Below are positions 1-64,000 of a stretch of DNA of 64,000 bases, one piece after another. The position numbers and the translations under genes are program-made. The notes beneath the pieces were generated by a model. That model was not told where the DNA came from, did no database searches, and worked only from the letters and a program-made list of their open reading frames with translations. Within the stretch, counting starts at the first letter, position 1; each line of letters begins with the position of its first letter. The stretch comes from Rhodobacteraceae bacterium WD3A24 (GTDB lineage: Bacteria > Pseudomonadota > Alphaproteobacteria > Rhodobacterales > Rhodobacteraceae): positions 1-64,000 of the forward strand of contig PUHN01000014.1 in the NCBI GenBank assembly GCA_002967695.1, written 5' to 3'.

Positions 1-1187
1 GGCGCCTCGGCCAGCCCCTCGGGCGCCGGGGCCTGCGCGGCGGTCGCGGCGCGCAGCGCGCCGGCGCCGGGCCGGTCCATCTGGTAGACACGCGCGGGGC
101 CGGCCGGTTCGGGGCGCATCGCGCCCAGCATCGCGCCCCCCACCGTCGACGAGGCGCGGTGCCCCGCCTCGGCCAGCGCGTGGCGCAGCGCCGAGACGAC
201 CAGCCCGCGCGCCACGCCCGGCTCGCGGAAACGCACCTCGGCCTTGGCGGGATGGACATTCACGTCCACCCGCTGCGGGTCGCAGTCCAGGAAAAGCACC
301 GCAGCCGGGTGACGATCACGGGCCAGAACGTCTGAATAGGCCGCGCGCAGCGCGCCCAGCAGCATCTTGTCGCGCACGGGGCGGGCATTGACAAAGACGT
401 GCTGCGCCACCGCCGCCCCGCGCGAGAAGGTGGGCAGCCCGGCATAGCCGCGCAGCGTCAGCCCCTCGCGCTCGGCCTCCACGGGCAGGGCGTTGTCCAC
501 GAACTCGGCGCCCATCACCCGGGCGAGGCGGCCGCGCAGCGCGGCGAACAGATCGCCCGTCTCGGGCTCGGCGCGGAACACCAGCCGCCCGTCGCCGCCC
601 CCCGAGACGTCGCGCAGGGAAAAGCCCACGCCCGGCTCGGCCATCGCCAGCCGCTTGACGACCTCGCCGATCGCCTGCGCCTCAGCCCGGTCGGTGCGCA
701 GGAACTTCAGCCGGGCGGGCGTGGCAAAGAAAAGCTCGCGCAGCTCGACCACCGTGCCGCGGTTCAGCGCCGCGGGCCGGACCGGCCCCGCCGCGCCGCC
801 CGCCACGGCGATCTCGGCCCCCTCGGCCCCCTCGGCGCGCGAGGCGATGGTCAGCCGGCCCACCGCGCCCAGCGATGCGAGCGCCTCGCCCCGGAAGCCG
901 AAGGAGTGGATGTCGAGCAGGTCGGCCCCGTCGATCTTGGAGGTCGCGTGGCGCGCCAGCGCCAGCGGCAGATCCCCGGCGCTCATCCCGCAGCCGTCAT
1001 CGGCGACCCGGATCAGGGTCTTGCCCCCGTCGGCATAGGCGACATCGATCCGCCCCGCCCCGGCATCGAGCGCGTTCTCGACCAGCTCCTTGACCGCCGA
1101 GGCCGGGCGTTCGACCACCTCGCCGGCGGCGATGCGGTTGACGGCGGCCTCGTCGAGCTTGCGGATCGACGGGCGCTCTTGGCTCAT
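1..1187 (-). CDS. mutL: DNA mismatch repair protein MutL, N-terminal part (runs off left edge)
   Basis: MutL is the ATPase that couples MutS mismatch recognition to strand removal. About 395 codons are visible. The GHKL ATPase motifs appear in order: ENALDAGA around residue 40, DDGCGM around 65 and FGFRGEAL around 95. The transducer domain follows, with the conserved [12 protein letters not shown] stretch near residue 320. The C-terminal dimerisation/endonuclease domain lies outside the window, so the presence of an endonuclease motif cannot be judged. The ATG at 1185-1187 gives the family N-terminus ([20 protein letters not shown]). Both M16 peptidase genes lie upstream on the same strand, with 73 bases between the nearer one and mutL. 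Confidence 0.95.
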
Positions 1188-1260
1188 GTTGGGGCTGGGG
1201 CTAAGCATGCCACAAGCATTAGCATGCCGCGCCCCGCCCTGCCAAGCGGATCGGCGCTGT

Positions 1261-2577
1261 TCAGCCGCCCGGTTCCATCCCTTCGGGCTGGCCCACCACG
1301 ACGAAATGCAGCCCCTCGGGGTCGAGCAGCCGCTGCGCCACACGGCGGATATCGTCGAGCGTGACGTCACGCACCATGTCGTTGCGCTCCTCGATATAGC
1401 TGACGGGCATGTCGTCGAGCTGCATTCCCACCATGATTCGCGCGATCTGCGCGTTCCCGTCGAAGCGCAGCGGGTAAGCGCCGGTCATGTAGGTCTTGAC
1501 CTCGTCGAGTTCCTGCTCGGTCAGCCCTTCCTCGGCCATTCTCGCCCACTCTTCGCGCACGAGCCCGATCGCCTGTGCGACGTATTCGTTGCGACTGGAA
1601 AAGCCGCCGCGGATGGTGCTGGCGAGATCGCGGGGAACGAGATAGCTGCGCACGCCATAGGTCAGCCCGCGCTCTTCGCGCAGATCATGCATCAGGCGGG
1701 TGCCGAAGCGGCCGCCGCCGAGAACCTCGATCATGAGATAGGCTGTCATGAAATCGGGATCGTCGCGCGCGATGCCCTTGTGCCCGAAGGTCACCACCGA
1801 TTGCGGCCCCTCGAACGGCACGACAGTGAGACCGCCGGTCAGGCCGATATCGGCGGGCTCGGGCATCGGCGCGCCGGTTGTGGGAAGCTCGCCGAGAACC
1901 GAATCGATCAGCGCGCCAAGCGCGTCGGGGGTGATGTCGCCCACCGCCGAGACATAGACCCTGTCCCGCGCGAGGGCGGCCTCATGCGCGGCGATCAGAT
2001 CGTCGCGCGACAGGTCTGCCACGCTTTCCATCGTGCCCTCGGCGGGGGTGGCGTAGGGATGGTCGCCGAATGCCAGTTCCGCAAAGCGGCGACTGGCGAT
2101 GGCATTGGGATCACGCGCGTCCGAGCGCAGCCCCGACAGGACCTGCCCCCGCACGCGCTCCACCGCGACCGGGGCAAAGCTGGGTTCGGTCAGTGCCGCG
2201 CGCAGCAGCTCGGCCGACTCGCCGCGATTCTCGGTGAGAAACCGGGCCGAGACGGCGACCGTGTCGTGGCTCGAGTCGAAATCCAACCGCGCGCCCAGCC
2301 CCTCGAGCGTGGCGGCGAAGCCCTGCGCATCCATGCCGTTCGACCCTTCCTCGAGCAGCGCGGTCATCAGATGGACCGCGCCCTCCGCGCCGTCCGGGTC
2401 GAGCGCGGCGCCGCCGCGAAAGCGGATTTCGATGGCGGTGAAGGGCAGGGAGTGATCCTCGGCAAGCCAGGCGTCGATCCCCCCCGGCGAGGTAAGCTCG
2501 GTGATCTCAACCGCCGCGCGGGCGGGTAGCGCCAGCGTGACCGCTGCCGCGAGCGCGAAAAACAGCCGTTTCATCAT
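1261..2577 (-). CDS. M16 family peptidase-like protein, non-catalytic partner
   Basis: This is a 438-residue pitrilysin/insulinase-fold protein with an N-terminal signal peptide (hydrophobic residues 4-21, ending LPARA), so it should be periplasmic. The zinc motif HxxEH expected around residue 70 is replaced by [10 protein letters not shown], so it should not be catalytic alone. It keeps the C-terminal arginine-tyrosine region ([12 protein letters not shown]) typical of the inactive half of M16B pairs. Its start overlaps the stop of the upstream catalytic gene by 4 bases (ATGA), implying translational coupling and a heterodimer. The physiological substrate is unknown. Confidence 0.88.
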
Positions 2578-3929
2578 GAATTCTCCCCGTCGCCGTTCTG
2601 TTCGTCGGCAGGCGCGACAAGCCGGCCCGTCACCCCGTGGCCGTTCTCCAGAAGGGCGCGGGCGGCGGCCATCACCTCTTCGCGGGTGACGGCATCCAGC
2701 GCCTCGGGCCAGGCGCGTACATCCGCCACCGTCAGCCCGCTGGTCAGCGCGGTGCCGTAGCGGCGCGCGCGCTCGCGCATGTCATCGCGTGCATAGATCT
2801 GCGAGGCGCGGATGTCGGTCTTGATGCGCTCGAACCGCTCCAGATCAATACCGGTATCCAGGAAATCGGCCAGTGCCGCGTCCAGCGCGGCTTCGGCCTC
2901 GTCATGCGACACGCCCGGCAGCGGCACCACGCCCAGCGTGAAGGTGGCGTCATCGACCCTCATTCCGTTATACCCCGCCGCGACCTGCAGCGCGATTTCC
3001 CTGTCGAACTGAAGCGCCTCTGCAAGGACCGAGGTGAACGGGCTGCCGCCGAGAAGTTCGGCCAGAACCGTCAGCGCGGCGGCCTCGGCCTGGTCGCCGG
3101 GGCGCCGGGCCGGGGCGAGTTGCATGCGCATGACATAGGGCTGGCCCACGCGCGGATCGATATAGCTCACGCGCCGCTCGCTCAGATGCGGCGGCTCCTG
3201 CGGGCGCGTGCGCGGCGTGACATCGGGGGCGGCGGGGATCGGGCCGTAGTGCCGCTCGGCCATCGCGCGGACTTCCTCGGGGTCCACGTCGCCCGCGACG
3301 ATGAGCACCGCGTTGTTGGGCGCGTAGTGGCGGCTGTAGAATTCGGTGGCGTCATCGCCGCTCAGCGCCGCGATCTCGTGGCGCCAGCCGATGATTGGCG
3401 TGCCATAGGGGTGATTGAGATAGAGCGCGGCGCGCATCCGCTCGCCCATAATCGCGCCGGGGCGGCTGTCGACCCGCTGCGCGCGCTCCTCGAGAATCAC
3501 GTCGCGTTCGGTGCGCCAGTCCTGTTCGGAGAAATCGAGATTGGCCATCCGGTCGGCCTCTAGCTCCATCATCAGCTCAAGCCGGTCGGCGGCGACGCGC
3601 TGGAAGTATCCGGTGAAGTCCTGGCTGGTGAAGGCATTGTCGCTGCCGCCATTGGCCTCGACGATATCGGAAAATTCGCCTGGCGCGCGCGTCTCGGTGC
3701 CCTTGAACATCAGATGTTCGAGCAGATGCGCAATGCCCGACCGCCCCGGTGGTGCGTCGGCGGCCCCCGACCGGTACCAGACCATATGCACCGCGATCGG
3801 GGCGCGGTGATCCTCGATCACCACGATTTCGAGGCCGTTGTCGAGCGTGTAGCCCGTGACCGGTTCTGCGCGCAGCGGCAACGCCGCCAGCGCGATAAGC
3901 GCGACAAGAGTCGCGGCAAGCCTGTTCAT
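2574..3929 (-). CDS. Zinc peptidase of the M16 (pitrilysin/insulinase) family
   Basis: This 451-residue secreted protease has a signal peptide (residues 1-21, LPLRA cleavage) and an intact inverted zinc motif, HLLEH at residues 68-72. The third ligand probably lies in the WRTERDVILEE stretch about 75 residues further on. The clan has two homologous halves, and the second half continues to the C-terminus. Together with the overlapping downstream inactive homologue it resembles PqqL-like or processing-peptidase-like M16B pairs. The substrate cannot be read from sequence. An 82-base gap separates it from the upstream DUF3035 lipoprotein gene on the same strand. Confidence 0.92.
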   Translation of the reverse strand: MNRLAATLVALIALAALPLRAEPVTGYTLDNGLEIVVIEDHRAPIAVHMVWYRSGAADAPPGRSGIAHLLEHLMFKGTETRAPGEFSDIVEANGGSDNAFTSQDFTGYFQRVAADRLELMMELEADRMANLDFSEQDWRTERDVILEERAQRVDSRPGAIMGERMRAALYLNHPYGTPIIGWRHEIAALSGDDATEFYSRHYAPNNAVLIVAGDVDPEEVRAMAERHYGPIPAAPDVTPRTRPQEPPHLSERRVSYIDPRVGQPYVMRMQLAPARRPGDQAEAAALTVLAELLGGSPFTSVLAEALQFDREIALQVAAGYNGMRVDDATFTLGVVPLPGVSHDEAEAALDAALADFLDTGIDLERFERIKTDIRASQIYARDDMRERARRYGTALTSGLTVADVRAWPEALDAVTREEVMAAARALLENGHGVTGRLVAPADEQNGDGENS

Positions 3930-4011
3930 GATTTCCTCCCCGGGTTCCTTTGCGCATGACGCTGACCGCTGGGAGAGGCCGGTGCAACCCTGGCCACGCA
4001 GTCGTGAGCGA

Positions 4012-4536
4012 TCACCCGCCGTCGGATTCGGGATCGGGGGGCGCGGCGGGGGTGGTCACGCCGCGCGCGCGCCAGCGCGCCAGTTCGGCTTGCTGATCGA
4101 GCGACATCTGCTCATAGGCGCGGTAGTAGACGTTGACGTTGAAAACCCGCTCCAGAAGCCGGCCGTCATTCTCGCGACGAAAGGCGAGATCCTCGGCGGC
4201 CAGCCGCTCACGGATGTTGGGGACGACGCCGAAGCGCGTGGCGTATTCGAGGATGGGCCTGTCCCCCGCCGCGCTGCCGGCCTGCGGGGCCCCGCCCAGC
4301 GCAGCGACCGCATCGGCCTGCGGGGAAGGGTCGGTGCGGTTCGTGCCGCCCGGATCGGGGGCGGGCAGCGTCGCCATGTCCTGCGGCATCTCCAGTGGCC
4401 GATTGGGCACGATGCCGAATTCGTCGGGGCCGCTGGTGGCCGAGGACGCGTTCATCAGGCGCGGAGTCTCCGGCCCGGAACACGCCGCGAGCGCCGCGAT
4501 GCCCGCCAGTGCCAGAATGCCGTGCCTGAACCGCAT
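4012..4536 (-). CDS. DUF3035 family lipoprotein
   Basis: This 174-residue protein has a short signal peptide and a lipobox (LAACS), so it should be a lipid-anchored envelope protein. The conserved part is the GPDEFGIVPNRPLEMP motif after the acylated cysteine, which is typical of DUF3035. The C-terminus is rich in charged helix and Pro. The start is placed at the ATG at 4534-4536 because AGGAG lies at proper distance; an in-frame ATG six codons upstream contains that ribosome site. The gene follows lspA by 53 bases, an apt context because LspA processes lipoproteins. Function unknown. Confidence 0.85.
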   Translation of the reverse strand: MRFRHGILALAGIAALAACSGPETPRLMNASSATSGPDEFGIVPNRPLEMPQDMATLPAPDPGGTNRTDPSPQADAVAALGGAPQAGSAAGDRPILEYATRFGVVPNIRERLAAEDLAFRRENDGRLLERVFNVNVYYRAYEQMSLDQQAELARWRARGVTTPAAPPDPESDGG

Positions 4537-4589
4537 GCCTGTCTCCTGATCCATTCCAGCCCCGTCTTTAGCCGATCGCCGCGGCAACG

Positions 4590-5060
4590 TCACGGGGTCT
4601 TGTGGCGCCCGGCGAACATCACCAGCCCCAGCGCGCCGGCGAAGATCGCCACATCGGCGATGTTGAAGGCAAAGGGGTTGTCGATTCCACAGCACGACAT
4701 GTTCAGGAAATCGGCGACCGCACCATAGATTACCCGGTCCACGACATTGCCCAGCGCGCCGCCCACCAGCAGCCCGGCCGACACCTGCATCGCGCGGTTG
4801 CCGGCCTCGCGCCGCACCCACAGCCACACCCAGGCCGAAATCGCCAGCGCCAGCGCGACCAGCCCCCAGCGCATGACATCGGCCCCCGAGGAGAACAGCC
4901 CGAAATTCACGCCTCGGTTCCACGCCATGCGCAGCACCAGGAAGGGTGGCGCGACCTCGATGACCAGCCGCTCCTGCAGGTTCAGCCCGTGGACCACCGC
5001 CCATTTCAGCGCCTGATCCAGCACGAAGGTCGTCGCCAGTGTGAAAGTCGCAAGCCGCAT
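4590..5060 (-). CDS. lspA: Lipoprotein signal peptidase (signal peptidase II)
   Basis: LspA is an inner-membrane aspartic peptidase that cleaves prolipoproteins after diacylglyceryl modification. The 156-residue protein has four predicted membrane segments. The catalytic aspartates are visible in GNVVDR (D108) and FNIADV (D136), and the conserved N-R-x-V-N-F stretch is at 48-53. It starts 7 bases after the purH stop and is followed by a DUF3035 lipoprotein gene, so the three are probably cotranscribed. The length is normal for the family. Confidence 0.96.
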
Positions 5061-5067
5061 CGCGCGC

Positions 5068-6657
5068 TCAGTGCCGGAAATGGCGCTGGCCGGTGAAGAC
5101 CATGGCGAGGCCGGCCTCGTCGGCGGCCGCGATCACCTCTTCGTCGCGCTTCGAGCCGCCGGGCTGGATCACCGCCGTCGCGCCCGCCTCGGCCGCGGCC
5201 ATCAGGCCGTCGGGAAAGGGAAAGAAGGCGTCGGACGCCACCGCCGACCCTTCGGTCGGGGGCGCGTCGAGCTCCAGCGTGCGCGCCATGTCCAGCGCCT
5301 TGCGCGCGGCGATGCGCGTGGAGTCCACCCGGCTCATCTGTCCCGCACCGATGCCCACCGTCGCCTGCCCGCGGGCATAGACGATGGCGTTGGACTTCAC
5401 ATGCTTGGCCACCTTCCACGCGAACAGCATGTCGGCAAGCTCTGCCTCGGACGGCGCGCGGCGGGTGACGACCCTGAGATCGCCCGCGCCCAGCTGGCCG
5501 TTGTCGCGGTCCTGCACCAGAAAGCCGCCGCCCACCTGCCGGAATGTCAGCCCCGGCGCGCCGGGGTTGGCCAGACCCTTGGTCGTCAGCAGCCGTAGGT
5601 TCTTCCTTGCGGCGAAGACGTCCAGCGCCGCGTCGTCGGCGCCCGGCGCGATCACCACCTCGGTGAAGATCGAGGCGATGGCGCGCGCGGTCTCGGCGTC
5701 CAGCCGCTGGTTCAGCGCAACGATGCCGCCGAAGGCCGAGGTCCGGTCGCAGTCATAGGCGCGGGCGTAGGCCTCGGCCAGCGTCGCCCCGCGCGCCGCA
5801 CCGCAGGGGTTGGCGTGCTTGATGATGGCGCAGGCGGGCCCCTCGGCGGGCAGGAACTCCGAGACAAGCTCGAACGCCGCGTCGGTGTCGTTGATGTTGT
5901 TGTAGGAAAGCTCCTTGCCCTGGTGCTGGCGGGCGGTCGCCAGGCCGGGCCGGTCGCTGCCGTCGGTGTAGAAGGCGGCGCGCTGATGCGGGTTCTCGCC
6001 GTAGCGAAGCGTCTGCGCCAGCCGCCCCGCGAAGGCGCGCCGGCGCGGCGCCGGATCCTCCAGCGCCCCGGCCATCCAGCCCGACACCGCCGCGTCATAG
6101 GCGGCCGTGCGTCCATAGGCCGTCTGCGCCAGCTTCTGGCGGAAGCGGTAAGAGGTCGCGCCGTCATGGGCGTCGAGTTCGGCCAGCAGGTGCGGGTAAT
6201 CCTCGGGGTCGACCACCACGCCGACATGGGCGTGGTTCTTCGCCCCCGCCCGGATCATCGCCGGGCCGCCGATGTCGATGTTCTCGACCGTCTCGTCATA
6301 CTCCGCGCCGCGCGCCACCGTCGCCTCGAACGGGTAGAGGTTGACCACCAGCAGATCGATCGGGGCGATGCCGTGCTCCTGCATCGCGGCGACATGGCTG
6401 CCCTCGTCGCGCAGCGCCAGCAGCCCGCCATGGACCATCGGGTGCAGCGTCTTGACGCGCCCGTCCATCATCTCGGGAAAGCCGGTCAGATCGGCCACGT
6501 CGCGCACCTCGCAGCCGGCCGCGCGCAGCGCCTTGCCCGTGCCCCCGGTCGAGACGATCTGCACGCCCCGCGCCGCCAGCGCCCGGCCCAGATCCTCCAG
6601 TCCGGTCTTGTCGGAAACGGAAATCAGCGCGCGGCGCAGCGGCACGAGGTCTTGCAT
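5068..6657 (-). CDS. purH: Bifunctional AICAR formyltransferase/IMP cyclohydrolase
   Basis: PurH carries out the last two steps of IMP synthesis: formylation of AICAR with 10-formyl-tetrahydrofolate, then ring closure. The 529-residue protein has the methylglyoxal-synthase-like cyclohydrolase domain first ([12 protein letters not shown] at the start, [17 protein letters not shown]). The AICARFT domain follows, with the active-site KHANPCGAA. The start is the ATG at 6655-6657 because AAGGAG lies upstream; a longer in-frame opening exists but has no ribosome site and would overlap the upstream gene. It heads a purH-lspA-DUF3035 run behind rsmB and the heparinase-like gene. Confidence 0.97.
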
Positions 6658-6667
6658 GGGGGCTCCT

Positions 6668-8416
6668 TCAGTCGGCCTGTCCCGCCGGCGCGGGGGCATC
6701 CATTTCGATGTCACGGACGGCTACCGGGGTTTCGCCGGTCTTGGCAAGGGTCCAGTTGGCCTGCGCGGCATACTCGGTGACGAGGCTCGACAGAACGATC
6801 TGCGCCGTCGCCCGCGGCCGCGGGCGGGACTCGTCGAAATAGACCGACGGCTCGAGCGACAGCATCGCCGCCCCGTCATGGCGAAACCGCCAGCGCTCTC
6901 CGCTGGCCAGCGTCAGCAGCACAGAGGCTCCGCCCTCATCGAGCGAGGCCGCCACATCGGGATGAAGCTGAAAGCGCACGCAAAAGCGCGCCCCCTGCCG
7001 CCAGTTGTCGGCCATGAAACGGTCGAACCGCGCCCGGTGGTCCGGCGTGATCGCGGCCAGCGTGTCCTCTCCCATCAGCGCGCGGCCGTCGGCGCTCAGA
7101 TCGAGCCGGCGCACATGGGTCAGCCCGTGGCCGGGCACATAGCCGTCATGGCTCATCAGCAGCGCGCGGCCGTAAGGCTCATTGAAACGCTCCAGCGTGA
7201 CCGCCTCGGGGCGGATGGCCAGCGGCACGGGCCCGGGGCGGGCGAGCACGCGTCCGGGGCGCAGCCGCGACGAGGCCATGCCCTCGACCGCGAGCGTGGA
7301 ATGCAGCGCGGTGGCGCGCGCGGCGCGGCGCCATTCCCGCCCCTGCAGGGCGGCGGGGCCGCAACTCACGATCACCGGGCGGCGCCCCGATGTCAGCTCG
7401 AAGGCCAGCGTGGAGGCATGTGCGGCGCTGCTGCCGGCCGGCGGCGCCGCCGCGTCGGCGATCAGGCTGCTTCGCCCGGCCGTGATCCGTGCAAAGCCCA
7501 TCGCCCCGGTGTCGCGCGCGGCCACGCGCACACCCGACTCCGCCAGTGCCCGGTCGAGACGGCCCGGCGCCCCCGGCCCGCCGCCGTGAAATCGGGCGAG
7601 CGTGCCGTCGGCGTGGCGCAGGCTGCGCAGGGTCGGCGCGATCCGCTCGATGGCCGCGACATGGTCGCGATCGGCCATTTTCCCGGCCTCGGACAATGCC
7701 GACGACGCCCAGTTCAGCAGCGTGAGGATGTCGAGCAGCTCCTCGGGATTGCGGCCGGAAATGGCGCCGTCCGGCCCGATCCGTTCGGCGCATTCCAACC
7801 CCAGCGCGGTGCGCGCGGATGCGAGATGACTCTCCATCCCCTCCAGCATGATACCGGCATGAAGCAGGGCAGCGAGCGCCTCGAAACGCGCCGCGCCCGG
7901 CGGCGCGCGATGCCACCGGCGAGTCAGAAACGCGGTGTGATGCGCCAGCGCGGCAAAGAGCGGATCGGTTTCGCCATCGGGGCGATCGCTGAGCAGAAGT
8001 GTCGCGTGGAACAGCCAGCGCAAGAGCCGCCGCCCCGCCAGCGCGGGCGTCCAGCCCGGCCCCCGCCCGCGGGCATACCGCGCGAGCCACTGCGCCGTCC
8101 ATGCCTGCGCCGTGCGGCATGCGAGGCCGTCACCGAGCGCGGCGAGATCATCGAGCCAGCCGAAGCCATGCAGCGCCGCAGTGAAATCTGTATCAGAGGT
8201 TTCGATGTCCCACGGGCTCCGGCCCGGCGCATCGATGCAGCGCCCGCCGAGCACGAAACGCCCGGCAAGCAAATCCCGCCCGCGCGCGGGGTCGCCGATG
8301 CTGCGCGGCGCGGGCTCGACGATGAAGCCCGCCACGGGGGGCGCGCCGGCCGTGCGCCGGGCCTCGAGCCGGTCCATCCAGCCCGCACCCCTCCCGAATC
8401 GGCTTCGACGTCGCAT
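6668..8416 (-). CDS. Heparinase II/III family protein
   Basis: This is a protein of about 582 residues. The N-terminal two thirds look like the helical toroid of heparinase/alginate-lyase folds, and the C-terminal third matches the Hepar_II/III beta-sandwich (stretches around [30 protein letters not shown]). Homologues sit between rsmB and purH in other Rhodobacterales, but the substrate has not been established and no signal peptide is evident. The start is uncertain: the ATG at 8414-8416 has GGAGG only two bases away, and an internal ATG about 13 codons later is possible. It ends 10 bases before purH and begins 79 bases after rsmB. Confidence 0.8.
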
Positions 8417-8495
8417 CACCTCCGCCGTCTCCCGACATTGCCGCCCGCGCCGCGCCCCGGCCGGGTGGTCAGCATAGCCGCGCGCGGGGCGGGAG

Positions 8496-9800
8496 TCATG
8501 GCCCTGCCCGGTGAAGCCGCGCGATATAGAATCCGTCCATGCCGCCGAACTCCGGCCAGTAATCTGGGCGCAGGCGCAGGCCGCCTTCGAGCGTGCGCCA
8601 GCCCGCCTCGACGCCCCGCGGAAGTGGCGCGTCGCGTTCGACCGCCAGCCCCGGATGACGGTCGAGGGCTGCCACGATCTGCTCCTCGCCCTCCTCGGGC
8701 AGTAGCGAGCAGGTGCAGAACACCAGCCGCCCGCCGGGCGCGAGCATCGCCAGCGCCCGGTCGAGCATCGCCGCCTGCAACTCGGCCAGCGCGGCGATGT
8801 CGGCCTCGGTGCGCAGGAATGGCAGGTCGGGATGGCGGCGAATGGTGCCCGTCGCCGTGCAGGGCGCATCCAGCAGAATCGCGTCGAAACGCCGCGGCGG
8901 CGTCCAGTGCAGGGCGTCGGCGACGACCAGCTCGGCGCTGAGCCCCGTGCGCGAAAGGTTGTCGCGCAGGCGCTCCATCCGCGGCCCCGAGATGTCGAGC
9001 GCCGTGACCGCGGCCCCGGCCGCAGCCAGTTGCAGCGCCTTGCCGCCGGGCGCGGCGCAGAGGTCCAGCACCGCCTCGCCCGCCTGCGGCGCCAGCAGCC
9101 GCGCGGCGATGGCGGCGGCGGCGTCCTGCACCCACCACGCGCCGGAGTCGTAGCCCTCGAGCGCCGTGATCCGCGTGCGCGGCGGCAGGCGCAGGCTGCC
9201 CGTCGGCAACACGCGCGCGCCCTCCAGCCGCGCCGCCCAGCCATCGGCGTCGCCGTCGCGCAGGGTCAGGTCGGGCGCGGCCCCGGCCAGATGGGCCGCC
9301 TCCATCGCCGCCACCGCCGGCCGGCCATAGGCGTGGACCAGCCGCTTGCGTAGCCAGGGCGGCAGCCGCTGGGGCGGCAGCGCCTCCCAAGCTTCCGCCG
9401 GCTGCTCGGCCACGCGGCGCAGCACGGCATTGACCAGACCGGCCAGATGCCCGGTGCGCCGCCCCGCGCGCACCAGCGCCACGGCGGCATTCACCACGCC
9501 GTGCGCCGCCGCGCCCTCGGCCGAGAGTTCGACCGTGGCCAGACGCAGGATGTTGCGGACGGCCGGCGGCGGCGCCTTGCGAAGATGCGGGGCCAGCACC
9601 GTGTCGGCCCGCTCGATGTTGCGCAGCGTGGCCAGCGCAAGCCGCTGCGCGCGCGCCCGGTCGGCCGGCTCCAGCGCGTCGAGCGGGCCGCCGGAGACCA
9701 GCAGCTCGGACAGCGGCTGGCCGCGCTGGAGAACGCCGTCAAGCAGGGCCAGCGCCCCGCGCCGCGCGGGCAGCCCGGCGGATTGTGTCTGGCGCGCCAT
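8496..9800 (-). CDS. rsmB: 16S rRNA m5C methyltransferase, RsmB/Fmu family
   Basis: This 434-residue SAM-dependent enzyme is predicted to methylate a cytosine in 16S rRNA. An N-terminal NusB-like RNA-binding domain (about residues 15-140) precedes the Rossmann methyltransferase domain. SAM-binding VLDLCAAPGGK is followed by the two cysteines of the mechanism, in DAPCTATGTIRRHPD (motif IV) and FCTCSLLPEE (motif VI). It is divergent from the DUF1674 gene at 9875 with 74 bases between, so its promoter should lie there. Confidence 0.93.
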   Translation of the reverse strand: MARQTQSAGLPARRGALALLDGVLQRGQPLSELLVSGGPLDALEPADRARAQRLALATLRNIERADTVLAPHLRKAPPPAVRNILRLATVELSAEGAAAHGVVNAAVALVRAGRRTGHLAGLVNAVLRRVAEQPAEAWEALPPQRLPPWLRKRLVHAYGRPAVAAMEAAHLAGAAPDLTLRDGDADGWAARLEGARVLPTGSLRLPPRTRITALEGYDSGAWWVQDAAAAIAARLLAPQAGEAVLDLCAAPGGKALQLAAAGAAVTALDISGPRMERLRDNLSRTGLSAELVVADALHWTPPRRFDAILLDAPCTATGTIRRHPDLPFLRTEADIAALAELQAAMLDRALAMLAPGGRLVFCTCSLLPEEGEEQIVAALDRHPGLAVERDAPLPRGVEAGWRTLEGGLRLRPDYWPEFGGMDGFYIARLHRAGP

Positions 9801-9874
9801 GGCCCCTGTCCCGCCTTGTCCGGATCAGCGCGGGAGGTATATCAGGCGGGCAGGAGTCGCAAGGAGAGCGCATC

Positions 9875-10063
9875 ATGACCGACGATACCCGGCGCGACGA
9901 GGATGATTTGCCCGCGGCCGCCCGTCGCGCCCTGGCCGAGGCCGAGGAGCGCCGCCGCAACGCCGCCCCCGTCGAGATGCCGCGCGAGCTGGGCGGCCGC
10001 GACGGCCCCGAGCCGATCCGCTACGGCGACTGGGAGCGCAAGGGCATCGCCGTCGATTTCTGA
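9875..10063 (+). CDS. DUF1674 protein, succinate dehydrogenase assembly factor 4-like
   Basis: This 62-residue protein has a highly charged N-terminal helix and the family C-terminus ending GPEPIRYGDWERKGIAVDF. That conserved tail defines DUF1674, the bacterial relative of mitochondrial SDHAF4 (Sdh8), which binds flavinylated SdhA during complex II assembly. The role in this organism is inferred from the family. The start is the ATG at 9875 with AAGGAG upstream; an upstream in-frame ATG lacks a ribosome site. It converges on dapB with only 10 bases between the stops. Confidence 0.88.
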   Translation: MTDDTRRDEDDLPAAARRALAEAEERRRNAAPVEMPRELGGRDGPEPIRYGDWERKGIAVDF

Positions 10064-10073
10064 ACCCCCGCGT

Positions 10074-10883
10074 TCAGAGCCCCAGCACGTCGCGCATGGA
10101 ATACTCGCCCGCGCTGCGGCCCTGACCCCACAGGGCGGCCCGCAGCGCGCCGCGGGCGAAAAGCGCGCGGTCGCTGGCCACATGGCGCAGGACGATCCGC
10201 TCGCCCTCGCCGGCGAAGATCACGTCGTGCTCGCCCACGATGTCGCCGCCGCGAATGGCCGAAAAGCCGATCGCGCCGCGCTCGCGCGCGCCGGTGATGC
10301 CGTCGCGGCCGCGCTCGGCCACCTCTTCCAGCTGTCTGCCGCGCGCCTCGGCGGCCGCCTCGCCCAGCATCAGCGCCGTGCCCGAGGGCGCGTCCACCTT
10401 GTTGCGGTGATGCGCCTCGACCACCTCGATGTCGTAGTCGGCGTCGAGCGCGGCGGCGACCTTGCGCGTCAGCTCGACCAGAAGGTTCACGCCAAGGCTC
10501 ATGTTGCCCGCCCGCACGATGACGTTGCGCCGGCCGGCCTCGGCGATGGCGGCGAGGTCGTCCTCGCTCATGCCCGTCGTCCCGATGACATGCACCGCCC
10601 CGGCCTTGGCCGCCAGCGGCGCCATCGCCACGGTGGCGGCCGGCGCGGTGAAGTCGATGACCGCCTCGGCGCCCTCCAGCGCGGCGGCAGGGTCGTCGGT
10701 GACGCTCACGCCGATCTCGGCGCCGCCCATCGCGGTGCCGACATCCCGGCCCACCCAGTCATGCCCCGGCGCCTCGAGGCAGGCCGACAGCCGCGCCGCG
10801 TCGCTGTCGCGGATCAGCTCCACCAGCATCCGCCCCATGCGGCCCGAGGGGCCCATCACCACGATCGCGGGACTGTCGGCCAT
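10074..10883 (-). CDS. dapB: 4-hydroxy-tetrahydrodipicolinate reductase
   Basis: DapB performs the NAD(P)H-dependent reduction step of lysine and meso-diaminopimelate synthesis. The 269-residue protein has the nucleotide-binding GPSGRMGR near the N-terminus, the TTGMSEDDL loop, and the substrate/catalytic [14 protein letters not shown] motif. The ATG at 10881-10883 is preceded by GGAGGG at correct spacing; an ATG four codons upstream contains that ribosome site and is less likely. It is divergent from rbfA. Confidence 0.96.
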
Positions 10884-10993
10884 CTCGCCCTCCATTCATC
10901 AGCGTGATCTCGTGCAAGCCTTAGCCGCAATGGGCGGCGCGGGCAAAGGCTTCGGTTGCCAGTGCCGGCGCTTTGGCATAAGCGGGCGCCATC

Positions 10994-11428
10994 ATGGCGC
11001 GCAATCGTTCCTCCAGGGGCGCAGGCCCCTCGCAACGCCAGCTTCGCGTGGGCGAGCTGATCCGCCGCACCCTGTCCGAGGTGCTGGCGCGCGGCGACGT
11101 GCACGACCCCGAGCTCAACCGCCTGTCGATCACCGTGGCCGAGGTGCGCGCGACGCCCGACCTCAAGACGGCGACAGCCTACGTCGTTCCGCTGGGCGGC
11201 GACGCGCGCGAGGCCACGATGGAGGCGCTGGAGCGGAACCGGGCCGAGCTGCGCCGCATCGTGGCGCGGACGCTGACGCTGAAATTCGCGCCCGAGCTGC
11301 GCTTCGCCTATGACGAGACTTTCGACCGCATGGACCACATGCGCGAGCTTCTCAACGAGGACCGCGTGCGCCGCGACGTCGCGACGGACGAGGGCGAAGA
11401 CGACGATGACCCCGGCGCGCAGGGTTAG
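10994..11428 (+). CDS. rbfA: Ribosome-binding factor A
   Basis: RbfA is a KH-domain protein that binds the 30S subunit and helps process the 5' end of 16S rRNA. The 144-residue protein shows [18 protein letters not shown], the [19 protein letters not shown] strand-helix unit and a C-terminal RMDHMRELL segment, followed by an acidic tail common in alphaproteobacteria. It is divergent from dapB and its last 23 bases overlap the start of the next gene. Confidence 0.94.
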
Positions 11429-12179
11429 CCGCGCGCTGGCGGCTCTCGCGCTGATCTGGGCGGCCGCGGCGGCGGCCCCGGCGGCCCGGGCCGCGCAGTG
11501 CAACCCGATCACCCATGACGGGCTGGATTACACGGTCTGCTCCGCGCGGGCGGGGGCCGATCGCCTGCGGCTGTGGCATCTCGCCCCCGACGGGACGCCC
11601 TATGGCGGTTTCGGCCGCGTCGCCGACCGCCTGGCGCGCGGCGACCAGCGCCTGCGATTCGCCATGAATGGTGGAATGTTCCACAGCGACCGCTCGGCGG
11701 TGGGCCTGCTGATCATCGACGGGCAGGAGCGCGCGCCGCTGATCACCAGTGCCGGGCCGGGCAATTTCGGGCTTCTGCCCAACGGCGTCTTCTGCATCGC
11801 CGCCGACCGCTTTGCGGTGATCGAGACCCGCGCCTTCGCCGCCGACCGGCCCGATTGCCGCCATGCCACGCAGTCGGGGCCGATGCTGGTGATCGACGGC
11901 GCGCTGCATCCGCGGCTGTTGCCCGACTCGACCTCGCGCTTCGTGCGCAACGGGGTCGGGGTCAGCGCCGACGGGCAGACGGCCTGGCTGGCGATCTCGG
12001 ATCAGCAGGTGACCTTCCACGAATTCGCCCGGTTGTTCCGCGACGGGCTGGGCACGCCCAACGCGCTGTTTCTCGACGGCAACGTCTCGCGGCTTCACGC
12101 GCCGGGGCTGGGTAGGTCGGACTGGGGCCTGCCGATCGGGCCCATCCTGGGCGTCGCCGAGCCCGCGCCCGACCGTTGA
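11406..12179 (+). CDS. Phosphodiester glycosidase (NAGPA-domain) family secreted protein
   Basis: This 257-residue protein has a clear signal peptide (hydrophobic Ala-rich residues 8-27, cleavage after ARA) and so should be periplasmic. The core matches the NAGPA/YigE-like phosphodiester glycosidase fold: [19 protein letters not shown], the [14 protein letters not shown] segment, [15 protein letters not shown] and the terminal GPILGV. Family members cleave N-acetylglucosamine-1-phosphodiester bonds in eukaryotes; the bacterial substrate is unclear. The start at 11406 lies inside rbfA (23-base overlap), suggesting translational coupling, and was chosen because the signal peptide begins there. 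Confidence 0.85.
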
Positions 12180-12246
12180 CGCCCCGCCGCGCCCGCTGTA
12201 GCAGGCGCCCCCTGAACACCGGAAATTGCTGCAGGAGACGCGCATC

Positions 12247-13152
12247 ATGGGGCGCAGGCGCAAGGGGCGCGACATTTCGGGCTGGCTGGTCGTGGACAAG
12301 CCCGCGGGGCTGACCTCGACGGCCGTCGTGGGAAAGGTGCGCTGGGCGCTTCAGGCGCGCAAGGCCGGCCATGCCGGCACGCTGGACCCGGCCGCGACCG
12401 GCGTTCTGGCCGTGGCGCTGGGCGAGGCCACGAAGACCGTGCCCTATGTCACCGACGCGCTAAAATGCTACCGCTTCACGGTGCGCTTCGGGCAGGCCAC
12501 CAACACCGACGACGCCGAGGGCGAAATTATCGACACCAGCGACACGCGCCCCTCCGACGCCGGGATCGAGGCCGCGCTGGCCGTGTTCCGCGGCGAAATC
12601 ATGCAGGTTCCCCCGCAATTCTCGGCCGTGAAGATCGAGGGCGAGCGGGCCTATGCCCGCGCGCGCGAGGGCGAGGAGATGGAGATCGAGGCACGCCCCC
12701 TCTGGGTGGAAAGCCTGGATCTGGTCGCCCGCCCGGACCCCGACCACGCGGTGCTGGAAATGGTCTGCGGCAAGGGCGGCTACGTGCGCGCGATTGCCCG
12801 CGATCTGGGCGAGGCGCTGGGCTGCCTGGGCCACGTGACCGAGCTGCGCCGCACATGGTCGGGCCCCTTCGACGCCGAGGACGGAATCACCGTCGCCGAA
12901 ATCGAGGACCTCGCCCAGACGCCCGAGCTGGACGCGCGGCTGCTGCCGATCGAGGCCGGGCTGGCCGACCTGCCCGAGCTGCGCGCCACGCCCGAGGGTG
13001 CGGCGCGGCTGCGCAACGGCAATCCGGGCATGGTTCTGACCTCGGACGCCGAGTACGGTGAAGAGGCTTGGGCGAGCTTCGAGGGCCGCGCGGTGGCCGT
13101 GGGCATCTATCGCGCGGGCGAGCTGCACCCCAGCCGGGTGTTCAATGTCTGA
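12247..13152 (+). CDS. truB: tRNA pseudouridine-55 synthase
   Basis: TruB isomerises U55 in the T-loop of tRNAs. The 301-residue protein has the signature [13 protein letters not shown], the catalytic aspartate in [14 protein letters not shown], the [10 protein letters not shown] strand and the [12 protein letters not shown] motif, with a C-terminal PUA-like region. The ATG at 12247 follows AGGAG; an ATG seven codons earlier would include that site. rbfA and truB are close neighbours in many bacteria. It overlaps the DUF1643 gene by 8 bases. Confidence 0.96.
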
Positions 13153-13720
13153 AACCGCCCCCGACACCCCCGCCGGCCCGGACGTCATGCCGCCCGTGCT
13201 TGAGGGCGCGGGACTGGTCACGCGCGCGCATCTGAAGGGCGACGCGCCCAGCACGGCGGTCTATTCGCCCTGCATGGCGTATCGCTACCTGCTCACGCGG
13301 ATCTGGCAGCCCGGGGGCAGGCGCGCGCTGTTCGTGATGCTCAACCCCTCGACCGCGACGGAAAAGCAGAACGACCCCACCGTCGAGCGTTGCGAGCGCC
13401 GCGCCCGCGCGCTGGGATTCGGGGCGTTCCGGGTGTGCAACATCTTCGCCTTCCGCGCCACCGACCCGAAGGTCATGCGCGCCGCCGAGGAACCGGTCGG
13501 CCCCGCAAACGACGCCGCCATCGCCGACAGCGCGGCCTGGGCCGACGCGGTGATCTGCGCCTGGGGCAGCCACGGGGCGCACCTTGACCGTGGCGCGGCG
13601 GTCGAGCGGTTGTTGCGGGCCACGGGCGCGCCGCTTCAGCATCTGGGGCTGACCCGGCACAACCAGCCGCGCCACCCGCTCTACATCAGCTACGGCCGCA
13701 AGCCCGAGCCGTGGGACTGA
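13145..13720 (+). CDS. DUF1643 domain-containing protein
   Basis: This 191-residue cytosolic protein matches DUF1643. The diagnostic run is [19 protein letters not shown], then the [12 protein letters not shown] helix, [10 protein letters not shown] and a later [11 protein letters not shown] strand. The fold is thought to resemble uracil-DNA-glycosylase-like or nucleotide-binding proteins, but no biochemical role is established to my knowledge. The start overlaps truB by 8 bases, so it is probably translated from the truB message. The C-terminus ([14 protein letters not shown]) is strongly conserved in this family. Confidence 0.88.
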
Positions 13721-13733
13721 CCCGCCGCGCGCC

Positions 13734-14447
13734 TCACAGCATCCGTATAACGTCGCGGTCGATGGCCAGCAGATAGCCCTGCCGCGCGATGTTGCGGATC
13801 AGCAGCGCCGAGACCATCTGGTTGCCCAGCGTGTCGCGCAGGCGCTTGATCCGGGTCGCGCCGGCGGCCTCGTCGCAATCGGCCGCGTTGCGCCCCGAAA
13901 TCATCGCCTCGATCTGCGATCCCGACAGGACGTCGCCGTCCAGCCGCGCCTCGGCCAGCACCGCCAGCGTCTCGACCGCCGCCTCGGTCAGGTCGAATTC
14001 GAGGTTGTTGAGATAGACCTTCCGCTCGGCCCGGCTGATGACCAGTGACGAGATCTGGATGCCCGCGCGCTCGATCTCGGACATGCGGCGGTTGAACCCC
14101 AGCAGCAGGACCAGAAAGATCAGCGCGGCAACCAGCAGCGCGGCCGAGAAGACCAGCAGCACGAAGATCACCATGCGGTAGGAGGCCAGCGTTTCCGAGA
14201 ACGCCGTTCCCGACTGCGCCAGAATCTCCAGAAGCCTGATCTGGGCCTGCGTGGTGAAGGCGTCGTTCTCGACGAAGATGCGCTCCACCCGCTCGTTGAA
14301 GGCGTCGGCGTCGGGCAGATACGCCAGCAGCATGAACCCGCCCGCCGCCAGGATCGCCACGATGGCGGCGATCCCGGTCAGGACGATCCTGTTGCCGGGC
14401 ACCAGGGGGCGCCGTGCCGGCTGGTCCGAGCTTTCGATCTGCGTCAC
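13734..14447 (-). CDS. Membrane-anchored protein with C-terminal winged-helix domain
   Basis: This 237-residue protein has two membrane helices (about residues 22-44 and 92-117) flanking a 47-residue, probably periplasmic, acidic loop. The cytosolic C-terminus (about 145-232) resembles the OmpR/ToxR-type winged helix: YLNNLEFDLTEAAVETLAVL, then TRIKRLRDTLGNQM and LIRNIARQGYLLA, corresponding to the recognition helix and the terminal hairpin. In ToxR the DNA-binding domain is N-terminal; here it is C-terminal. The start is set at GTG 14445-14447, which has GGAGG seven bases upstream; an ATG at 14480 adds 11 residues but lacks a ribosome site. Target genes are unknown. Confidence 0.75.
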   Translation of the reverse strand: MTQIESSDQPARRPLVPGNRIVLTGIAAIVAILAAGGFMLLAYLPDADAFNERVERIFVENDAFTTQAQIRLLEILAQSGTAFSETLASYRMVIFVLLVFSAALLVAALIFLVLLLGFNRRMSEIERAGIQISSLVISRAERKVYLNNLEFDLTEAAVETLAVLAEARLDGDVLSGSQIEAMISGRNAADCDEAAGATRIKRLRDTLGNQMVSALLIRNIARQGYLLAIDRDVIRML

Positions 14448-14534
14448 CGAATAACCTCCGCTATCATGAGTTGGCGTCATGTCAGCGGCAAGGTCAAGCC
14501 CGGGCCGCGCGCCCGGTGCCGGCACAGGGCAGGA

Positions 14535-14837
14535 TCAGTAGCGCAGGAAATAGTCTCCGGCACGGCCGCGGCGCGACGAGAGCCCGTCGGAGCCGAAGAT
14601 CGACATCACGTCCAGCAGCTCCCAGCCGTCAGACGAGATTCGCTGGCGGATCTGGCTCGACGCGGCCGAGGTGCTGGCGCAGGCCGAGTCGGGCAGTTCG
14701 ATCACGCCGTATTGCAGTTCCAGCCCGCTGCCGCCGCGGCGGCTGGCCCGGTAGTCGGCATAGCATTCCGCGGCCGCGGGCAGGGCGAGTGTGGCCGCAA
14801 GCAGCGCTGCGGCAAGCGAGAGGAGATGCTTTTTCAT
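14535..14837 (-). CDS. Conserved small secreted protein of unknown function
   Basis: This 100-residue protein has a signal peptide (MKKHLLSLAAALLAATLALP, cleavage after AAA). The mature part is about 77 residues, with two cysteines that could form one disulfide and a conserved-looking C-terminal stretch DGWELLDVMSIFGSDG followed by AGDYFLRY. I do not recognise a named domain. It lies 87 bases upstream of the membrane-tethered winged-helix gene on the same strand and may be cotranscribed with it. The start at 14837 is chosen for the signal peptide; an in-frame ATG four codons upstream is an alternative. Confidence 0.7.
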   Translation of the reverse strand: MKKHLLSLAAALLAATLALPAAAECYADYRASRRGGSGLELQYGVIELPDSACASTSAASSQIRQRISSDGWELLDVMSIFGSDGLSSRRGRAGDYFLRY

Positions 14838-15042
14838 TCCGGTCATACCATTGTTTCGCGTTGACGCCGACAATGCGCATTGCCGCGCGGCTATTCAATA
14901 TCGGCCGGGCGCGCGCGCGGGGTTATCGGATAACCGCCGCCCGCTATTGCGTGTCAGAGCCGCCGGGGCGGATCGTTGTCGCAGTGCACGCCGCGATCCT
15001 CGCTGCGGCGCCCCGACCCGCCCCAAACCCGGAGACCCGACA

Positions 15043-15663
15043 ATGACCCTGTTCAAACCCATCACCGCCCCGCTCGCCGCGCTCGCGCTGGCGGTGGCAG
15101 GCCTCGCCGCCCCGGCGCCGGCCCGCGCGGACGCCGAGGATGCGCTGGCCTTCATCCTGGGCACGGCCGCCTTCGTCGCCATCCTCGACAGCTTCGACGA
15201 CCGTGCCGAGGCGCACGGACGCTATACCGGCCACATCCTGCCCGCGCATTGCCAGGAGACCTACCGCGCCCGCGGCCGCACGATCGACGCCTATCACGCC
15301 CGCTGCCTGCGCCGCGCCGGACTGCGCCACCTGCCCGGCATCTGCCGGGTGGAGGTCAACACCCGCTATGGCAGCCGCAGCGCCTACACCGCGACGTGCC
15401 TCGAACGGCGCGGCTACCGGCCCGAATACGCGCGCTATGACCGGCATGACCGCTACGACCGTCACCCGCGCCTGCCGCGCGACTGCGACCTGACCTATCG
15501 CCGGGGTCATGACCGCTTCGGTGGCTATGACAGCGACTGCTGGCAGCGCCGCGGCTATCGCCTGCCGCCCGACGGCTGCATCCTGTATGGCCGCGACGAT
15601 CACGGGCCGCGCACGGTCTATGATGCCAACTGCCTGCGCAGACACGGATTCCGCGTGGACTGA
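15043..15663 (+). CDS. Secreted protein with four cysteine-pair repeats
   Basis: This 206-residue protein has a signal peptide (residues 1-29, cleavage near ARA). Four tandem units each read C-x13-Y-x3-C-[LW]-x-R-x-G-[LYF]-R, with exactly 17 residues between the two cysteines in every unit. Unit starts are near residues 67, 105, 147 and 179. A basic, tyrosine-rich linker with RHDRYDRH lies between units two and three. The pattern implies four disulfide-stapled modules in the periplasm or outside the cell. I recognise no named family. It is divergent from the small secreted protein gene and 14 bases ahead of the rnhB open frame. Confidence 0.7.
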   Translation: MTLFKPITAPLAALALAVAGLAAPAPARADAEDALAFILGTAAFVAILDSFDDRAEAHGRYTGHILPAHCQETYRARGRTIDAYHARCLRRAGLRHLPGICRVEVNTRYGSRSAYTATCLERRGYRPEYARYDRHDRYDRHPRLPRDCDLTYRRGHDRFGGYDSDCWQRRGYRLPPDGCILYGRDDHGPRTVYDANCLRRHGFRVD

Positions 15664-15755
15664 TCCTCTCCTCCCTGATGTCCCGCGCCCTGCCCCGTGC
15701 CCTTGCCTGCGATACCGCTTGCAGGGCGCGGGGATTTTCGCGCATTTGTGTGGCC

Positions 15756-16382
15756 ATGCCCGGTGCCGCCCCAGACGACAGCCGCGAGATTGCCCTGCGC
15801 CTGAAGGGCGCGCGGCGCGTCGTCGGGATCGACGAGGTCGGCCGCGGCCCGCTGGCCGGGCCGGTCACCGCCGCGGCGGTCTGCCTGGACCCTGACGACA
15901 TCCCCGAGGGCCTGCGCGACTCGAAGGAGCTTGCCGCCCCCCGCCGCGTCGAGCTGGCCGCCGCGATCACCGCGCGCGCCGAGGTCTGCATCGCCCACGC
16001 CACTGTCGAGGAGATCGACGCGCTCAACATCCTCGGCGCCGCCGACCTGGCGATGTGCCGCGCCATTCAGGGGCTCTCCGCGCCGCCCTGCCATGCGCTG
16101 ATCGACGGCAACCGCCTTCCGCGCGGGCTGACCTGCCCGGGCGAGGCGGTCGTGGGCGGCGACGGGCTGTGCCTGTCGATCGCCGCGGCCTCGATCGTGG
16201 CGAAGGTCGCGCGCGACGGCCTGATGGCCGAGCTGGCGCGCGAGTGGCCCGGCTATGGCTGGGAGACCAACATGGGCTATGGAACGTCCGCGCACCGCGC
16301 CGCACTCCAAGATCTCGGGGTAAGCCCATACCATAGGCGTTCCTTCGCGCCCGTGCGCAACATCTTGTATCAAGAGAAGTAA
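15756..16382 (+). CDS. rnhB: Ribonuclease HII
   Basis: RNase HII cuts RNA embedded in DNA-RNA hybrids and initiates ribonucleotide excision. The acidic catalytic residues are in GIDEVGRGPLAGPV (D and E), DSKEL and LIDGN, and a conserved AAASIVAKVARD helix follows. The ATG at 15756 gives a normal 208-residue protein; the frame is open 26 codons further upstream, but that extension is unlike the family and no clear ribosome site decides. It is followed by ccrM, with a GANTC-rich 105-base gap. Confidence 0.94.
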   Translation: MPGAAPDDSREIALRLKGARRVVGIDEVGRGPLAGPVTAAAVCLDPDDIPEGLRDSKELAAPRRVELAAAITARAEVCIAHATVEEIDALNILGAADLAMCRAIQGLSAPPCHALIDGNRLPRGLTCPGEAVVGGDGLCLSIAAASIVAKVARDGLMAELAREWPGYGWETNMGYGTSAHRAALQDLGVSPYHRRSFAPVRNILYQEK

Positions 16383-16393
16383 ATAACCCCCTG

Positions 16394-17594
<1,201 letters not shown>

Positions 17595-17650
17595 GACGCG
17601 CGGCGAAATCCGCCCGCGCCTGCGGGGCGACTGTCCCGCGGGCGCGACCT

Positions 17651-17684
17651 GCCCCCGCCGGCCCCGCGCCGGCGGGGGCCTTTT
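17651..17684 (+). terminator. Intrinsic terminator after ccrM
   Basis: An 11-base GC-only stem (GCCCCCGCCGG at 17651-17661 with CCGGCGGGGGC at 17669-17679, 7-base loop) is followed by one C and four T residues. It sits 57 bases after the ccrM stop and before rfbA, separating the two transcription units. Confidence 0.85.
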
Positions 17685-17724
17685 CGGCCGGCCCGCGGGC
17701 CGGCAGCGAAGGGAGCAGCGTGCG

Positions 17725-18618
17725 ATGAACCGCAAGGGCATCATCCTGGCCGGCGGCGCGGGGACGCGGCTTCACCCGATCACGCTGGGCGTCTCCAAGC
17801 AGCTCCTGCCGGTCTATGACAAGCCGATGATCTACTACCCGCTCAGCGTCCTGATGCTGACGGGGCTGCGCGACATCGCGCTGATCACGACCCCGCACGA
17901 CCGCCGGCAGTTCATGCGGGTTCTGGGCGACGGAAGGCAGTGGGGCATCCGCATCACCTATATCGAGCAGCCCAGCCCCGACGGGCTGGCGCAGGCCTAT
18001 CTTCTGGCCGAGGATTTCCTCGGCGGGGATGCCAGTGCGATGGTGCTGGGCGACAACATCTTTTTCGGGCACGGGCTGCCCGGGATGCTTGTCAGGGCGG
18101 CGGCGAAATCGGCCGGGGGGACGGTCTTCGGCTATCACGTCTCCGATCCGCGGCGCTACGGGGTCGTCGCCTTCGACGCCGATCACCGGGTCACCACGAT
18201 CGTGGAGAAGCCACACACGCCGCCGTCGAACTACGCGGTGACGGGGCTCTATTTCCTTGACGGCACGGCGCCCGAGCGCGCGCGGGCCGTCCGCCCCTCC
18301 GCGCGGGGCGAACTCGAGATCACGACATTGCTCGAAAGCTATCTCGCCGAGGGCCAGCTCGAGGTCGAGCGGCTCGGGCGCGGCTATGCCTGGCTCGACA
18401 CCGGCACGCATGACAGCCTGCTTGATGCGGGCAATTTCGTGCGCACACTGGAGACGCGGCAGGGCCTGCAGACGGGCAGCCCCGACGAGGTGGCCTATCA
18501 TCAGGGCTGGATCGACCGCGACGCGCTCAAGGAGCGCGCCCGGAAATTCTCCAAGAACGGCTATGGCCAGTATCTCGCGTTGCTCGCCGCACAGGAAGAC
18601 CCCGACTGGCAGGGCTGA
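17725..18618 (+). CDS. rfbA: Glucose-1-phosphate thymidylyltransferase
   Basis: RfbA/RmlA makes dTDP-glucose from dTTP and glucose-1-phosphate, the first step to dTDP-rhamnose and related sugars. The 297-residue protein has the nucleotide-binding GIILAGGAGTRLHPIT, SKQLLPVYDKPMIYYPL, the metal-binding VLGDNIFFG and the GVVAFDADHRVTTIVEKP segment, plus AWLDTGTHDSLL near the C-terminus. The usual partners rfbB, rfbC and rfbD are not adjacent, so the gene is an orphan here. Its own message is bounded upstream by the ccrM terminator. Confidence 0.95.
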   Translation: MNRKGIILAGGAGTRLHPITLGVSKQLLPVYDKPMIYYPLSVLMLTGLRDIALITTPHDRRQFMRVLGDGRQWGIRITYIEQPSPDGLAQAYLLAEDFLGGDASAMVLGDNIFFGHGLPGMLVRAAAKSAGGTVFGYHVSDPRRYGVVAFDADHRVTTIVEKPHTPPSNYAVTGLYFLDGTAPERARAVRPSARGELEITTLLESYLAEGQLEVERLGRGYAWLDTGTHDSLLDAGNFVRTLETRQGLQTGSPDEVAYHQGWIDRDALKERARKFSKNGYGQYLALLAAQEDPDWQG

Positions 18619-18774
18619 CGCGACGCCTTCGGGATGTCGTCCGCCCAATCTCGACGAGTGACGCGGCCGAGGCATCGACATTCTTCTTTACAGGGGCGCG
18701 TCAGAGGCCCCCGGCCGCGTGACCACCTCCCGATCGGCTCGGGGCTATCCGATTCAAGCTGACCCGCGTCTGGT
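18619..18774. other. Convergent intergenic region between rfbA and chrR with an inverted repeat
   Basis: The two flanking genes converge here. A perfect 9-base inverted repeat (ACGCGGCCG at 18661-18669 and CGGCCGCGT at 18712-18720) encloses 42 bases that include a T-rich patch. No classical hairpin with a T tract is visible on either strand and I see no coding frame with family-like features. Confidence 0.4.
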
Positions 18775-19416
18775 CTAGATGCGGAAAAACGGCTGGACCA
18801 GCCGCGGGATGAGCGCGTTGAACTTCAGCGGCGCGTCGGTGGCGGCCAGGCAGATGCAGGCTGCGCCCGGCTCGGCGACAGGGGTGTGCTCGACCGACTC
18901 GTCGGCGATCTCCACATCACCGCGGCCGAAGCGCGCCGACTCGTCGCTGAATGCGCCCTGCAGCACCAGCGTAAGCTCGGTGCCCTTGTGTCCGTGATCG
19001 GGCACCGCGGCGCCGGCGGGGATATAGAGCAGCCGCGCCGAGGCCGCGCGCGAGGTCGGCAGGATCGCCTGCCGCACGCCGCCGCCGAGATTGCGCCATT
19101 TCACCGCGTCCACCCCGCCGCCGACATAATCGCGCACCGGACGCGGCAGAACGCGGCCGCGCGCCGGCGGGGAAATGGCGGGGCTCTCCGGCGCGCGGCC
19201 GATGCGCCGCAGCGTGGCCTCCAGGCTGCCCTCGGCCATTGCGGCGCTCTCCGTGTGTTCCAGAACGGCGCCGCCGATGGAATCGAAACCGGCCAGCCGG
19301 GCGCGGCACTCGTCGCACAGCGAGACATGCGTTGCCACGACGAGACTGAACGCCTCGGGCAGTTGCCCGGCAGAATACGCCATCAGAAGATCGTCGGACA
19401 GATGGTGTTTGATCAT
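18775..19416 (-). CDS. chrR: Anti-sigma factor ChrR (zinc- and cupin-containing)
   Basis: ChrR holds the ECF sigma factor RpoE inactive until singlet oxygen triggers its release. The 213-residue protein has both domains of the Rhodobacter protein. The N-terminal zinc anti-sigma domain shows H5, H30, C34 and C37, one position off the known H6/H31/C35/C38 set. The C-terminal cupin-like domain shows H141, H143, E147 and H177, matching the known metal ligands exactly. It begins 12 bases after the rpoE stop on the same strand, the usual arrangement for an anti-sigma factor and its partner. Confidence 0.95.
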   Translation of the reverse strand: MIKHHLSDDLLMAYSAGQLPEAFSLVVATHVSLCDECRARLAGFDSIGGAVLEHTESAAMAEGSLEATLRRIGRAPESPAISPPARGRVLPRPVRDYVGGGVDAVKWRNLGGGVRQAILPTSRAASARLLYIPAGAAVPDHGHKGTELTLVLQGAFSDESARFGRGDVEIADESVEHTPVAEPGAACICLAATDAPLKFNALIPRLVQPFFRI

Positions 19417-19428
19417 CTCGTGACCCTG

Positions 19429-20082
19429 CTACGACAGTGAATGGCGCAAGCGTTCGAGCGCCAGCCTGATCCGCGACTTTATCGTGCCCAGCGGCAGGCC
19501 CGTCTCGGCGGCGATCTCGGTATGCGACAGCTCGCCGAAATAGGCCCGCTCGACGAGTTGTCTCTGCTTGTCGGGCAATTCCGCGAGCGCGGCGCCCAGT
19601 TTCGCGCTGTCCTGCTGCAGCGCGAACACGTCCTCCTGATCGGGCTCGGGCTCGGGGCCCCAGCCCAGCTCCTCGGGCTCGGGGCGGTTCTCGCGGCGCA
19701 GCACGTCGATGCGCCGGTTGCGCGCGATGGTAAATATCCACGTCGCCACGCTCGCCCGGCTCGGGTCGAACAGATGCGCCTTGCGCCAGACGGTGGCCAT
19801 CACGTCCTGGGCGCAGTCCTCGGCAACCGCGGCACTTGCGCCGCCCTTCATGAGAAACGCCTTGACCCGCGGGGCGAAGTGGCGAAACAGCGCGGCGAAG
19901 GCGGCGGCGTCCTGCCCGTCGCGCACCCGCGCGACGAGAGCGACCCAATCGGCTGGTGTCTCGTCGGTGATCGCTGCCGTCTCCTGTTCGTGCCCGGCGC
20001 GGACGCGGCCCGCTCCGACACCATAGGTGGGCGGTCGGGCGGATGCATCCGGTTTTTCGAGGCGTTCGAGCGACTGCAACAT
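19429..20082 (-). CDS. rpoE: ECF RNA polymerase sigma factor RpoE (singlet-oxygen stress)
   Basis: This is a group IV sigma factor. Region 2 (AAFAALFRHFAPRVKAFLM, then AEDCAQDVMATVWRKAHLFD and TIARNRRIDVLRRE) and region 4 (LPDKQRQLVERAYFGELSHTEIAAETGLPLGTIKSRIRLALERL) are both intact. The linker GWGPEPEPDQED is typical of Rhodobacter RpoE. The start is uncertain. The ATG at 20080-20082 is the last ATG/GTG before region 2 and gives 217 residues with an unusually long N-terminus. An excellent AGGAG sits nine bases before an in-frame ATC at 19969-19971 that would give a typical length. It is cotranscribed with chrR and divergent from the FAD oxidase operon. Confidence 0.93.
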   Translation of the reverse strand: MLQSLERLEKPDASARPPTYGVGAGRVRAGHEQETAAITDETPADWVALVARVRDGQDAAAFAALFRHFAPRVKAFLMKGGASAAVAEDCAQDVMATVWRKAHLFDPSRASVATWIFTIARNRRIDVLRRENRPEPEELGWGPEPEPDQEDVFALQQDSAKLGAALAELPDKQRQLVERAYFGELSHTEIAAETGLPLGTIKSRIRLALERLRHSLS

Positions 20083-20087
20083 ATCCC

Positions 20088-20116
20088 GTCTACGCCGTCC
20101 GCCGCGGGGCGGATCA
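20088..20116 (-). promoter_or_regulatory. Candidate RpoE-dependent promoter of rpoE-chrR
   Basis: On the minus strand TGATCC (20116 to 20111) is followed after 18 bases by TAGAC (20092 to 20088). TGATCC is the -35 element reported for the RpoE/ChrR regulon of Rhodobacter. A start of transcription six to eight bases on would fall on or next to the ATG at 20082. Autoregulation is inferred. Confidence 0.55.
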
Positions 20117-20129
20117 AAATCATCCGTAT

Positions 20130-20158
20130 TGATCCGGCTGGCCCCGGCGGGCGTAACA
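20130..20158 (+). promoter_or_regulatory. Candidate RpoE-dependent promoter of the FAD oxidase operon
   Basis: TGATCC at 20130-20135 is followed after 18 bases by TAACA at 20154-20158, mirroring the element on the opposite strand with the same spacer. The ATG of the first operon gene lies 35 bases further on with GGGAG before it. Confidence 0.6.
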
Positions 20159-20192
20159 GTCGACACGAGGCAGGACAGCGGGGAGCAATCGC

Positions 20193-21488
20193 ATGCCCAC
20201 GGACAAGGCCGGCGCGGCCGGCGAGCGCGTCGTGATCATCGGCGCGGGCGTATCGGGGCTGGCCGCCGCCCATGAACTGGCCGGCACGCATCGCGTGACG
20301 CTCATCGAGGCCGCGCCGCGCGCCGGCGGACACGCCCGGACCGTCATGGCGGGCCGCGATGGAACGCAGCCGGTCGATACGGGATTCATCGTGTTCAACA
20401 AGGTCAACTACCCGCGCCTGACCGCGCTGTTCGAGCACCTCGGTGTGCCACTGGCCCAAAGCGACATGAGTTTCGGCGCCTCCTTTGACGGCGGACGGTT
20501 CGAATACGCGCTGACCAGCCTCGATGCGATCTTCGCCCAGCGGCGCAACTGTGCCGATCCACGCTTTCTGCGGATGCTGCGCGATGTGCTGCGTTTCAAT
20601 GCGCGGGGCCGGGCGGCCGCCGGCGCCGACGACATGACCATCGGCGAGCTGATCGGCGTGCTGGGTTTGGGGCCGTGGTTTCGCGACCGTTATCTGCTGC
20701 CGCTGACCGGCGCGATCTGGTCAACGCCCACGCGCGACATCCTCGATTTCCCGGCCCGTGCCATGCTGCGTTTCATGGAGAACCACTCGCTGCTGGGCTA
20801 TTCCGGCCAGCATCAGTGGTACACCGTGCGTGGCGGCTCGGTGGCCTATGTCAGCCGCCTTGCGGCCGATCTGGCGCGGCGGGGCGTGGATATCCGCCTG
20901 TCGGCCCCCGTGGCCGGGGTGCGCCGCGACGGGGCCGGCGCCGCGCTGCGCTGCCGGGGCGGCGACTGGGAGCGTTTCGACGAGGTCGTCTTTGCCACCC
21001 ATGCCGACGATACGCTGGCCATGCTAACCGATGCGGACCCGGCCGAGCGGGCGGCGCTGTCGGCCATCCGGTTCCAGCCCAACGAGGCGGTGCTGCACTC
21101 CGACCCCGCGATCATGCCCCGCCGGCGCAAGGTGTGGTCCAGCTGGGTCTACACCGAGGACGGTGTGCAGCCCGCGCCCCGGATCGGGCTGACCTACTGG
21201 ATGAACTCGCTCCAGCCGATCCCGCAGGACGACCCGCTTTTCGTCACGCTCAACGGTGCGCGGCCCATCCGCGACGAGCTGATCCATGATGTCACCACCT
21301 TCCGCCATCCCGTCTATGACAAGGCGGCGGTGGCCGCGCAGGCCCGGCTCGCCGCGATGAACGGCGAGCGCAACACGTGGTTCTGCGGCGCATGGATGGG
21401 GGACGGCTTCCACGAGGACGGGTTCGCCAGTGCCGTCGCGGTGACCGACGCGTTGCGGCGCGATGCCATACGGATGCTGGCGGCGTGA
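20193..21488 (+). CDS. FAD-dependent amine-oxidase-family protein, RpoE regulon
   Basis: This 431-residue flavoprotein has the N-terminal dinucleotide motif VIIGAGVSGLAAAHEL followed by LIEAAPRAGGHARTV and DTGFIVFN, the layout of NAD(P)-binding-8/amino-oxidase proteins. The C-terminal FCGAWMGDGFHEDGFASA closes the FAD site. Its homologue beside rpoE-chrR in Rhodobacter sphaeroides (RSP_1091) belongs to the sigma-E regulon and has been linked to furan fatty acid formation, so a role on unsaturated acyl chains is plausible. It overlaps the DUF1365 gene by one base (TGATG). Confidence 0.88.
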   Translation: MPTDKAGAAGERVVIIGAGVSGLAAAHELAGTHRVTLIEAAPRAGGHARTVMAGRDGTQPVDTGFIVFNKVNYPRLTALFEHLGVPLAQSDMSFGASFDGGRFEYALTSLDAIFAQRRNCADPRFLRMLRDVLRFNARGRAAAGADDMTIGELIGVLGLGPWFRDRYLLPLTGAIWSTPTRDILDFPARAMLRFMENHSLLGYSGQHQWYTVRGGSVAYVSRLAADLARRGVDIRLSAPVAGVRRDGAGAALRCRGGDWERFDEVVFATHADDTLAMLTDADPAERAALSAIRFQPNEAVLHSDPAIMPRRRKVWSSWVYTEDGVQPAPRIGLTYWMNSLQPIPQDDPLFVTLNGARPIRDELIHDVTTFRHPVYDKAAVAAQARLAAMNGERNTWFCGAWMGDGFHEDGFASAVAVTDALRRDAIRMLAA

Positions 21489-22243
21489 TGGCGGTGCTCG
21501 ATCAGGTCACGGGCCGGACATGGCACGGCCGCCACGGGGCGCCGGAGAACGCCTTTTCCTACGGCGTGGACTACATCCTGATCGAGCCCGAGGCGGCGAT
21601 GCGCACGCCGCGCCTCTTCTCGCGCAACCGCGCCAACCTCACCTCGCTGCATGACAGCGACCACGGCGGCCCGCCCGGCGGGGGGCGCGGCGCGGCCTGG
21701 GTGCGCGAGGTGCTGGCCGCCCGCGGGCTGGAGGCTGCGGCCGGGCGCATCCTGCTGCTCGCGCAGCCGCGCGTGCTGGGCCATGTCTTCAACCCGGTCA
21801 GCTTCTGGCTGTGCCACGGGGCCGACGGCGCGCTGCGCGCCGTGATCGCCGAGGTCAGCAACACCTTTGGCGACCGGCATTCCTATCTGTGCCACCACGA
21901 CGACCTGCGCCCGATCGCCGCCGAGAACCACCTGCGCGCGCGCAAGGTCTTTCACGTCTCGCCCTTCCAGCCGGTTGCCGGAGACTACGCCTTTTGTTTC
22001 GACATCGGCGCCGCGCGCATCAGCATCCGGATCGATTACCGCCACGCCGGCGGCGGGCTGGTGGCCACGCTGACGGGAGAGCGGCGGCGGCTGACGAATG
22101 CTGCGGTCCTGGGCGCCATGCTGCGCCGGCCCTTCGGCTCGCGCAGGGTGCTGGGGCTGATCCACTGGCAGGCGCTCAAGCTGTGGTGGAAGGGGGCGCG
22201 CTATCGCGCGCGCCCGGCGCCCCCGGCCGACGAGGTTTCCTGA
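21488..22243 (+). CDS. DUF1365 domain-containing protein
   Basis: This 251-residue protein matches DUF1365. It has GRTWHGRHGAPENAFSYGVDY near the start, LLLAQPRVLGHVFNPVSFW, the EVSNTFGDRHSYL motif and the HVSPFQPVAGDYAF segment. The fold is related to cyclopropane-fatty-acid-linked proteins and it nearly always sits next to the amine-oxidase-family gene, as here. The Rhodobacter homologue is also tied to furan fatty acid synthesis. Both ends overlap neighbours by one base, showing tight operon packing. Confidence 0.9.
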   Translation: MAVLDQVTGRTWHGRHGAPENAFSYGVDYILIEPEAAMRTPRLFSRNRANLTSLHDSDHGGPPGGGRGAAWVREVLAARGLEAAAGRILLLAQPRVLGHVFNPVSFWLCHGADGALRAVIAEVSNTFGDRHSYLCHHDDLRPIAAENHLRARKVFHVSPFQPVAGDYAFCFDIGAARISIRIDYRHAGGGLVATLTGERRRLTNAAVLGAMLRRPFGSRRVLGLIHWQALKLWWKGARYRARPAPPADEVS

Positions 22244-23499
22244 TGGCCGGCATCGCCATCTCGAAGGCGGGCGCCGCCACGTCGGGCCTGCCGCGCTATG
22301 CGCTGTTCGGCGGCGTGCTCGCGGCGGCGGGGCTGCCGATCTATATTCACGCCCCGAAATTCTACGTGGACGAATACGGGGTCGGGCTGGGCGCGCTGGG
22401 GGCGGTCCTGTTCGCGCTGCGGCTGGTCGATGTCGTGCAGGACCCGGCCCTGGGCTGGCTGGCCGAGGCCACCCGGGGCGCGCGGGGCGCGGCGGCGGCC
22501 ATCGCGGGCTGCGCGATGGCTGTTGCGATGCTTGCGCTCTTCGCGGTTGCGCCGCCCGTCGCGCCGCTGCCCTGGTTCGCGGGCAGTCTGCTGGTGCTGT
22601 TCAGCGCGTTCAGCTTCCTGACCATCACGTTCTACGCCCAGGGCGTGGCCAAGGCACGCGATCTTGGCGCGCAGGGTCACCTGCGCGTTGCGGCCTGGCG
22701 CGAGGGCGGCGCGCTGATCGGGGTCTGTGCCGCCGCGGCGGCGCCCGCCGCGCTGATGGCGGTCACCGATGCCCCCTTTGCCGCCTTCGCACTAATATTC
22801 GCGGCCGCGGCGCTGGCCGCGGTTCTGGCGATGCGGCCGGAGTGGCACGGCGCGGCGCGCGCGGTTTCCCTGACGGGCTTTGCGACCCTTCTGGGCGACA
22901 GGACGGCGCGGCGGCTGCTGGTGCTGGCGCTGGTCAACTCGGCGCCCGTCGCGGTGACCTCGACGCTGTTCCTGTTCTTCGTCGAGAGCCGCCTGATGGC
23001 CGCGGGCAGTTCCGGGCCGCTGCTGATCGTGTTCTTCCTTGCCGCGGCGGCTTCGGTGCCGGCGTGGAGCCGCGCCGCCGCGCGCCTCGGTGCGAAACCG
23101 GCCCTTATGGCGGCGATGGCGCTTGCGATCCTGTCATTTGGCTTCGCGGCCCTGCTGGGGCCGGGCGACGTGGCGTTGTTCGCGGTGATCTGCCTGGCAT
23201 CCGGGGCGGCGGTGGGCGCCGACCTGACCCTTCTGCCGGCGATCTTCGCGCGCCGGATCGCCGCGATGGGTGGTGCCGAGGGGCAGGCCTTCGGGCTCTG
23301 GGCCTTCATGACGAAGTTCACGCTGGCCATCGCCGCCGTCGCGCTGCTTCCCGCGCTGGAGGCGGCGGGTTTCCGCTCGGGCACCGACAACCCGCAGGCG
23401 GCGCTGATGCTGCTGACGGCGCTTTACGCGCTGCTGCCCTGCGTTCTCAAACTGGTGGCCATCGCCCTGCTGGCGGCCACCCCTGTCGAGGAGACCTGA
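22243..23499 (+). CDS. MFS transporter of the GPH (melibiose-like) type
   Basis: This 418-residue protein with about twelve hydrophobic segments is predicted to be an inner-membrane transporter. The conserved loop after helix two (ALRLVDVVQDPALGWLAEATRG) follows the R-x-x-D-x-x-x-D-P signature of the glycoside-pentoside-hexuronide:cation symporter family. The substrate is unknown; its place in an RpoE-controlled lipid operon suggests a lipid- or stress-related solute rather than a sugar. It starts inside the stop region of DUF1365 and is followed by DUF3833. Confidence 0.85.
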   Translation: MAGIAISKAGAATSGLPRYALFGGVLAAAGLPIYIHAPKFYVDEYGVGLGALGAVLFALRLVDVVQDPALGWLAEATRGARGAAAAIAGCAMAVAMLALFAVAPPVAPLPWFAGSLLVLFSAFSFLTITFYAQGVAKARDLGAQGHLRVAAWREGGALIGVCAAAAAPAALMAVTDAPFAAFALIFAAAALAAVLAMRPEWHGAARAVSLTGFATLLGDRTARRLLVLALVNSAPVAVTSTLFLFFVESRLMAAGSSGPLLIVFFLAAAASVPAWSRAAARLGAKPALMAAMALAILSFGFAALLGPGDVALFAVICLASGAAVGADLTLLPAIFARRIAAMGGAEGQAFGLWAFMTKFTLAIAAVALLPALEAAGFRSGTDNPQAALMLLTALYALLPCVLKLVAIALLAATPVEET

Positions 23500-23502
23500 C
23501 CG

Positions 23503-24063
23503 ATGCTGTCCGCAATTCTCGTCCTTGCCGGCGCCGGCGCGGTCTTCCTCGGGCTGGTCGTCGCCGGGCGGTTCCTCGGCTTTGCCGCGCAGCGGCCGGC
23601 CGATTATGCCGGCACCGCCCCGCAGTTCGACGTGCACAGACATCTTGCCGGGCCCATGCTGTGCGAAGGCGTCATCTACGGCCCCGGGGGCCGCGTCGTC
23701 TCGCGCTTCGTCGCCGACATGGAGGGCCGGTGGGACGGCAGCACGGGCGTGCTGACCGAGGCGTTCCGCTATGACAGCGGCACCGCGCAGGACCGGACCT
23801 GGCGCCTGCATGTCGGCAATGACGGTTCGATCCGGGCCGAGGCCGACGACATCATCGGCACGGGCCTCGGGCAGCAGATCGGGGCGGCCATGCGGCTGAA
23901 ATATCGCCTCAAGCTGCCGGAAAGTGCCGGCGGATGGGTGCTGGACGTCACCGACTGGATGTATCTGGTCGACAACGGCACGGTGATCAATCGCAGTCAG
24001 TTCCGCAAGTTCGGCTTCAAGGTGGCCGAGCTGGTGGCCACAATGAGGCGGGTGGAGACATGA
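23503..24063 (+). CDS. DUF3833 family membrane-anchored protein
   Basis: This 186-residue protein has one N-terminal hydrophobic helix (residues 3-24) that is either an anchor or an uncleaved signal. The soluble part matches DUF3833: GPMLCEGVIYGPGGRVVSRFVADMEG, LTEAFRYDSG and DVTDWMYLVDNGTVINRS. Homologues occupy the same position in the Rhodobacter sigma-E operon. No function is established. It overlaps the SDR gene by 4 bases. Confidence 0.88.
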   Translation: MLSAILVLAGAGAVFLGLVVAGRFLGFAAQRPADYAGTAPQFDVHRHLAGPMLCEGVIYGPGGRVVSRFVADMEGRWDGSTGVLTEAFRYDSGTAQDRTWRLHVGNDGSIRAEADDIIGTGLGQQIGAAMRLKYRLKLPESAGGWVLDVTDWMYLVDNGTVINRSQFRKFGFKVAELVATMRRVET

Positions 24064-24797
24064 GGGACTGGCAGGGCAAGCGATACTGGCTGATCGGGGC
24101 GAGCGAGGGGCTGGGCCGCGCGCTGGCCCACCAGATGAGCCGCGCGGGCGTCGAACTGGTGCTGAGCGCGCGCAGCCCCCAGCGGCTGCGGGCGCTGTCC
24201 GCCGAACTGCCGGGCCGCGCCCTGTGCGTGCCCGCCGATGTGGGCGACCGCGCCTCGGTCGAGGCGGCGGCGCAGCGGGCCGGCCGGCTTGACGGGGTGA
24301 TCTACATGGCCGGGGCCTACTGGCCGATGCCGGCGCAGGAATGGGACGCCGCGAAGGTCGAGACGATGTGCGACACCAACTTCACCGGCGCGGCGCGGGT
24401 TCTGGGGACGGTGATCCCCGACATGGTCGCGCGCGACTCGGGCCATGTCGTTCTGGTCAGCAGCCTGTCGGGGTTCCGCGGGCTGCCGGGGTCGATCGGC
24501 TACGGCTCGTCCAAGGCCGGGGTGATGCATCTGGCCGAGTCGATGCATGCCGATCTGCGCCGGACCGGGGTGCAGGTGCAGGTGGTCAATCCGGGCTTCG
24601 TGCGCACCCGGCTGACCGAGAAGAACACCTTCCGCATGCCCTTCCTGATGGACCCCGAACCCGCCGCGCGCGCGATTTTCGAGCACATGGGCACCGACCG
24701 CTTCAAGCGCTCATTCCCGCTGCTGTTCTCTCTGGTCTTCCGGCTGGGGCAGTTCCTGCCCGATGCGCTCTATTACCGGCTGATCGCGCGGGCCTGA
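24060..24797 (+). CDS. Short-chain dehydrogenase/reductase
   Basis: This is a 245-residue classical SDR. The cofactor site is LIGASEGLGRALA (TGxxxGxG-like with Ala in place of Thr-Gly). The catalytic Ser is in VSSLSGFRG, and Tyr and Lys are in YGSSKAGVMHL. A C-terminal hydrophobic stretch (FPLLFSLVFRLGQFLPDALYY) suggests membrane association and a lipophilic substrate. It is the last gene of the RpoE-linked operon and starts with an ATGA overlap with DUF3833. Confidence 0.9.
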   Translation: MRDWQGKRYWLIGASEGLGRALAHQMSRAGVELVLSARSPQRLRALSAELPGRALCVPADVGDRASVEAAAQRAGRLDGVIYMAGAYWPMPAQEWDAAKVETMCDTNFTGAARVLGTVIPDMVARDSGHVVLVSSLSGFRGLPGSIGYGSSKAGVMHLAESMHADLRRTGVQVQVVNPGFVRTRLTEKNTFRMPFLMDPEPAARAIFEHMGTDRFKRSFPLLFSLVFRLGQFLPDALYYRLIARA

Positions 24798-24859
24798 ATG
24801 GCGCTTGCACGGCGGTGCGGGGCTTGCGACACTTACCCTCAACGAGTCGGGAGATCGCG

Positions 24860-25180
24860 ATGCTCGAAATCAGCCCCAGAAAGGTCGCCCATGTCATCTT
24901 TCAAGCCCGCGAGGGCGGGATGGCCGACCACGAGTTGCATGCCTTCATCGACAGCATGAATGTCGACGAGAAGGCGAGCCTCGTCGCGCTGGCCTGGGTC
25001 GGGCGTGGCGCCTATGAGGCCGAAAACTTTGCCGAGGCTCTGGAGATCGCGCGCGCCGAGGCCACCACGCCCACCGCCGACTATCTGATGGGCATGCCCC
25101 ATCTGGCCGAGAACCTTGAAGCGGGGCTCGAGGCGATGGGCATCGACGTGGGTGATGTCGAGAGTGACTTCCTGAGATGA
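24860..25180 (+). CDS. DUF3775 domain-containing protein
   Basis: This 106-residue cytosolic protein matches DUF3775: MLEISPRKVAHVIFQAREG at the start, then HAFIDSMNVDEKASLVALAWVGRGAY and TADYLMGMPHLAENLEAGLEAMG. The family is widespread in alphaproteobacteria with no known role; the layout suggests an all-helical protein. GGGAG lies before the ATG. It is 62 bases downstream of the SDR gene and could be a separate unit. Confidence 0.88.
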   Translation: MLEISPRKVAHVIFQAREGGMADHELHAFIDSMNVDEKASLVALAWVGRGAYEAENFAEALEIARAEATTPTADYLMGMPHLAENLEAGLEAMGIDVGDVESDFLR

Positions 25181-25229
25181 CAGGCGCGTAACGCGGCCCT
25201 TGTGCCGGAGGGGGCGCGCGGATCGCGAA

Positions 25230-25258
25230 TTGTGCGCGGCCGGCCAACTTGTTATGCT
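25230..25258 (+). promoter_or_regulatory. Candidate sigma-70 promoter
   Basis: TTGTGC at 25230-25235 and TATGCT at 25253-25258 are spaced by 17 bases and lie 115 bases before the start of the peptidoglycan-binding protein gene. They fit a housekeeping promoter. No operator is evident. Confidence 0.5.
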
Positions 25259-25372
25259 CGCCGCTCATTGCCTGTTCGGCCGCGCCTGCGAAGGGGGCGG
25301 CGTCGGAGCGCATGAGACGGCGCGCCCGTGCGACTGGCACCGGGGCCGTCCGGCCCACCGGAGAGGAGCGTC

Positions 25373-26998
25373 ATGCCCGTATTCCGTCTGCTCGCCGCCC
25401 TTGCTCTCATCGCTTTCGTCCTGCCTGCGGGCCGTGCCGCCGCGCAGGAGATCGGTCAGGCGCTTGTCGTCGGCAACGAACGCTATGCGCGGATGGTCGC
25501 GGCGCGCGGCGCCGCCGACGCGGCGCAGGCCGCCGAGACGCTGTCGGTCGAAGGATTTCGCAGATTCGGGGGCGCGAACCTGTCCGCGACCCGCATTCGG
25601 GCGGAGATCTCGGCCCTTGTCGCCGCGCGCGAGGAGGGCGCGGCGGGGCGCATCGTGATCCTTCTGGCGGGTCATTTCGCGCAGGGGCGCGGAGAAAGCT
25701 GGTTTCTTGGCACCGATGCCGACCTGCCCGATCTGGCGACGGTGGGCGCGCAGGGCGTGGCGCTGTCGGCGGTGCTGGCCGTGGCGGCCGACGCGCCGGG
25801 CGGGGCGGTGGTGCTGCTGGCGCCTTCGCGGCGGCGTTTCACGGCCGGGCCGGGGCTCGCCCCCGGTCTCGGGGTGCTGGAGGCCCCGCAGGGTGTGACG
25901 ATTCTGCGCGGCCCGGTCGCGCGGATCACCGACTTCGCACAGCGGGCCTTGCCCGAACGCGGCGTGGCGCTGGGCACGCTGGTGGAGGATTGGCCCGATC
26001 TGCGCGCCGAAGGATTCGTCTCAACCCTCGTCGCATTTCTGCCCGAGGACATCAGTGCGCCCGATGGCGCCGCACAGCGGCGCGCCGCGGATATTGCCGC
26101 ATGGGAGTCGGCCCTTGAGGCGGACACGCCGGCGGCCTATCGGCGCTATCTCGACCGGTTTCCCCGCGGGCTCTACGCGCAAGAGGCCCGCGCCGAACTT
26201 GAGAGGCTGACCAACACGCCGGAGAGGATCGAGGAGGCGCTCGGCCTCACGCGGGCGCAGCGGGTGCGTATTCAGCGGGAGTTGTCCGATCTGGGCTACG
26301 ACACGCGCGGGATCGACGGCATTTTCGGCCCCGGCACCCGCTCGGCGATACGCGCCTGGCAGCGCGACAGCGGGCTGACGGAGACAGGCTATCTCACCGC
26401 CGCGCAGATCCTCCGGCTGGCCGAGCAGGCGGAGCGGCGCCAGGCCGAGCGGGAGCGCGCCGACCGCGACTACTGGAACAGGACCGGGGCGCAGGGCGAT
26501 GAACAGGGCCTGCGGGCGTATCTGGAGCGTTATCCTGACGGGCTTTTTGCACAGACCGCGCGGGCGCGGCTGGACCGGATCGAGCAGGCCCGTGCCGAGG
26601 AGCGCGCGGCGCGAGACGATGCCGCCTGGCGGCGGGCCCGCGACACGGACACGTCGGCGGCCTATCGCGACTATCTCGATGAGTATCCCGAAGGCCGGCA
26701 CGCCGAAGAGGCCCGCACCCGGCTCGACGATCTTGCCGGTCCCGGCCGGGACGCGATCGAGGCCGCCCGCGCCGCCGAGAGCCGGCTTGGGCTCAACCCC
26801 GTCACGCGCAGCATGATCGAGCGCCGCCTCGATGCGCTAGAGCTCGACCCCGGCCCGGTGGACGGCGCCTTTGACGCCCGGACGCGCGAGGCGATCCGGC
26901 GCTATCAGCAAAGTCGGGGACTGCCCCCCACGGGGTATCTGGACCAGCCTCTGATGGTCGAGCTGCTGGCCGACAGCGTGCGCGGCTTTTTCCGGTAG
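25373..26998 (+). CDS. Secreted caspase-like protein with two peptidoglycan-binding domains
   Basis: This 541-residue protein has a signal peptide (residues 1-24, cleavage near AAA-Q). Residues about 26-210 resemble the caspase/metacaspase p20 core. ALVVGNERYARM, a later VEGFRRFGG and ILLAGHF with H101 (equivalent of the catalytic His) are present, but the strand where the nucleophilic Cys should stand reads VVLLAPSRRR, so it is probably inactive. Three short repeats with A-x-R-x-Y-L-x-x-[FY]-P-x-G follow (about 240, 370 and 415). Two PG_binding_1 modules (GIDGIFGPGTRSAIRAWQ and PVDGAFDARTREAIRRYQ) are interleaved with the repeats. A periplasmic cell-wall-binding role is likely. Confidence 0.8.
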   Translation: MPVFRLLAALALIAFVLPAGRAAAQEIGQALVVGNERYARMVAARGAADAAQAAETLSVEGFRRFGGANLSATRIRAEISALVAAREEGAAGRIVILLAGHFAQGRGESWFLGTDADLPDLATVGAQGVALSAVLAVAADAPGGAVVLLAPSRRRFTAGPGLAPGLGVLEAPQGVTILRGPVARITDFAQRALPERGVALGTLVEDWPDLRAEGFVSTLVAFLPEDISAPDGAAQRRAADIAAWESALEADTPAAYRRYLDRFPRGLYAQEARAELERLTNTPERIEEALGLTRAQRVRIQRELSDLGYDTRGIDGIFGPGTRSAIRAWQRDSGLTETGYLTAAQILRLAEQAERRQAERERADRDYWNRTGAQGDEQGLRAYLERYPDGLFAQTARARLDRIEQARAEERAARDDAAWRRARDTDTSAAYRDYLDEYPEGRHAEEARTRLDDLAGPGRDAIEAARAAESRLGLNPVTRSMIERRLDALELDPGPVDGAFDARTREAIRRYQQSRGLPPTGYLDQPLMVELLADSVRGFFR

Positions 26999-27002
26999 CC
27001 GC

Positions 27003-27058
27003 ACCGGGCCGGTGGCCCGGTCCGGGCGGAGGCGTCAGTGGGGGGCTTTCAGCCCCCC
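27003..27058. terminator. Hairpins between convergent genes
   Basis: Two perfect hairpins stand in a row: ACCGGGCC/GGCCCGGT (27003-27021, 3-base loop) and GGGGGGCT/AGCCCCCC (27040-27058, 3-base loop). They separate the plus-strand peptidoglycan-binding gene from the minus-strand GAPDH gene. The GAPDH stop codon lies at the loop of the second hairpin (27049-27051). No long T run follows, so efficiency is uncertain. Confidence 0.6.
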
Positions 27059-28092
27059 GTCGCCTGCGGCGACTCCCCCCGAGGATATTTGGACGAAGGT
27101 GAGAGGCGCAGTGCGCCCATGCGGACGGCCATGTCGAGCATGCGGCAGGAGAAGCCCCATTCATTGTCGTACCAGCCGAAGACGCGCAGCATTCCGCCGC
27201 CGGTGACGGCGGTCTCGGGCAGGGCCATCACGATGCTTTCGGGGCGCGCGCGCAGGTCGGAGGAGACCAGCGGGCGGTCCGTTGCCCCGATCACGCCACC
27301 GGCGGCACGCAGCGCGGCGTTGGCCGCCGTTTCGGTGGCGCGCGCGCGGGTGATCACGCACAGATCGACCGCGGAGACCGACGCGGTGGGCACCCGCACC
27401 GCCGAGCCGCGGATGCGGCCGGCGAGTTCGGGCAGCACCGTGTCGGTCAGGCGCTGGGCGGAGGTGGTGGTGGGCACCATCGACAGCGCCGCGGCGCGGG
27501 AGCGGGCGAGATCATGACCGCGCGGCGTGTCTATCGTGGGCTGGCTGCCGGTGTAGCAGTGTATGGTCGTCATGTAGCCCGTCTCGATCCCCCAGTGGCG
27601 GTCGATGAGCCGGGCGAGCGGCGCCAGGGCATTGGTGGTGCAGGAGGCGTTCGAGACGATCCGGTGGCCGGGGGCGAGGCGGTCGTCATTGGCGCCCAGG
27701 ACGATGGTGGCATCTGCGGTGTTCGACGGCCCCGAGACCAGCACGCGCCCGGCCCCGGCGCGCAGGCCGGCGGCGGCGACCTGCGGGTTGTCGCCGCGGC
27801 CGGTGCATTCCATGACGATATCGGCATCCGAGAGGTCGAGCGCGGCGAGGTCGGCTGCGCCGGTCAGCCGCAGGCGCCGGCCATTGACCACGAGCGCGTC
27901 CGGCTCCAGCGCCACCGTGCCGGGAAAGGGGCCGAATGTGCTGTCGTACTCGAAGAGGTGGGCGAGCGTCTCTGCCGGGGCGATGTCGTTGATCGCGACG
28001 ATCTCGACATCCGGCCAGCCGCCGCCCGTCCAGGCGCGCAGCACCGTCCGCCCGATGCGCCCGAAGCCGTTGATCGCCACCCGTATCGTCAT
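27049..28092 (-). CDS. gap: Glyceraldehyde-3-phosphate dehydrogenase family enzyme
   Basis: This 347-residue NAD-dependent enzyme has INGFGRIGR at the N-terminus, the catalytic cysteine C151 in NASCTTN, the base-providing HCYTGSQ region and WYDNEWGFSCRML near the end. The phosphate-loop stretch reads SGPSNTADATIVLGAN rather than the usual APAKG-type sequence, so an Epd-like or specialised paralogue is possible. The start at 28090-28092 has GGAGG nearby. The last 20 or so codons run through a hairpin and a GAGGATATTT element and look like read-through rather than family sequence. It is divergent from hemP. Confidence 0.88.
   Translation of the reverse strand: MTIRVAINGFGRIGRTVLRAWTGGGWPDVEIVAINDIAPAETLAHLFEYDSTFGPFPGTVALEPDALVVNGRRLRLTGAADLAALDLSDADIVMECTGRGDNPQVAAAGLRAGAGRVLVSGPSNTADATIVLGANDDRLAPGHRIVSNASCTTNALAPLARLIDRHWGIETGYMTTIHCYTGSQPTIDTPRGHDLARSRAAALSMVPTTTSAQRLTDTVLPELAGRIRGSAVRVPTASVSAVDLCVITRARATETAANAALRAAGGVIGATDRPLVSSDLRARPESIVMALPETAVTGGGMLRVFGWYDNEWGFSCRMLDMAVRMGALRLSPSSKYPRGESPQATGG
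27059..27103. repeat. Third hairpin plus GAGGATATTT-type Rhodobacterales element
   Basis: GTCGCC/GGCGAC forms a perfect hairpin at 27059-27073. It is followed by CCCCCCGAGGATATTTGGAC and GAAGGTGA up to about 27103. As I recall, very similar GGATATTT elements occur at gene ends in Rhodobacterales genomes. Here the element is inside the 3' end of the GAPDH frame. I see one copy in this window. Confidence 0.5.
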
Positions 28093-28189
28093 CGCCGCCT
28101 CCTGCGCCGTCATGTGGCCAGACTGCTACGCTGCGGGCGCGACAAGCTCAAGCGGCGCGGGGAGGGCAATAACCCACCAAACTGATCGG

Positions 28190-28210
28190 GATTGACAATC
28201 ATAAGGTAAA
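28190..28210 (+). promoter_or_regulatory. Candidate iron-responsive operator/promoter of hemP
   Basis: An AT-rich island in the GC-rich gap upstream of hemP contains TTGACA at 28192-28197 and ATTGACAATCATAA (28191-28204), which matches 11 of 14 positions of the core of a classical Fur box. A matching -10 element is not obvious. The iron genes downstream make iron control plausible, but the motif match is modest. Confidence 0.35.
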
Positions 28211-28271
28211 GAGTCAGAAATTATGCTGCCGGCCGGGACGCGCCCCGCGCCGTGAGGAGACGGAGGAGAAG

Positions 28272-28463
28272 ATGCAGCACGACAGCCCGCCGCCGCACCC
28301 CGGCGCCGCCGAGCCCGCCGGCGCCGCCCCGCAACCGGCAGAGCCGCCGCGCCATGACGCGCACGCCCTGACCGCGGGCGGGCGGCAGGCCAACATCGTT
28401 CTCGATGACAGGGTCTACAGCCTGCGCATCACCCGGGCGGGCAAGCTGATCCTGACCAAGTAG
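28272..28463 (+). CDS. hemP: Hemin uptake protein HemP
   Basis: This 63-residue protein has a Pro/Ala-rich N-terminus of about 35 residues and the diagnostic HemP core: LTAGGRQANIVLDDRVYSLRITRAGKLILTK in composition and order. HemP/HmuP proteins are small iron-regulated factors needed for heme-uptake gene expression or uptake in several proteobacteria. GGAGGAG lies before the ATG. It heads hemP-bfd-bfr, an iron-handling cluster. Confidence 0.9.
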   Translation: MQHDSPPPHPGAAEPAGAAPQPAEPPRHDAHALTAGGRQANIVLDDRVYSLRITRAGKLILTK

Positions 28464-28478
28464 CGTGGGCAAGAGACC

Positions 28479-28772
28479 ATGATCGTCTGTCACTGCAACG
28501 CCATCACCGACCGCGACATCCGCGCCGCGGTGGACTGGATGCGCGCCGCCGATCCCGAAACCATCATCACGCCGGGCAAGGTCTATCACGCGCTGGGCAA
28601 GCGCGCCGATTGCGGCGGCTGTCTGCCGCTCTTGCTTGCCGAGATGGAAAAATGTGACACATTGGAAGTGCCCATGAACCTGCGCGGCCTGCGCCGCGCC
28701 AAGCTGGAGGGAAAAGCGGATGAAGGGCGACGCCAAGGTCATCGAATACCTCAACGCGGCGCTGCGGAGTGA
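28479..28772 (+). CDS. bfd: Bacterioferritin-associated ferredoxin
   Basis: Bfd donates electrons to bacterioferritin to release stored iron. The 97-residue protein has the [2Fe-2S] ligands C4 and C6 (CHC) and C45 and C48 (CGGC). The family is normally about 65-75 residues; here a basic C-terminal tail of roughly 25-30 residues extends 53 bases into bfr in another frame. It is 15 bases after hemP. The tail may be translated simply because no stop occurs earlier. Confidence 0.92.
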
Positions 28773-29205
28773 GCTGACCGCGATCAACCAGTACTGGCTG
28801 CACTACCGGATGCAGGAGGACTGGGGCTATGGAAAGATCGCGGCCAAGTCCCGCGCCGAGAGCATCGAGGAGATGCACCACGCCGACAAGCTGGTCGAGC
28901 GCATCCTGTTTCTCGAAGGCCATCCCAACCTGCAGAAGCTCGATCCGCTGCGCATCGGGCAGACCCTGCGCGAGACGCTCGACTGCGATCTGGCCGCCGA
29001 GCACGATGCGCGCACTCTCTACAGGGAGGCGCGCGATCATTGCGAGGCGGTGGGCGACTATGTCTCCAAGAACCTTTTCGAGGCGTTGATCGCCGACGAG
29101 GAAGGCCATATCGACTATCTCGAAACCCAGATCGGCCTGTGCGAGGAGATCGGCGCGGAACGCTACGGGCTGCTCAACGCCAGCTCCGCCGAGGCGGAGG
29201 AATAG
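28720..29205 (+). CDS. bfr: Bacterioferritin
   Basis: Bacterioferritin forms a 24-subunit heme-containing iron store. The 161-residue protein has all ferroxidase ligands at family positions (E18, E51, H54, E94, E127, H130) and the heme-ligating M52. The ATG at 28720 is within bfd (53-base overlap) and preceded by AGGG. The pair bfd-bfr is a functional donor-store unit. Confidence 0.96.
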
Positions 29206-29253
29206 GGCAGGGCGCGCGCGTCTTTCGGGAGCCGTGGCGGCCGTATCGCGCCG

Positions 29254-30726
29254 TCAGAACCCGATATCGAAGACATACGGGCCGAGCAGGCGGAACAGGG
29301 CGAAGCTCGTGGCGATGGCGATGAGGTTGAGCAGGACGCCGGCGCGCAGCATGTCGCCGAGCCGCATCGGCTCATAGGCGAAGACGATCGCGTTGGGCGG
29401 CGTTGCCACCGGCATCATGAACGCCATCGAGGCGCCCAGTGCGACGGGCACGCACAGCAGTGCGGGTGGCAGGCCGAGCCCCACGGCGACGGCGCCAAGG
29501 ATCGGCAGGAAGGTCGCCGTCGAGGCGGTGTTGGAGGTGATCTCGGTCAGCAGGACGATCGCGGCCAGCACTGCGAGCACGAGCGCTGCCGGACCCAGCG
29601 TCAGCCCGCCGACACTCTGGCCGATCCAGGCTGCCAGCCCCGTCTCCGAAAAGCCGCGCGCCAGTGCGAGCCCGCCGCCGAAGAGAAGCAGGATGCCCCA
29701 GGGCAGCTCGCGCGTCGCCGCCCAGTCGAGCGCCCGGACCCCGTCGGCCGTGGCGGGCACGGCGAAAAGGACCAACGCGGCGGCAATGGCGATCAGTGTA
29801 TCGTCGATGGGCAGCCCCGTCGCCGTGGCCAGGGGCGCGCGCAGGAGCCAGGCGGCCGCGGTGGCTGCGAAGATTGCCGCCACCATCCGCTCGGGGCCGC
29901 GCATCCGCCCCAGCGACGCCCGTTCCGAGGCAAGAAGCTCGTCCGCGCCGGCCATCGTGCCGGCCGGCGCGGCAAACAGAACCTGCGTCAGCAGGAGCCA
30001 GGCCAGCGGGAGCATGACGGCCACGACGGGAACGCCCAGCAGCATCCAGCGCGAAAAGGTGATCTCGAGCCCGTAGCTGCTGGCGAGAAATCCCGCCATG
30101 AGCGCGTTGGGCGGCGTGCCGATCAGGGTGCCCACCCCGCCGATCGAGGCGCTGTAGGCGATCGAGAGCATCAGCGCGACGCCGAAACCGCGCGGGCCGG
30201 CGGTTGACGATCCGTCGTCCATCAGCGCGATCACCGACAGCCCGACCGTGTACATCATCATCGCCGTGGCGGTGTTGGAGACCCACATCGACAGGAACGC
30301 CGTCGCCAGCATGAAGCCGAGGATGATCCGGCGCGGCGATGTGCCGACCGCGGCGACGATTCCCAGCGCGATGCGCCGGTGCAGGCCCACGCGCTGCATC
30401 GCGGCGGCGAGGAGGAAACCCCCAAGGAACAGGAAGATCAGCGGATGCGCGTATTGCGCGGCGGTCGGTGTCATCGCCCCGACGGCGAAGAGCGGCATCA
30501 GGACCAGCGGCAACAGCGCCGTCGCGGGGATGGGGACGGCTTCGGTCAGCCACCATGTGACCATCCAGACCGTCATCGCCACCATCCGCCATGCCTCTGG
30601 CGCCATCTCCGGTGGCGGCGGGGCCAGCAGGCAGGCGGCCGCGAGGACGGGACCCGCCACCAGCCCGATCCATTGCCGACGCGGCGCAGGGCCGCTCTTT
30701 CGGGTGGGTGTCGATTGTCTTGTCAT
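29254..30726 (-). CDS. DASS/SLC13 family anion (dicarboxylate or sulfate) transporter
   Basis: This 490-residue membrane protein has about twelve hydrophobic segments. SLC13-type signatures are seen as WLTEAVPIPATALLPLVLMP near the start, FLGGFLLAAAMQRVGLHRRIAL, and the paired S-N-T motifs VSNTATAMMM and EITSNTASTATFLPIL, which bind sodium and the carboxylate. Precise substrate is not predictable. It lies 87 bases downstream of the glycosyltransferase fusion on the same strand. Confidence 0.9.
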   Translation of the reverse strand: MTRQSTPTRKSGPAPRRQWIGLVAGPVLAAACLLAPPPPEMAPEAWRMVAMTVWMVTWWLTEAVPIPATALLPLVLMPLFAVGAMTPTAAQYAHPLIFLFLGGFLLAAAMQRVGLHRRIALGIVAAVGTSPRRIILGFMLATAFLSMWVSNTATAMMMYTVGLSVIALMDDGSSTAGPRGFGVALMLSIAYSASIGGVGTLIGTPPNALMAGFLASSYGLEITFSRWMLLGVPVVAVMLPLAWLLLTQVLFAAPAGTMAGADELLASERASLGRMRGPERMVAAIFAATAAAWLLRAPLATATGLPIDDTLIAIAAALVLFAVPATADGVRALDWAATRELPWGILLLFGGGLALARGFSETGLAAWIGQSVGGLTLGPAALVLAVLAAIVLLTEITSNTASTATFLPILGAVAVGLGLPPALLCVPVALGASMAFMMPVATPPNAIVFAYEPMRLGDMLRAGVLLNLIAIATSFALFRLLGPYVFDIGF

Positions 30727-30813
30727 TCGCTGGCCCCCGCGCCCGCTCCGCCCGATCTGGCGGCGACGCTCGCACCGGCGCGGGGGGCTGTCCAGCCCGC
30801 CGGGATGCGGCGC

Positions 30814-33060
30814 TCAGGCGGTGCGCCGGCGCCGGCTGTCATCGGGCTGTCGCCGCTCTTCGGCGAGGGCGCGGGCATAGACCTCGCCGATCGAGTCGGC
30901 AAAGGCGTCGAGGGCATATTGCCGGGCGAATGCCTGTGCCCATCGGCCCATCTCCGCCCGGAGGGCATCGTCGCGCAGCAGCGATTCGACCGCTCCGGCC
31001 CAGGCGTCGATGTCCTCGAGCGTCTTGAAGCCGTTATGGCCATGGCGGACGAAATCGTCGATGCCGCTTGAATCCACGGCCACGACGGGCAGCCCGGCGG
31101 CCATGGCCTCGACCACGACCATCCCCTGCGTCTCGGACTTGGAGGCGAAGACGAATACATCGCCCAGCCGGTAATGCGCGGCCATCTCTTCGGGCGCCAC
31201 GGCCCCGGTGAAGGTGACGCGGTCCTGAAGCCCGCAGGTTGTGATCAGCGCCTCCAGGCGGGGGCGGTCGGCGCCGTCGCCGAGGATGAGCAGGCGAAAG
31301 GGGCGGTCGAGCCGCTCCTTCAGCCGGGCGACGGCGCGGATCAGGAAGGCCACGTTCTTTTCGGGCGAAAGCCGCGAGGCGGTGACAAGCACAAGTTCGT
31401 CACCGATCTGCAGTTCCTTGCGCAGCGCCGCGACCCGACTTTCGGGAACCGTCAGGAACGTCTCGTAGTCGATGCCGGTGGGCTGGACGAAAATCGGACG
31501 CCACACCCCGATCAACCGCATGTATTCCTTGGCCGCCGCTGTGGGCACGACCACCGCGCTGCACTTGTTGGCGAAGCGTTCCACCAGCCAGTGCGAGATC
31601 ACGTTGCGAAACAGCCGCCCCGGAAAGGGGATGTAGTGGGCATAGTGTTCGAGCCGCGTGTGATAGGTGTATATGGCGGGCGCCTTCTTGCGCCGTGCGA
31701 GGAACAGACCGAGCGAGCCCATCCAGAACGGATGGTGCAGATGGATCACATCCGGGCCGAATTCGCGCAGCCGGCGCCGGATGCCGCGCTGAAAGATGTT
31801 GGCGATGGCGAACTCGCCGCTCAGCCCCCACGGCACCAGCGGTCGCACGCGCAGAACCTGCGGGTCGTCCGCCCCGTCCGCGTCGGGATAGCCGGGCGCG
31901 ATGATCATCACCGTGTGGCCCTGCGACTCGAGCGCGCCGCGCAGCCGCGCGATCGAGATCGGCACGCCGCCGACATAGGGCAGGTAGTTGTTGGTGAACA
32001 TCGCAACGCGCAGGGGGCGGCCCCGCCACGGCGTCGGATCGACGTCGTAATGAGGATAGTAGTCGCGCTCGCGGTAGAGCAGTCGATAGAGCTTGACCGT
32101 CACCAGCAGCAGGGCGCTGAATATCAGAAGGAAGTTGACCGCGCTGACGTAGAACAGCGAATAGATGAAGAACCACAGGCTTTCGAGCCGCGACATCAGC
32201 GGGCTCTGCCCCGAGTCGAGCCGCTCCAGCCCGATCTCGACCTCGCCGGCGCCGGAGCTAACCGTCAGATAGTGGTAGAAGCTCGTCTCGGTATTGAGGA
32301 CGAACCCGCCGCCTCCCCCCGTGGTGACGTAACGCACACCGTCGCGGGTCCGGTCGGCAAAGGTCGCCGGCCCGGCCGAAAACACCGCGTCGACGCCATG
32401 GCGCGCGAACATCCCCATCAGGCGGGCACGATCCTGCGGCGCCGACCACGCGCCGTCGTCGGACGCAAAGAACATCTCCTCTTCCGGTGCAATGAGCGGA
32501 TGGCCCATGAACACCAGAACATGCGCCGCACCGGTTCCCGCGAGCAGGTCGTCGAGCCAGCGCTCCTGCCAGCGCACCGGCGTCTTGCCGGTGCTGTCGA
32601 GAAACACCAGATGCGTATCCGCCGCGCGGGCGGAGTAGAAATGCGGACCGAAGCGCTCATAGAAGCGGTAGCTTCCGAACTCCTCGTATTCGTTCTCGCC
32701 GAAGGTCAGCAGATAGGGCCGTTCGAGATGGCTCAGCGTTCCCACAAGCGCGCGATACTTGTCCTCGCCGCCGCCCGACACGGCGTTGCCCGCCGACACG
32801 ACGAGATCGGCCTCGGAGTCGTTGATGCGCGGGATGATCTGGTTTTCGAAGACGCCGATGGAGTTGTTGACATTGCCCACGACCGCAAGCCGCAGCCGGT
32901 CGGCGTCGGCCACCTGCGTTTCGAGCCGCGCGATCTGGTCGCTGTGGAGCGCCTCGACATCGGCGGGAAACAGCAGAAGATAGGCCTTGTAGCCGATCAG
33001 CGTGACCAGCAGCGCAAGGTTGAGATAGAGCAGGACGGATATGACGACCCGCCGGTTCAC
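30814..33060 (-). CDS. Degenerate metallophosphoesterase-glycosyltransferase (GT4) fusion
   Basis: This is a 748-residue fusion. An N-terminal membrane helix (about 6-30) is followed by a calcineurin-type phosphoesterase-like domain (about 58-290), then a second helix pair or long helix (about 310-345) and a cytosolic GT4 glycosyltransferase (about 370-730). The phosphoesterase metal motifs are altered (VVGNVNNS, SAGNAV, FGENEY, SAGPATF; only the MGHPL histidine survives), so it should be inactive. The GT4 part is intact, with GGVPISIARL, the ASRLSPEKNV donor region and SETQGMVVVEAMAAGLP (E-x7-E). GTG 33058-33060 is chosen because GGGAGG precedes it and it overlaps the upstream stop by 4 bases. 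The acceptor is perhaps a lipid. Confidence 0.82.
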   Translation of the reverse strand: MNRRVVISVLLYLNLALLVTLIGYKAYLLLFPADVEALHSDQIARLETQVADADRLRLAVVGNVNNSIGVFENQIIPRINDSEADLVVSAGNAVSGGGEDKYRALVGTLSHLERPYLLTFGENEYEEFGSYRFYERFGPHFYSARAADTHLVFLDSTGKTPVRWQERWLDDLLAGTGAAHVLVFMGHPLIAPEEEMFFASDDGAWSAPQDRARLMGMFARHGVDAVFSAGPATFADRTRDGVRYVTTGGGGGFVLNTETSFYHYLTVSSGAGEVEIGLERLDSGQSPLMSRLESLWFFIYSLFYVSAVNFLLIFSALLLVTVKLYRLLYRERDYYPHYDVDPTPWRGRPLRVAMFTNNYLPYVGGVPISIARLRGALESQGHTVMIIAPGYPDADGADDPQVLRVRPLVPWGLSGEFAIANIFQRGIRRRLREFGPDVIHLHHPFWMGSLGLFLARRKKAPAIYTYHTRLEHYAHYIPFPGRLFRNVISHWLVERFANKCSAVVVPTAAAKEYMRLIGVWRPIFVQPTGIDYETFLTVPESRVAALRKELQIGDELVLVTASRLSPEKNVAFLIRAVARLKERLDRPFRLLILGDGADRPRLEALITTCGLQDRVTFTGAVAPEEMAAHYRLGDVFVFASKSETQGMVVVEAMAAGLPVVAVDSSGIDDFVRHGHNGFKTLEDIDAWAGAVESLLRDDALRAEMGRWAQAFARQYALDAFADSIGEVYARALAEERRQPDDSRRRRTA

Positions 33061-34112
33061 CCGCGCCTCCCGATCCGGGCGATCTCGATCTGGGTCAGGA
33101 TCAACCCTATGAGCATTCCGAAATAGATCGTCGCGAAGCGCCATGCGACGATGACCAGCAACAGCTGCCCCGACGGCACCTGCCCGGCGAACAGGCCGGC
33201 GAACACGCCTTCCGAGATGCCGGCCGATCCGGGCGTGGGCGCGAAATACATGATGAAGGTGACGACGACGAGCTTGCCCGTCGTGTCGATATAGCCGACA
33301 TCATGGCCCAGATTGGTCAGGATCAGAGCGGGAAAGCTGAACAGGCTGACCAGAAAGACCAGCGTGAACAGCATCGATGCGGCAACTTGGCGCCGCGGCC
33401 CGCCCAGATAAGTGCGGAAACTGAGCGAGAAATCGCGCAGCTCCGCGGAGACCTGCTCCTGCCAGCGGTCGCGGCGTTCGGGGCCGATCAGGCCGATCCG
33501 GGCGCCGAGGCCGATCAGCCGGGCGATCGGGGCGATCAACCAGCCCGCCCGGAACAGCACCACTGCAAACCCTGCCAGATAGGCGAGGATGAGCAGGGCC
33601 ACCGCCTCGGAGATACGCCCGAGGATCGGGTGCCCGGCCAGTTCGGGCAGCGACAGCAATGCCAGCGGCGCCAGCGTGAAGATCACGATGACGGCCAGCA
33701 CCGTCCGGATCGTCGTGGCCGCCATCGCCCGGCCGACGCCCACGCCATGGGCGCGCAGATACCACACCTGCGCGAAGCCGCCGCCCGTGGCCAGCGGCGT
33801 GATGTTGGAGAAGAAGATGTTGATGAAGACCAGCCGCAGCATGGCGCCCGGTGCGATCGTCTCGCCCAGCGCGCGCAGCGTGAAGTAGAGCCGCAACCCG
33901 TCGGCCAGCAGATACAGCGCCATCAGCGCACCGACCGAGGCGATCATGCGCGCGCTGAATATCCGCGCGTCAAAGCGGATCGTCCCGCCCAGCGCGTCCT
34001 GGACGGCCCAGAGGCCGAGCGCCGTCAGCCCGACGAACAGCCCCCCCAGCAGGAGCATGCGCCGCGCGGAGCGGTCGGGCGGCAGATCGGTGGGAATGGC
34101 GCTCCGGGGCAC
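33057..34112 (-). CDS. Flippase-like/LPG-synthase transmembrane-domain family protein
   Basis: This 351-residue integral membrane protein with eight or so helices matches the lysylphosphatidylglycerol synthase transmembrane region (UPF0104/flippase-like). Signatures are NIFFSNITPLATGGGFAQVWYLRAHG and the late APTPGSAGISEGVFAGLF. The aminoacyltransferase domain of true MprF is absent. Such stand-alone proteins are often associated with glycosyltransferases and proposed to move lipid-linked substrates. It overlaps the glycosyltransferase fusion by 4 bases, so the two are probably translated together. Confidence 0.88.
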   Translation of the reverse strand: MPRSAIPTDLPPDRSARRMLLLGGLFVGLTALGLWAVQDALGGTIRFDARIFSARMIASVGALMALYLLADGLRLYFTLRALGETIAPGAMLRLVFINIFFSNITPLATGGGFAQVWYLRAHGVGVGRAMAATTIRTVLAVIVIFTLAPLALLSLPELAGHPILGRISEAVALLILAYLAGFAVVLFRAGWLIAPIARLIGLGARIGLIGPERRDRWQEQVSAELRDFSLSFRTYLGGPRRQVAASMLFTLVFLVSLFSFPALILTNLGHDVGYIDTTGKLVVVTFIMYFAPTPGSAGISEGVFAGLFAGQVPSGQLLLVIVAWRFATIYFGMLIGLILTQIEIARIGRRG

Positions 34113-34208
34113 GGCGCTCCTGCGTCGCTCAGGGGGCCGGGGTGGAGTTGCCCGGCGAACAGTTCGTCAATAGGCCAGCCCGCCGCCGCGGACAACCGCC
34201 CGGGCCAC

Positions 34209-34820
34209 TCAGAACAGCGCCAGCAGCCCCGCCGCCGCACCGGCCAGAGTGGCGACCAGCACCAGCCCAAGCCCCACGGCGCAATAGCCCAGGATCACCA
34301 GCACCCCGTCGCGCAGATAGAGCCCGCCCGCGAATAGCGCCATCGCCGTGGCCAGCGTCATGGTCAGGAACGGCACCAACTCGATCAGCGGCATGAGAAA
34401 GCTGATGACCAGGCAGATCAGCAGGGGCGGGATGTTGCCGGGCGGGTCGGTCAACCATGTCAGCCGGACCTTCAGCCACGGGTCGATCCATGCCGCCGGC
34501 CAGCGCAGAAACGCCACGACCTGTTTCTGCCGGTGGGGTGGCAGCGTCTGACGGCGCAGAACCGCCGGCAGCCACAAATGGTCGCGGCCCAGCAGGATCT
34601 GCAGCACGATAAGCCCGATCAGCAGGGCCAGCAGGCTAGGCATGCCGGGCACCACTGCGACGGGGGACAGGATCACGAGCGTGGGAACAAGAAGAAGCAG
34701 CGCGAAAGAGCGCTCGCCCATCTGCCGCAGAACGTCCTCGACCGACAGCCCCTTTTCGCTGCCGGCCCGCTCGATCTCGTCAACAAGCTCGTCGAACTTT
34801 CCGCCGCCCTGATCGCTCAC
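34209..34820 (-). CDS. ExoD family exopolysaccharide synthesis protein
   Basis: This 203-residue membrane protein has the ExoD layout. A soluble N-terminus contains GLSVEDVLRQMGERSFALLLL, followed by VPGMPSLLALLIGLIVLQ and PRRQTLPPHR-like basic loops between helices. ExoD in rhizobia affects exopolysaccharide production and alkaline tolerance; its molecular activity is unknown. It lies 96 bases upstream of the flippase-like gene on the same strand and suggests an envelope glycan theme for the cluster. Confidence 0.88.
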   Translation of the reverse strand: MSDQGGGKFDELVDEIERAGSEKGLSVEDVLRQMGERSFALLLLVPTLVILSPVAVVPGMPSLLALLIGLIVLQILLGRDHLWLPAVLRRQTLPPHRQKQVVAFLRWPAAWIDPWLKVRLTWLTDPPGNIPPLLICLVISFLMPLIELVPFLTMTLATAMALFAGGLYLRDGVLVILGYCAVGLGLVLVATLAGAAAGLLALF

Positions 34821-34888
34821 CGCCGCTCCTGCTGCCCTCGCGGAAAAAATCTACACCAGCGCGGTCCGCGGCGCCATGGCCGGCGCGG

Positions 34889-35998
34889 TCAGCCCGGACC
34901 GGCGCGCCCCGGCGTGCCGGCAAGAACGCTGGTCGAGGCCAGCGACTTGATGATCGCATAGCAATCCTCGCCCGGCGCCAGGCCGAGCGCCTGCGCCGAG
35001 CGGCGCGTGATGCGCGCCAGCAGACGCTCCTCTCCCACGTCCAGCTCGACCATCACGCCGGGCCCCTCGCCGGGCCGCACCGCGATGACGCGCGCGGGCA
35101 GGATGTTGAGCGCCGAGAGCCCCCCGGGGTGGCCGCGTGCAAGGATCACGTCCTGCGCGTGCACCCGCAGGCGTATCCGCGTGCCCGGCGCGCCCGACAG
35201 CGCGGGCACCAGAAGCGGCCCGGCCGACGTCTCGACGCGGGTGAGGCCGTCATCCTCCTGCGCGGCGATCCTCGCGTAGATCAGCGCGCTGGCCTCGGAA
35301 AGCCCCACCGCATGCACCGCCTGCGGCTGGGCCAGCACATCGGCGGCGGGGCCCGCGCTGACCACGCGGCCCTCGCGCATCGCCACGACAGTCGTCGCCA
35401 GCCGCGCCACCTCGCCGACCGAGTGGCTGACATAGAGGATCGGCAGCGCCGTCTCGTCGCGCAGCCGTTCGAGATAGGGCAGGATCTCTTCCTTGCGCGC
35501 CTCGTCGAGCGAGGCGAGCGGCTCGTCCATCAGCAGCATCCGCGGCGACGACAGCAGCGCCCGGCCAATGGCCACGCGCTGCTTCTCGCCGCCCGAAAGC
35601 CCGCCCGGACGGCGGTCGAGCAAGTCCCCAATTCCCAGCATCTCGACCACCCGCGCCTCTTCGGCCCGGTCGCGGCGGGAGGCGCGCGCGAACCAGCGGC
35701 CATAGCGCAGGTTCGCGCGCACGGTCAGGTGCGGAAACAGCCGCCCCTCCTGGAACACGTAGCCCAGCCGGCGCTTGTGCGGCGGTACCCAGATGCCCGC
35801 CGCGCTGTCCATCAGGACCGTGCCGTCCAGAACCACCCGCCCGGCATCGGGGCGCATCAGGCCCGCCACGGCCTGCACCACGGTGGTCTTGCCCGAGCCC
35901 GAGCGGCCGAACAGCGCCGTCACCCCCGGCGGGGCCTCGACGTCGATGTCGAGGACGAAGCCCGGCAGCGTGTGGTGGAGCGCCACCGACAGCGTCAT
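34889..35998 (-). CDS. modC: Molybdate ABC transporter ATP-binding protein
   Basis: ModC is the ATPase of the molybdate importer. The 369-residue protein has Walker A (FGRSGSGKTT), the signature LSGGEKQRVAIGRAL and Walker B (MLLMDEPLASLD). A C-terminal molybdate/TOBE (mop) domain of about 130 residues includes LSALNILPARVIAV, as expected for ModC. The ATG at 35996-35998 overlaps the modB stop by 4 bases. Confidence 0.95.
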   Translation of the reverse strand: MTLSVALHHTLPGFVLDIDVEAPPGVTALFGRSGSGKTTVVQAVAGLMRPDAGRVVLDGTVLMDSAAGIWVPPHKRRLGYVFQEGRLFPHLTVRANLRYGRWFARASRRDRAEEARVVEMLGIGDLLDRRPGGLSGGEKQRVAIGRALLSSPRMLLMDEPLASLDEARKEEILPYLERLRDETALPILYVSHSVGEVARLATTVVAMREGRVVSAGPAADVLAQPQAVHAVGLSEASALIYARIAAQEDDGLTRVETSAGPLLVPALSGAPGTRIRLRVHAQDVILARGHPGGLSALNILPARVIAVRPGEGPGVMVELDVGEERLLARITRRSAQALGLAPGEDCYAIIKSLASTSVLAGTPGRAGPG

Positions 35999-36702
35999 GG
36001 GCCCGAAATCCTCAGGGCAATGCGTCGGGCGACCACTTCGGAGACGACCAGCGCACTGGCCGCGATCGCGACCGAGACCACCGCCAGCCGCGCGGCGCGG
36101 GATTCGCCGTCGGGGGTCTCGAGCATGAGGTCGATCGCCAGCGGCAGGGTCTGTGTCTGGCCGGGAATGTTGGAGACGAAAGTGATCGTCGCGCCGAACT
36201 CGCCCATGCCCTTGGCAAAGCCGAGCACCGCCCCCGCAACGATTCCGGGCAATATCAACGGAAGCGTCACCGTCAGGAAGATCCCCGCGCGCGAGGCGCC
36301 GAGCGTCGCGGCCGCCTGTTCGAGCCGGGGATCGACCGCCTCGATCGAAAGGCGCGCGGCGCGCACCATGAAGGGAAACGCCATCACGCCGGCGGCAAGG
36401 GCCGCGCCGGTCCAGCGGAAGGCGAAGACGATTCCGAAATGCGCCTGCAGGAAGCCGCCGATCGGCCCCTGCGTGCCGAATGTCAGCAGCAGCAGATAGC
36501 CCGTCACGACCGGGGGCATGATCAGCGGCAGATGGACGACGACATTGAGAACCTGCTTGCCCGGAAAGCGCCAGCGTGCCAGCGCGTGGGCGACCAGAAT
36601 GGCCAGCGGCAGGCTCGTCGCCACCGCCCAGAAGGCGACGCGCAGCGACAGCCGCACCGCCTGCCACTCTTCCGGGGAGAGCGGGCCGAGCCACTCCATC
36701 AT
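35995..36702 (-). CDS. modB: Molybdate ABC transporter permease
   Basis: This 235-residue permease has five to six membrane helices. The EAA loop is visible as EQAAATLGASRAGIFLTVTLPLILPGI, which docks on ModC, and GFAKGMGEFGATITFVSNIPG follows. It lies 7 bases after modA and overlaps modC, forming modABC on the minus strand. The first two codons are both ATG; either could serve as start. Confidence 0.95.
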   Translation of the reverse strand: MMEWLGPLSPEEWQAVRLSLRVAFWAVATSLPLAILVAHALARWRFPGKQVLNVVVHLPLIMPPVVTGYLLLLTFGTQGPIGGFLQAHFGIVFAFRWTGAALAAGVMAFPFMVRAARLSIEAVDPRLEQAAATLGASRAGIFLTVTLPLILPGIVAGAVLGFAKGMGEFGATITFVSNIPGQTQTLPLAIDLMLETPDGESRAARLAVVSVAIAASALVVSEVVARRIALRISGP

Positions 36703-36709
36703 GATCCGG

Positions 36710-37480
36710 TCACTCGGACATGACGGTGAAGCCTTGCGCCTCGAACGCCGCGCGGGCCGGCGCGCTCCGCAGGAAGTCGAGGAAGGCCCCCGTCACCGGG
36801 CTGCCCGAAGACGCGACGGCGGCGGCGGGATAGTCGATGGGCGGGTGCAACTCTGCCGGGAAGGTGGCCACCGCCGTCACATCGTCCTCGGCCGTCGCAT
36901 CGGTGGCATAGACGATGCCCATCGGGGCCTCGCCCGTGGCAACAAGCGACAGCGCCGCGCGCACATTGCCGGCCTGGGCGACCTGCAGCGCGACATCATC
37001 CCACAGCCCGAGGTTTTCCAGCGCGGCCTTTCCGTAGATGCCCGCCGGCACGGCCTCGACCAGCGCCATCGCCAGCCGTCCGCCACCGAGCATTCCACCC
37101 AGGTCGAGGTCTGGGCCGATCTCCACCGGGGCGGCGTCCTGGCCGTGCGCGATCAGAACGATCGCGTTGCCCAAGAGATCGAAGCGGGTTGCGGCGTCGA
37201 TCAGGCCGTCATCCTCCAGCATGTCCATCCACCCCGCATTGGCCGAGATGTACACATCCGCCGGCGCGCCCTGCTGTATCTGGCGGGCGAGCGCCGACGA
37301 GCCCGCCAGGGACAGGGTGACATCATGGCCTGTTTCCGCCTCGAAACGGCCGGCCACGTCGCGCATCGCGTCGGTCAGGCTCGCCGCCGCGAAGACAGTG
37401 ACCTCGCCGGCCGCGAGCGCGGCGGGCAGGAGAGTGATCGCCGCGGCCGCGAACGTCATTCGGCGCAGGGATGCTGCCAT
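36710..37480 (-). CDS. modA: Molybdate ABC transporter substrate-binding protein
   Basis: This 256-residue periplasmic protein has a signal peptide (residues 1-24, ending LAAG). The mature part begins with EVTVFAAASLTDAM, followed by SLAGSSALARQIQQGAPADVYISA, the oxyanion-binding signature of ModA. GGAGG stands before the ATG at 37478-37480; a longer in-frame opening lacks such a site. It is the first gene of modABC, downstream of the regulator modE. Confidence 0.95.
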   Translation of the reverse strand: MAASLRRMTFAAAAITLLPAALAAGEVTVFAAASLTDAMRDVAGRFEAETGHDVTLSLAGSSALARQIQQGAPADVYISANAGWMDMLEDDGLIDAATRFDLLGNAIVLIAHGQDAAPVEIGPDLDLGGMLGGGRLAMALVEAVPAGIYGKAALENLGLWDDVALQVAQAGNVRAALSLVATGEAPMGIVYATDATAEDDVTAVATFPAELHPPIDYPAAAVASSGSPVTGAFLDFLRSAPARAAFEAQGFTVMSE

Positions 37481-37546
37481 GTCCACCTCCCGGAAGTCGT
37501 CATGTCTCGGCGGAAATATCGCCCGGCTGATTGCGGTACGCAACCG

Positions 37547-37912
37547 TTATTTTTCGCCGGACATATCCGAAAGCATTGCCTGCAGCGCGGCGATATCCTC
37601 GTCGCCCGCCTCGGCCAGCCGCGCCTCGATCCGTCGATAGCGGGCGAGAACGTCCTCTCCGGCCCCGGTCAGGCGCGCCCCGCCCCCCTTCGCGCCCCCG
37701 CGCGAGCTTTCGACCAGCGGCTCGGCGAAGGCGGCGTTCATCGTCTCGACCAGCATCCAGGCGCGCTTGTAACTCATCCGCATCCGCCGCCCGGCGGCCG
37801 AGATCGAGCCGGTCTCGCGGATCAGTTCCAGCAGGTCGGCCTTGCCGGGGCCGAGCATGGCCTCGGGGCCGAAGACGATGCGCAGGCGCAGTTGCGGATA
37901 GCGGTCGGTCAC
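37547..37912 (-). CDS. modE: ModE-type molybdenum-responsive regulator, DNA-binding domain only
   Basis: This 121-residue protein contains only the N-terminal winged-helix half of ModE: GKADLLELIRETGSISAAGR, then MSYKRAWMLVETMN and RGGAKGGGARLT. The two C-terminal molybdate-binding mop domains of the E. coli protein are missing, so metal sensing must be different or absent. The GTG at 37910-37912 with GGAGG upstream is preferred; a longer ATG frame exists. It precedes modABC on the same strand with 66 bases to modA. Confidence 0.85.
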   Translation of the reverse strand: MTDRYPQLRLRIVFGPEAMLGPGKADLLELIRETGSISAAGRRMRMSYKRAWMLVETMNAAFAEPLVESSRGGAKGGGARLTGAGEDVLARYRRIEARLAEAGDEDIAALQAMLSDMSGEK

Positions 37913-37996
37913 GGGCGGTCCTCCGGGCGGCGCGGGAACGATCCTGCCTCGGCCGCCCGCGAGTTCAATACCCAACGCGCCCTGCGGATGGCGCGC

Positions 37997-38812
37997 TCAG
38001 CGGTAGACCTGCCCCTCGCCGGGGAAACTGCGCGCCTTGACCTCGTCGGCATAGTCCTTGACCGCCTGCTCGATCATGCCGCCAAGCTGGCCGTAGACCT
38101 TGACGAATTTGGGCGGTTTCGGGTTGAGGCCCAGCATGTCCTCGAGCACCAGCACCTGCCCGTCGCATTCCGCGCTCGCGCCGATGCCGATGGTGGGAAT
38201 GTCGATCTGGCGGGTGATGCGGGCGGCGAGCGGCTCGACCATGCCTTCGAGCACCAGCGCGAAGGCGCCGGCCTCGGCCACGGCGCGGGCGTCGGCCTCG
38301 TGCGCGGGCCAGCTGTCCTCGTCGCGGCCCTGGGTCTTGAACCCGCCCATGACGTGGCTCGACTGGGGCGTGAGCCCGGTATGGGCCATCACCGGGATGC
38401 CGCGCTCGGTCAGAAAGCGGATCGTCTCGGCCATCCGCGCGCCGCCCTCCAGCTTGACCGCGCCGCATTGCGTCTCCTTCATCACCCGCGCGGCGTTACG
38501 AAACGCCATGGCCGGGCTCTCCTCGTAGGAGCCGAAGGGCATGTCCACCACCACCAGAGCGCGCTGCGTGCCGCGCACCACCGCGCGGCCATGCATGATC
38601 ATCAGATCCAGCGGGACGCCCACGGTGCTGTCCATGCCGTGCATCACCATGCCGAGGCTGTCGCCCACCAGGATGAAGTCGGCATATTTGTCGACGATCG
38701 CCGCGGTATGGGCGTGATACGAGGTCAGCGAGACGATCGGCTCGCCGCCCTTGCGCGCGGCGATTTGCGGCACGGTGATCCGGCGGATGGGTTTGGGGGC
38801 GTCAGTGCTCAT
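37997..38812 (-). CDS. panB: 3-methyl-2-oxobutanoate hydroxymethyltransferase
   Basis: PanB makes ketopantoate from alpha-ketoisovalerate and methylene-tetrahydrofolate in pantothenate synthesis. The 271-residue protein shows [21 protein letters not shown], the [11 protein letters not shown] motif with a metal-binding Asp, KLEGG and [11 protein letters not shown], and the late [18 protein letters not shown]. It overlaps the upstream panC by 11 bases, and the two catalyse adjoining parts of one pathway. Confidence 0.97.
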
Positions 38813-39668
38813 CGGGCTCTCCTTGCGGGGTTACGACGCGCTGGTCGATCAACAGAACATCGCCGAACCGCACCGCCAGAAGTATGACGGCGGGTCTGGC
38901 AAGCGGCCCCCTCACCGGGGCGAGCGTCTCGGCATCGCGGATATCGACGCTGCGCGGATCGGCGCGCGGCTCGCTCTTTATCCGGTCGCGGAGCATGGTG
39001 CGCAGGGCCGCGGCGCTTGGCCCCGTTCGGGCGTGCTCCTCGGCTTCGTTCAGCGCGCGGTTGAGGATCGTGGCGGCGGCGCGATCCTCCGCGCTCAGGC
39101 GAACATTGCGCGACGACAGCGCGAGCCCGTCGGGCGCGCGCCGTGTAGGCACGCCGACGATGTCGATGCCGTAGTCGAGATCCTCGACCATCCGGCGGAT
39201 CACCTGGAGTTGCTGGTAATCCTTTTCGCCGAAATAGGCGCGGTCGGGCGTGACGATGTTGAAAAGCTTGGCCACCACCGTCGTCACACCCCGGAAGTGG
39301 CCCGGCCGCAGCCGCCCCATCAGGATGCGCGAGAGGTTCTTGACTTCGACGACCGTCTGCGCGCCGGGGCGATACATCTCGCCCGCCTCGGGCAGGAAGA
39401 CGGCATCGACGCCCGCGTCCTTGAGCAGTCTCAGGTCGCGCTCCTCGTTGCGGGGATAGGTTGCCAGATCCTCGGCGGGGCCGAATTGCGCGGGATTGAC
39501 GAAGATCGACACCACGACCCGGTCGCAGCCCGCGCGCGCGCGGCGCACCAGTTCCATGTGGCCCTCGTGCAGATAGCCCATCGTGGGAACCAGCCCCACG
39601 AAGGCGCCCTCGGCCCGGAACGACCGGACCGCGGTTCGCATGTCTTCGCGCGTGCGGCACAGACGCAT
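38802..39668 (-). CDS. panC: Pantothenate synthetase
   Basis: PanC ligates pantoate and beta-alanine using ATP. The 288-residue protein has the HIGH-type motif in [51 protein letters not shown] and SSRNVRLS. The ATG at 39666-39668 gives the family start; the frame is open upstream but without family sequence. It is divergent from the dimethylglycine dehydrogenase-like gene with 191 bases between. Confidence 0.97.
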
Positions 39669-39859
39669 CTGCCCCGACCCCCCTTGACGGTGCTGTGGTT
39701 CGGCCCGCTCGCGCTGCTTAACCCCGCCCCGGCGCAGTGACAAGGGAGCCCGCCGCCGGGCCTGAGTCGTAATCAGGGCACGATGCGTCGTGGCGGGTTT
39801 TTGCGCGCGCGCCGGGATCGGGCATTGATGGCGCAGATTCGGCATCAGGGAGGCGGGCC

Positions 39860-42358
39860 ATGAGAACCCATGTCAAAGCGCTTGTGGTCGGGGGCGGCGC
39901 TGTCGGCACCTCGATCGCCTATCACCTCGCCCGGGCCGGCTGGGAGACCACATTGCTGGAGCGCGACGAGCTGACCGCCGGCTCGACCTGGCACGCCGCC
40001 GGCCTGCTGCCCCTGTTCAACATGGGCTACGCGCCAAGCTTCATCCACGACTACTCGGTGAAGTTCTACAAGACGCTGGAGGAGGAGACCGGCCTGAACC
40101 CCGGCTTCTACGTCGTCGGCAACCTGCGCATGGCGCAGACCGACGAGCGGATGGACGAATACCGCCTCTACGCCGCCACCGCCGAGACCATCGGCGTGCC
40201 GCACGAGTGGCTGAGCCCCCGCGACATCAAGGAACGCTGGCCGCTGCTGAACACCGACGACCTCAAGGGCGCGATCTTCCACCCCACCGACGGCTACATC
40301 AACCCCGCCGACGTGACCCAGGCGATGGCCAAGGGCGCGCGCCAGCACGGCGCCGAGATCATCCGCAAGGTGCAGGTGGATGGCTACCGCTGGACGGGGT
40401 CGGAATGGGTCGTCTCCTGCACCCGCATGGCCGAGCGCGGCGGCAACCTGATCCCCACCGAGGAGCGTTTCGACATCACCGCCGAGCATGTCGTCACCGC
40501 CACCGGCAACCACGCCCAGCGCACCGCGCGGCTTCTGGGCATCTCGATCCCCGCGATTCCGGTCGAGCATCAGTACATCGTCACCGAGCCCGACCCGGCG
40601 CTGGTCGAATACCGCCGCACGGGCAACCCCGAGCATCCGGTCCTGCGCGACGCCGACGCCAAGTGGTATGTCCGCGAGGAGCGCGGCGGCTGGATCCTCG
40701 GGCCCTATGAGCGGGGCGCGCCCGCGCGTTTTCTCAACGAGGTGCCTGAGAGCTTCCGCGCCGATCTCTTCCCCGTCGATCTGGAGCGGATCGAGGAGGA
40801 GTACATGTCGATGATCCATCGCATCCCCTCGACCGAGGAGGTGGGGCTCAAGGACGACTACAACGGCCCCATCTGCTACACGCCCGACGGCAACCCGCTG
40901 CTGGGCCCCGCGCCGGGGCTGCGCAACATGTGGCTGGCCGAGGGGTTCTCCTTCGGGATCACCGCCGCGGGCGGGGCGGGGCATTACCTTGCCACGGTGA
41001 TGACCGAGGGCGAGGCGCCCATCGACACCGCCATGCTCGACCCGCGCCGCTTCGGGCCGTGGATGACGACGGAATACGCCGCCCGCAAGAACGAGGAGGC
41101 GTATGAGCACGTCTACATCCTCCACCACCCCGACGAGGAACGCCCCGCCTGCCGCCCGCTGCGCACCGCGCCCGCCTATGACCGGCTCAAGGCCCGCGGC
41201 GCGCAGTTCGGCGCCGTCAACGGGTTCGAGCGGCCCAACTATTTCGGCCCTTTGGGCGCGCCCGAGGGCTTCGACCACGACGCGCGCAGCTTCCGCCGCG
41301 GCGGCTGGTGGCCATATGCCGTCGAGGAGGCCCGCGCGATCCGCGAGGGCGTGGGCATGATCGACGCCTCGGCCTTTGCCAAGCACCGCGTGGCCGGCCC
41401 CGGCGCGACCGCCTTCCTCGACTGGCTGACGACCAACCGCCTGCCCAAGGTCGGGCGCATCAACCTGACCTACGCGCTGACCGGCGCCGGCACGACCCGC
41501 AGCGAGTTCACCATCATCCGCGTGGCCGAGGACGACTACTACCTGATCTCGGCCGGGGCCTGGGCGGCCTATGACGGCGACTGGCTGCGCAGGATGGCCG
41601 AGGACCGCCGCGCCGATCTGGGCTGGATCGAGGTGCAGGAGGTCACCACCCAGTGGGGCGTCTTCGCCGTGGCCGGCCCGAAATCGCGCGAGTTGCTGGG
41701 CCCGCTGATCGGCGACGCGGCGCCCGAAACGGCACTGTCGAACAAACGCTTTCCGTGGCTGTCGATGCGGCCCCTGGAGCTGGGCATGTGCCCGGTCCGC
41801 GCCGTTCGCGTGGCCTATACCGGCGAGCTGGGCTGGGAACTGCACCACCCCGTGGAGATGCAGAACTACCTTTTCGACCGGCTGATGGAGGCGGGCGAGG
41901 GGGTCGGGCTCCGCCTGGTGGGCGCGCGGGCGCAGAACTGGCTGCGCCAGGAAAAGAGCTACCGCGCATTCGGCCACGAGCTGGGCCGCGACTCCACCCC
42001 GCTGGAGGCCGACCTGCCGCGCTTCGTCGACACCTCCAAGGACTTCTTCGGCAAGGATGCGATGGAAGCCCACGGGATCAGGATGAAATGCGTCACCGTG
42101 CTGATCGACGGCCCCGAAGACGCCGACCCCTGGGGGCGCGAGGCGCTGTATTCGGGCGACCGGCGCGTCGGCCGGCTGACCTCGGGTGGCTACTCGGTCG
42201 CCTTCGGCAAGCAGATCGGGATGGGCTACGTGGACTCCGAGATGGCCGAGCCCGGCACGCGGCTCGAGGTGCGCATCCTCGACGGGCTGTATGATGCGGA
42301 AGTCACCGAGGACAGCCCCTACGACCCGAAGAACGCGCGTATCCGCGCCGACGGCTGA
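39860..42358 (+). CDS. Dimethylglycine/sarcosine dehydrogenase-like FAD-GcvT protein
   Basis: This 832-residue protein joins an N-terminal FAD-dependent amine oxidase (DAO fold, VVGGGAVGTSIAYHL) to a C-terminal GcvT/aminomethyltransferase-like tetrahydrofolate domain (about 430-832). The TWHAAG motif at 43-48 contains the His (H45) that carries covalent FAD in mammalian dimethylglycine and sarcosine dehydrogenases. Such enzymes demethylate N-methyl glycines and hand the one-carbon unit to folate. The exact substrate is not fixed by sequence. It stands alone and converges on the moc-like genes. Confidence 0.9.
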   Translation: MRTHVKALVVGGGAVGTSIAYHLARAGWETTLLERDELTAGSTWHAAGLLPLFNMGYAPSFIHDYSVKFYKTLEEETGLNPGFYVVGNLRMAQTDERMDEYRLYAATAETIGVPHEWLSPRDIKERWPLLNTDDLKGAIFHPTDGYINPADVTQAMAKGARQHGAEIIRKVQVDGYRWTGSEWVVSCTRMAERGGNLIPTEERFDITAEHVVTATGNHAQRTARLLGISIPAIPVEHQYIVTEPDPALVEYRRTGNPEHPVLRDADAKWYVREERGGWILGPYERGAPARFLNEVPESFRADLFPVDLERIEEEYMSMIHRIPSTEEVGLKDDYNGPICYTPDGNPLLGPAPGLRNMWLAEGFSFGITAAGGAGHYLATVMTEGEAPIDTAMLDPRRFGPWMTTEYAARKNEEAYEHVYILHHPDEERPACRPLRTAPAYDRLKARGAQFGAVNGFERPNYFGPLGAPEGFDHDARSFRRGGWWPYAVEEARAIREGVGMIDASAFAKHRVAGPGATAFLDWLTTNRLPKVGRINLTYALTGAGTTRSEFTIIRVAEDDYYLISAGAWAAYDGDWLRRMAEDRRADLGWIEVQEVTTQWGVFAVAGPKSRELLGPLIGDAAPETALSNKRFPWLSMRPLELGMCPVRAVRVAYTGELGWELHHPVEMQNYLFDRLMEAGEGVGLRLVGARAQNWLRQEKSYRAFGHELGRDSTPLEADLPRFVDTSKDFFGKDAMEAHGIRMKCVTVLIDGPEDADPWGREALYSGDRRVGRLTSGGYSVAFGKQIGMGYVDSEMAEPGTRLEVRILDGLYDAEVTEDSPYDPKNARIRADG

Positions 42359-42391
42359 GGCAGGGAGAGCTGTCCGGGCGCCGTCCGGCTC

Positions 42392-43516
42392 TCATCCGCC
42401 GAGCCGGACGCGCGCGCCGCTCTGCGCGCTTTGCGCGATGGCGTGAATGGCCCGTTCAAAATCCAGCGCCTCGGTGAAATCAGGGTAGGCGAGCGGGCCG
42501 CCCTGCGTGGCCCGCAGCAGTTCGGCTGCTTCGATCGTCTTGAGGTCGAGGAATCCCAGCTGATGGCCGGGCGCCGGGCAGAAGGCATCATAGGGCGGGT
42601 GGTCCGGCCCCGTCAGGATGGTGCGAAACCCCTGTTCGGCGCGCGGGCCGGCGGCCTCGTAGATCTGCAACTCGTTCATTCTCTCCTGCGCAAAGGCGAT
42701 CATGCCGCGAGTGCCGTGGATTTCCCAGTCCAGCCGGTTCTTGCGGCCCCAGGCGCTGCGCGAGGCCGACAGCGACCCCTGCGCGCCGCCATTGAAACGC
42801 AGCAGCGCAGTGGCGGTGTCCTCGTTTTCCACCGCCGCCCGGCCCGAGCCGTCCGGCAGCGGCCGGTTGGGGTGAACGACCTGCGTGTCGGCCACAAGGC
42901 TTTCGATCGGGCCGGCCAGGGTCGTGAGAACCGAGATCAGATGACATCCCAGATCGCCCAGCGCGCCGAGGCCGGCCTCGGAGAGCCTGGCCCGCCATGT
43001 CCAGGGCAGATCCGGGTCGGCCTGATAATCCTCGTCCACCCAGCCGCGCGCATGGACCACGCGGCCGATGCGGCCCTCGGCGATCAGCTTGCCGGCATGT
43101 CGTATGGCCGGGTTGCGCAGATAGTTGTAGCCCACCAGCGTCACCGTGCCCGCGCCTTCGGCGGCGCGGGCCATCCGCTCGGCGTCGGCGAGTGTCAGCG
43201 CCATCGGCTTTTCGCACCAGACATGCTTTCCCGCCTCCAGCGCGGCCAGCGCCATCTCGCAGTGAAGCGCGTTGGGCGTGGTGATCGAGACGATATCGAC
43301 GCCGGGGTCGTCGATCAGCGCGCGCCAGTCATCCGTCGCGCGGGCAAAGCCGAACTGATCGGCTCTGGCGCGGGCGGTCTCGACGGGCATGTCGGCCAGC
43401 ACCTCAAGGCGCGGGGCGGGCACGTCGCCCATCACCGCGCGCGCCGCGCGCAGCGCCAGCGCATGGGTCTTGCCCATGAAGCCCGACCCGATCAGCCCGA
43501 CACCCGGCCCGCTCAT
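42392..43516 (-). CDS. Gfo/Idh/MocA family dehydrogenase, MocA-like
   Basis: This 374-residue NAD(P)-dependent oxidoreductase has the Rossmann motif VGLIGSGFMGKTHALAL, and the catalytic lysine in CEKPMAL with the downstream VGYNYLRNP and LGDLGCHLIS motifs. It is the last gene of a mocD-mocE-mocF-like run, the position that suggests a MocA role in oxidising the (amino)inositol ring. A general inositol dehydrogenase role remains possible, and a second, IolG-type, enzyme is encoded at 50599. It overlaps the truncated reductase remnant by 4 bases. Confidence 0.85.
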   Translation of the reverse strand: MSGPGVGLIGSGFMGKTHALALRAARAVMGDVPAPRLEVLADMPVETARARADQFGFARATDDWRALIDDPGVDIVSITTPNALHCEMALAALEAGKHVWCEKPMALTLADAERMARAAEGAGTVTLVGYNYLRNPAIRHAGKLIAEGRIGRVVHARGWVDEDYQADPDLPWTWRARLSEAGLGALGDLGCHLISVLTTLAGPIESLVADTQVVHPNRPLPDGSGRAAVENEDTATALLRFNGGAQGSLSASRSAWGRKNRLDWEIHGTRGMIAFAQERMNELQIYEAAGPRAEQGFRTILTGPDHPPYDAFCPAPGHQLGFLDLKTIEAAELLRATQGGPLAYPDFTEALDFERAIHAIAQSAQSGARVRLGG

Positions 43517-43767
43517 GCCCCGGCCTCCGGCGCTGCGCTAAAGGCGGCGTCGGCCTTCTCGTCAATGGCGACGGTGTGGGCTGCTTCGGTCGCGATGTCC
43601 TTTCGCAGGGCCGCATTGCCCTCGGGCCTGGACAGCTGCGGGTGCTCATGGGGCGCGTCCGGCGCCGCGCCGATCAGAGTCGCAGTGCCCTCACGGCGCC
43701 GTCCGCGCCGCGCCAGCGCGGCGCGCGTGCCGCACTCACCCGCGCCGATGATGACGACGCCGGCCAT
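43513..43767 (-). pseudogene. N-terminal remnant of a ferredoxin reductase (MocF-like)
   Basis: Only 84 codons are present. They begin with the FAD-binding VVIIGAGECGTRAALA and TLIGAAPDAPHEHPQLS, the start of ferredoxin-NAD(P) reductases of the MocF type, which are normally about 400 residues. The NAD-binding and C-terminal domains are missing and the frame stops in the overlap with the MocA-like gene. The start overlaps the Rieske ferredoxin stop by 4 bases, as an intact operonic reductase would. It is probably the result of a deletion; a functional micro-protein cannot be excluded. Confidence 0.75.
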
Positions 43768-44078
43768 CAGATGCACACATAGACCCGGCCGCCCTCGACC
43801 CTGGTCGGGTAGGTGGCGAGGTTTTCGCAGACCGGCGCGCGCCTTGCGCTGCCGTCGCGGTAGTCGAACTGCCCGTTATGCTTGGGGCATTCGATGATGT
43901 GATCGAGCACGAGCCCGTCGGCGAGGTGGACCTGCTCATGGGTGCACAGACCGTCAGTGCAGTAATACGCGTCCTCGGGGCTGCGATAGATCGCGAAGGT
44001 GCGCTCGCCGTGATCGAAGCGGATGACGTCCTCCTGCTCGATATCGTCGGCGGCGCATGCGTCGATCCACTCGGCCAT
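43767..44078 (-). CDS. mocE: Rieske-type [2Fe-2S] ferredoxin, MocE-like
   Basis: This 103-residue Rieske ferredoxin has the cluster ligands C45-x-H47 and C64-x2-H67 (CTHEQ and CPKHNGQF). MocE in Sinorhizobium passes electrons to MocD for O-demethylation of rhizopine. It follows the MocD-like gene by 46 bases and overlaps the ferredoxin reductase remnant, supporting the assignment by order as well as sequence. A ferredoxin for another oxygenase is the alternative. Confidence 0.85.
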   Translation of the reverse strand: MAEWIDACAADDIEQEDVIRFDHGERTFAIYRSPEDAYYCTDGLCTHEQVHLADGLVLDHIIECPKHNGQFDYRDGSARRAPVCENLATYPTRVEGGRVYVCI

Positions 44079-44124
44079 GGGTCACTCCTTTTTCTGTGAT
44101 GTTTCCGTCGCGCGTGCAGGCGGC

Positions 44125-45204
44125 TCACTCGGCCGGTGTTCCCAACGCCTGCACGTGGAGATCCTCGCGGTAGGGTCTGGCGGTTCCGGGAAGTTCGCGT
44201 TCGAGGAACGCGTCGTGGTATCTGAGCTGTTTCCACAGCACCGGCAGCATCTCGGCATAGGCCTCGATGATGGAGCGGTTCGGCGCGGGCAGGTCGTGCT
44301 TTATTCGCTCATGCAACTCGGGAAGCCGGTGATAGGGCACCATCGGAAACATGTGGTGCTCGACGTGATAATTCATGTTCCAGTAGATGAAGCGGCTGAC
44401 CGGGTTCATGTAGACGGTGCGGCTGTTGAGCCGGTGATCGAGGACGTTCTCGGCCAGGCCGCCATGCTGGAGAAGGCCGGTCATCACATGATGCCAGGCC
44501 CCGTAGAGCCGCGGCAGCCCGATGATCATCAGCGGCAGGACGGACTGCGTGGCGACCGCGACCGTGACGGTGGCGCCGTAGATCGCCGCCCAGACGCGCG
44601 CCACGGCGACGACCTTGGGCTTTTCGCTGTCGGGGATGAAGGTCGCTTCCTCGGGGTCGAGCCGGCCGGCGGCGTTTACCAGCATCCGCCACCAACCCTG
44701 CGTGGCGTCAATGAGGCCGAAGAAGTTGAGAATGATGCGAAACAGCGCCGGTGGCCGCATCGCCACGATTTCGGGGTCGCGGCCCACGATCAGCGTGTCG
44801 GTGTGATGGCGCGCGTGGCTCCACCGCCAGGTGACCGGATTGCGGATCATGCAGAAGCTGGCGATGTGATAGACGAGCGTGTTCATCCACGGCGTGCGAA
44901 AGGCCGTGCCATGGCCGCATTCGTGCCAGCGCGAATCCATGGCCGAGCCGTAAAGCACCCCGTAGGCCAGCCAGAACGGTGCCGACCACCAGGCCGGCCA
45001 GAGCGCCACGCCCGCGACGGCAAAGGCGATCATGGCCCCGAATAGGATGATGGTGTCGCGGATGGCGGGGCCGTCGTCGCGCTTCATCAGCGCCTTCATC
45101 TCCTTGCGCGGGATGTCGGTGTGATACCATTCCGCCGCGGCCAGGCCAGCCTCCACCGCCCGCCGGCCATCCTGGCCGAGAAGGTTGTAGTCGCGAGTCG
45201 TCAT
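44125..45204 (-). CDS. mocD: Fatty-acid-desaturase-fold oxygenase, MocD-like
   Basis: This 359-residue membrane-bound di-iron enzyme has the three histidine boxes of the desaturase/hydroxylase fold: HECGH, HARHH and HVEHH, with several hydrophobic segments between. In Sinorhizobium and Rhizobium rhizopine clusters, MocD with MocE and MocF removes the O-methyl group of 3-O-methyl-scyllo-inosamine. The neighbouring Rieske ferredoxin, reductase stump, MocA-like dehydrogenase and inositol genes support that role over lipid desaturation. It is divergent from the LacI regulator. Confidence 0.82.
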   Translation of the reverse strand: MTTRDYNLLGQDGRRAVEAGLAAAEWYHTDIPRKEMKALMKRDDGPAIRDTIILFGAMIAFAVAGVALWPAWWSAPFWLAYGVLYGSAMDSRWHECGHGTAFRTPWMNTLVYHIASFCMIRNPVTWRWSHARHHTDTLIVGRDPEIVAMRPPALFRIILNFFGLIDATQGWWRMLVNAAGRLDPEEATFIPDSEKPKVVAVARVWAAIYGATVTVAVATQSVLPLMIIGLPRLYGAWHHVMTGLLQHGGLAENVLDHRLNSRTVYMNPVSRFIYWNMNYHVEHHMFPMVPYHRLPELHERIKHDLPAPNRSIIEAYAEMLPVLWKQLRYHDAFLERELPGTARPYREDLHVQALGTPAE

Positions 45205-45296
45205 GGCAGGGCCCTCCCTTGCAGCTTGGCGCGATCATAGCCGTCAAGGGCGCCGCCGGGCACCGCGCGGGATTGCATTTGCATCAAAAGACATCA

Positions 45297-45319
45297 ATGA
45301 TCGGCATCATAAGTGATGC
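45297..45319. promoter_or_regulatory. Candidate LacI-type operator between mocD and the regulator
   Basis: ATGAT-CGGC-ATCAT at 45297-45310 is a perfect inverted repeat and is interlocked with GCATCA-TAAG-TGATGC at 45304-45319. It lies in the 133-base divergent gap, about 20 bases from the regulator start, where it could control mocD and autoregulate. The same ATGAT-N4-ATCAT occurs once more downstream of the regulator. Confidence 0.6.
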
Positions 45320-45337
45320 TTTCCCGTCGAGGCCAGC

Positions 45338-46369
45338 ATGCCCGCGCGCCCCACCATTGCCGATGTCGCCCGCGCGGCCGGCGTCAGCACCGCCACGGTT
45401 GACCGTGTTCTCAACGGCCGCGAGAACGTGCGCGAAGAGACCCGCCGCCGTGTGGCGGAGGCCGCGCACCGCGTGGGCTATCACGCCGCCGCATTGATCG
45501 AGCACCGCGCGCGGACCGAGTTGCCCGAGGTTTCGCTGGGCTTCTTGCTGCACAAGGAGAGTCAGGCATTCTATCAGGCCTTCGGCGCGCAGGCCCGGCG
45601 CGCCTGCCGCGAGGCCGAGAATGTGCGCGCGCATTGCCATCTGCATTACGCCGCCAGTCAGGCGCCTAGCGAGGTCGCCCGGCTGATGCGCGAGATGGGC
45701 GATCAGGTCGATGCGCTGGCGGCCACGGCGGTCAATCATCCCGACATCCTTCAGGCCACCGAGGAGCTGCGCGCCCGCGGTGTGCCGGTATTTTCGTTGT
45801 TGTCGGATTTCGCTCAGGGTGTGCGCGCCCAGTATGTGGGCATGAACAACCTCAAGGTCGGCCGCACCGCAGCGTGGATGCTGGCCACGGCGATGCAGCG
45901 GCCGGGCAAGATCGCGCTGTTCGTGGGCGGCCATCGCTGGCACGGGCATGAACTTCGCGAGACCGGTTTTCGCAGCTTTTTCCGCGAACATCCTGTGCAG
46001 TTCGAGGTGCTCGACACCCTTATCAATCTGGAGACACGACAGCTCACCTATGAGGCCACGCTCGATCTTCTGTCGCGTCACCGCGATCTGCAGGGGATGT
46101 ATCTGGCCGGCGGCGGCATGGAGGGCGCGTTCATGGCGCTGCGCGAGACGCGCCAGCCCGGCGAGGTGAGGCTCGTGGTCAACGAACTGACGCCCGAAAG
46201 CCGGTCGGCCATGCTCGACGACTATGTGACGATGGTCATCGAGACGCCGCTTACAAGGCTGTGCGATGATCTCGTCGGGCTGATGGTCGACGCTCTCAAC
46301 GGGGTCGAGCAGAGCGCCCCCGGCCAGCATTTCTTGCCTCCGGTGATACATCTCCCCGAGACAGTTTGA
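45338..46369 (+). CDS. LacI family transcriptional regulator
   Basis: This 343-residue repressor-type protein has an N-terminal LacI helix-turn-helix (TIADVARAAGVSTATVDRVLNG, residues 6-27) with the hinge helix after it. The periplasmic-binding-protein-like effector domain (about 65-335) probably binds an inositol-type compound. It sits between the moc-like operon on the minus strand and the transporter/iol genes on the plus strand, and palindromes flank it on both sides, so it likely controls the island. Confidence 0.92.
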   Translation: MPARPTIADVARAAGVSTATVDRVLNGRENVREETRRRVAEAAHRVGYHAAALIEHRARTELPEVSLGFLLHKESQAFYQAFGAQARRACREAENVRAHCHLHYAASQAPSEVARLMREMGDQVDALAATAVNHPDILQATEELRARGVPVFSLLSDFAQGVRAQYVGMNNLKVGRTAAWMLATAMQRPGKIALFVGGHRWHGHELRETGFRSFFREHPVQFEVLDTLINLETRQLTYEATLDLLSRHRDLQGMYLAGGGMEGAFMALRETRQPGEVRLVVNELTPESRSAMLDDYVTMVIETPLTRLCDDLVGLMVDALNGVEQSAPGQHFLPPVIHLPETV

Positions 46370-46392
46370 TTTAATTTCGTCAATTATTTGAA

Positions 46393-46406
46393 ATGATAAA
46401 CATCAT
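46393..46406. promoter_or_regulatory. Second ATGAT-N4-ATCAT operator candidate
   Basis: ATGAT-AAAC-ATCAT lies in the AT-rich 145-base gap between the LacI gene and the MocC-like gene. It is identical in its arms and spacer length to the element at 45297. It would place the transporter and iol genes under the same regulator. Confidence 0.6.
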
Positions 46407-46514
46407 GGCTGACGTAAAATGCGTCCGTCTTGATTGACCATCTGCCCACTTGTTGGGCATGAGTCTTCGCCGACGCGACTGCGACGATCCGTCGCGCACC
46501 GGGAGGAGGGGACG

Positions 46515-47336
46515 ATGCCGATGCCGTCGATCGCACTCAACCACATGACCACGCCGCGGCTGGGCTGGCGGGCGGTGATTGATCTGGCCGCCGGACTCGG
46601 CTGCGCCGGGGTGGAGCTGCGCAACGACCTGGGCGGGCCGCTCTTTGCCGGCGACGCGCCCTGGGAGGTCGGCGCCCATGCCCGCCGGGCCGGCATCGCG
46701 ATCTTCGCCCTCGCCCAAATCGAACGTTTCAACGACTGGACCGATGCGCGTGCGGCCGAGGCGGAGGCGCTGCTCGATGCCGCGGCGCGCTGCGGAGCAC
46801 GCGGGGTGGCCCTGATCCCGCGCAATGACGGGCGCGGGACCGGCAACGGCGAGCGTCAGGCCAACCTCCGGCTGGCCTTGCGCGAACTCGCTCCGATGCT
46901 TGCGGCGCACGATCTCGCGGGGTTCGTCGAGCCGCTGGGATTCGAGACGTCGAGCCTGCGCGACAAGGCCGACGCTGTGGACGCGATGGAGGCGGTCGAT
47001 CCCGCCCGCTTTCTCCTCGTCCACGATACGTTTCATCATCACCTTGCGGGCGGCGGGCCGGTTTTCGCCGAACACACCGGGATCGTCCACATATCGGGCG
47101 TCGACGATCCGGTGCCCTCCATCGCCGAGATGCGCGACGAACATCGCGGTCTCGTGGGCGCGGGGGATCGGCTGGGCACCGTCGAGCAGATCGCCGCCCT
47201 GCTGGCCGCGGGCTATTCGGGCGCGCTCTCGATGGAGAGCTTCGCGCCCTCCGTTCACGCCCTGCAGGCCCCCGATGTCGCCCTCGCCGAGAGCTTCGAG
47301 TTCGTCCGCGCCAGGCTCGCCGCGCCGGCGGCCTGA
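46515..47336 (+). CDS. Sugar phosphate isomerase/epimerase TIM-barrel protein, MocC-like
   Basis: This 273-residue AP-endonuclease-2 type TIM barrel has the expected metal-site strands: FVEPLGFET, LVHDTFHHHL, IVHISGVDDP and SMESFAPSV. MocC-type and IolI/IolE-type isomerases share this fold; the context next to a moc-like set suggests MocC or an inosose isomerase. The ATG at 46515 follows GGAGGAGG; an upstream in-frame ATG adds a non-family extension. A short gap of 69 bases leads to the transporter genes. Confidence 0.82.
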   Translation: MPMPSIALNHMTTPRLGWRAVIDLAAGLGCAGVELRNDLGGPLFAGDAPWEVGAHARRAGIAIFALAQIERFNDWTDARAAEAEALLDAAARCGARGVALIPRNDGRGTGNGERQANLRLALRELAPMLAAHDLAGFVEPLGFETSSLRDKADAVDAMEAVDPARFLLVHDTFHHHLAGGGPVFAEHTGIVHISGVDDPVPSIAEMRDEHRGLVGAGDRLGTVEQIAALLAAGYSGALSMESFAPSVHALQAPDVALAESFEFVRARLAAPAA

Positions 47337-47405
47337 ATGCGGATTTCCGGCAGACAAACTGACTCAAAAGCGATGCCGCCGGACGTCGCGAATGGGAGGA
47401 GAAAG

Positions 47406-48350
47406 ATGAAGAAGACCCTGATGGCCGCAGGCCTGACCGCCATGATGTCGACCGCCGCAGCCGGAGAGACCATCGGCGTGTCGATGGCGCTGTTCGACGA
47501 CAACTTCCTGACGGTGCTGCGCAACGGCATGTCGGACTATGTCGACACCCTCGACGACGTCGATATCCAGATACTGGATGCGGAAAACGATGTCGGCGAG
47601 CAGCTCAACCAGATCGAGAATTTCGCCGCCTCGGGCGTTGACGCGATGATCGTCAATCCCGTCGACACCAGCGCGACCGCGGCGATGACCCAGGCCGCAG
47701 CCAGCGCCGGCGTGCCGCTGGTCTATGTCAACCGCCAGCCGGTCAACCTGAGCGCCCTTCCCGACAACCAGGCTTTCGTGGGCTCAAACGAGGTCGAGTC
47801 GGGCACGCTCGAGACATTCGAGATCTGCAAGCTTCTGCGCGGGCAGGGCCTGACCGACGGCGCGCAGGCCGTGGTGCTGATGGGCGAGTTGTCCAACCAG
47901 GCCGCCCAGCAGCGCACCGCCGACATTCACGACGTGCTCGAACTGGAGATGTGCAACTTCATCGAGATCGTCGAGGAGCAGACCGCGAATTGGCGACGCA
48001 CCGAGGCCGCGGACCTGATGAGCAACTGGCTGTCCGCCGGAACGGAGTTCGACGCGGTGATCTCCAACAACGACGAGATGGCCATCGGCGCGATCCAGGC
48101 GATGCAGAATGCCGGCATGGATGTCGAGGAAATCGTTGTCGGCGGCGTGGACGCGACGCGCGACGCGCTGCTGCAGATGCAGCAGGGCAATCTGGACGTG
48201 ACGGTGTTCCAGAACTCCGCCGGCCAGGGTGAAGGGGCTGTCGACACGGCGCTTGCGCTGGCGCGCGGCGAGGACGTGGCGCGGACCATCTATGTGCCGT
48301 TCGAACTCGTCACGCCCGAGAACATGGACGACTACATGCAGGCCAACTGA
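47406..48350 (+). CDS. Sugar/polyol ABC transporter substrate-binding protein
   Basis: This 314-residue periplasmic binding protein of the ribose/inositol (type I fold) class has a signal peptide (MKKTLMAAGLTAMMSTAAAG). The mature domain starts ETIGVSMALFDDNFLTVLRNG and contains DAMIVNPVDTSATAAMTQAAASAG and the hinge SNNDEMAIGAIQAMQNAG. It is the counterpart of MocB or the inositol-binding protein IbpA. GGAGGA stands before the ATG. A hairpin between it and the permease gene may raise its message level. Confidence 0.9.
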   Translation: MKKTLMAAGLTAMMSTAAAGETIGVSMALFDDNFLTVLRNGMSDYVDTLDDVDIQILDAENDVGEQLNQIENFAASGVDAMIVNPVDTSATAAMTQAAASAGVPLVYVNRQPVNLSALPDNQAFVGSNEVESGTLETFEICKLLRGQGLTDGAQAVVLMGELSNQAAQQRTADIHDVLELEMCNFIEIVEEQTANWRRTEAADLMSNWLSAGTEFDAVISNNDEMAIGAIQAMQNAGMDVEEIVVGGVDATRDALLQMQQGNLDVTVFQNSAGQGEGAVDTALALARGEDVARTIYVPFELVTPENMDDYMQAN

Positions 48351-48367
48351 TCGCCGATCCGGCCGGT

Positions 48368-48395
48368 CCGGGGCGGCGGCCATGCCACGCCCCGG
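48368..48395 (+). terminator. Stem-loop between binding protein and permease genes
   Basis: CCGGGGCG at 48368-48375 and CGCCCCGG at 48388-48395 form an 8-base GC stem with a 12-base loop, 17 bases after the binding-protein stop. There is no T tract. Stem-loops in this position commonly protect the upstream message so the binding protein is made in excess. Confidence 0.45.
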
Positions 48396-48435
48396 CCCGC
48401 GCACGCGATCGCGCATCGCCTTGGGAGGAAGAACG

Positions 48436-49485
48436 ATGGCCGAGCTCACCTCGCAATCGGTCGAAGGCGGCGAGAGCCCGCGCAGGCGCCGCCACTGGCC
48501 GGCCGAACTCAATGCCCTGATCGGGCTCGTCGGTATCGCACTGTTCATAGAAATTCTCGGATGGATATTCGTGGGGCAGAGTTTCCTGCTCAATCTCGCG
48601 CGGCTGCGGATCATGATCCTGCAAGTGGTGGTCATCGGCATCATCGCGGTGGGGGTGACGCAGGTGATCATCACGGGCGGCATCGACCTGTCGTCGGGCT
48701 CGGTCGTGGGGGCGACCGCGATGATCGCGATGAGCTTTGCCCAGGCCGGCGAGATTTACGGCGAGCCCAACACCCGGGCCGTGTTCTGGGAACTCGGCTG
48801 GGTCGATCTGCCGGTCATCGTGCCTCTTGCAGTGGGGCTTGGCGTGGGGCTGCTGGCAGGCTTCATCAACGGCGCCCTGATCGCCTATACCAAGATACCG
48901 CCCTTCATCGCCACGCTGGGCATGATGGTCACCGCCCGCGGCGTGGCCAAATGGTGGACCCGCGGCGAGCCGGTCAGCTTTCCGACCGATCAGTTCGCGG
49001 CGATCGGCCAGGGCATGACCCCCGTTCTCATCTTCGTGGCGGTGGCGGCTCTGTTCTATCTGATCCTGAAATTCACCGTCTACGGAACGCATACCTACGC
49101 CATCGGATCGAACCAGGATGCCGCGCGCATGTCGGGCATCAACGTGGAGCGCCATCTGGTGCTGGTCTATTCGATCGCCGGGCTCCTGTCCGGGCTGGCC
49201 GGCATGGTTGTGGCCGCGCGCGGCCTGACCGCGCAGGCCGGCATGGGCATCATGTACGAACTCGACGCCATCGCCATGGCCGTGATCGGCGGCGTGAGCC
49301 TGGCCGGCGGGCGCGGCTCGATCATGGGGGCGACCATCGGGATGCTGATCTTCGGGGTGATCATTTCGGGATTCACCTTTCTCAGCCTCGACGCCTACTA
49401 CCAGGAGATGATCAAGGGCGCGATCATCGTCGCCGCCGTCGTCCTCGACGTCTGGCGTCAGAAGCGCCGCGCGATGGAGGGATGA
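48436..49485 (+). CDS. Sugar/polyol ABC transporter permease
   Basis: This 349-residue permease of the ribose/xylose/inositol class (BPD_transp_2) has about ten hydrophobic segments. Diagnostic stretches are TGGIDLSSGSVVGATAMIAMS, PPFIATLGMMVTARG, YAIGSNQDAARMSGINV and DAIAMAVIGGVSLAGGRGS. The ATG at 48436 with GGGAGGA upstream is preferred. It is followed one base later by the ATPase gene. Confidence 0.92.
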   Translation: MAELTSQSVEGGESPRRRRHWPAELNALIGLVGIALFIEILGWIFVGQSFLLNLARLRIMILQVVVIGIIAVGVTQVIITGGIDLSSGSVVGATAMIAMSFAQAGEIYGEPNTRAVFWELGWVDLPVIVPLAVGLGVGLLAGFINGALIAYTKIPPFIATLGMMVTARGVAKWWTRGEPVSFPTDQFAAIGQGMTPVLIFVAVAALFYLILKFTVYGTHTYAIGSNQDAARMSGINVERHLVLVYSIAGLLSGLAGMVVAARGLTAQAGMGIMYELDAIAMAVIGGVSLAGGRGSIMGATIGMLIFGVIISGFTFLSLDAYYQEMIKGAIIVAAVVLDVWRQKRRAMEG

Positions 49486-49486
49486 G

Positions 49487-50257
49487 ATGAGCGACGTCAT
49501 TCTCAAGACCGAAGACCTGACCAAGCATTACGGCGGCGTCCAGGCGCTGGAGGGGGCCGATTTCGAGCTGCGCGACGGCGAGCATGTCGCCATCGTCGGT
49601 GACAACGGCGCGGGCAAGTCCACCTTCGTGCGCCAGATCACCGGGGTCGAGCAACGCACGCGCGGCCGCATCTGGTTCGACGGCGAGCAGGTCGAATTCG
49701 ACGGCCCCCTCGACGCCCGCGAGGCCGGCATCGAGACGGTGTTCCAGAATCTCGCGCTGGCCGATGAGCTCGACGTGCCGTCGAACCTGTTTCTCGGGCG
49801 CGAAAAGGTGAAGTTCCGGCTCGGTCCGTTCTCCATTCTCGACCGCAGGGCGATGCGCCAGGACACCGAGGAGGGGCTGCGCCGCACCGGGGTCAAGATT
49901 CCCAAGCTTGACAACGCCATCCGGCATATGTCGGGCGGCCAGCGCCAATGCGTGGCGATCGCCCGCTCGGCGAGCTTCGCCTCACGGCTCATCATCATGG
50001 ACGAGCCCACCGCGGCGCTCGGCGTGCAGGAGACGGCGCAGGTCGAGGGGATCATCCGCAACCTAAAGGAGCGCCGCGTGCCCCTGATCCTGGTCAGCCA
50101 CAACCTGCGGCAGGTCTTCGATCTGGTCGACCGGATCATCGTGTTCCGGCGCGGCCTGCTCGTGGCCGATCTCAATGCCGCGGAGGTCGATGGCAACGAG
50201 GTTGTCAAGCACATCACCGGCGTTGCCAATCAGGACGCCACCGCAACCTTTGCCTGA
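49487..50257 (+). CDS. Sugar/polyol ABC transporter ATP-binding protein, single domain
   Basis: This is a 256-residue ATPase with Walker A (GDNGAGKST), signature MSGGQRQCVAIARSA and Walker B (LIIMDEPTAAL). Most sugar importers of this class have a double-length (about 500-residue) ATPase; here there is a single domain, as in FrcA-type fructose importers, so it must dimerise. It completes the binding protein-permease-ATPase set and is followed three bases later by a decayed SDR gene. Confidence 0.9.
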   Translation: MSDVILKTEDLTKHYGGVQALEGADFELRDGEHVAIVGDNGAGKSTFVRQITGVEQRTRGRIWFDGEQVEFDGPLDAREAGIETVFQNLALADELDVPSNLFLGREKVKFRLGPFSILDRRAMRQDTEEGLRRTGVKIPKLDNAIRHMSGGQRQCVAIARSASFASRLIIMDEPTAALGVQETAQVEGIIRNLKERRVPLILVSHNLRQVFDLVDRIIVFRRGLLVADLNAAEVDGNEVVKHITGVANQDATATFA

Positions 50258-50260
50258 GCC

Positions 50261-50556
50261 ATGGCCGACAGCACGCACATCCACACCCGCCCGGTGATCA
50301 CCAGCGGCGGCCAGGGGCTCGGCCGGGCGGGCGCCGGTGCCGGCTTCGTCCGGGTGGACATGAGCGATGCCGCCGCCGGTACGGCGCGCAGGCGGGCTGG
50401 CATGAGGCAGGCGCCGCCCCGCGGCCCGTGGGCCGTCTCGTCGAATCCGATGATGTCGCGGGGCTGACCGCCGACATGGCCGGCCTCGGCGCGGGCGCCA
50501 TGACCGGGGCCGCCGTCGATTTCGACCAGACGGTCGCGGATGCCCAGCCCGAATGA
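50261..50556 (+). pseudogene. Decayed short-chain dehydrogenase gene
   Basis: Two fragments in different frames look like the ends of one SDR. The first (from ATG 50261) has the cofactor loop VITSGGQGLGRA and a VRVDMSDAAAG strand. The second, ending at the TGA 50554-50556, reads GRLVESDDVAGLT followed by MTGAAVDFDQTV, the classical SDR C-terminus. About 150 residues, including the catalytic Ser/Tyr/Lys region, are missing. The position, three bases after the ATPase stop and 42 before iolG, is that of a former operon member. Confidence 0.6.
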
Positions 50557-50598
50557 AAAACCCGGCCCACGCGCCGGCAGAAAACAAGGACAAGACAG

Positions 50599-51600
50599 AT
50601 GCTTCAATTCGCCATTCTCGGTGCCGGGCGTATCGGCAAGGTGCACGGTGCCGCCATCGCCGACACGCCGGGCGCTGCGCTCGCCGCCGTGGCCGACCCC
50701 GTCGCCGAGGCCGCCCGGTCGCTTGCCCAGGCGCATGACTGCGCCGTGCGCAGCATCGACGATATCGAGGCCGACCCCGCCATCGACGCGGTGGTGATCT
50801 GCACGCCCACCGACACCCATGCCGATCTGATCGAGCGTTTCGCCCGCGCCGGCAAGGCGATCTTCTGCGAGAAACCGATCGACCTTTCCCTCGCGCGGGT
50901 CCGCGCCTGCCTCGGCGTGGTCGAGGAGACGGGCGCGACGCTGATGGTGGGATTCAACCGCCGCTTCGACCCCGATTTCCGCGCCCTCAAGGCCCGTGTC
51001 GAGTCGGGAGTCATCGGCCGGGTCGAGATGGTGACGATCACCTCGCGCGATCCGGCGCCGCCCCCGATCGAATACATCGCGCGCTCGGGCGGCATTTTCC
51101 GCGACATGACCATTCACGACTTCGACGTGGCGCGCTGGCTTCTGGGCGAAGAGGTCGAGACGGTGCAGGCGACGGGATCGGTGCTTGTCGATCCGGCGAT
51201 CGGGGAGGCCGGCGATTACGACAGTGCCAACGTCCTGCTGACCACGGCCGGCGGCCGGCAATGCGTCATCACCAATTCGCGCCGCGCCAGCTACGGCTAT
51301 GATCAGCGGCTGGAGGTGCATGGCTCCGACGGGATGGTCGCAGCCGACAACCGCCACGAGGCCAATATCCGCACCGCCACCGCCGAGGGCATCGCGCAAC
51401 CGCCACTGCTGGACTTTTTCATGACGCGCTATGCCGAGGCCTATCGCGCCGAAATCGCCGCCTTCATCGCCGCGATCGCCGAAGACGCGCCGCCCCCCGC
51501 GACGGGGGCCGACGGGGCGATGGCGCTGGCGCTCGCCGATGCCGCCGGGATTGCCGCGCGCGAGGGGCGCAGCGTCGCGCTGGAGGAGGTCACGCGATGA
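50599..51600 (+). CDS. iolG: Inositol 2-dehydrogenase
   Basis: IolG oxidises myo-inositol to 2-keto-myo-inositol with NAD. The 333-residue Gfo/Idh/MocA protein has FAILGAGRIGKVHGAAI, the catalytic lysine in CEKPIDL, VGFNRRFDPDF and the later IHDFDVARWL with Asp and His of the active site. It is the first intact iol gene of the run and overlaps the iolC fusion by 4 bases. Confidence 0.92.
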   Translation: MLQFAILGAGRIGKVHGAAIADTPGAALAAVADPVAEAARSLAQAHDCAVRSIDDIEADPAIDAVVICTPTDTHADLIERFARAGKAIFCEKPIDLSLARVRACLGVVEETGATLMVGFNRRFDPDFRALKARVESGVIGRVEMVTITSRDPAPPPIEYIARSGGIFRDMTIHDFDVARWLLGEEVETVQATGSVLVDPAIGEAGDYDSANVLLTTAGGRQCVITNSRRASYGYDQRLEVHGSDGMVAADNRHEANIRTATAEGIAQPPLLDFFMTRYAEAYRAEIAAFIAAIAEDAPPPATGADGAMALALADAAGIAAREGRSVALEEVTR

Positions 51601-53510
51601 CGGCGCCCGACCTCGATCTGATCGCGATCGGCCGTTCCTCGGTCGATCTCTACGGCAGCCAGGTCGGCGGGCGTCTCGAAGATATGGGATCGTTCGAGAA
51701 ATACATCGGCGGATCACCCACCAATATCGCCTGCGGCACGGCGCGGCTGGGGCTGCGGCCGGGGCTGATCACCGGCGTCGGCGATGAGCATATGGGCCGC
51801 TTCATCACCGAACAGCTCCGCCGCGAGGGCGTGGAGACCGCCGGCGTCAAGATCGACCCCGAGCGGCTGACGGCGCTGGTGCTGCTCGGCATCCGCGACG
51901 CTGACAGCTTCCCGCTGATCTTCTACCGCGAAAACTGCGCCGATATGGGGCTGTCGGAGGCCGATATCGACCCCGCCTTCGTCGCGCGCGCGCATGCTGT
52001 CGTGGCAACGGGCACGCATCTGAGCCACCCCCGCACCGAGGCCGCGGTGCTCAAGGCGCTGCGTCTGGCACGTGAGGCTGGCCGCAGAACGGCGCTGGAC
52101 ATCGACTACCGCCCCAATCTCTGGGGGCTGGCGGGCCACGGAGCGGGGGAGGAGCGTTTCGTCGAGAGTGCGCAGGTCACCGCGCGGCTGCAGGCGACGC
52201 TGCATCTGTTCGACCTGATCGTGGGCACCGAGGAGGAGTTCCATATCGCCGGCGGTTCCACCGACACGATGGAAGCCCTGCGCGCAGTCCGCGCCGTCTC
52301 CGACGCCGTTCTCGTGTGCAAGCGCGGCCCCATGGGCGCGGCCGCCTTTCCGGGGGCGATTCCCGACAGCCTCGACGGCGGAGAGAGCGGCCCCGGCTTC
52401 CCGATCGAGGTCTTCAATGTCCTCGGTGCGGGCGACGGCTTCATGTCGGGGCTTCTGAGGGGCTGGCTGCGCGGGGCCGACTGGCCGACCAGCCTGACAT
52501 GGGCCAATGCGTGCGGGGCGCTCGCGGTCAGCCGCCACGGCTGCACGCCGGCCTATCCGTCCTGGAGCGAGCTCGAATTCTTTCTCGCCCGCGGGGTAAG
52601 GACGCCGGCGCTGCGCCATGACACCGAACTCGAACAGACCCACTGGGCGACCAACCGCAAGGGCGACTGGTCGCGCTGCCGGGTCTTCGCCTTCGATCAC
52701 CGCAAGCAGATGGAGGAGATCGACGGCGCCACGCCCGACCGCATCGGCGCCTTCAAGCGGCTGTGCCTGCAGGCCGCGCAGGAGGTCGCGGGCGGGGCGC
52801 CCGGCTACGGCATCCTGTGCGACGGCCGGCTGGGCCGCGGCGCGCTGCACGCCGCCGCCGGGCAGGGGTTGTGGATCGGACGCCCCGCCGAGTGGCCCGG
52901 CGCGCGCCCGCTCGAACTCGAGCCCGAGCTCGGCCCCGATTGCGGTGGCCTGCGCGAATGGCCGCGCGACCATGTCGTCAAGTGCCTGTGCTTCGCCCAT
53001 CCCGATGACGACGACGCGATGTGGCAGGCGCAGCTCGCCACCCTCGCGCGGCTTTTCGCAGCGGCGCGGCGCAACAGCCTGGAGGTGCTGTTGGAGGTCA
53101 TCCCGTCGAAGGTCGGGCCGGTCGATGCCGGCACCGCCCCGGCCATCATCGAGCGGGTCTATGATGCGGGCCTCTATCCCGACTGGTGGAAACTCGAACC
53201 GATGACGTCCGACGCGGCCTGGCGGGCCGCCTGCGATGCGATCAATGCGCGCGACGCGCATACGCGGGGGATCGTGGTGCTGGGCCTCGACGCGCCGGCG
53301 CCGGCGCTGGAGGAAAGTTTCGCGATCGCCTCGCGGCACGATCTGGTCAAGGGCTTCGCCGTTGGCCGGACCATCTTCGGCGCGGCCGCGCGCGCGTGGT
53401 TTTCCGGCCAGATCGACAACGAGGCGGCCGTGGCGGACATGGCCGCGCGCTACCGCGCGCTTTGCGATGCGTGGGATCGCGCCCGCGACAGAAAGGAGGC
53501 CGTGGCATGA
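51597..53510 (+). CDS. iolC: 5-dehydro-2-deoxygluconokinase with C-terminal DUF2090 domain
   Basis: This is a 637-residue fusion. The N-terminal half (about 1-330) is a PfkB/ribokinase-type kinase with GGSPTNIACGTARLG and the catalytic NVLGAGDGFMSGLL; it should phosphorylate 5-dehydro-2-deoxygluconate (IolC step). The C-terminal half (about 340-630) is DUF2090, an aldolase-like TIM barrel starting FAFDHRKQM. It may supply the IolJ aldolase step that splits the product into malonic semialdehyde and dihydroxyacetone phosphate. It overlaps iolG and iolD by 4 bases each. Confidence 0.92.
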   Translation: MTAPDLDLIAIGRSSVDLYGSQVGGRLEDMGSFEKYIGGSPTNIACGTARLGLRPGLITGVGDEHMGRFITEQLRREGVETAGVKIDPERLTALVLLGIRDADSFPLIFYRENCADMGLSEADIDPAFVARAHAVVATGTHLSHPRTEAAVLKALRLAREAGRRTALDIDYRPNLWGLAGHGAGEERFVESAQVTARLQATLHLFDLIVGTEEEFHIAGGSTDTMEALRAVRAVSDAVLVCKRGPMGAAAFPGAIPDSLDGGESGPGFPIEVFNVLGAGDGFMSGLLRGWLRGADWPTSLTWANACGALAVSRHGCTPAYPSWSELEFFLARGVRTPALRHDTELEQTHWATNRKGDWSRCRVFAFDHRKQMEEIDGATPDRIGAFKRLCLQAAQEVAGGAPGYGILCDGRLGRGALHAAAGQGLWIGRPAEWPGARPLELEPELGPDCGGLREWPRDHVVKCLCFAHPDDDDAMWQAQLATLARLFAAARRNSLEVLLEVIPSKVGPVDAGTAPAIIERVYDAGLYPDWWKLEPMTSDAAWRAACDAINARDAHTRGIVVLGLDAPAPALEESFAIASRHDLVKGFAVGRTIFGAAARAWFSGQIDNEAAVADMAARYRALCDAWDRARDRKEAVA

Positions 53511-55333
53511 ACACGATCAGGCTGACCGCCGCCCAGGCGCTGGTGCGCTATATCGCGGCGCAGTTCAACGAGGATGGCGAGCGCTTCATCTCCGGTGTGT
53601 GGGCCATTTTCGGCCATGGCAACGTGGCCGGGCTCGGCGAGGCGCTCCACGGCATGGGCGATGCGTTGCCCACCTGGCGGGGGCACAATGAACAGGGCAT
53701 GTGCCACGCCGCCATCGCCTATGCCAAGCAGAGCCGGCGCAACCGGGCGATGGCGGTGACATCGTCGATCGGGCCGGGGGCGACCAACATGGTCACTGCG
53801 GCGGCGCTGGCCCATGTCAACCGGCTGCCGGTTCTGCTGTTGCCCGGCGACGTGTTCGCCGGGCGCGGGCCCGACCCGGTTCTTCAGCAGATCGAGGACT
53901 GGGGCGACGGCACCGTCAGCGCCAATGACAGCTTCCGTCCGGTGAGCCGGTATTTCGACCGGATCACGAGGCCCGAGCAGCTCCTGACCGCCCTGCCGCG
54001 AGCCTTTGCGACGATGACCGACCCCGCCGAGTGCGGCCCAGTCACGCTCGCCCTGTGTCAGGACGTGCAGGCCGAGGCGCATGACTGGCCCGAGAGCTTT
54101 TTCGCGCCGCGCACATGGCATCGCCGCCGCATCCGGCCCGACACGCGGGAAATCGCCCGTGCCGCCGACGCGCTGCGCGCGGCCGAGCGGCCTGTTGTCG
54201 TCGCCGGGGGAGGCGTCCACTACGCCCAGGCGACGGGGGTGCTGCGCGAGTTTGCCGAGGCCCACAACATCCCTGTCGTCGAGACCCAGGCGGGCAAGTC
54301 GGCCCTGCCATGGGATCATCCGCTCAATCTGGGCGGGGTCGGGGTGACGGGTACCGGCGCGGCGAACGACGCCTGCGCGCGGGCCGATGTGATCCTCGGG
54401 GCGGGCACGCGGTTTGCCGATTTCACCACCGGCTCGCGCGCCCTCTTCCGGCATCCGGGCCGACAGCTCATCAGCCTTAACGTGACCGCCTACGACGCCG
54501 CCAAACATGGCGCGCTTCCGATCCAGGCCGACGCCGCCGCCGGGCTCGCCGAGCTTTCCGCCGCGCTGGGCGACCACAGCGCCACCGGCTCCGCCCCCGA
54601 CGCCAAGGCGGCGTGGTTCGCGCAGGTCGATCCGCTGACCGCCGCGCCGGAGGCGGGCGGGAACGACCTGCCGACCGACGCCCAGGTGATCGGCGCCGTC
54701 CAGCGGGCCAGCGGCGAGGACACGGTGATCATGTGCGCTGCCGGCACCATGCCGGGGGAGCTGCACAAGCTGTGGAAGGCGCCGCGCCCGGGCGCCTATC
54801 ACATGGAATACGGCTATTCCTGCATGGGCTACGAGATCGCCGGCGCCATCGGCGTGAAGATGGCCGAGCCCGCACGCGACGTCATCTGCATGGTCGGCGA
54901 CGGCAGCTACATGATGATGAATTCCGAACTCGCGACCGCGGTGATGATGGGCATCAAATTCACCGTGGTTCTGACCGACAATCGCGGCTTCGGCTGCATC
55001 AACCGGCTGCAGGTCGGCTGCGGCGGGGCGGAGTTCAACAACCTGCTCGATCATGCCGCGCATGCGGTGCCGGCCAATATCGACTTCGCCGCTCATGCCG
55101 GTGCCATGGGGGCGGCGGCCGTGCATGTGACCACCATCAATGAACTCGAGACCGCGCTGGAGCGCGCCGGTGCGGCCGAAGGCCCTTTCGTCATCGTCAT
55201 CGACACCGACCCATATCCCGGCACGGAGCCGGGCGGGCACTGGTGGGATGTCGCGGTGCCGGAAGTGTCGGGGCGCGAAGAGGTGCGTGCGGCCCGCGCC
55301 GAATACGAGGCAATCAAGAAGGAACAGGTATGA
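53507..55333 (+). CDS. iolD: 3D-(3,5/4)-trihydroxycyclohexane-1,2-dione hydrolase
   Basis: IolD is the thiamine-diphosphate enzyme that opens the cyclohexane ring in inositol breakdown. The 608-residue protein has the ThDP-enzyme N-terminal domain ([20 protein letters not shown] with the catalytic-Glu region [10 protein letters not shown]) and the C-terminal ThDP-binding motif [19 protein letters not shown] ending in TDN. The ATG 53507-53509 overlaps the iolC stop by 4 bases and follows AAAGGAGG. The next gene iolE also overlaps by 4 bases. Confidence 0.95.
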
Positions 55334-56232
55334 TCCGTTTCGGCACCAATCCAATCGCCTGGTCGAATGACGACGATCACAGCCTTGGTGCCGAGATCAC
55401 GCTGGAGACCTGTCTCGAACAGGCCGCCGCGATCGGCTTCGAGGGCATCGAGAACGGCCACAAGTTTCCACTCGCACCGGCCGACCTGCGCGCCGCTCTT
55501 GAGCCGCGCGGGCTCGACTTCGTGTCGGCGTGGCATTCGCTGGATCTTCTCTCCGGCACGGTCGAGGCGGAAAAGGCGGCGATTCAGCCGCATCTCGACC
55601 GGCTCAAGGCGATGGGCTGCCGTATCTGCATCGTCTGCGAGACATCGAACGCCATCCACGGGGCGGGCGAGGTGCCGCTCTCGCGCCGTCCGCGGCTCAC
55701 CCCGGCGCAGATGCGCGATTTCGGCGCCGCCGTGGAGGAAATCGCCGCATTTGCGGCTGCGCAGGGGCTTACACTCGTCTATCATCATCACATGGGCACG
55801 GTCGTGGAATCGCCCGCCGATATCGACGCCTTTATGGCCGCCACGGGGCCGGCCACGCGGCTTCTGTTCGACACGGGGCACTGTCTTTTCGGCGGCGGGG
55901 ATCCGCCCGCGGTTCTGGGCCGGCACGGGCGGCGGGTGGCGCATTTCCACGCCAAGAACGTCCGCCACACGGTCCTGGAGCGGGCACGCGCGCTTGACTG
56001 GTCGTTCCTGACGGCGGTGCGCGCGGGGATTTTTACCGTGCCCGGCGATGCGGAGGGTGCTGTCGATTTTCCGGCCTGCCTGCGGCAGGCGGCGGAGGCG
56101 GGCTATGACGGCTGGCTGGTGATCGAGGCCGAACAGGATCCGGCCGAGCGCGACCCGCTCGAATACCAGTCCCTGGGGTTGCGCGCCCTGCGCGCGATGG
56201 CCGCCAGGGCCGGGCTCGGGCGCGCGGCATGA
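55330..56232 (+). CDS. iolE: Inosose dehydratase
   Basis: IolE dehydrates 2-keto-myo-inositol to the trihydroxycyclohexane dione that IolD hydrolyses. The 300-residue TIM barrel has [16 protein letters not shown] at the start, [12 protein letters not shown], the metal-binding [25 protein letters not shown] and [10 protein letters not shown]. Its start overlaps iolD by 4 bases and its end overlaps the small membrane protein gene by 4 bases. Confidence 0.94.
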
Positions 56233-56444
56233 GGTTTCTTGATTTCAACGATCCCTTCTACCGCCCCCTGTGGCGGCGCGTGGCGATCACCGCGATCTGC
56301 CTGATCTGGGGGGCGGTGGAATTCGGCGATGGCGAGCCCTTCTGGGGGATACTTTTCAGCGCGCTGGGCGCCTATGCTTTCTGGGGGTTTTTCATCGCCG
56401 CCAGCCCCGATGCCGGACGTTCCCACGAGGAGGATACGCGATGA
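56229..56444 (+). CDS. Small membrane protein inside the iol operon (DUF3329-like)
   Basis: This 71-residue protein has two hydrophobic helices (about residues 17-33 and 39-57) and an N-terminal [13 protein letters not shown] motif resembling DUF3329 proteins. It overlaps iolE by 4 bases upstream and iolB by 4 bases downstream, so it is a genuine operon member. Nothing in known inositol catabolism requires it. A role in transporter assembly or in keeping the pathway at the membrane is conceivable but unsupported. Confidence 0.75.
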
Positions 56445-57250
56445 CAGAGCTGCTGCGAAAGCCCGCCGGGCAAGCGGGAAAGGTGCATGACATCACGCCC
56501 GAGAGCGCGGGGTGGAGCTATGTCGGCTTTTCCCTCCACCGGCTGGCTCCGGGCGAACGCGCGGCCGCCTCCACGGGGGCACGCGAGGCCATCCTCGTGC
56601 TCGTCGAGGGGCGTGCCGAGATCACCGCCGATGAGCGCGAGATGGGCGAGCTGGGCGGGCGCATGGACGTCTTCGAGCGCACGCCGCCGCATTGCGTCTA
56701 TGTCCCCGACGGGGCCGATTGGTCGGCCAGGGCGACCAGCGAGGCAACGCTGGCCGTTTGCTCCGCCCCCGGCGCGGGCGGCCACCCCGCCCAGGTCATC
56801 GGGCCGGCCGGCATTCACCCGGTCGTGCGCGGCAAGGGCGCCAACACGCGCCATATCCATGCCATCGCGATGGAGGAGCGCGACGTCGCCGACAGTCTTC
56901 TGGTCACCGAAGTCTTCACCCCCGACGGCAACTGGTCCTCCTACCCGCCCCACCGCCATGACGAGGATTCCTATCCCGAGATCACCTATCTCGAGGAGAC
57001 CTATTACCACCGCCTCAACCCGCCGCAGGGCTTCGGCTTTCAGCGCGTCTTCACCGTGGACAGGAGCCTGGACGTATCCATGGCCGTTGAAAATCATGAC
57101 GTCGTCCTCGTCCCGCGCGGGCATCACCCCTGCGGGGTGCCCTATGGCTACGAGATGTATTACCTCAACGTCATGGCCGGCCCGCTGCGCAAGTGGCGCT
57201 TCAGGAACCATCCCGATCACGACTGGATATTTCAGCGCGACAAGGATTGA
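56441..57250 (+). CDS. iolB: 5-deoxy-glucuronate isomerase
   Basis: IolB isomerises 5-deoxy-glucuronate to 5-dehydro-2-deoxygluconate, the substrate of IolC. The 269-residue bicupin has the metal-binding PPHRHDEDSYPEITYLEETYYH and the C-terminal PRGHHPCGVPYGYEMYYLNVMAG. The start has GAGGAGG before it and overlaps the preceding small gene by 4 bases. It closes the iol run; iolA is not found here. Confidence 0.95.
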   Translation: MTELLRKPAGQAGKVHDITPESAGWSYVGFSLHRLAPGERAAASTGAREAILVLVEGRAEITADEREMGELGGRMDVFERTPPHCVYVPDGADWSARATSEATLAVCSAPGAGGHPAQVIGPAGIHPVVRGKGANTRHIHAIAMEERDVADSLLVTEVFTPDGNWSSYPPHRHDEDSYPEITYLEETYYHRLNPPQGFGFQRVFTVDRSLDVSMAVENHDVVLVPRGHHPCGVPYGYEMYYLNVMAGPLRKWRFRNHPDHDWIFQRDKD

Positions 57251-57251
57251 T

Positions 57252-57272
57252 CGCGCCCGCCGGACGGGCGCG
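57252..57272 (+). terminator. Stem-loop at the end of the iol operon
   Basis: CGCGCCCG at 57252-57259 and CGGGCGCG at 57265-57272 form a perfect 8-base stem with a 5-base loop, starting two bases after the iolB stop. No T tract follows. It lies between two convergent genes and probably marks the message end. Confidence 0.5.
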
Positions 57273-57329
57273 GCCCGGCATCCGGGTTCCCCACGCAGTC
57301 GCCACGGGCCAGAAGGGCGGCGCGCCGGG

Positions 57330-58418
57330 CTATTCGTGCCACTCGGCGCTCTGCATCTCGACGAGCCGGCTCGCGGTGCGTTCGAACTCGAAGCTGCCCG
57401 TGCCCTCCATGTAGAGCTGCGAGGGGCGGTCGGCAGCGCTGGCGATGAGGCGCACGCGCGCCTCGTAGAGCGTGTCGATCAGCGTGACGAAGCGCTTGGC
57501 CACATCGTAATTCGCGGCCGACAGCCGCGGGATCGACTCGAGGATCAGCACGCGCACGGTTTCGGCGATGGCCAGATAATCCGCCGCTCCCAGAGGCTGG
57601 CCGCACAGCGCCCAGAAATCAGCACGCGCCACGCCGTTGTGAAACGCCGGCAGCACCACGTCGCGGCCCTTGACCTGCAGCCTCAGCTCGCGCCCCGGAT
57701 CGCCGCCGGTGAGATCGTCCCATATCCGGTCGAGCGTGTCGCGCGCCGCGGAATCAGCGGGGGTGAACCAGACCTGCGCGCCCTTGAGGCGATGTTCGCG
57801 GTAATCGGTTTCGCTTTCGAGCTCGACGACATCCAGGCGTTGCTTGAGCAGGTCGATGAAAGGCAAGAACGCCTCGCGGTTCAGCCCGTCCTTGTAGAGA
57901 TCGTCGGGCGGGCGGTTCGATGTCGTCACGATGACCACGCCGGCCTTGATGAGCATCTGAAACAGCCGGCCGACCACCATCGCGTCGGTGATATCGGAAA
58001 TCTGCATCTCGTCGAAGCACAGCAGCCGCAGATCGCGCGCGGCCTCCTCGGCCACCGGGGCCAGCGCGTCGTCCACGCCGCGCTGCCGGGCGGCGTGCAT
58101 GCCCGAATGGATCTCCTGCATGAAGGCGTGAAAATGCACGCGCCGCTTGGCCTCGATCGGCACGGCGGCAAAGAACAGATCCATCAGCATCGACTTGCCG
58201 CGCCCCACGCCGCCCCAGAGGTAAAGCCCCCTGGGTGGCTCCGGCGCGCGGCGCAGCAACGTGCCCAGCAGGCCGCCCCGCGCGCGCGGCGCCGGATTCT
58301 CGGCGAGCCACGCGCGCAGGCTCTCGAGTTTCGGCACCACAGCGCGCTGGCCGGCGTCGGGGGTCAGCGCGCCTTCGGCGGCCATGCGGTCATAAATCCG
58401 GGTCAGGGTCTCGCTCAT
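57330..58418 (-). CDS. zapE: Cell division protein ZapE (AFG1-like ATPase)
   Basis: This 362-residue AAA-type ATPase of the AFG1/ZapE family has Walker A (WGGVGRGKSMLMD) and Walker B (LLCFDEMQISD), followed by TTSNRPPDDLY (sensor region) and a late LYEARVRLIASA. In E. coli ZapE acts on FtsZ rings during constriction; mitochondrial AFG1 serves protein quality control. The ATG at 58416-58418 is the family-like start. It is divergent from the MFS gene. Confidence 0.94.
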   Translation of the reverse strand: MSETLTRIYDRMAAEGALTPDAGQRAVVPKLESLRAWLAENPAPRARGGLLGTLLRRAPEPPRGLYLWGGVGRGKSMLMDLFFAAVPIEAKRRVHFHAFMQEIHSGMHAARQRGVDDALAPVAEEAARDLRLLCFDEMQISDITDAMVVGRLFQMLIKAGVVIVTTSNRPPDDLYKDGLNREAFLPFIDLLKQRLDVVELESETDYREHRLKGAQVWFTPADSAARDTLDRIWDDLTGGDPGRELRLQVKGRDVVLPAFHNGVARADFWALCGQPLGAADYLAIAETVRVLILESIPRLSAANYDVAKRFVTLIDTLYEARVRLIASAADRPSQLYMEGTGSFEFERTASRLVEMQSAEWHE

Positions 58419-58470
58419 GGCCGCGTCCAATAGCCGGACGCGGGCGCGCTGAAAACCCTGGCGCGGGGAT

Positions 58471-58500
58471 TTGACCTTTTGCTTGTTCGCGGCGAATACT
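58471..58500 (+). promoter_or_regulatory. Candidate sigma-70 promoter of the MFS gene
   Basis: TTGACC at 58471-58476 is followed 18 bases later by AATACT at 58495-58500, thirty bases before the MFS start codon. GAGG lies before that codon. Confidence 0.5.
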
Positions 58501-58529
58501 GCGCCCGCCCTTGCCGCAAAGAGGTAATC

Positions 58530-59774
58530 ATGCAAGCCACGCGCGCGCCATTCTTCACCCCCGTCCTGATCGGCGGCTGCATCATCATGATGCTGGGCTT
58601 CGGTGTACGCGCAAGCTTCGGCGTGTTCCAGATTCCGGTGGCCGACGAATTCGGCTGGCCGCGTGCCGAATTCAGCCTCGCCATCGCCATCCAGAACCTC
58701 GCCTGGGGCGTGGGCCAGCCGATCTTCGGAGCCATCGCAGAGCGTTTCGGCGACCGCCGCGCGATCCTGCTGGGGGCGCTGACCTATGCGCTGGGGCTGG
58801 TTCTCTCGGCTTTCGCGGTCACGCCCGGCGCGCATCAGCTGCTCGAAATCCTCGTGGGGTTCGGCATTGCGGGCACGGGGTTCGGCGTCATCCTCGCCGT
58901 GGTCGGCCGCGCGGCCAGTGACGAGAACCGCTCGCTCACGCTGGGGGTGGCGACGGCGGCGGGGTCCGCCGGGCAGGTGGTCGGCCCGCCGATGGCCGAG
59001 CTCCTGCTGGGACTTTACGACTGGCAGACCGTCTTCATCATTTTTGCCGCGCTCATCATCGCCGCCATGGCTGCGCTGCCGATGATGCGCGTGCCGCCCC
59101 CCGCCGCGCCCGCCGTGCCGGGCCGGGGCATGGCATTCGCCTTGCGGCGCGCGCTGCGCGATCCCTCCTTCGGGCTGATCTTCATCGGCTTCTTTTCCTG
59201 CGGCTATCAACTGGGTTTCATCACCGCGCATTTCCCGGCCTTCGTCACCGAGCTTTGCGGCCCGATCGACCCGTCGGGGATGCTGGCCTCGCTGGGTGTC
59301 ACGACGACATCGGCGCTGGGGGCGGTGGCCATCGCGGTGATCGGGCTGACCAATATCGCGGGGACCATCACCGCCGGATGGGCCGGGCGGCGGATGTCGA
59401 AGAAGCACCTGCTGGCCGGCATCTACGCGGCGCGCACGGTGGCGGCGGCGGCCTTCATCCTCGCGCCGATCACACCCGGCTCGGTGATGGCATTCTCGGT
59501 GGTTATGGGGGCGCTGTGGCTGGCCACCGTGCCGCTGACCTCGGGGCTCGTGGCGCAAATCTGGGGGCTGCGCTACATGGGCACGCTGTACGGCATCGTC
59601 TTCTTCAGCCACCAGCTGGGCAGCTTCATCGGCGTTTGGCTGGGCGGCGCGCTCTATGACCTGCACGGGACCTATACCCTCGTGTGGTGGGTGGGTGTGG
59701 GCGTGGGGCTGCTCTCGGCGCTGGTGCATCTGCCGGTGGCCGACCGCCCCCGCGACCTGCCCGCCGCGGCTTGA
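58530..59774 (+). CDS. MFS transporter
   Basis: This 414-residue protein with twelve predicted helices resembles oxalate/formate-antiporter-like or monocarboxylate MFS members (GFGVRASFGVFQIPVADEFGW, GRAASDENRSLTLGVATAAGS, ALWLATVPLTSGLVAQIWG). The loop between helices two and three has AERFGDRRAILLG, the MFS signature. Substrate unknown. It stands alone between divergent zapE and convergent folC. Confidence 0.88.
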   Translation: MQATRAPFFTPVLIGGCIIMMLGFGVRASFGVFQIPVADEFGWPRAEFSLAIAIQNLAWGVGQPIFGAIAERFGDRRAILLGALTYALGLVLSAFAVTPGAHQLLEILVGFGIAGTGFGVILAVVGRAASDENRSLTLGVATAAGSAGQVVGPPMAELLLGLYDWQTVFIIFAALIIAAMAALPMMRVPPPAAPAVPGRGMAFALRRALRDPSFGLIFIGFFSCGYQLGFITAHFPAFVTELCGPIDPSGMLASLGVTTTSALGAVAIAVIGLTNIAGTITAGWAGRRMSKKHLLAGIYAARTVAAAAFILAPITPGSVMAFSVVMGALWLATVPLTSGLVAQIWGLRYMGTLYGIVFFSHQLGSFIGVWLGGALYDLHGTYTLVWWVGVGVGLLSALVHLPVADRPRDLPAAA

Positions 59775-59797
59775 ATCACCATGCGCCGCTGGCGGCG

Positions 59798-61081
59798 TCA
59801 GCCGTTTTCGCGCAGGATGGACCCGGCGAGGTAAAGTGATCCGCAGATGAGAACGCGCGCGTCGGGGGAGCGGGCGACCACCTCCGCCAGTGCGTCGGCG
59901 ACGCTATCGGCGATTTGCGCGCGGTGCCCGGCCGTGCGGGCGGCGGCCGCGGTCTGTTCGGGGGGCAAGGTCGCCGCCTCGCCGGGGACGGGCACGGCCG
60001 TCAGGCTCGCGGCCCGCTCGGAAAGCGGGCGCAGATAGCCGCCAATATCCTTGGTATTGAGCATCCCGCAGATCAGATGGGTCGGCCGGGGCGGCATGGC
60101 CGCGAGCGTGGCCGCCAGCGCCTGCCCGGCGGCGGGGTTGTGGCCGCCGTCGAGCCAGATCTCGGCATCCGGCGCCGCCTCGGCCAGCGGGCCGCGCCGC
60201 AGGCGCTGCATGCGTGCGGACCAGTCGGCGCGCGTGATCGCGGCCTCGCAGGCCGGCTCATTCATGCCCAGATGGCGCAGCGCGGCGATCGCCATGCCCG
60301 CATTGCCGATCTGGTGCGGGCCCGGCAGAACCGGCAGCGGGAGGTCGAGCAGGCCGGTCTCGTCCTGATAGACCAGCCGCCCGCGCTCCTGCCAGGCGTG
60401 CCAGTGCTGGCCGTGGGCGATCAGCGGCGCCCCCAGTCGTGCCGCGCGCGCCTCGATCACCTCCATCGCCGCGTCTTCCTGCGGCCCGACCACGCAGGGC
60501 ACGCCGCGCTTGAGAATGCCGGCCTTCTCGGCGGCGATCTCGGGCAGCGTGTCGCCCAGGTATTGCTGGTGATCCAGCGCGACGGGCGTAATGACGGTCA
60601 GGCGCGGGCGGTCGACAACATTGGTGGCGTCCAGCCGCCCGCCCAGCCCAACCTCCAGCAGCAGCCAGTCGGCGGGCACGCGGGCGAACGCCAGCAGCGC
60701 CGCGCAGGTGGTGATCTCGAAATAGGTGATCGGGGCGGGGCCATTGGCGGCCTCGACCTCGTCGAGCAGGGCGGCCAGCGCAGGCTCGTCGATCAGCCTG
60801 CCCGCAAGCCGGATACGTTCGTGAAACCGCGCCAGGTGCGGCGAGGTATAGGCATGAACGCGCTCGCCCGCGCCCTCCAGCCCCGCGCGGATCATCGCCA
60901 GGGTCGAGCCCTTGCCGTTGGTGCCGGCGGCGTGGATCACCGGCGGCAGGCGCGTCTGCGGGTCGCCCGTTGCATGCAGCAGCCGCCAGACGCGGTCGAG
61001 CGTGAGGTCGATGATCTTGGGATGCAGCCTCATCAGACGCGCGAGGATCGCGTCGGAGGCCGGGGCGGTATCACTTGTCAT
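59798..61081 (-). CDS. folC: Bifunctional folylpolyglutamate/dihydrofolate synthase
   Basis: FolC adds glutamate to dihydropteroate and to folates. The 427-residue Mur-ligase-type enzyme has the ATP loop HAAGTNGKGSTLAMI, TSPHLARFHERIRLAG, LLLEVGLGGRLDATNVVD and the C-terminal LDGGHNPAAGQALA. It follows accD on the same strand, an arrangement common in proteobacteria, with 59 bases between. Confidence 0.96.
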   Translation of the reverse strand: MTSDTAPASDAILARLMRLHPKIIDLTLDRVWRLLHATGDPQTRLPPVIHAAGTNGKGSTLAMIRAGLEGAGERVHAYTSPHLARFHERIRLAGRLIDEPALAALLDEVEAANGPAPITYFEITTCAALLAFARVPADWLLLEVGLGGRLDATNVVDRPRLTVITPVALDHQQYLGDTLPEIAAEKAGILKRGVPCVVGPQEDAAMEVIEARAARLGAPLIAHGQHWHAWQERGRLVYQDETGLLDLPLPVLPGPHQIGNAGMAIAALRHLGMNEPACEAAITRADWSARMQRLRRGPLAEAAPDAEIWLDGGHNPAAGQALAATLAAMPPRPTHLICGMLNTKDIGGYLRPLSERAASLTAVPVPGEAATLPPEQTAAAARTAGHRAQIADSVADALAEVVARSPDARVLICGSLYLAGSILRENG

Positions 61082-61140
61082 GGAGCTGGCCGGTCGGCCT
61101 CCCTTGAATGAACGGCCGTTGCGGCGCGCGGGCGCCGGGC

Positions 61141-62115
61141 TCAGCCCGTGCCCCGGTCGGTCTTTTCCCCGGCGGTCTCGCTGGCATCTCCGGCCTCGGC
61201 CTGCCGCGGCTCCGGTTCGGCGGGGGTGAGCGGCTCGGGCGGGGGCAGATCGCCGCGCACCGCCGGCGGCTGGTGCATGAGCATCCGAAGGATCGTGATG
61301 AGCTCGTCACGCATGTCCTTGCGGTGGGTGACGCGGTCGAGCATGCCGTGATCGAGCAGGTATTCGGCGCGCTGGAAACCCTCGGGCAGCTTCTCACGGA
61401 TGGTCTGCTCGATCACCCGCGGCCCGGCGAAGCAGATCAGCGCGTTGGGCTCGGCGATCTGGACATCGCCGAGCATCGCGTAACTCGCGGTCACGCCGCC
61501 CGTGGTGGGGTGGGTGAGCACCACGATATAGGGCAGGCCCGCCTCGCGCAGCATCTGCACGGCCACGGTGGTGCGGGGCATCTGCATGAGGCTGAGAATC
61601 CCCTCCTGCATGCGCGCCCCGCCCGCGGCGGAGAACAGTACCAGAGGGCGGCCGAGTTTGACCGCGCGCTCGCAGGCGGCGATGATGGCGTTGCCGACAT
61701 ACATGCCCATCGAGCCGCCCATGAAGCTGAAGTCTTGCGCGGCGGAAACGACGGGGGTGCGGCCCACCTCGCCCTCGGCGATGAGCATCGCCTCCTTTTC
61801 GCCTGTGGCCCGCTGGGCGGCCTTCATCCGGTCGGGATAGCGCTTCTGGTCGCGGAAATGGAGCGGGTCGGCCACCGGTTCAGGCACCTTCACCTCGGAA
61901 TAGACGCCGTTGTCGAACAGCGTCTTGAAGCGCTCGCGCGGCGTAATCGGCATGTGGTGGCCGCAATTGGTGCAGACATTGAGATTGTCGGCCAATTCGC
62001 GATGAAACAGCATCGAGCCGCACTCGTCGCATTTGCGCCAGAGATTCTCGGGCACTTCGCGGCGCGAGAAAAGCGAGTTTATGCGCGGGCGGACGTAGTT
62101 GGTGATCCAGTTCAT
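61141..62115 (-). CDS. accD: Acetyl-CoA carboxylase carboxyltransferase beta subunit
   Basis: AccD carries out carboxyl transfer from biotin to acetyl-CoA with AccA. The 324-residue protein has the N-terminal zinc ribbon (C-x2-C in KCDECGSM and C-x2-C in VCTNCGHH) and the crotonase-type domain with SFMGGSMGMYVGNAI, FSAAGGARMQEGILSLMQM, HPTTGGVTASYAMLGD and GFQRAEYLLDHGMLD. An acidic/basic tail of about 35 residues is variable among relatives. It is followed by folC. Confidence 0.97.
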   Translation of the reverse strand: MNWITNYVRPRINSLFSRREVPENLWRKCDECGSMLFHRELADNLNVCTNCGHHMPITPRERFKTLFDNGVYSEVKVPEPVADPLHFRDQKRYPDRMKAAQRATGEKEAMLIAEGEVGRTPVVSAAQDFSFMGGSMGMYVGNAIIAACERAVKLGRPLVLFSAAGGARMQEGILSLMQMPRTTVAVQMLREAGLPYIVVLTHPTTGGVTASYAMLGDVQIAEPNALICFAGPRVIEQTIREKLPEGFQRAEYLLDHGMLDRVTHRKDMRDELITILRMLMHQPPAVRGDLPPPEPLTPAEPEPRQAEAGDASETAGEKTDRGTG

Positions 62116-62189
62116 CGCGGGTGTTGTCCTCGGCGGCCAGGGCCATCACGGTGTGCCGCCCAGATAAGCCGGCGGGCGCGTGAATGCAA

Positions 62190-63086
62190 TCAGCGGCGGT
62201 GGCGCAGCGCGAAGCGTCCGACCAGCCAGATGAGGGCGAGAAGGGCCATGTCGAGCGCCATCAGGGGCCGCAATGCCGCCGCGTCGGGCGGGTGGGGATA
62301 GCGCCACAATGCCAGCCCGTCGAGCCCGCCGCCCATGGAGACGATCAGAAGCGCGTAGACGTTGTTGGCGAAATGCAGCCCCCAGGCCAGCCCGAGACTG
62401 CCGCTGCGCGCCGTCAGGTCGGCCGCGATCAGCCCGAACAGCCCGGTCGAGGCGACCACCAGCCAGGTATTGCCGCCCATCGTGACCGGGTCGTAATGTA
62501 CCAGACCGAAGGCCAGCGAGGGCAGTATCAGCCAGCCGAGCGGGCTGCGGAATCGTGCGGCGAGTTGCTGGAGCATGTAGCCGCGAAACAGGGCTTCTTC
62601 GGCGCCGGTCTGGACGATCAGCCCGAGCAGGGCAATGGGCAGCAGGGCCGCCCACAGCGCCGGATCGAGGCCGGGTGTCAGATCGCTCCAGCCCGACCAG
62701 GCCAGCCCCGCCGGCGCGAAGGCCACGAGCGCTAGCCCGATCCCGAGAAAGAAGTCGCGCAGGGCAATCCGCCACGGCCCGATGATACTGGCCAAGCCGC
62801 GCCCCTGCATCAGCCGCGCGGCCACAACCGTGCCCAGCATCAGCCCCGAGAAGGAGGCGAGCAGAACCAGCAGCGTGATCGGATCGCCGCCCCGCGACAC
62901 ACGGTCGAGCGCCCCGAGGAGTGCCGCATCGCTCATCAGCAGCCGCAGGGTCAGCCCCGTCAGGGCCAGAAATCCCGCATAGAACACCACGACGAGCGCG
63001 AGCCCCACCACAAGCCGCCAGAACTGAGGCCTTTGCCGGGCGGGGGCAATGTAGCGTTCGAAGACCTGCGGGCGGAGCATGGGCAT
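62190..63086 (-). CDS. CPBP family intramembrane metalloprotease-like protein
   Basis: This 298-residue protein with about eight hydrophobic segments has the CPBP (Abi/CAAX protease) motifs GAEEALFRGYMLQQL, FGLVHYDP and LGLHFANN, which carry the Glu-Glu and His residues of the membrane active site. CPBP proteins include CAAX proteases, bacteriocin self-immunity proteins and proteins of unknown role. It is divergent from ilvD. Two ATGs (63084-63086 and two codons later) could both serve as start. Confidence 0.85.
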   Translation of the reverse strand: MPMLRPQVFERYIAPARQRPQFWRLVVGLALVVVFYAGFLALTGLTLRLLMSDAALLGALDRVSRGGDPITLLVLLASFSGLMLGTVVAARLMQGRGLASIIGPWRIALRDFFLGIGLALVAFAPAGLAWSGWSDLTPGLDPALWAALLPIALLGLIVQTGAEEALFRGYMLQQLAARFRSPLGWLILPSLAFGLVHYDPVTMGGNTWLVVASTGLFGLIAADLTARSGSLGLAWGLHFANNVYALLIVSMGGGLDGLALWRYPHPPDAAALRPLMALDMALLALIWLVGRFALRHRR

Positions 63087-63266
63087 CACCTGTATCGGGG
63101 CGAGAACCCGTGCACTGTGTCGTGAAGCCGAAACGGGGGCAAGCGCATGGCCCGCGTCACGTGGCAACAGGGCGACGCGCCCCGCCGGCGGGGGCAAAGC
63201 CGCTTGCGCAGCCTCGCCGCGCCGCCTATCCAGAAAGGCAACGACAGACGAGGGGGAGCACAGCAC

Positions 63267-64000
63267 ATGAGCCAGAGGACTTACGACAAGGCGCACCTGC
63301 CCAGCCGGCATGTCACCGAAGGGGCGTCGCGGGCGCCGCATCGCTCCTACTATTACGCGATGGGGCTGTCCGAGGAGGAAATCCACCAGCCCTTTGTCGG
63401 CGTTGCCACCTGCTGGAACGAGGCCGCGCCCTGCAACATCGCGCTCTCGCGGCAGGCGCAGGCGGTCAAGTCGGGCGTGAAGTCCAATCGCGGGACGCCG
63501 CGCGAGTTTACCACCATCACGGTGACCGACGGCATCGCCATGGGCCATGAGGGCATGCGGTCGAGCCTGGCCTCGCGCGAGGCCATCGCGGATACCGTCG
63601 AGCTGACCATGCGGGGCCACAGCTATGACGCGCTCGTCGGGCTGGCGGGCTGCGACAAGTCGCTGCCGGGCATGATGATGGCGATGGTCCGGCTCAACGT
63701 GCCGTCAGTGTTCATCTATGGCGGCTCCATCCTTCCGGGCCGTCTCAATGGCAAGGATGTTACGGTTCAGGATGTCTTCGAGGCGGTCGGCAAGCATCAG
63801 GCGGGCAACTATTCCGATGCCGAACTGGCCATCCTCGAACGCATCGCCTGCCCCTCCGCCGGCGCCTGCGGCGGGCAGTTCACCGCCAACACCATGGCCT
63901 GCGTGAGCGAGGCCATCGGGCTGGCGTTGCCCAATTCCTCGGGCGCGCCGGCGCCCTATGAATCGCGCGACCAGTATGGCGAAGCCTCCGGCGCGGCGGT
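63267..64000 (+). CDS. ilvD: Dihydroxy-acid dehydratase, N-terminal part (runs off right edge)
   Basis: IlvD dehydrates dihydroxy acids in isoleucine, valine and pantothenate precursor synthesis. About 244 codons are visible, with the iron-sulfur cysteines in VATCWNEAAPCN, LAGCDKSLPGMMMA and CPSAGACGGQFTANTM, all at family positions. GAGGGGGAG lies before the ATG at 63267. The rest is outside the window. Confidence 0.95.
   Translation, partial: MSQRTYDKAHLPSRHVTEGASRAPHRSYYYAMGLSEEEIHQPFVGVATCWNEAAPCNIALSRQAQAVKSGVKSNRGTPREFTTITVTDGIAMGHEGMRSSLASREAIADTVELTMRGHSYDALVGLAGCDKSLPGMMMAMVRLNVPSVFIYGGSILPGRLNGKDVTVQDVFEAVGKHQAGNYSDAELAILERIACPSAGACGGQFTANTMACVSEAIGLALPNSSGAPAPYESRDQYGEASGAA

Follow-up and report, generated by a model that had tools for sequence, protein, structure and literature searches.

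Genes at the Locus

The window, that is the whole stretch of 64,000 nucleotides analysed from Rhodobacteraceae bacterium WD3A24, contains on its minus strand a fused gene (30814..33060), coding for a 748 aa protein in which the ORF list, hydropathy, Pfam searches, alignment and fold comparison identified, in this order, a TM helix, a phosphoesterase-like domain that has lost its metal site, a second TM helix and a GT4 glycosyltransferase. The longest ORF (30814-33144, minus strand) starts at the first ATG and gives 776 aa; however, the GTG at 33060 shares 4 nt with the stop of the upstream flippase-like gene and, since three plasmid homologues are annotated with the identical overlap, this GTG is the better start, in agreement with the ORF and coordinates proposed in an earlier note on this DNA. 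Residue numbering begins from it.

The upstream gene (33057..34112, minus strand; ORF list and profiles) codes for an LPG_synthase_TM/UPF0104 flippase-like protein, which scores 104 bits with PF03706 (cut-off 33.4) and 19.9 bits with the GpgF model (cut-off 320). Directly upstream, on the same strand, an ExoD-family gene (34209..34820; ORF list and profile) is a possible member of the same operon; together with a gene annotated as "exopolysaccharide biosynthesis protein" on a plasmid (locus L011, 12605-13237), it places such a neighbour near the cassette in two lineages.

The two TM helices predicted from hydropathy, at residues 5-23 (32992..33048, minus strand) and 302-320 (32101..32157, minus strand), flank residues 55-285. 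GT4 enzymes require cytosolic nucleotide sugars; this need, together with the presence of two helices, indicates that the phosphoesterase-like domain is probably extracytoplasmic. The distribution of Lys and Arg, compared in six fused proteins, agrees weakly with this predicted topology: these residues are more numerous after the second helix than before it in five proteins, with a tie in L012, and around the first helix they are more numerous before it in three, with three ties.

The Glycosyltransferase Domain

The GT4 domain covers residues 348-735 (30856..32019, minus strand; profile matches) and contains two Pfam domains above cut-off, PF13439 (114.7 bits) and PF00534 (135.4 bits); the nearest solved GT4 chains by sequence include 3c48 and PimA. 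Sequence and alignment confirm that the donor-binding motif described earlier is kept: E643-x7-E651 (31108..31134, minus strand) has both glutamates invariant in all of the 16 fused proteins, out of 17, that could be aligned. The closest curated GT4 model is that of the alpha-monoglucosyl-DAG synthase Mgs (NF049988), which spans the GT4 part only and is matched with 194.5 bits, below its cut-off of 400; the second is the GlcNAc-PG synthase GpgS (118.9 bits, cut-off 480). NF049988 is also the closest curated model for the four other fused proteins that were scanned.

A role in defence was considered and rejected. PF20706, named "GT4-conflict", matches 16/16 fused proteins, but the general GT4 models match the window protein more strongly, and neither the flippase nor the fused protein had a PADLOC match at 1e-5.

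The Probable Ectodomain: A Predicted Phosphoesterase Fold without Its Metal Site

Residues 55-285 (32206..32898, minus strand), whose position outside the membrane is probable from hydropathy, are predicted to adopt the calcineurin-like (class III phosphodiesterase) fold. Residues 1-345 were modelled with AlphaFold2 from a three-sequence alignment; the model has a mean pLDDT of 65.6 and a pTM of 0.65, with pLDDT below 50 at residues 121-139, which form the loop of former motif III, and 250-261; the full-length model (pTM 0.45) is the basis of no claim made here. All 43 Foldseek matches at E ≤ 0.001 are phosphoesterases or proteins of the same fold, and VIA-align superimposed the model on Rv0805 (2hyo) with Z 18.5, rmsd 3.2 and 205 aligned residues, and on GpdQ with Z 18.2. 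The calcineurin-like arrangement suggested in the earlier note was thus found again in the model, and a non-phosphoesterase fold was not seen. PF00149 scores the window protein below its gathering cut-off (16.6 vs. 21.5 bits) and, at E ≤ 1, matches 10 of 16 fused proteins, the best with 4.9e-6; for this reason, the homology rests on the fold comparison and on the alignment with relatives having an intact site. The model makes the phosphoesterase-like fold class secure, but not the atomic details of the former active site. The likeness to Rv0805 and GpdQ concerns the overall fold; unlike them, the ectodomain lacks the metal ligands, is inserted between two TM helices and is fused to a GT4 domain.

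Ligand positions were assigned by aligning the 17 fused domains with 24 separate TM-anchored relatives, a set that leaves out four further matching genomes and one second match. The two-metal ligand set of the calcineurin-like superfamily, which we take to be D, D, N, H, H, H, falls at positions 63, 92, 122, 186, 230 and 232. No canonical ligand was found at any of the six in the 17 fused proteins (position 63 being unread in L027). In the window protein, the alignment places former motif I at G62-N63-V-N65-N66-S67-I68 (32857..32877), where intact relatives mostly have GDxR; motif II at S89-A-G91-N92-A-V94 (32779..32796), instead of GD; motif III at G121-E122-N123-E124 (32689..32700), instead of GNH[ED]; motif IV at residues 183-188 (32497..32514); and motif V at S228-A-G230-P-A232-T (32362..32379), instead of a sequence that is mostly H-x-H, all on the minus strand. 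Four of the five motifs had been described as substituted, and these are changed as stated; the fifth, motif IV, is lost as well, because the ligand His aligns at G186 (FMH-VPL in intact relatives vs. FMG-HPL in the window), and the adjacent H187 varies among the fused proteins. Replacements are consistent within the fused group: N92 is present in 17/17, N123 in 15/17 and E or D at position 122 in 15/17, and N92, N66, S67 and E124 are invariant in the 16 aligned proteins.

Among the separate relatives, 16 of 24 keep all six ligands, with D63 in 19, D92 in 23, N122 in 20, H186 in all 24, H230 in 17 and H232 in 20. No fusion with an intact site was found among the 17, though the same searches did recover intact separate relatives; a sequencing error as the cause of the loss was rejected, since the loss is common to all 17 homologues. 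The eight separate relatives that depart from the canonical set (L031, L037, L038, L039 and L041 at several positions; L045, L050 and L051 at one each) are scattered across the tree, which suggests that the family probably lost or altered its metal site more than once. Three separate membrane phosphoesterases with several changed motifs, in loci L066 (9219-10481), L070 (3906-5213) and L071 (9328-10356), correspond to genes L031, L038 and L039 and belong to different branches of the family tree.

Distribution of the Fusion

The same fusion occurs at 17 distinct loci, including that of the window, which represent three bacterial groups as well as plasmids (the window, L007-L012, L023-L027 and L053-L057). 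The fused proteins, as judged from these searches, form a small and patchily spread family. Among the WD3A24 genome and 60 relatives, the fusion is present in one of 61, which is the genome's own copy. The genome samples are draws from larger groups, so that the counts are not full: in the class sample, 6/385 genomes match at 1e-10, the gene being fused in WD3A24 alone and the other five matches being proteins without a GT4 of the fused type; in the phylum of a Desulfobacteraceae MAG, 34/395 match at 1e-20, six of them with fused genes; in that of a Haloplasmataceae MAG, only this MAG does (1/392); and in the phylum of WD3A24 itself, 6/349 match, its own genome included, all six with the fusion. 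A search of genome contigs gave two fused loci (L007 and L008). Matches were also found in 33 of 72,556 plasmid records, 30 of which are from Pseudosulfitobacter; four of the 33 were examined at the locus level, and those of the four that have annotation label the gene "glycosyltransferase". The best plasmid matches of the genome's GAPDH place WD3A24 probably in the Rhodobacterales. The fusion is missing from the 60 relatives but carried by plasmids and by distant groups, a pattern suggestive of horizontal transfer, by which the fused gene apparently moved between distant bacteria.

A phage origin was rejected: 41 phage records match, none over more than 80% of the query, and the five listed cover the GT4 part only; viral contigs contain no relative of the fused protein. 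The search for the same domain pair in other genomes, proposed in the earlier note, thus yielded 17 fused loci, none with an intact metal site; the architecture described there is real and conserved, forming one group in each tree (see below), but it is not unique to WD3A24. No description of a glycosyltransferase-metallophosphoesterase fusion was found in the literature covered, from which subscription journals are mostly missing, so that this is weak evidence of novelty.

Origin of the Fusion and Selection on the Two Domains

In the tree of the phosphoesterase domain (16 fused and 24 separate sequences, L027 being left out), the fused group is set apart from the rest by a branch supported at 100/100, and in the GT4 tree (16 fused and 16 unfused) it splits off at 96/95, with several very long outgroup branches. 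Distances in the two domains correlate (r = 0.915; 0/9999 permutations as high). Taken together, the two trees and the correlated distances fit a single fusion event, after which the halves moved together. Locus L069 has a GT4 gene beside a separate phosphoesterase; however, this GT4 is no close relative of the fused ones (branch 4.5), so that it is not their source.

In four close pairs, the dead domain gave dN/dS values of 0.074, 0.048, 0.068 and 0.038, and the GT4 domain gave 0.047, 0.066, 0.075 and 0.049; the pairs have dS of 0.5-1.2 and come from two lineages, three of the four lying among L012, L055 and L056. The ectodomain has therefore lost its catalytic residues and yet is under purifying selection, as expected of a pseudoenzyme, and the designation proposed in the earlier note holds as far as sequence and model can show. 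The conserved and apparently transferred pairing, in turn, suggests that the dead half probably has a real job, perhaps in the making of a surface glycolipid.

Gene Neighbourhood and Comparison with Known Systems

A flippase-like gene of the same subfamily as that of the window lies directly upstream of the fused gene at 10/17 loci, according to a local HMM built from five of the ten loci that it scores. At two more, L061 and L062, a PF03706 gene close to GpgF is nearby, on the opposite strand in L062; in total, 12 of the 17 loci have such a gene adjoining or two genes off. None was found nearby at the remaining five (L007, L012, L055, L056 and L060). Four genomes among these carry PF03706 genes elsewhere, and the L012 plasmid record has none; a copy elsewhere says little, since 11 of the 14 genomes used as controls likewise carry PF03706. 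A VTT (DedA-type) gene is convergent beside L055 (L074, Pfam), and VTT-like ORFs were recognised by eye beside L012 and L056. The second PF03706 gene of the WD3A24 genome has other neighbours, one ORF of which is GT4-like.

Unfused GT4 genes were compared at 13 loci from a phylum sample in which 18 of 297 genomes matched, five of the 18 being fused. Within the flanks examined, a flippase of the window's subfamily is present at two of the 13: in L094 and L095, an unfused and distantly related GT4 is flanked by a DUF2334 gene on one side and a flippase-like gene on the other. The best-scoring unfused GT4 genes (L084-L093) have no such flippase operon in the examined flanks. Ten loci with separate phosphoesterase genes were also inspected, and in three of them (L064, L069 and L071) the gene is near a PAP2, VTT/PAP2/LssY or lipid A acyltransferase gene.

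Some fused loci have neighbours worth recording. In L059 (4616-10662), PAP2, VTT/PAP2/LssY, flippase-like and fused genes follow each other on the same strand and may form an operon for lipid handling. Two Rhodobacterales plasmids have the cassette near genes for a calcium/sodium antiporter, CorA and an alkaline phosphatase D family protein (L009, 7275-14166), or for a calcium/sodium antiporter, YbaL, exopolysaccharide, TerC and hemolysin-family proteins (L011, 5485-15758); a link of the cassette to cation or phosphate stress is possible.

The clearest operon is that of L061, in which the fused glycosyltransferase is followed on one strand by a GlcNAc-lipid deacetylase (NF053788, 338 bits, above the cut-off of 280), a GpgF-like flippase (NF053789, 272 bits, just below the cut-off of 320) and a VTT/PAP2/LssY gene; this is the order of gpgSDF, with the fused protein in the place of the synthase. 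In Pseudomonas aeruginosa, GpgS is reported to synthesise GlcNAc-PG, which GpgD then deacetylates, and GpgF is predicted to act as a flippase; GlcN-PG is still present in the gpgF mutant, in a reduced amount (PMC12713373). GpgSDF and the window share a GT4 synthase and a UPF0104-type predicted flippase. Unlike the TM-anchored fused protein, GpgS is predicted in the same report to be cytoplasmic, devoid of TM helices; moreover, the window proteins score under the GpgS and GpgF equivalog cut-offs, and there is no deacetylase gene beside the window pair, the sole PF10096 match of the genome scoring 23.4 bits, below the cut-off of 26. A similar operon is hexSDF of Clostridioides difficile, which is reported to be required for an amino-sugar glycolipid (aminohexosyl-hexosyldiradylglycerol) and combines a predicted glycolipid synthase, a deacetylase and an MprF-like flippase, the same order as in L061, the lipid being made also without HexF (PMC10128005). 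The differences are that HexS is annotated as an MGDG synthase, that the window has no deacetylase and that the accessible text mentions no phosphoesterase domain for HexSDF (PMC10128005). By analogy, the two window genes look like gpgSDF/hexSDF reduced to S and F, with D missing.

Proposed Role and Alternative Explanations

The reading that we slightly prefer, at little better than even chances, is that of a membrane-tethered glycolipid synthase with a partner flippase, whose dead ectodomain binds at the outer leaflet and tunes or positions synthesis. The cytosolic GT4 domain would move a sugar from a nucleotide donor to an inner-leaflet lipid of the diacylglycerol or phosphatidylglycerol type, and a hexosyl or HexNAc glycolipid is its likely product. 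The upstream UPF0104 protein would help this product to reach the outer leaflet, a somewhat probable function. The ectodomain would descend from a TM-anchored, metal-dependent phosphoesterase whose metal site was lost entirely, probably in a single event, in the ancestor that all the fused proteins share. Its target, bound non-catalytically on the outer side of the membrane, would be the flippase, the head group of a phospholipid or the glycolipid once flipped, and it would then position or tune the synthase through the two TM helices. We infer the glycolipid product, its flipping, the ligand binding and the regulation by the ectodomain. The ligand, at a first guess, would be either the head group of a lipid or the product after flipping, because some of the separate relatives sit among lipid-phosphate genes. 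Points counting against this reading are the five loci with no flippase-like gene nearby, the lack of a deacetylase in the window, the distance of its flippase from GpgF, the contexts of the unfused GT4 genes, the synthesis of the lipid without HexF and the GlcN-PG still present in the gpgF mutant, as well as the weak Lys and Arg bias, the low-pLDDT loops of the model and the unremarkable conservation of the former-ligand columns by themselves.

The ectodomain is a reasonably probable non-catalytic binding module, and this is to be weighed against a structural anchor or assembly surface, which would tether the GT4 domain to envelope partners or the flippase without binding a small ligand. GAP50 and Vps29, phosphatase-fold proteins, serve as scaffolds; both are among the Foldseek matches, and the GAP50 title says "anchor". 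They share with the ectodomain a phosphoesterase fold in a non-catalytic role, but GAP50 (from Plasmodium) and Vps29 are eukaryotic, belong to an unrelated context and have no glycosyltransferase fusion. The 4-nt gene overlap, which suggests coupled production of the flippase and the fused protein, would also suit an anchor; the five loci with no flippase-like gene nearby do not. Conservation speaks on both sides: the eight named former-ligand columns, taken alone, show no clear excess (45/230 circular shifts as high), whereas the columns lying up to four residues from a former ligand have a conservation of 0.730, compared with 0.614 in the rest (8/230 shifts as high), and those up to two residues away give 11/230. 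This somewhat better conservation of the sequence surrounding the old active site counts against an anchor, as does the invariance of N92, N66, S67 and E124. On this balance, a mere anchor appears doubtful. Another explanation, held to be rather unlikely, is that the GT4 domain acts on polyprenyl-phosphate-linked glycans (exopolysaccharide or O-unit) instead of glycerolipids, the ectodomain recognising the flipped lipid-pyrophosphate glycan. The adjoining ExoD-family gene and the PAP2 and VTT genes found close to certain members of the family, both fused and separate, would agree with it, as would a known metallophosphoesterase, though a cytoplasm-facing one, that frees undecaprenyl phosphate from diphosphate-linked polymers (PMC11898649); however, the best curated match of the GT4 domain is a DAG glucosyltransferase, the L061 operon is of the GlcNAc-PG type and no Wzx/Wzy gene was recognised by eye in the ORFs of 12 fused loci.

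The consistent polar replacements at positions 92, 122 and 123 might reflect an ectodomain still alive, with a changed and perhaps metal-free chemistry involving Asn and Glu residues; this is very improbable, since His is absent from the three ligand His positions in all 17 proteins, and Asp from position 92 (17/17) and from position 63 (16/16 readable). Loss of the catalytic residues is also what a decaying remnant without function would show, but the frames are open at the 16 loci with a fully readable gene and the dN/dS of the domain, 0.038-0.074 in the four pairs from two lineages, rejects decay as far as sequence can, leaving it the most remote of the explanations.

A more ambitious form of the glycolipid-synthase reading, put forward tentatively and with clearly lower confidence, is a transmembrane pseudoenzyme sensor: the ectodomain would read an outer-leaflet lipid, either phospholipid head groups or the glycolipid once flipped, and by way of the two TM helices set the activity of the cytosolic synthase, a feedback across the bilayer, with synthase, sensor and flippase travelling between phyla as a compact two-gene cassette for membrane remodelling. 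In our judgement, the way in which outer-leaflet sensing sets inner-leaflet lipid synthesis is poorly understood; if the sensor were real, a protein with a glycolipid synthase in the cytosol and a non-catalytic domain outside, on one chain, would open the question of leaflet sensing to direct tests. The fused family also offers a bacterial example of a phosphoesterase fold that has given up catalysis and yet is under strong selection, and its cassettes, partly plasmid-borne and labelled there only "glycosyltransferase", are candidates for lipidomics.

Two further features of the window lie on the plus strand. The gene at 25328-26998 is predicted to combine a caspase-like domain (Peptidase_C14, 24.4 bits) with peptidoglycan-binding domains (PF01471), a pairing that looks unusual, and at 28479-29205 a BFD-like [2Fe-2S] gene overlaps a ferritin-family gene, likely forming a bacterioferritin pair.
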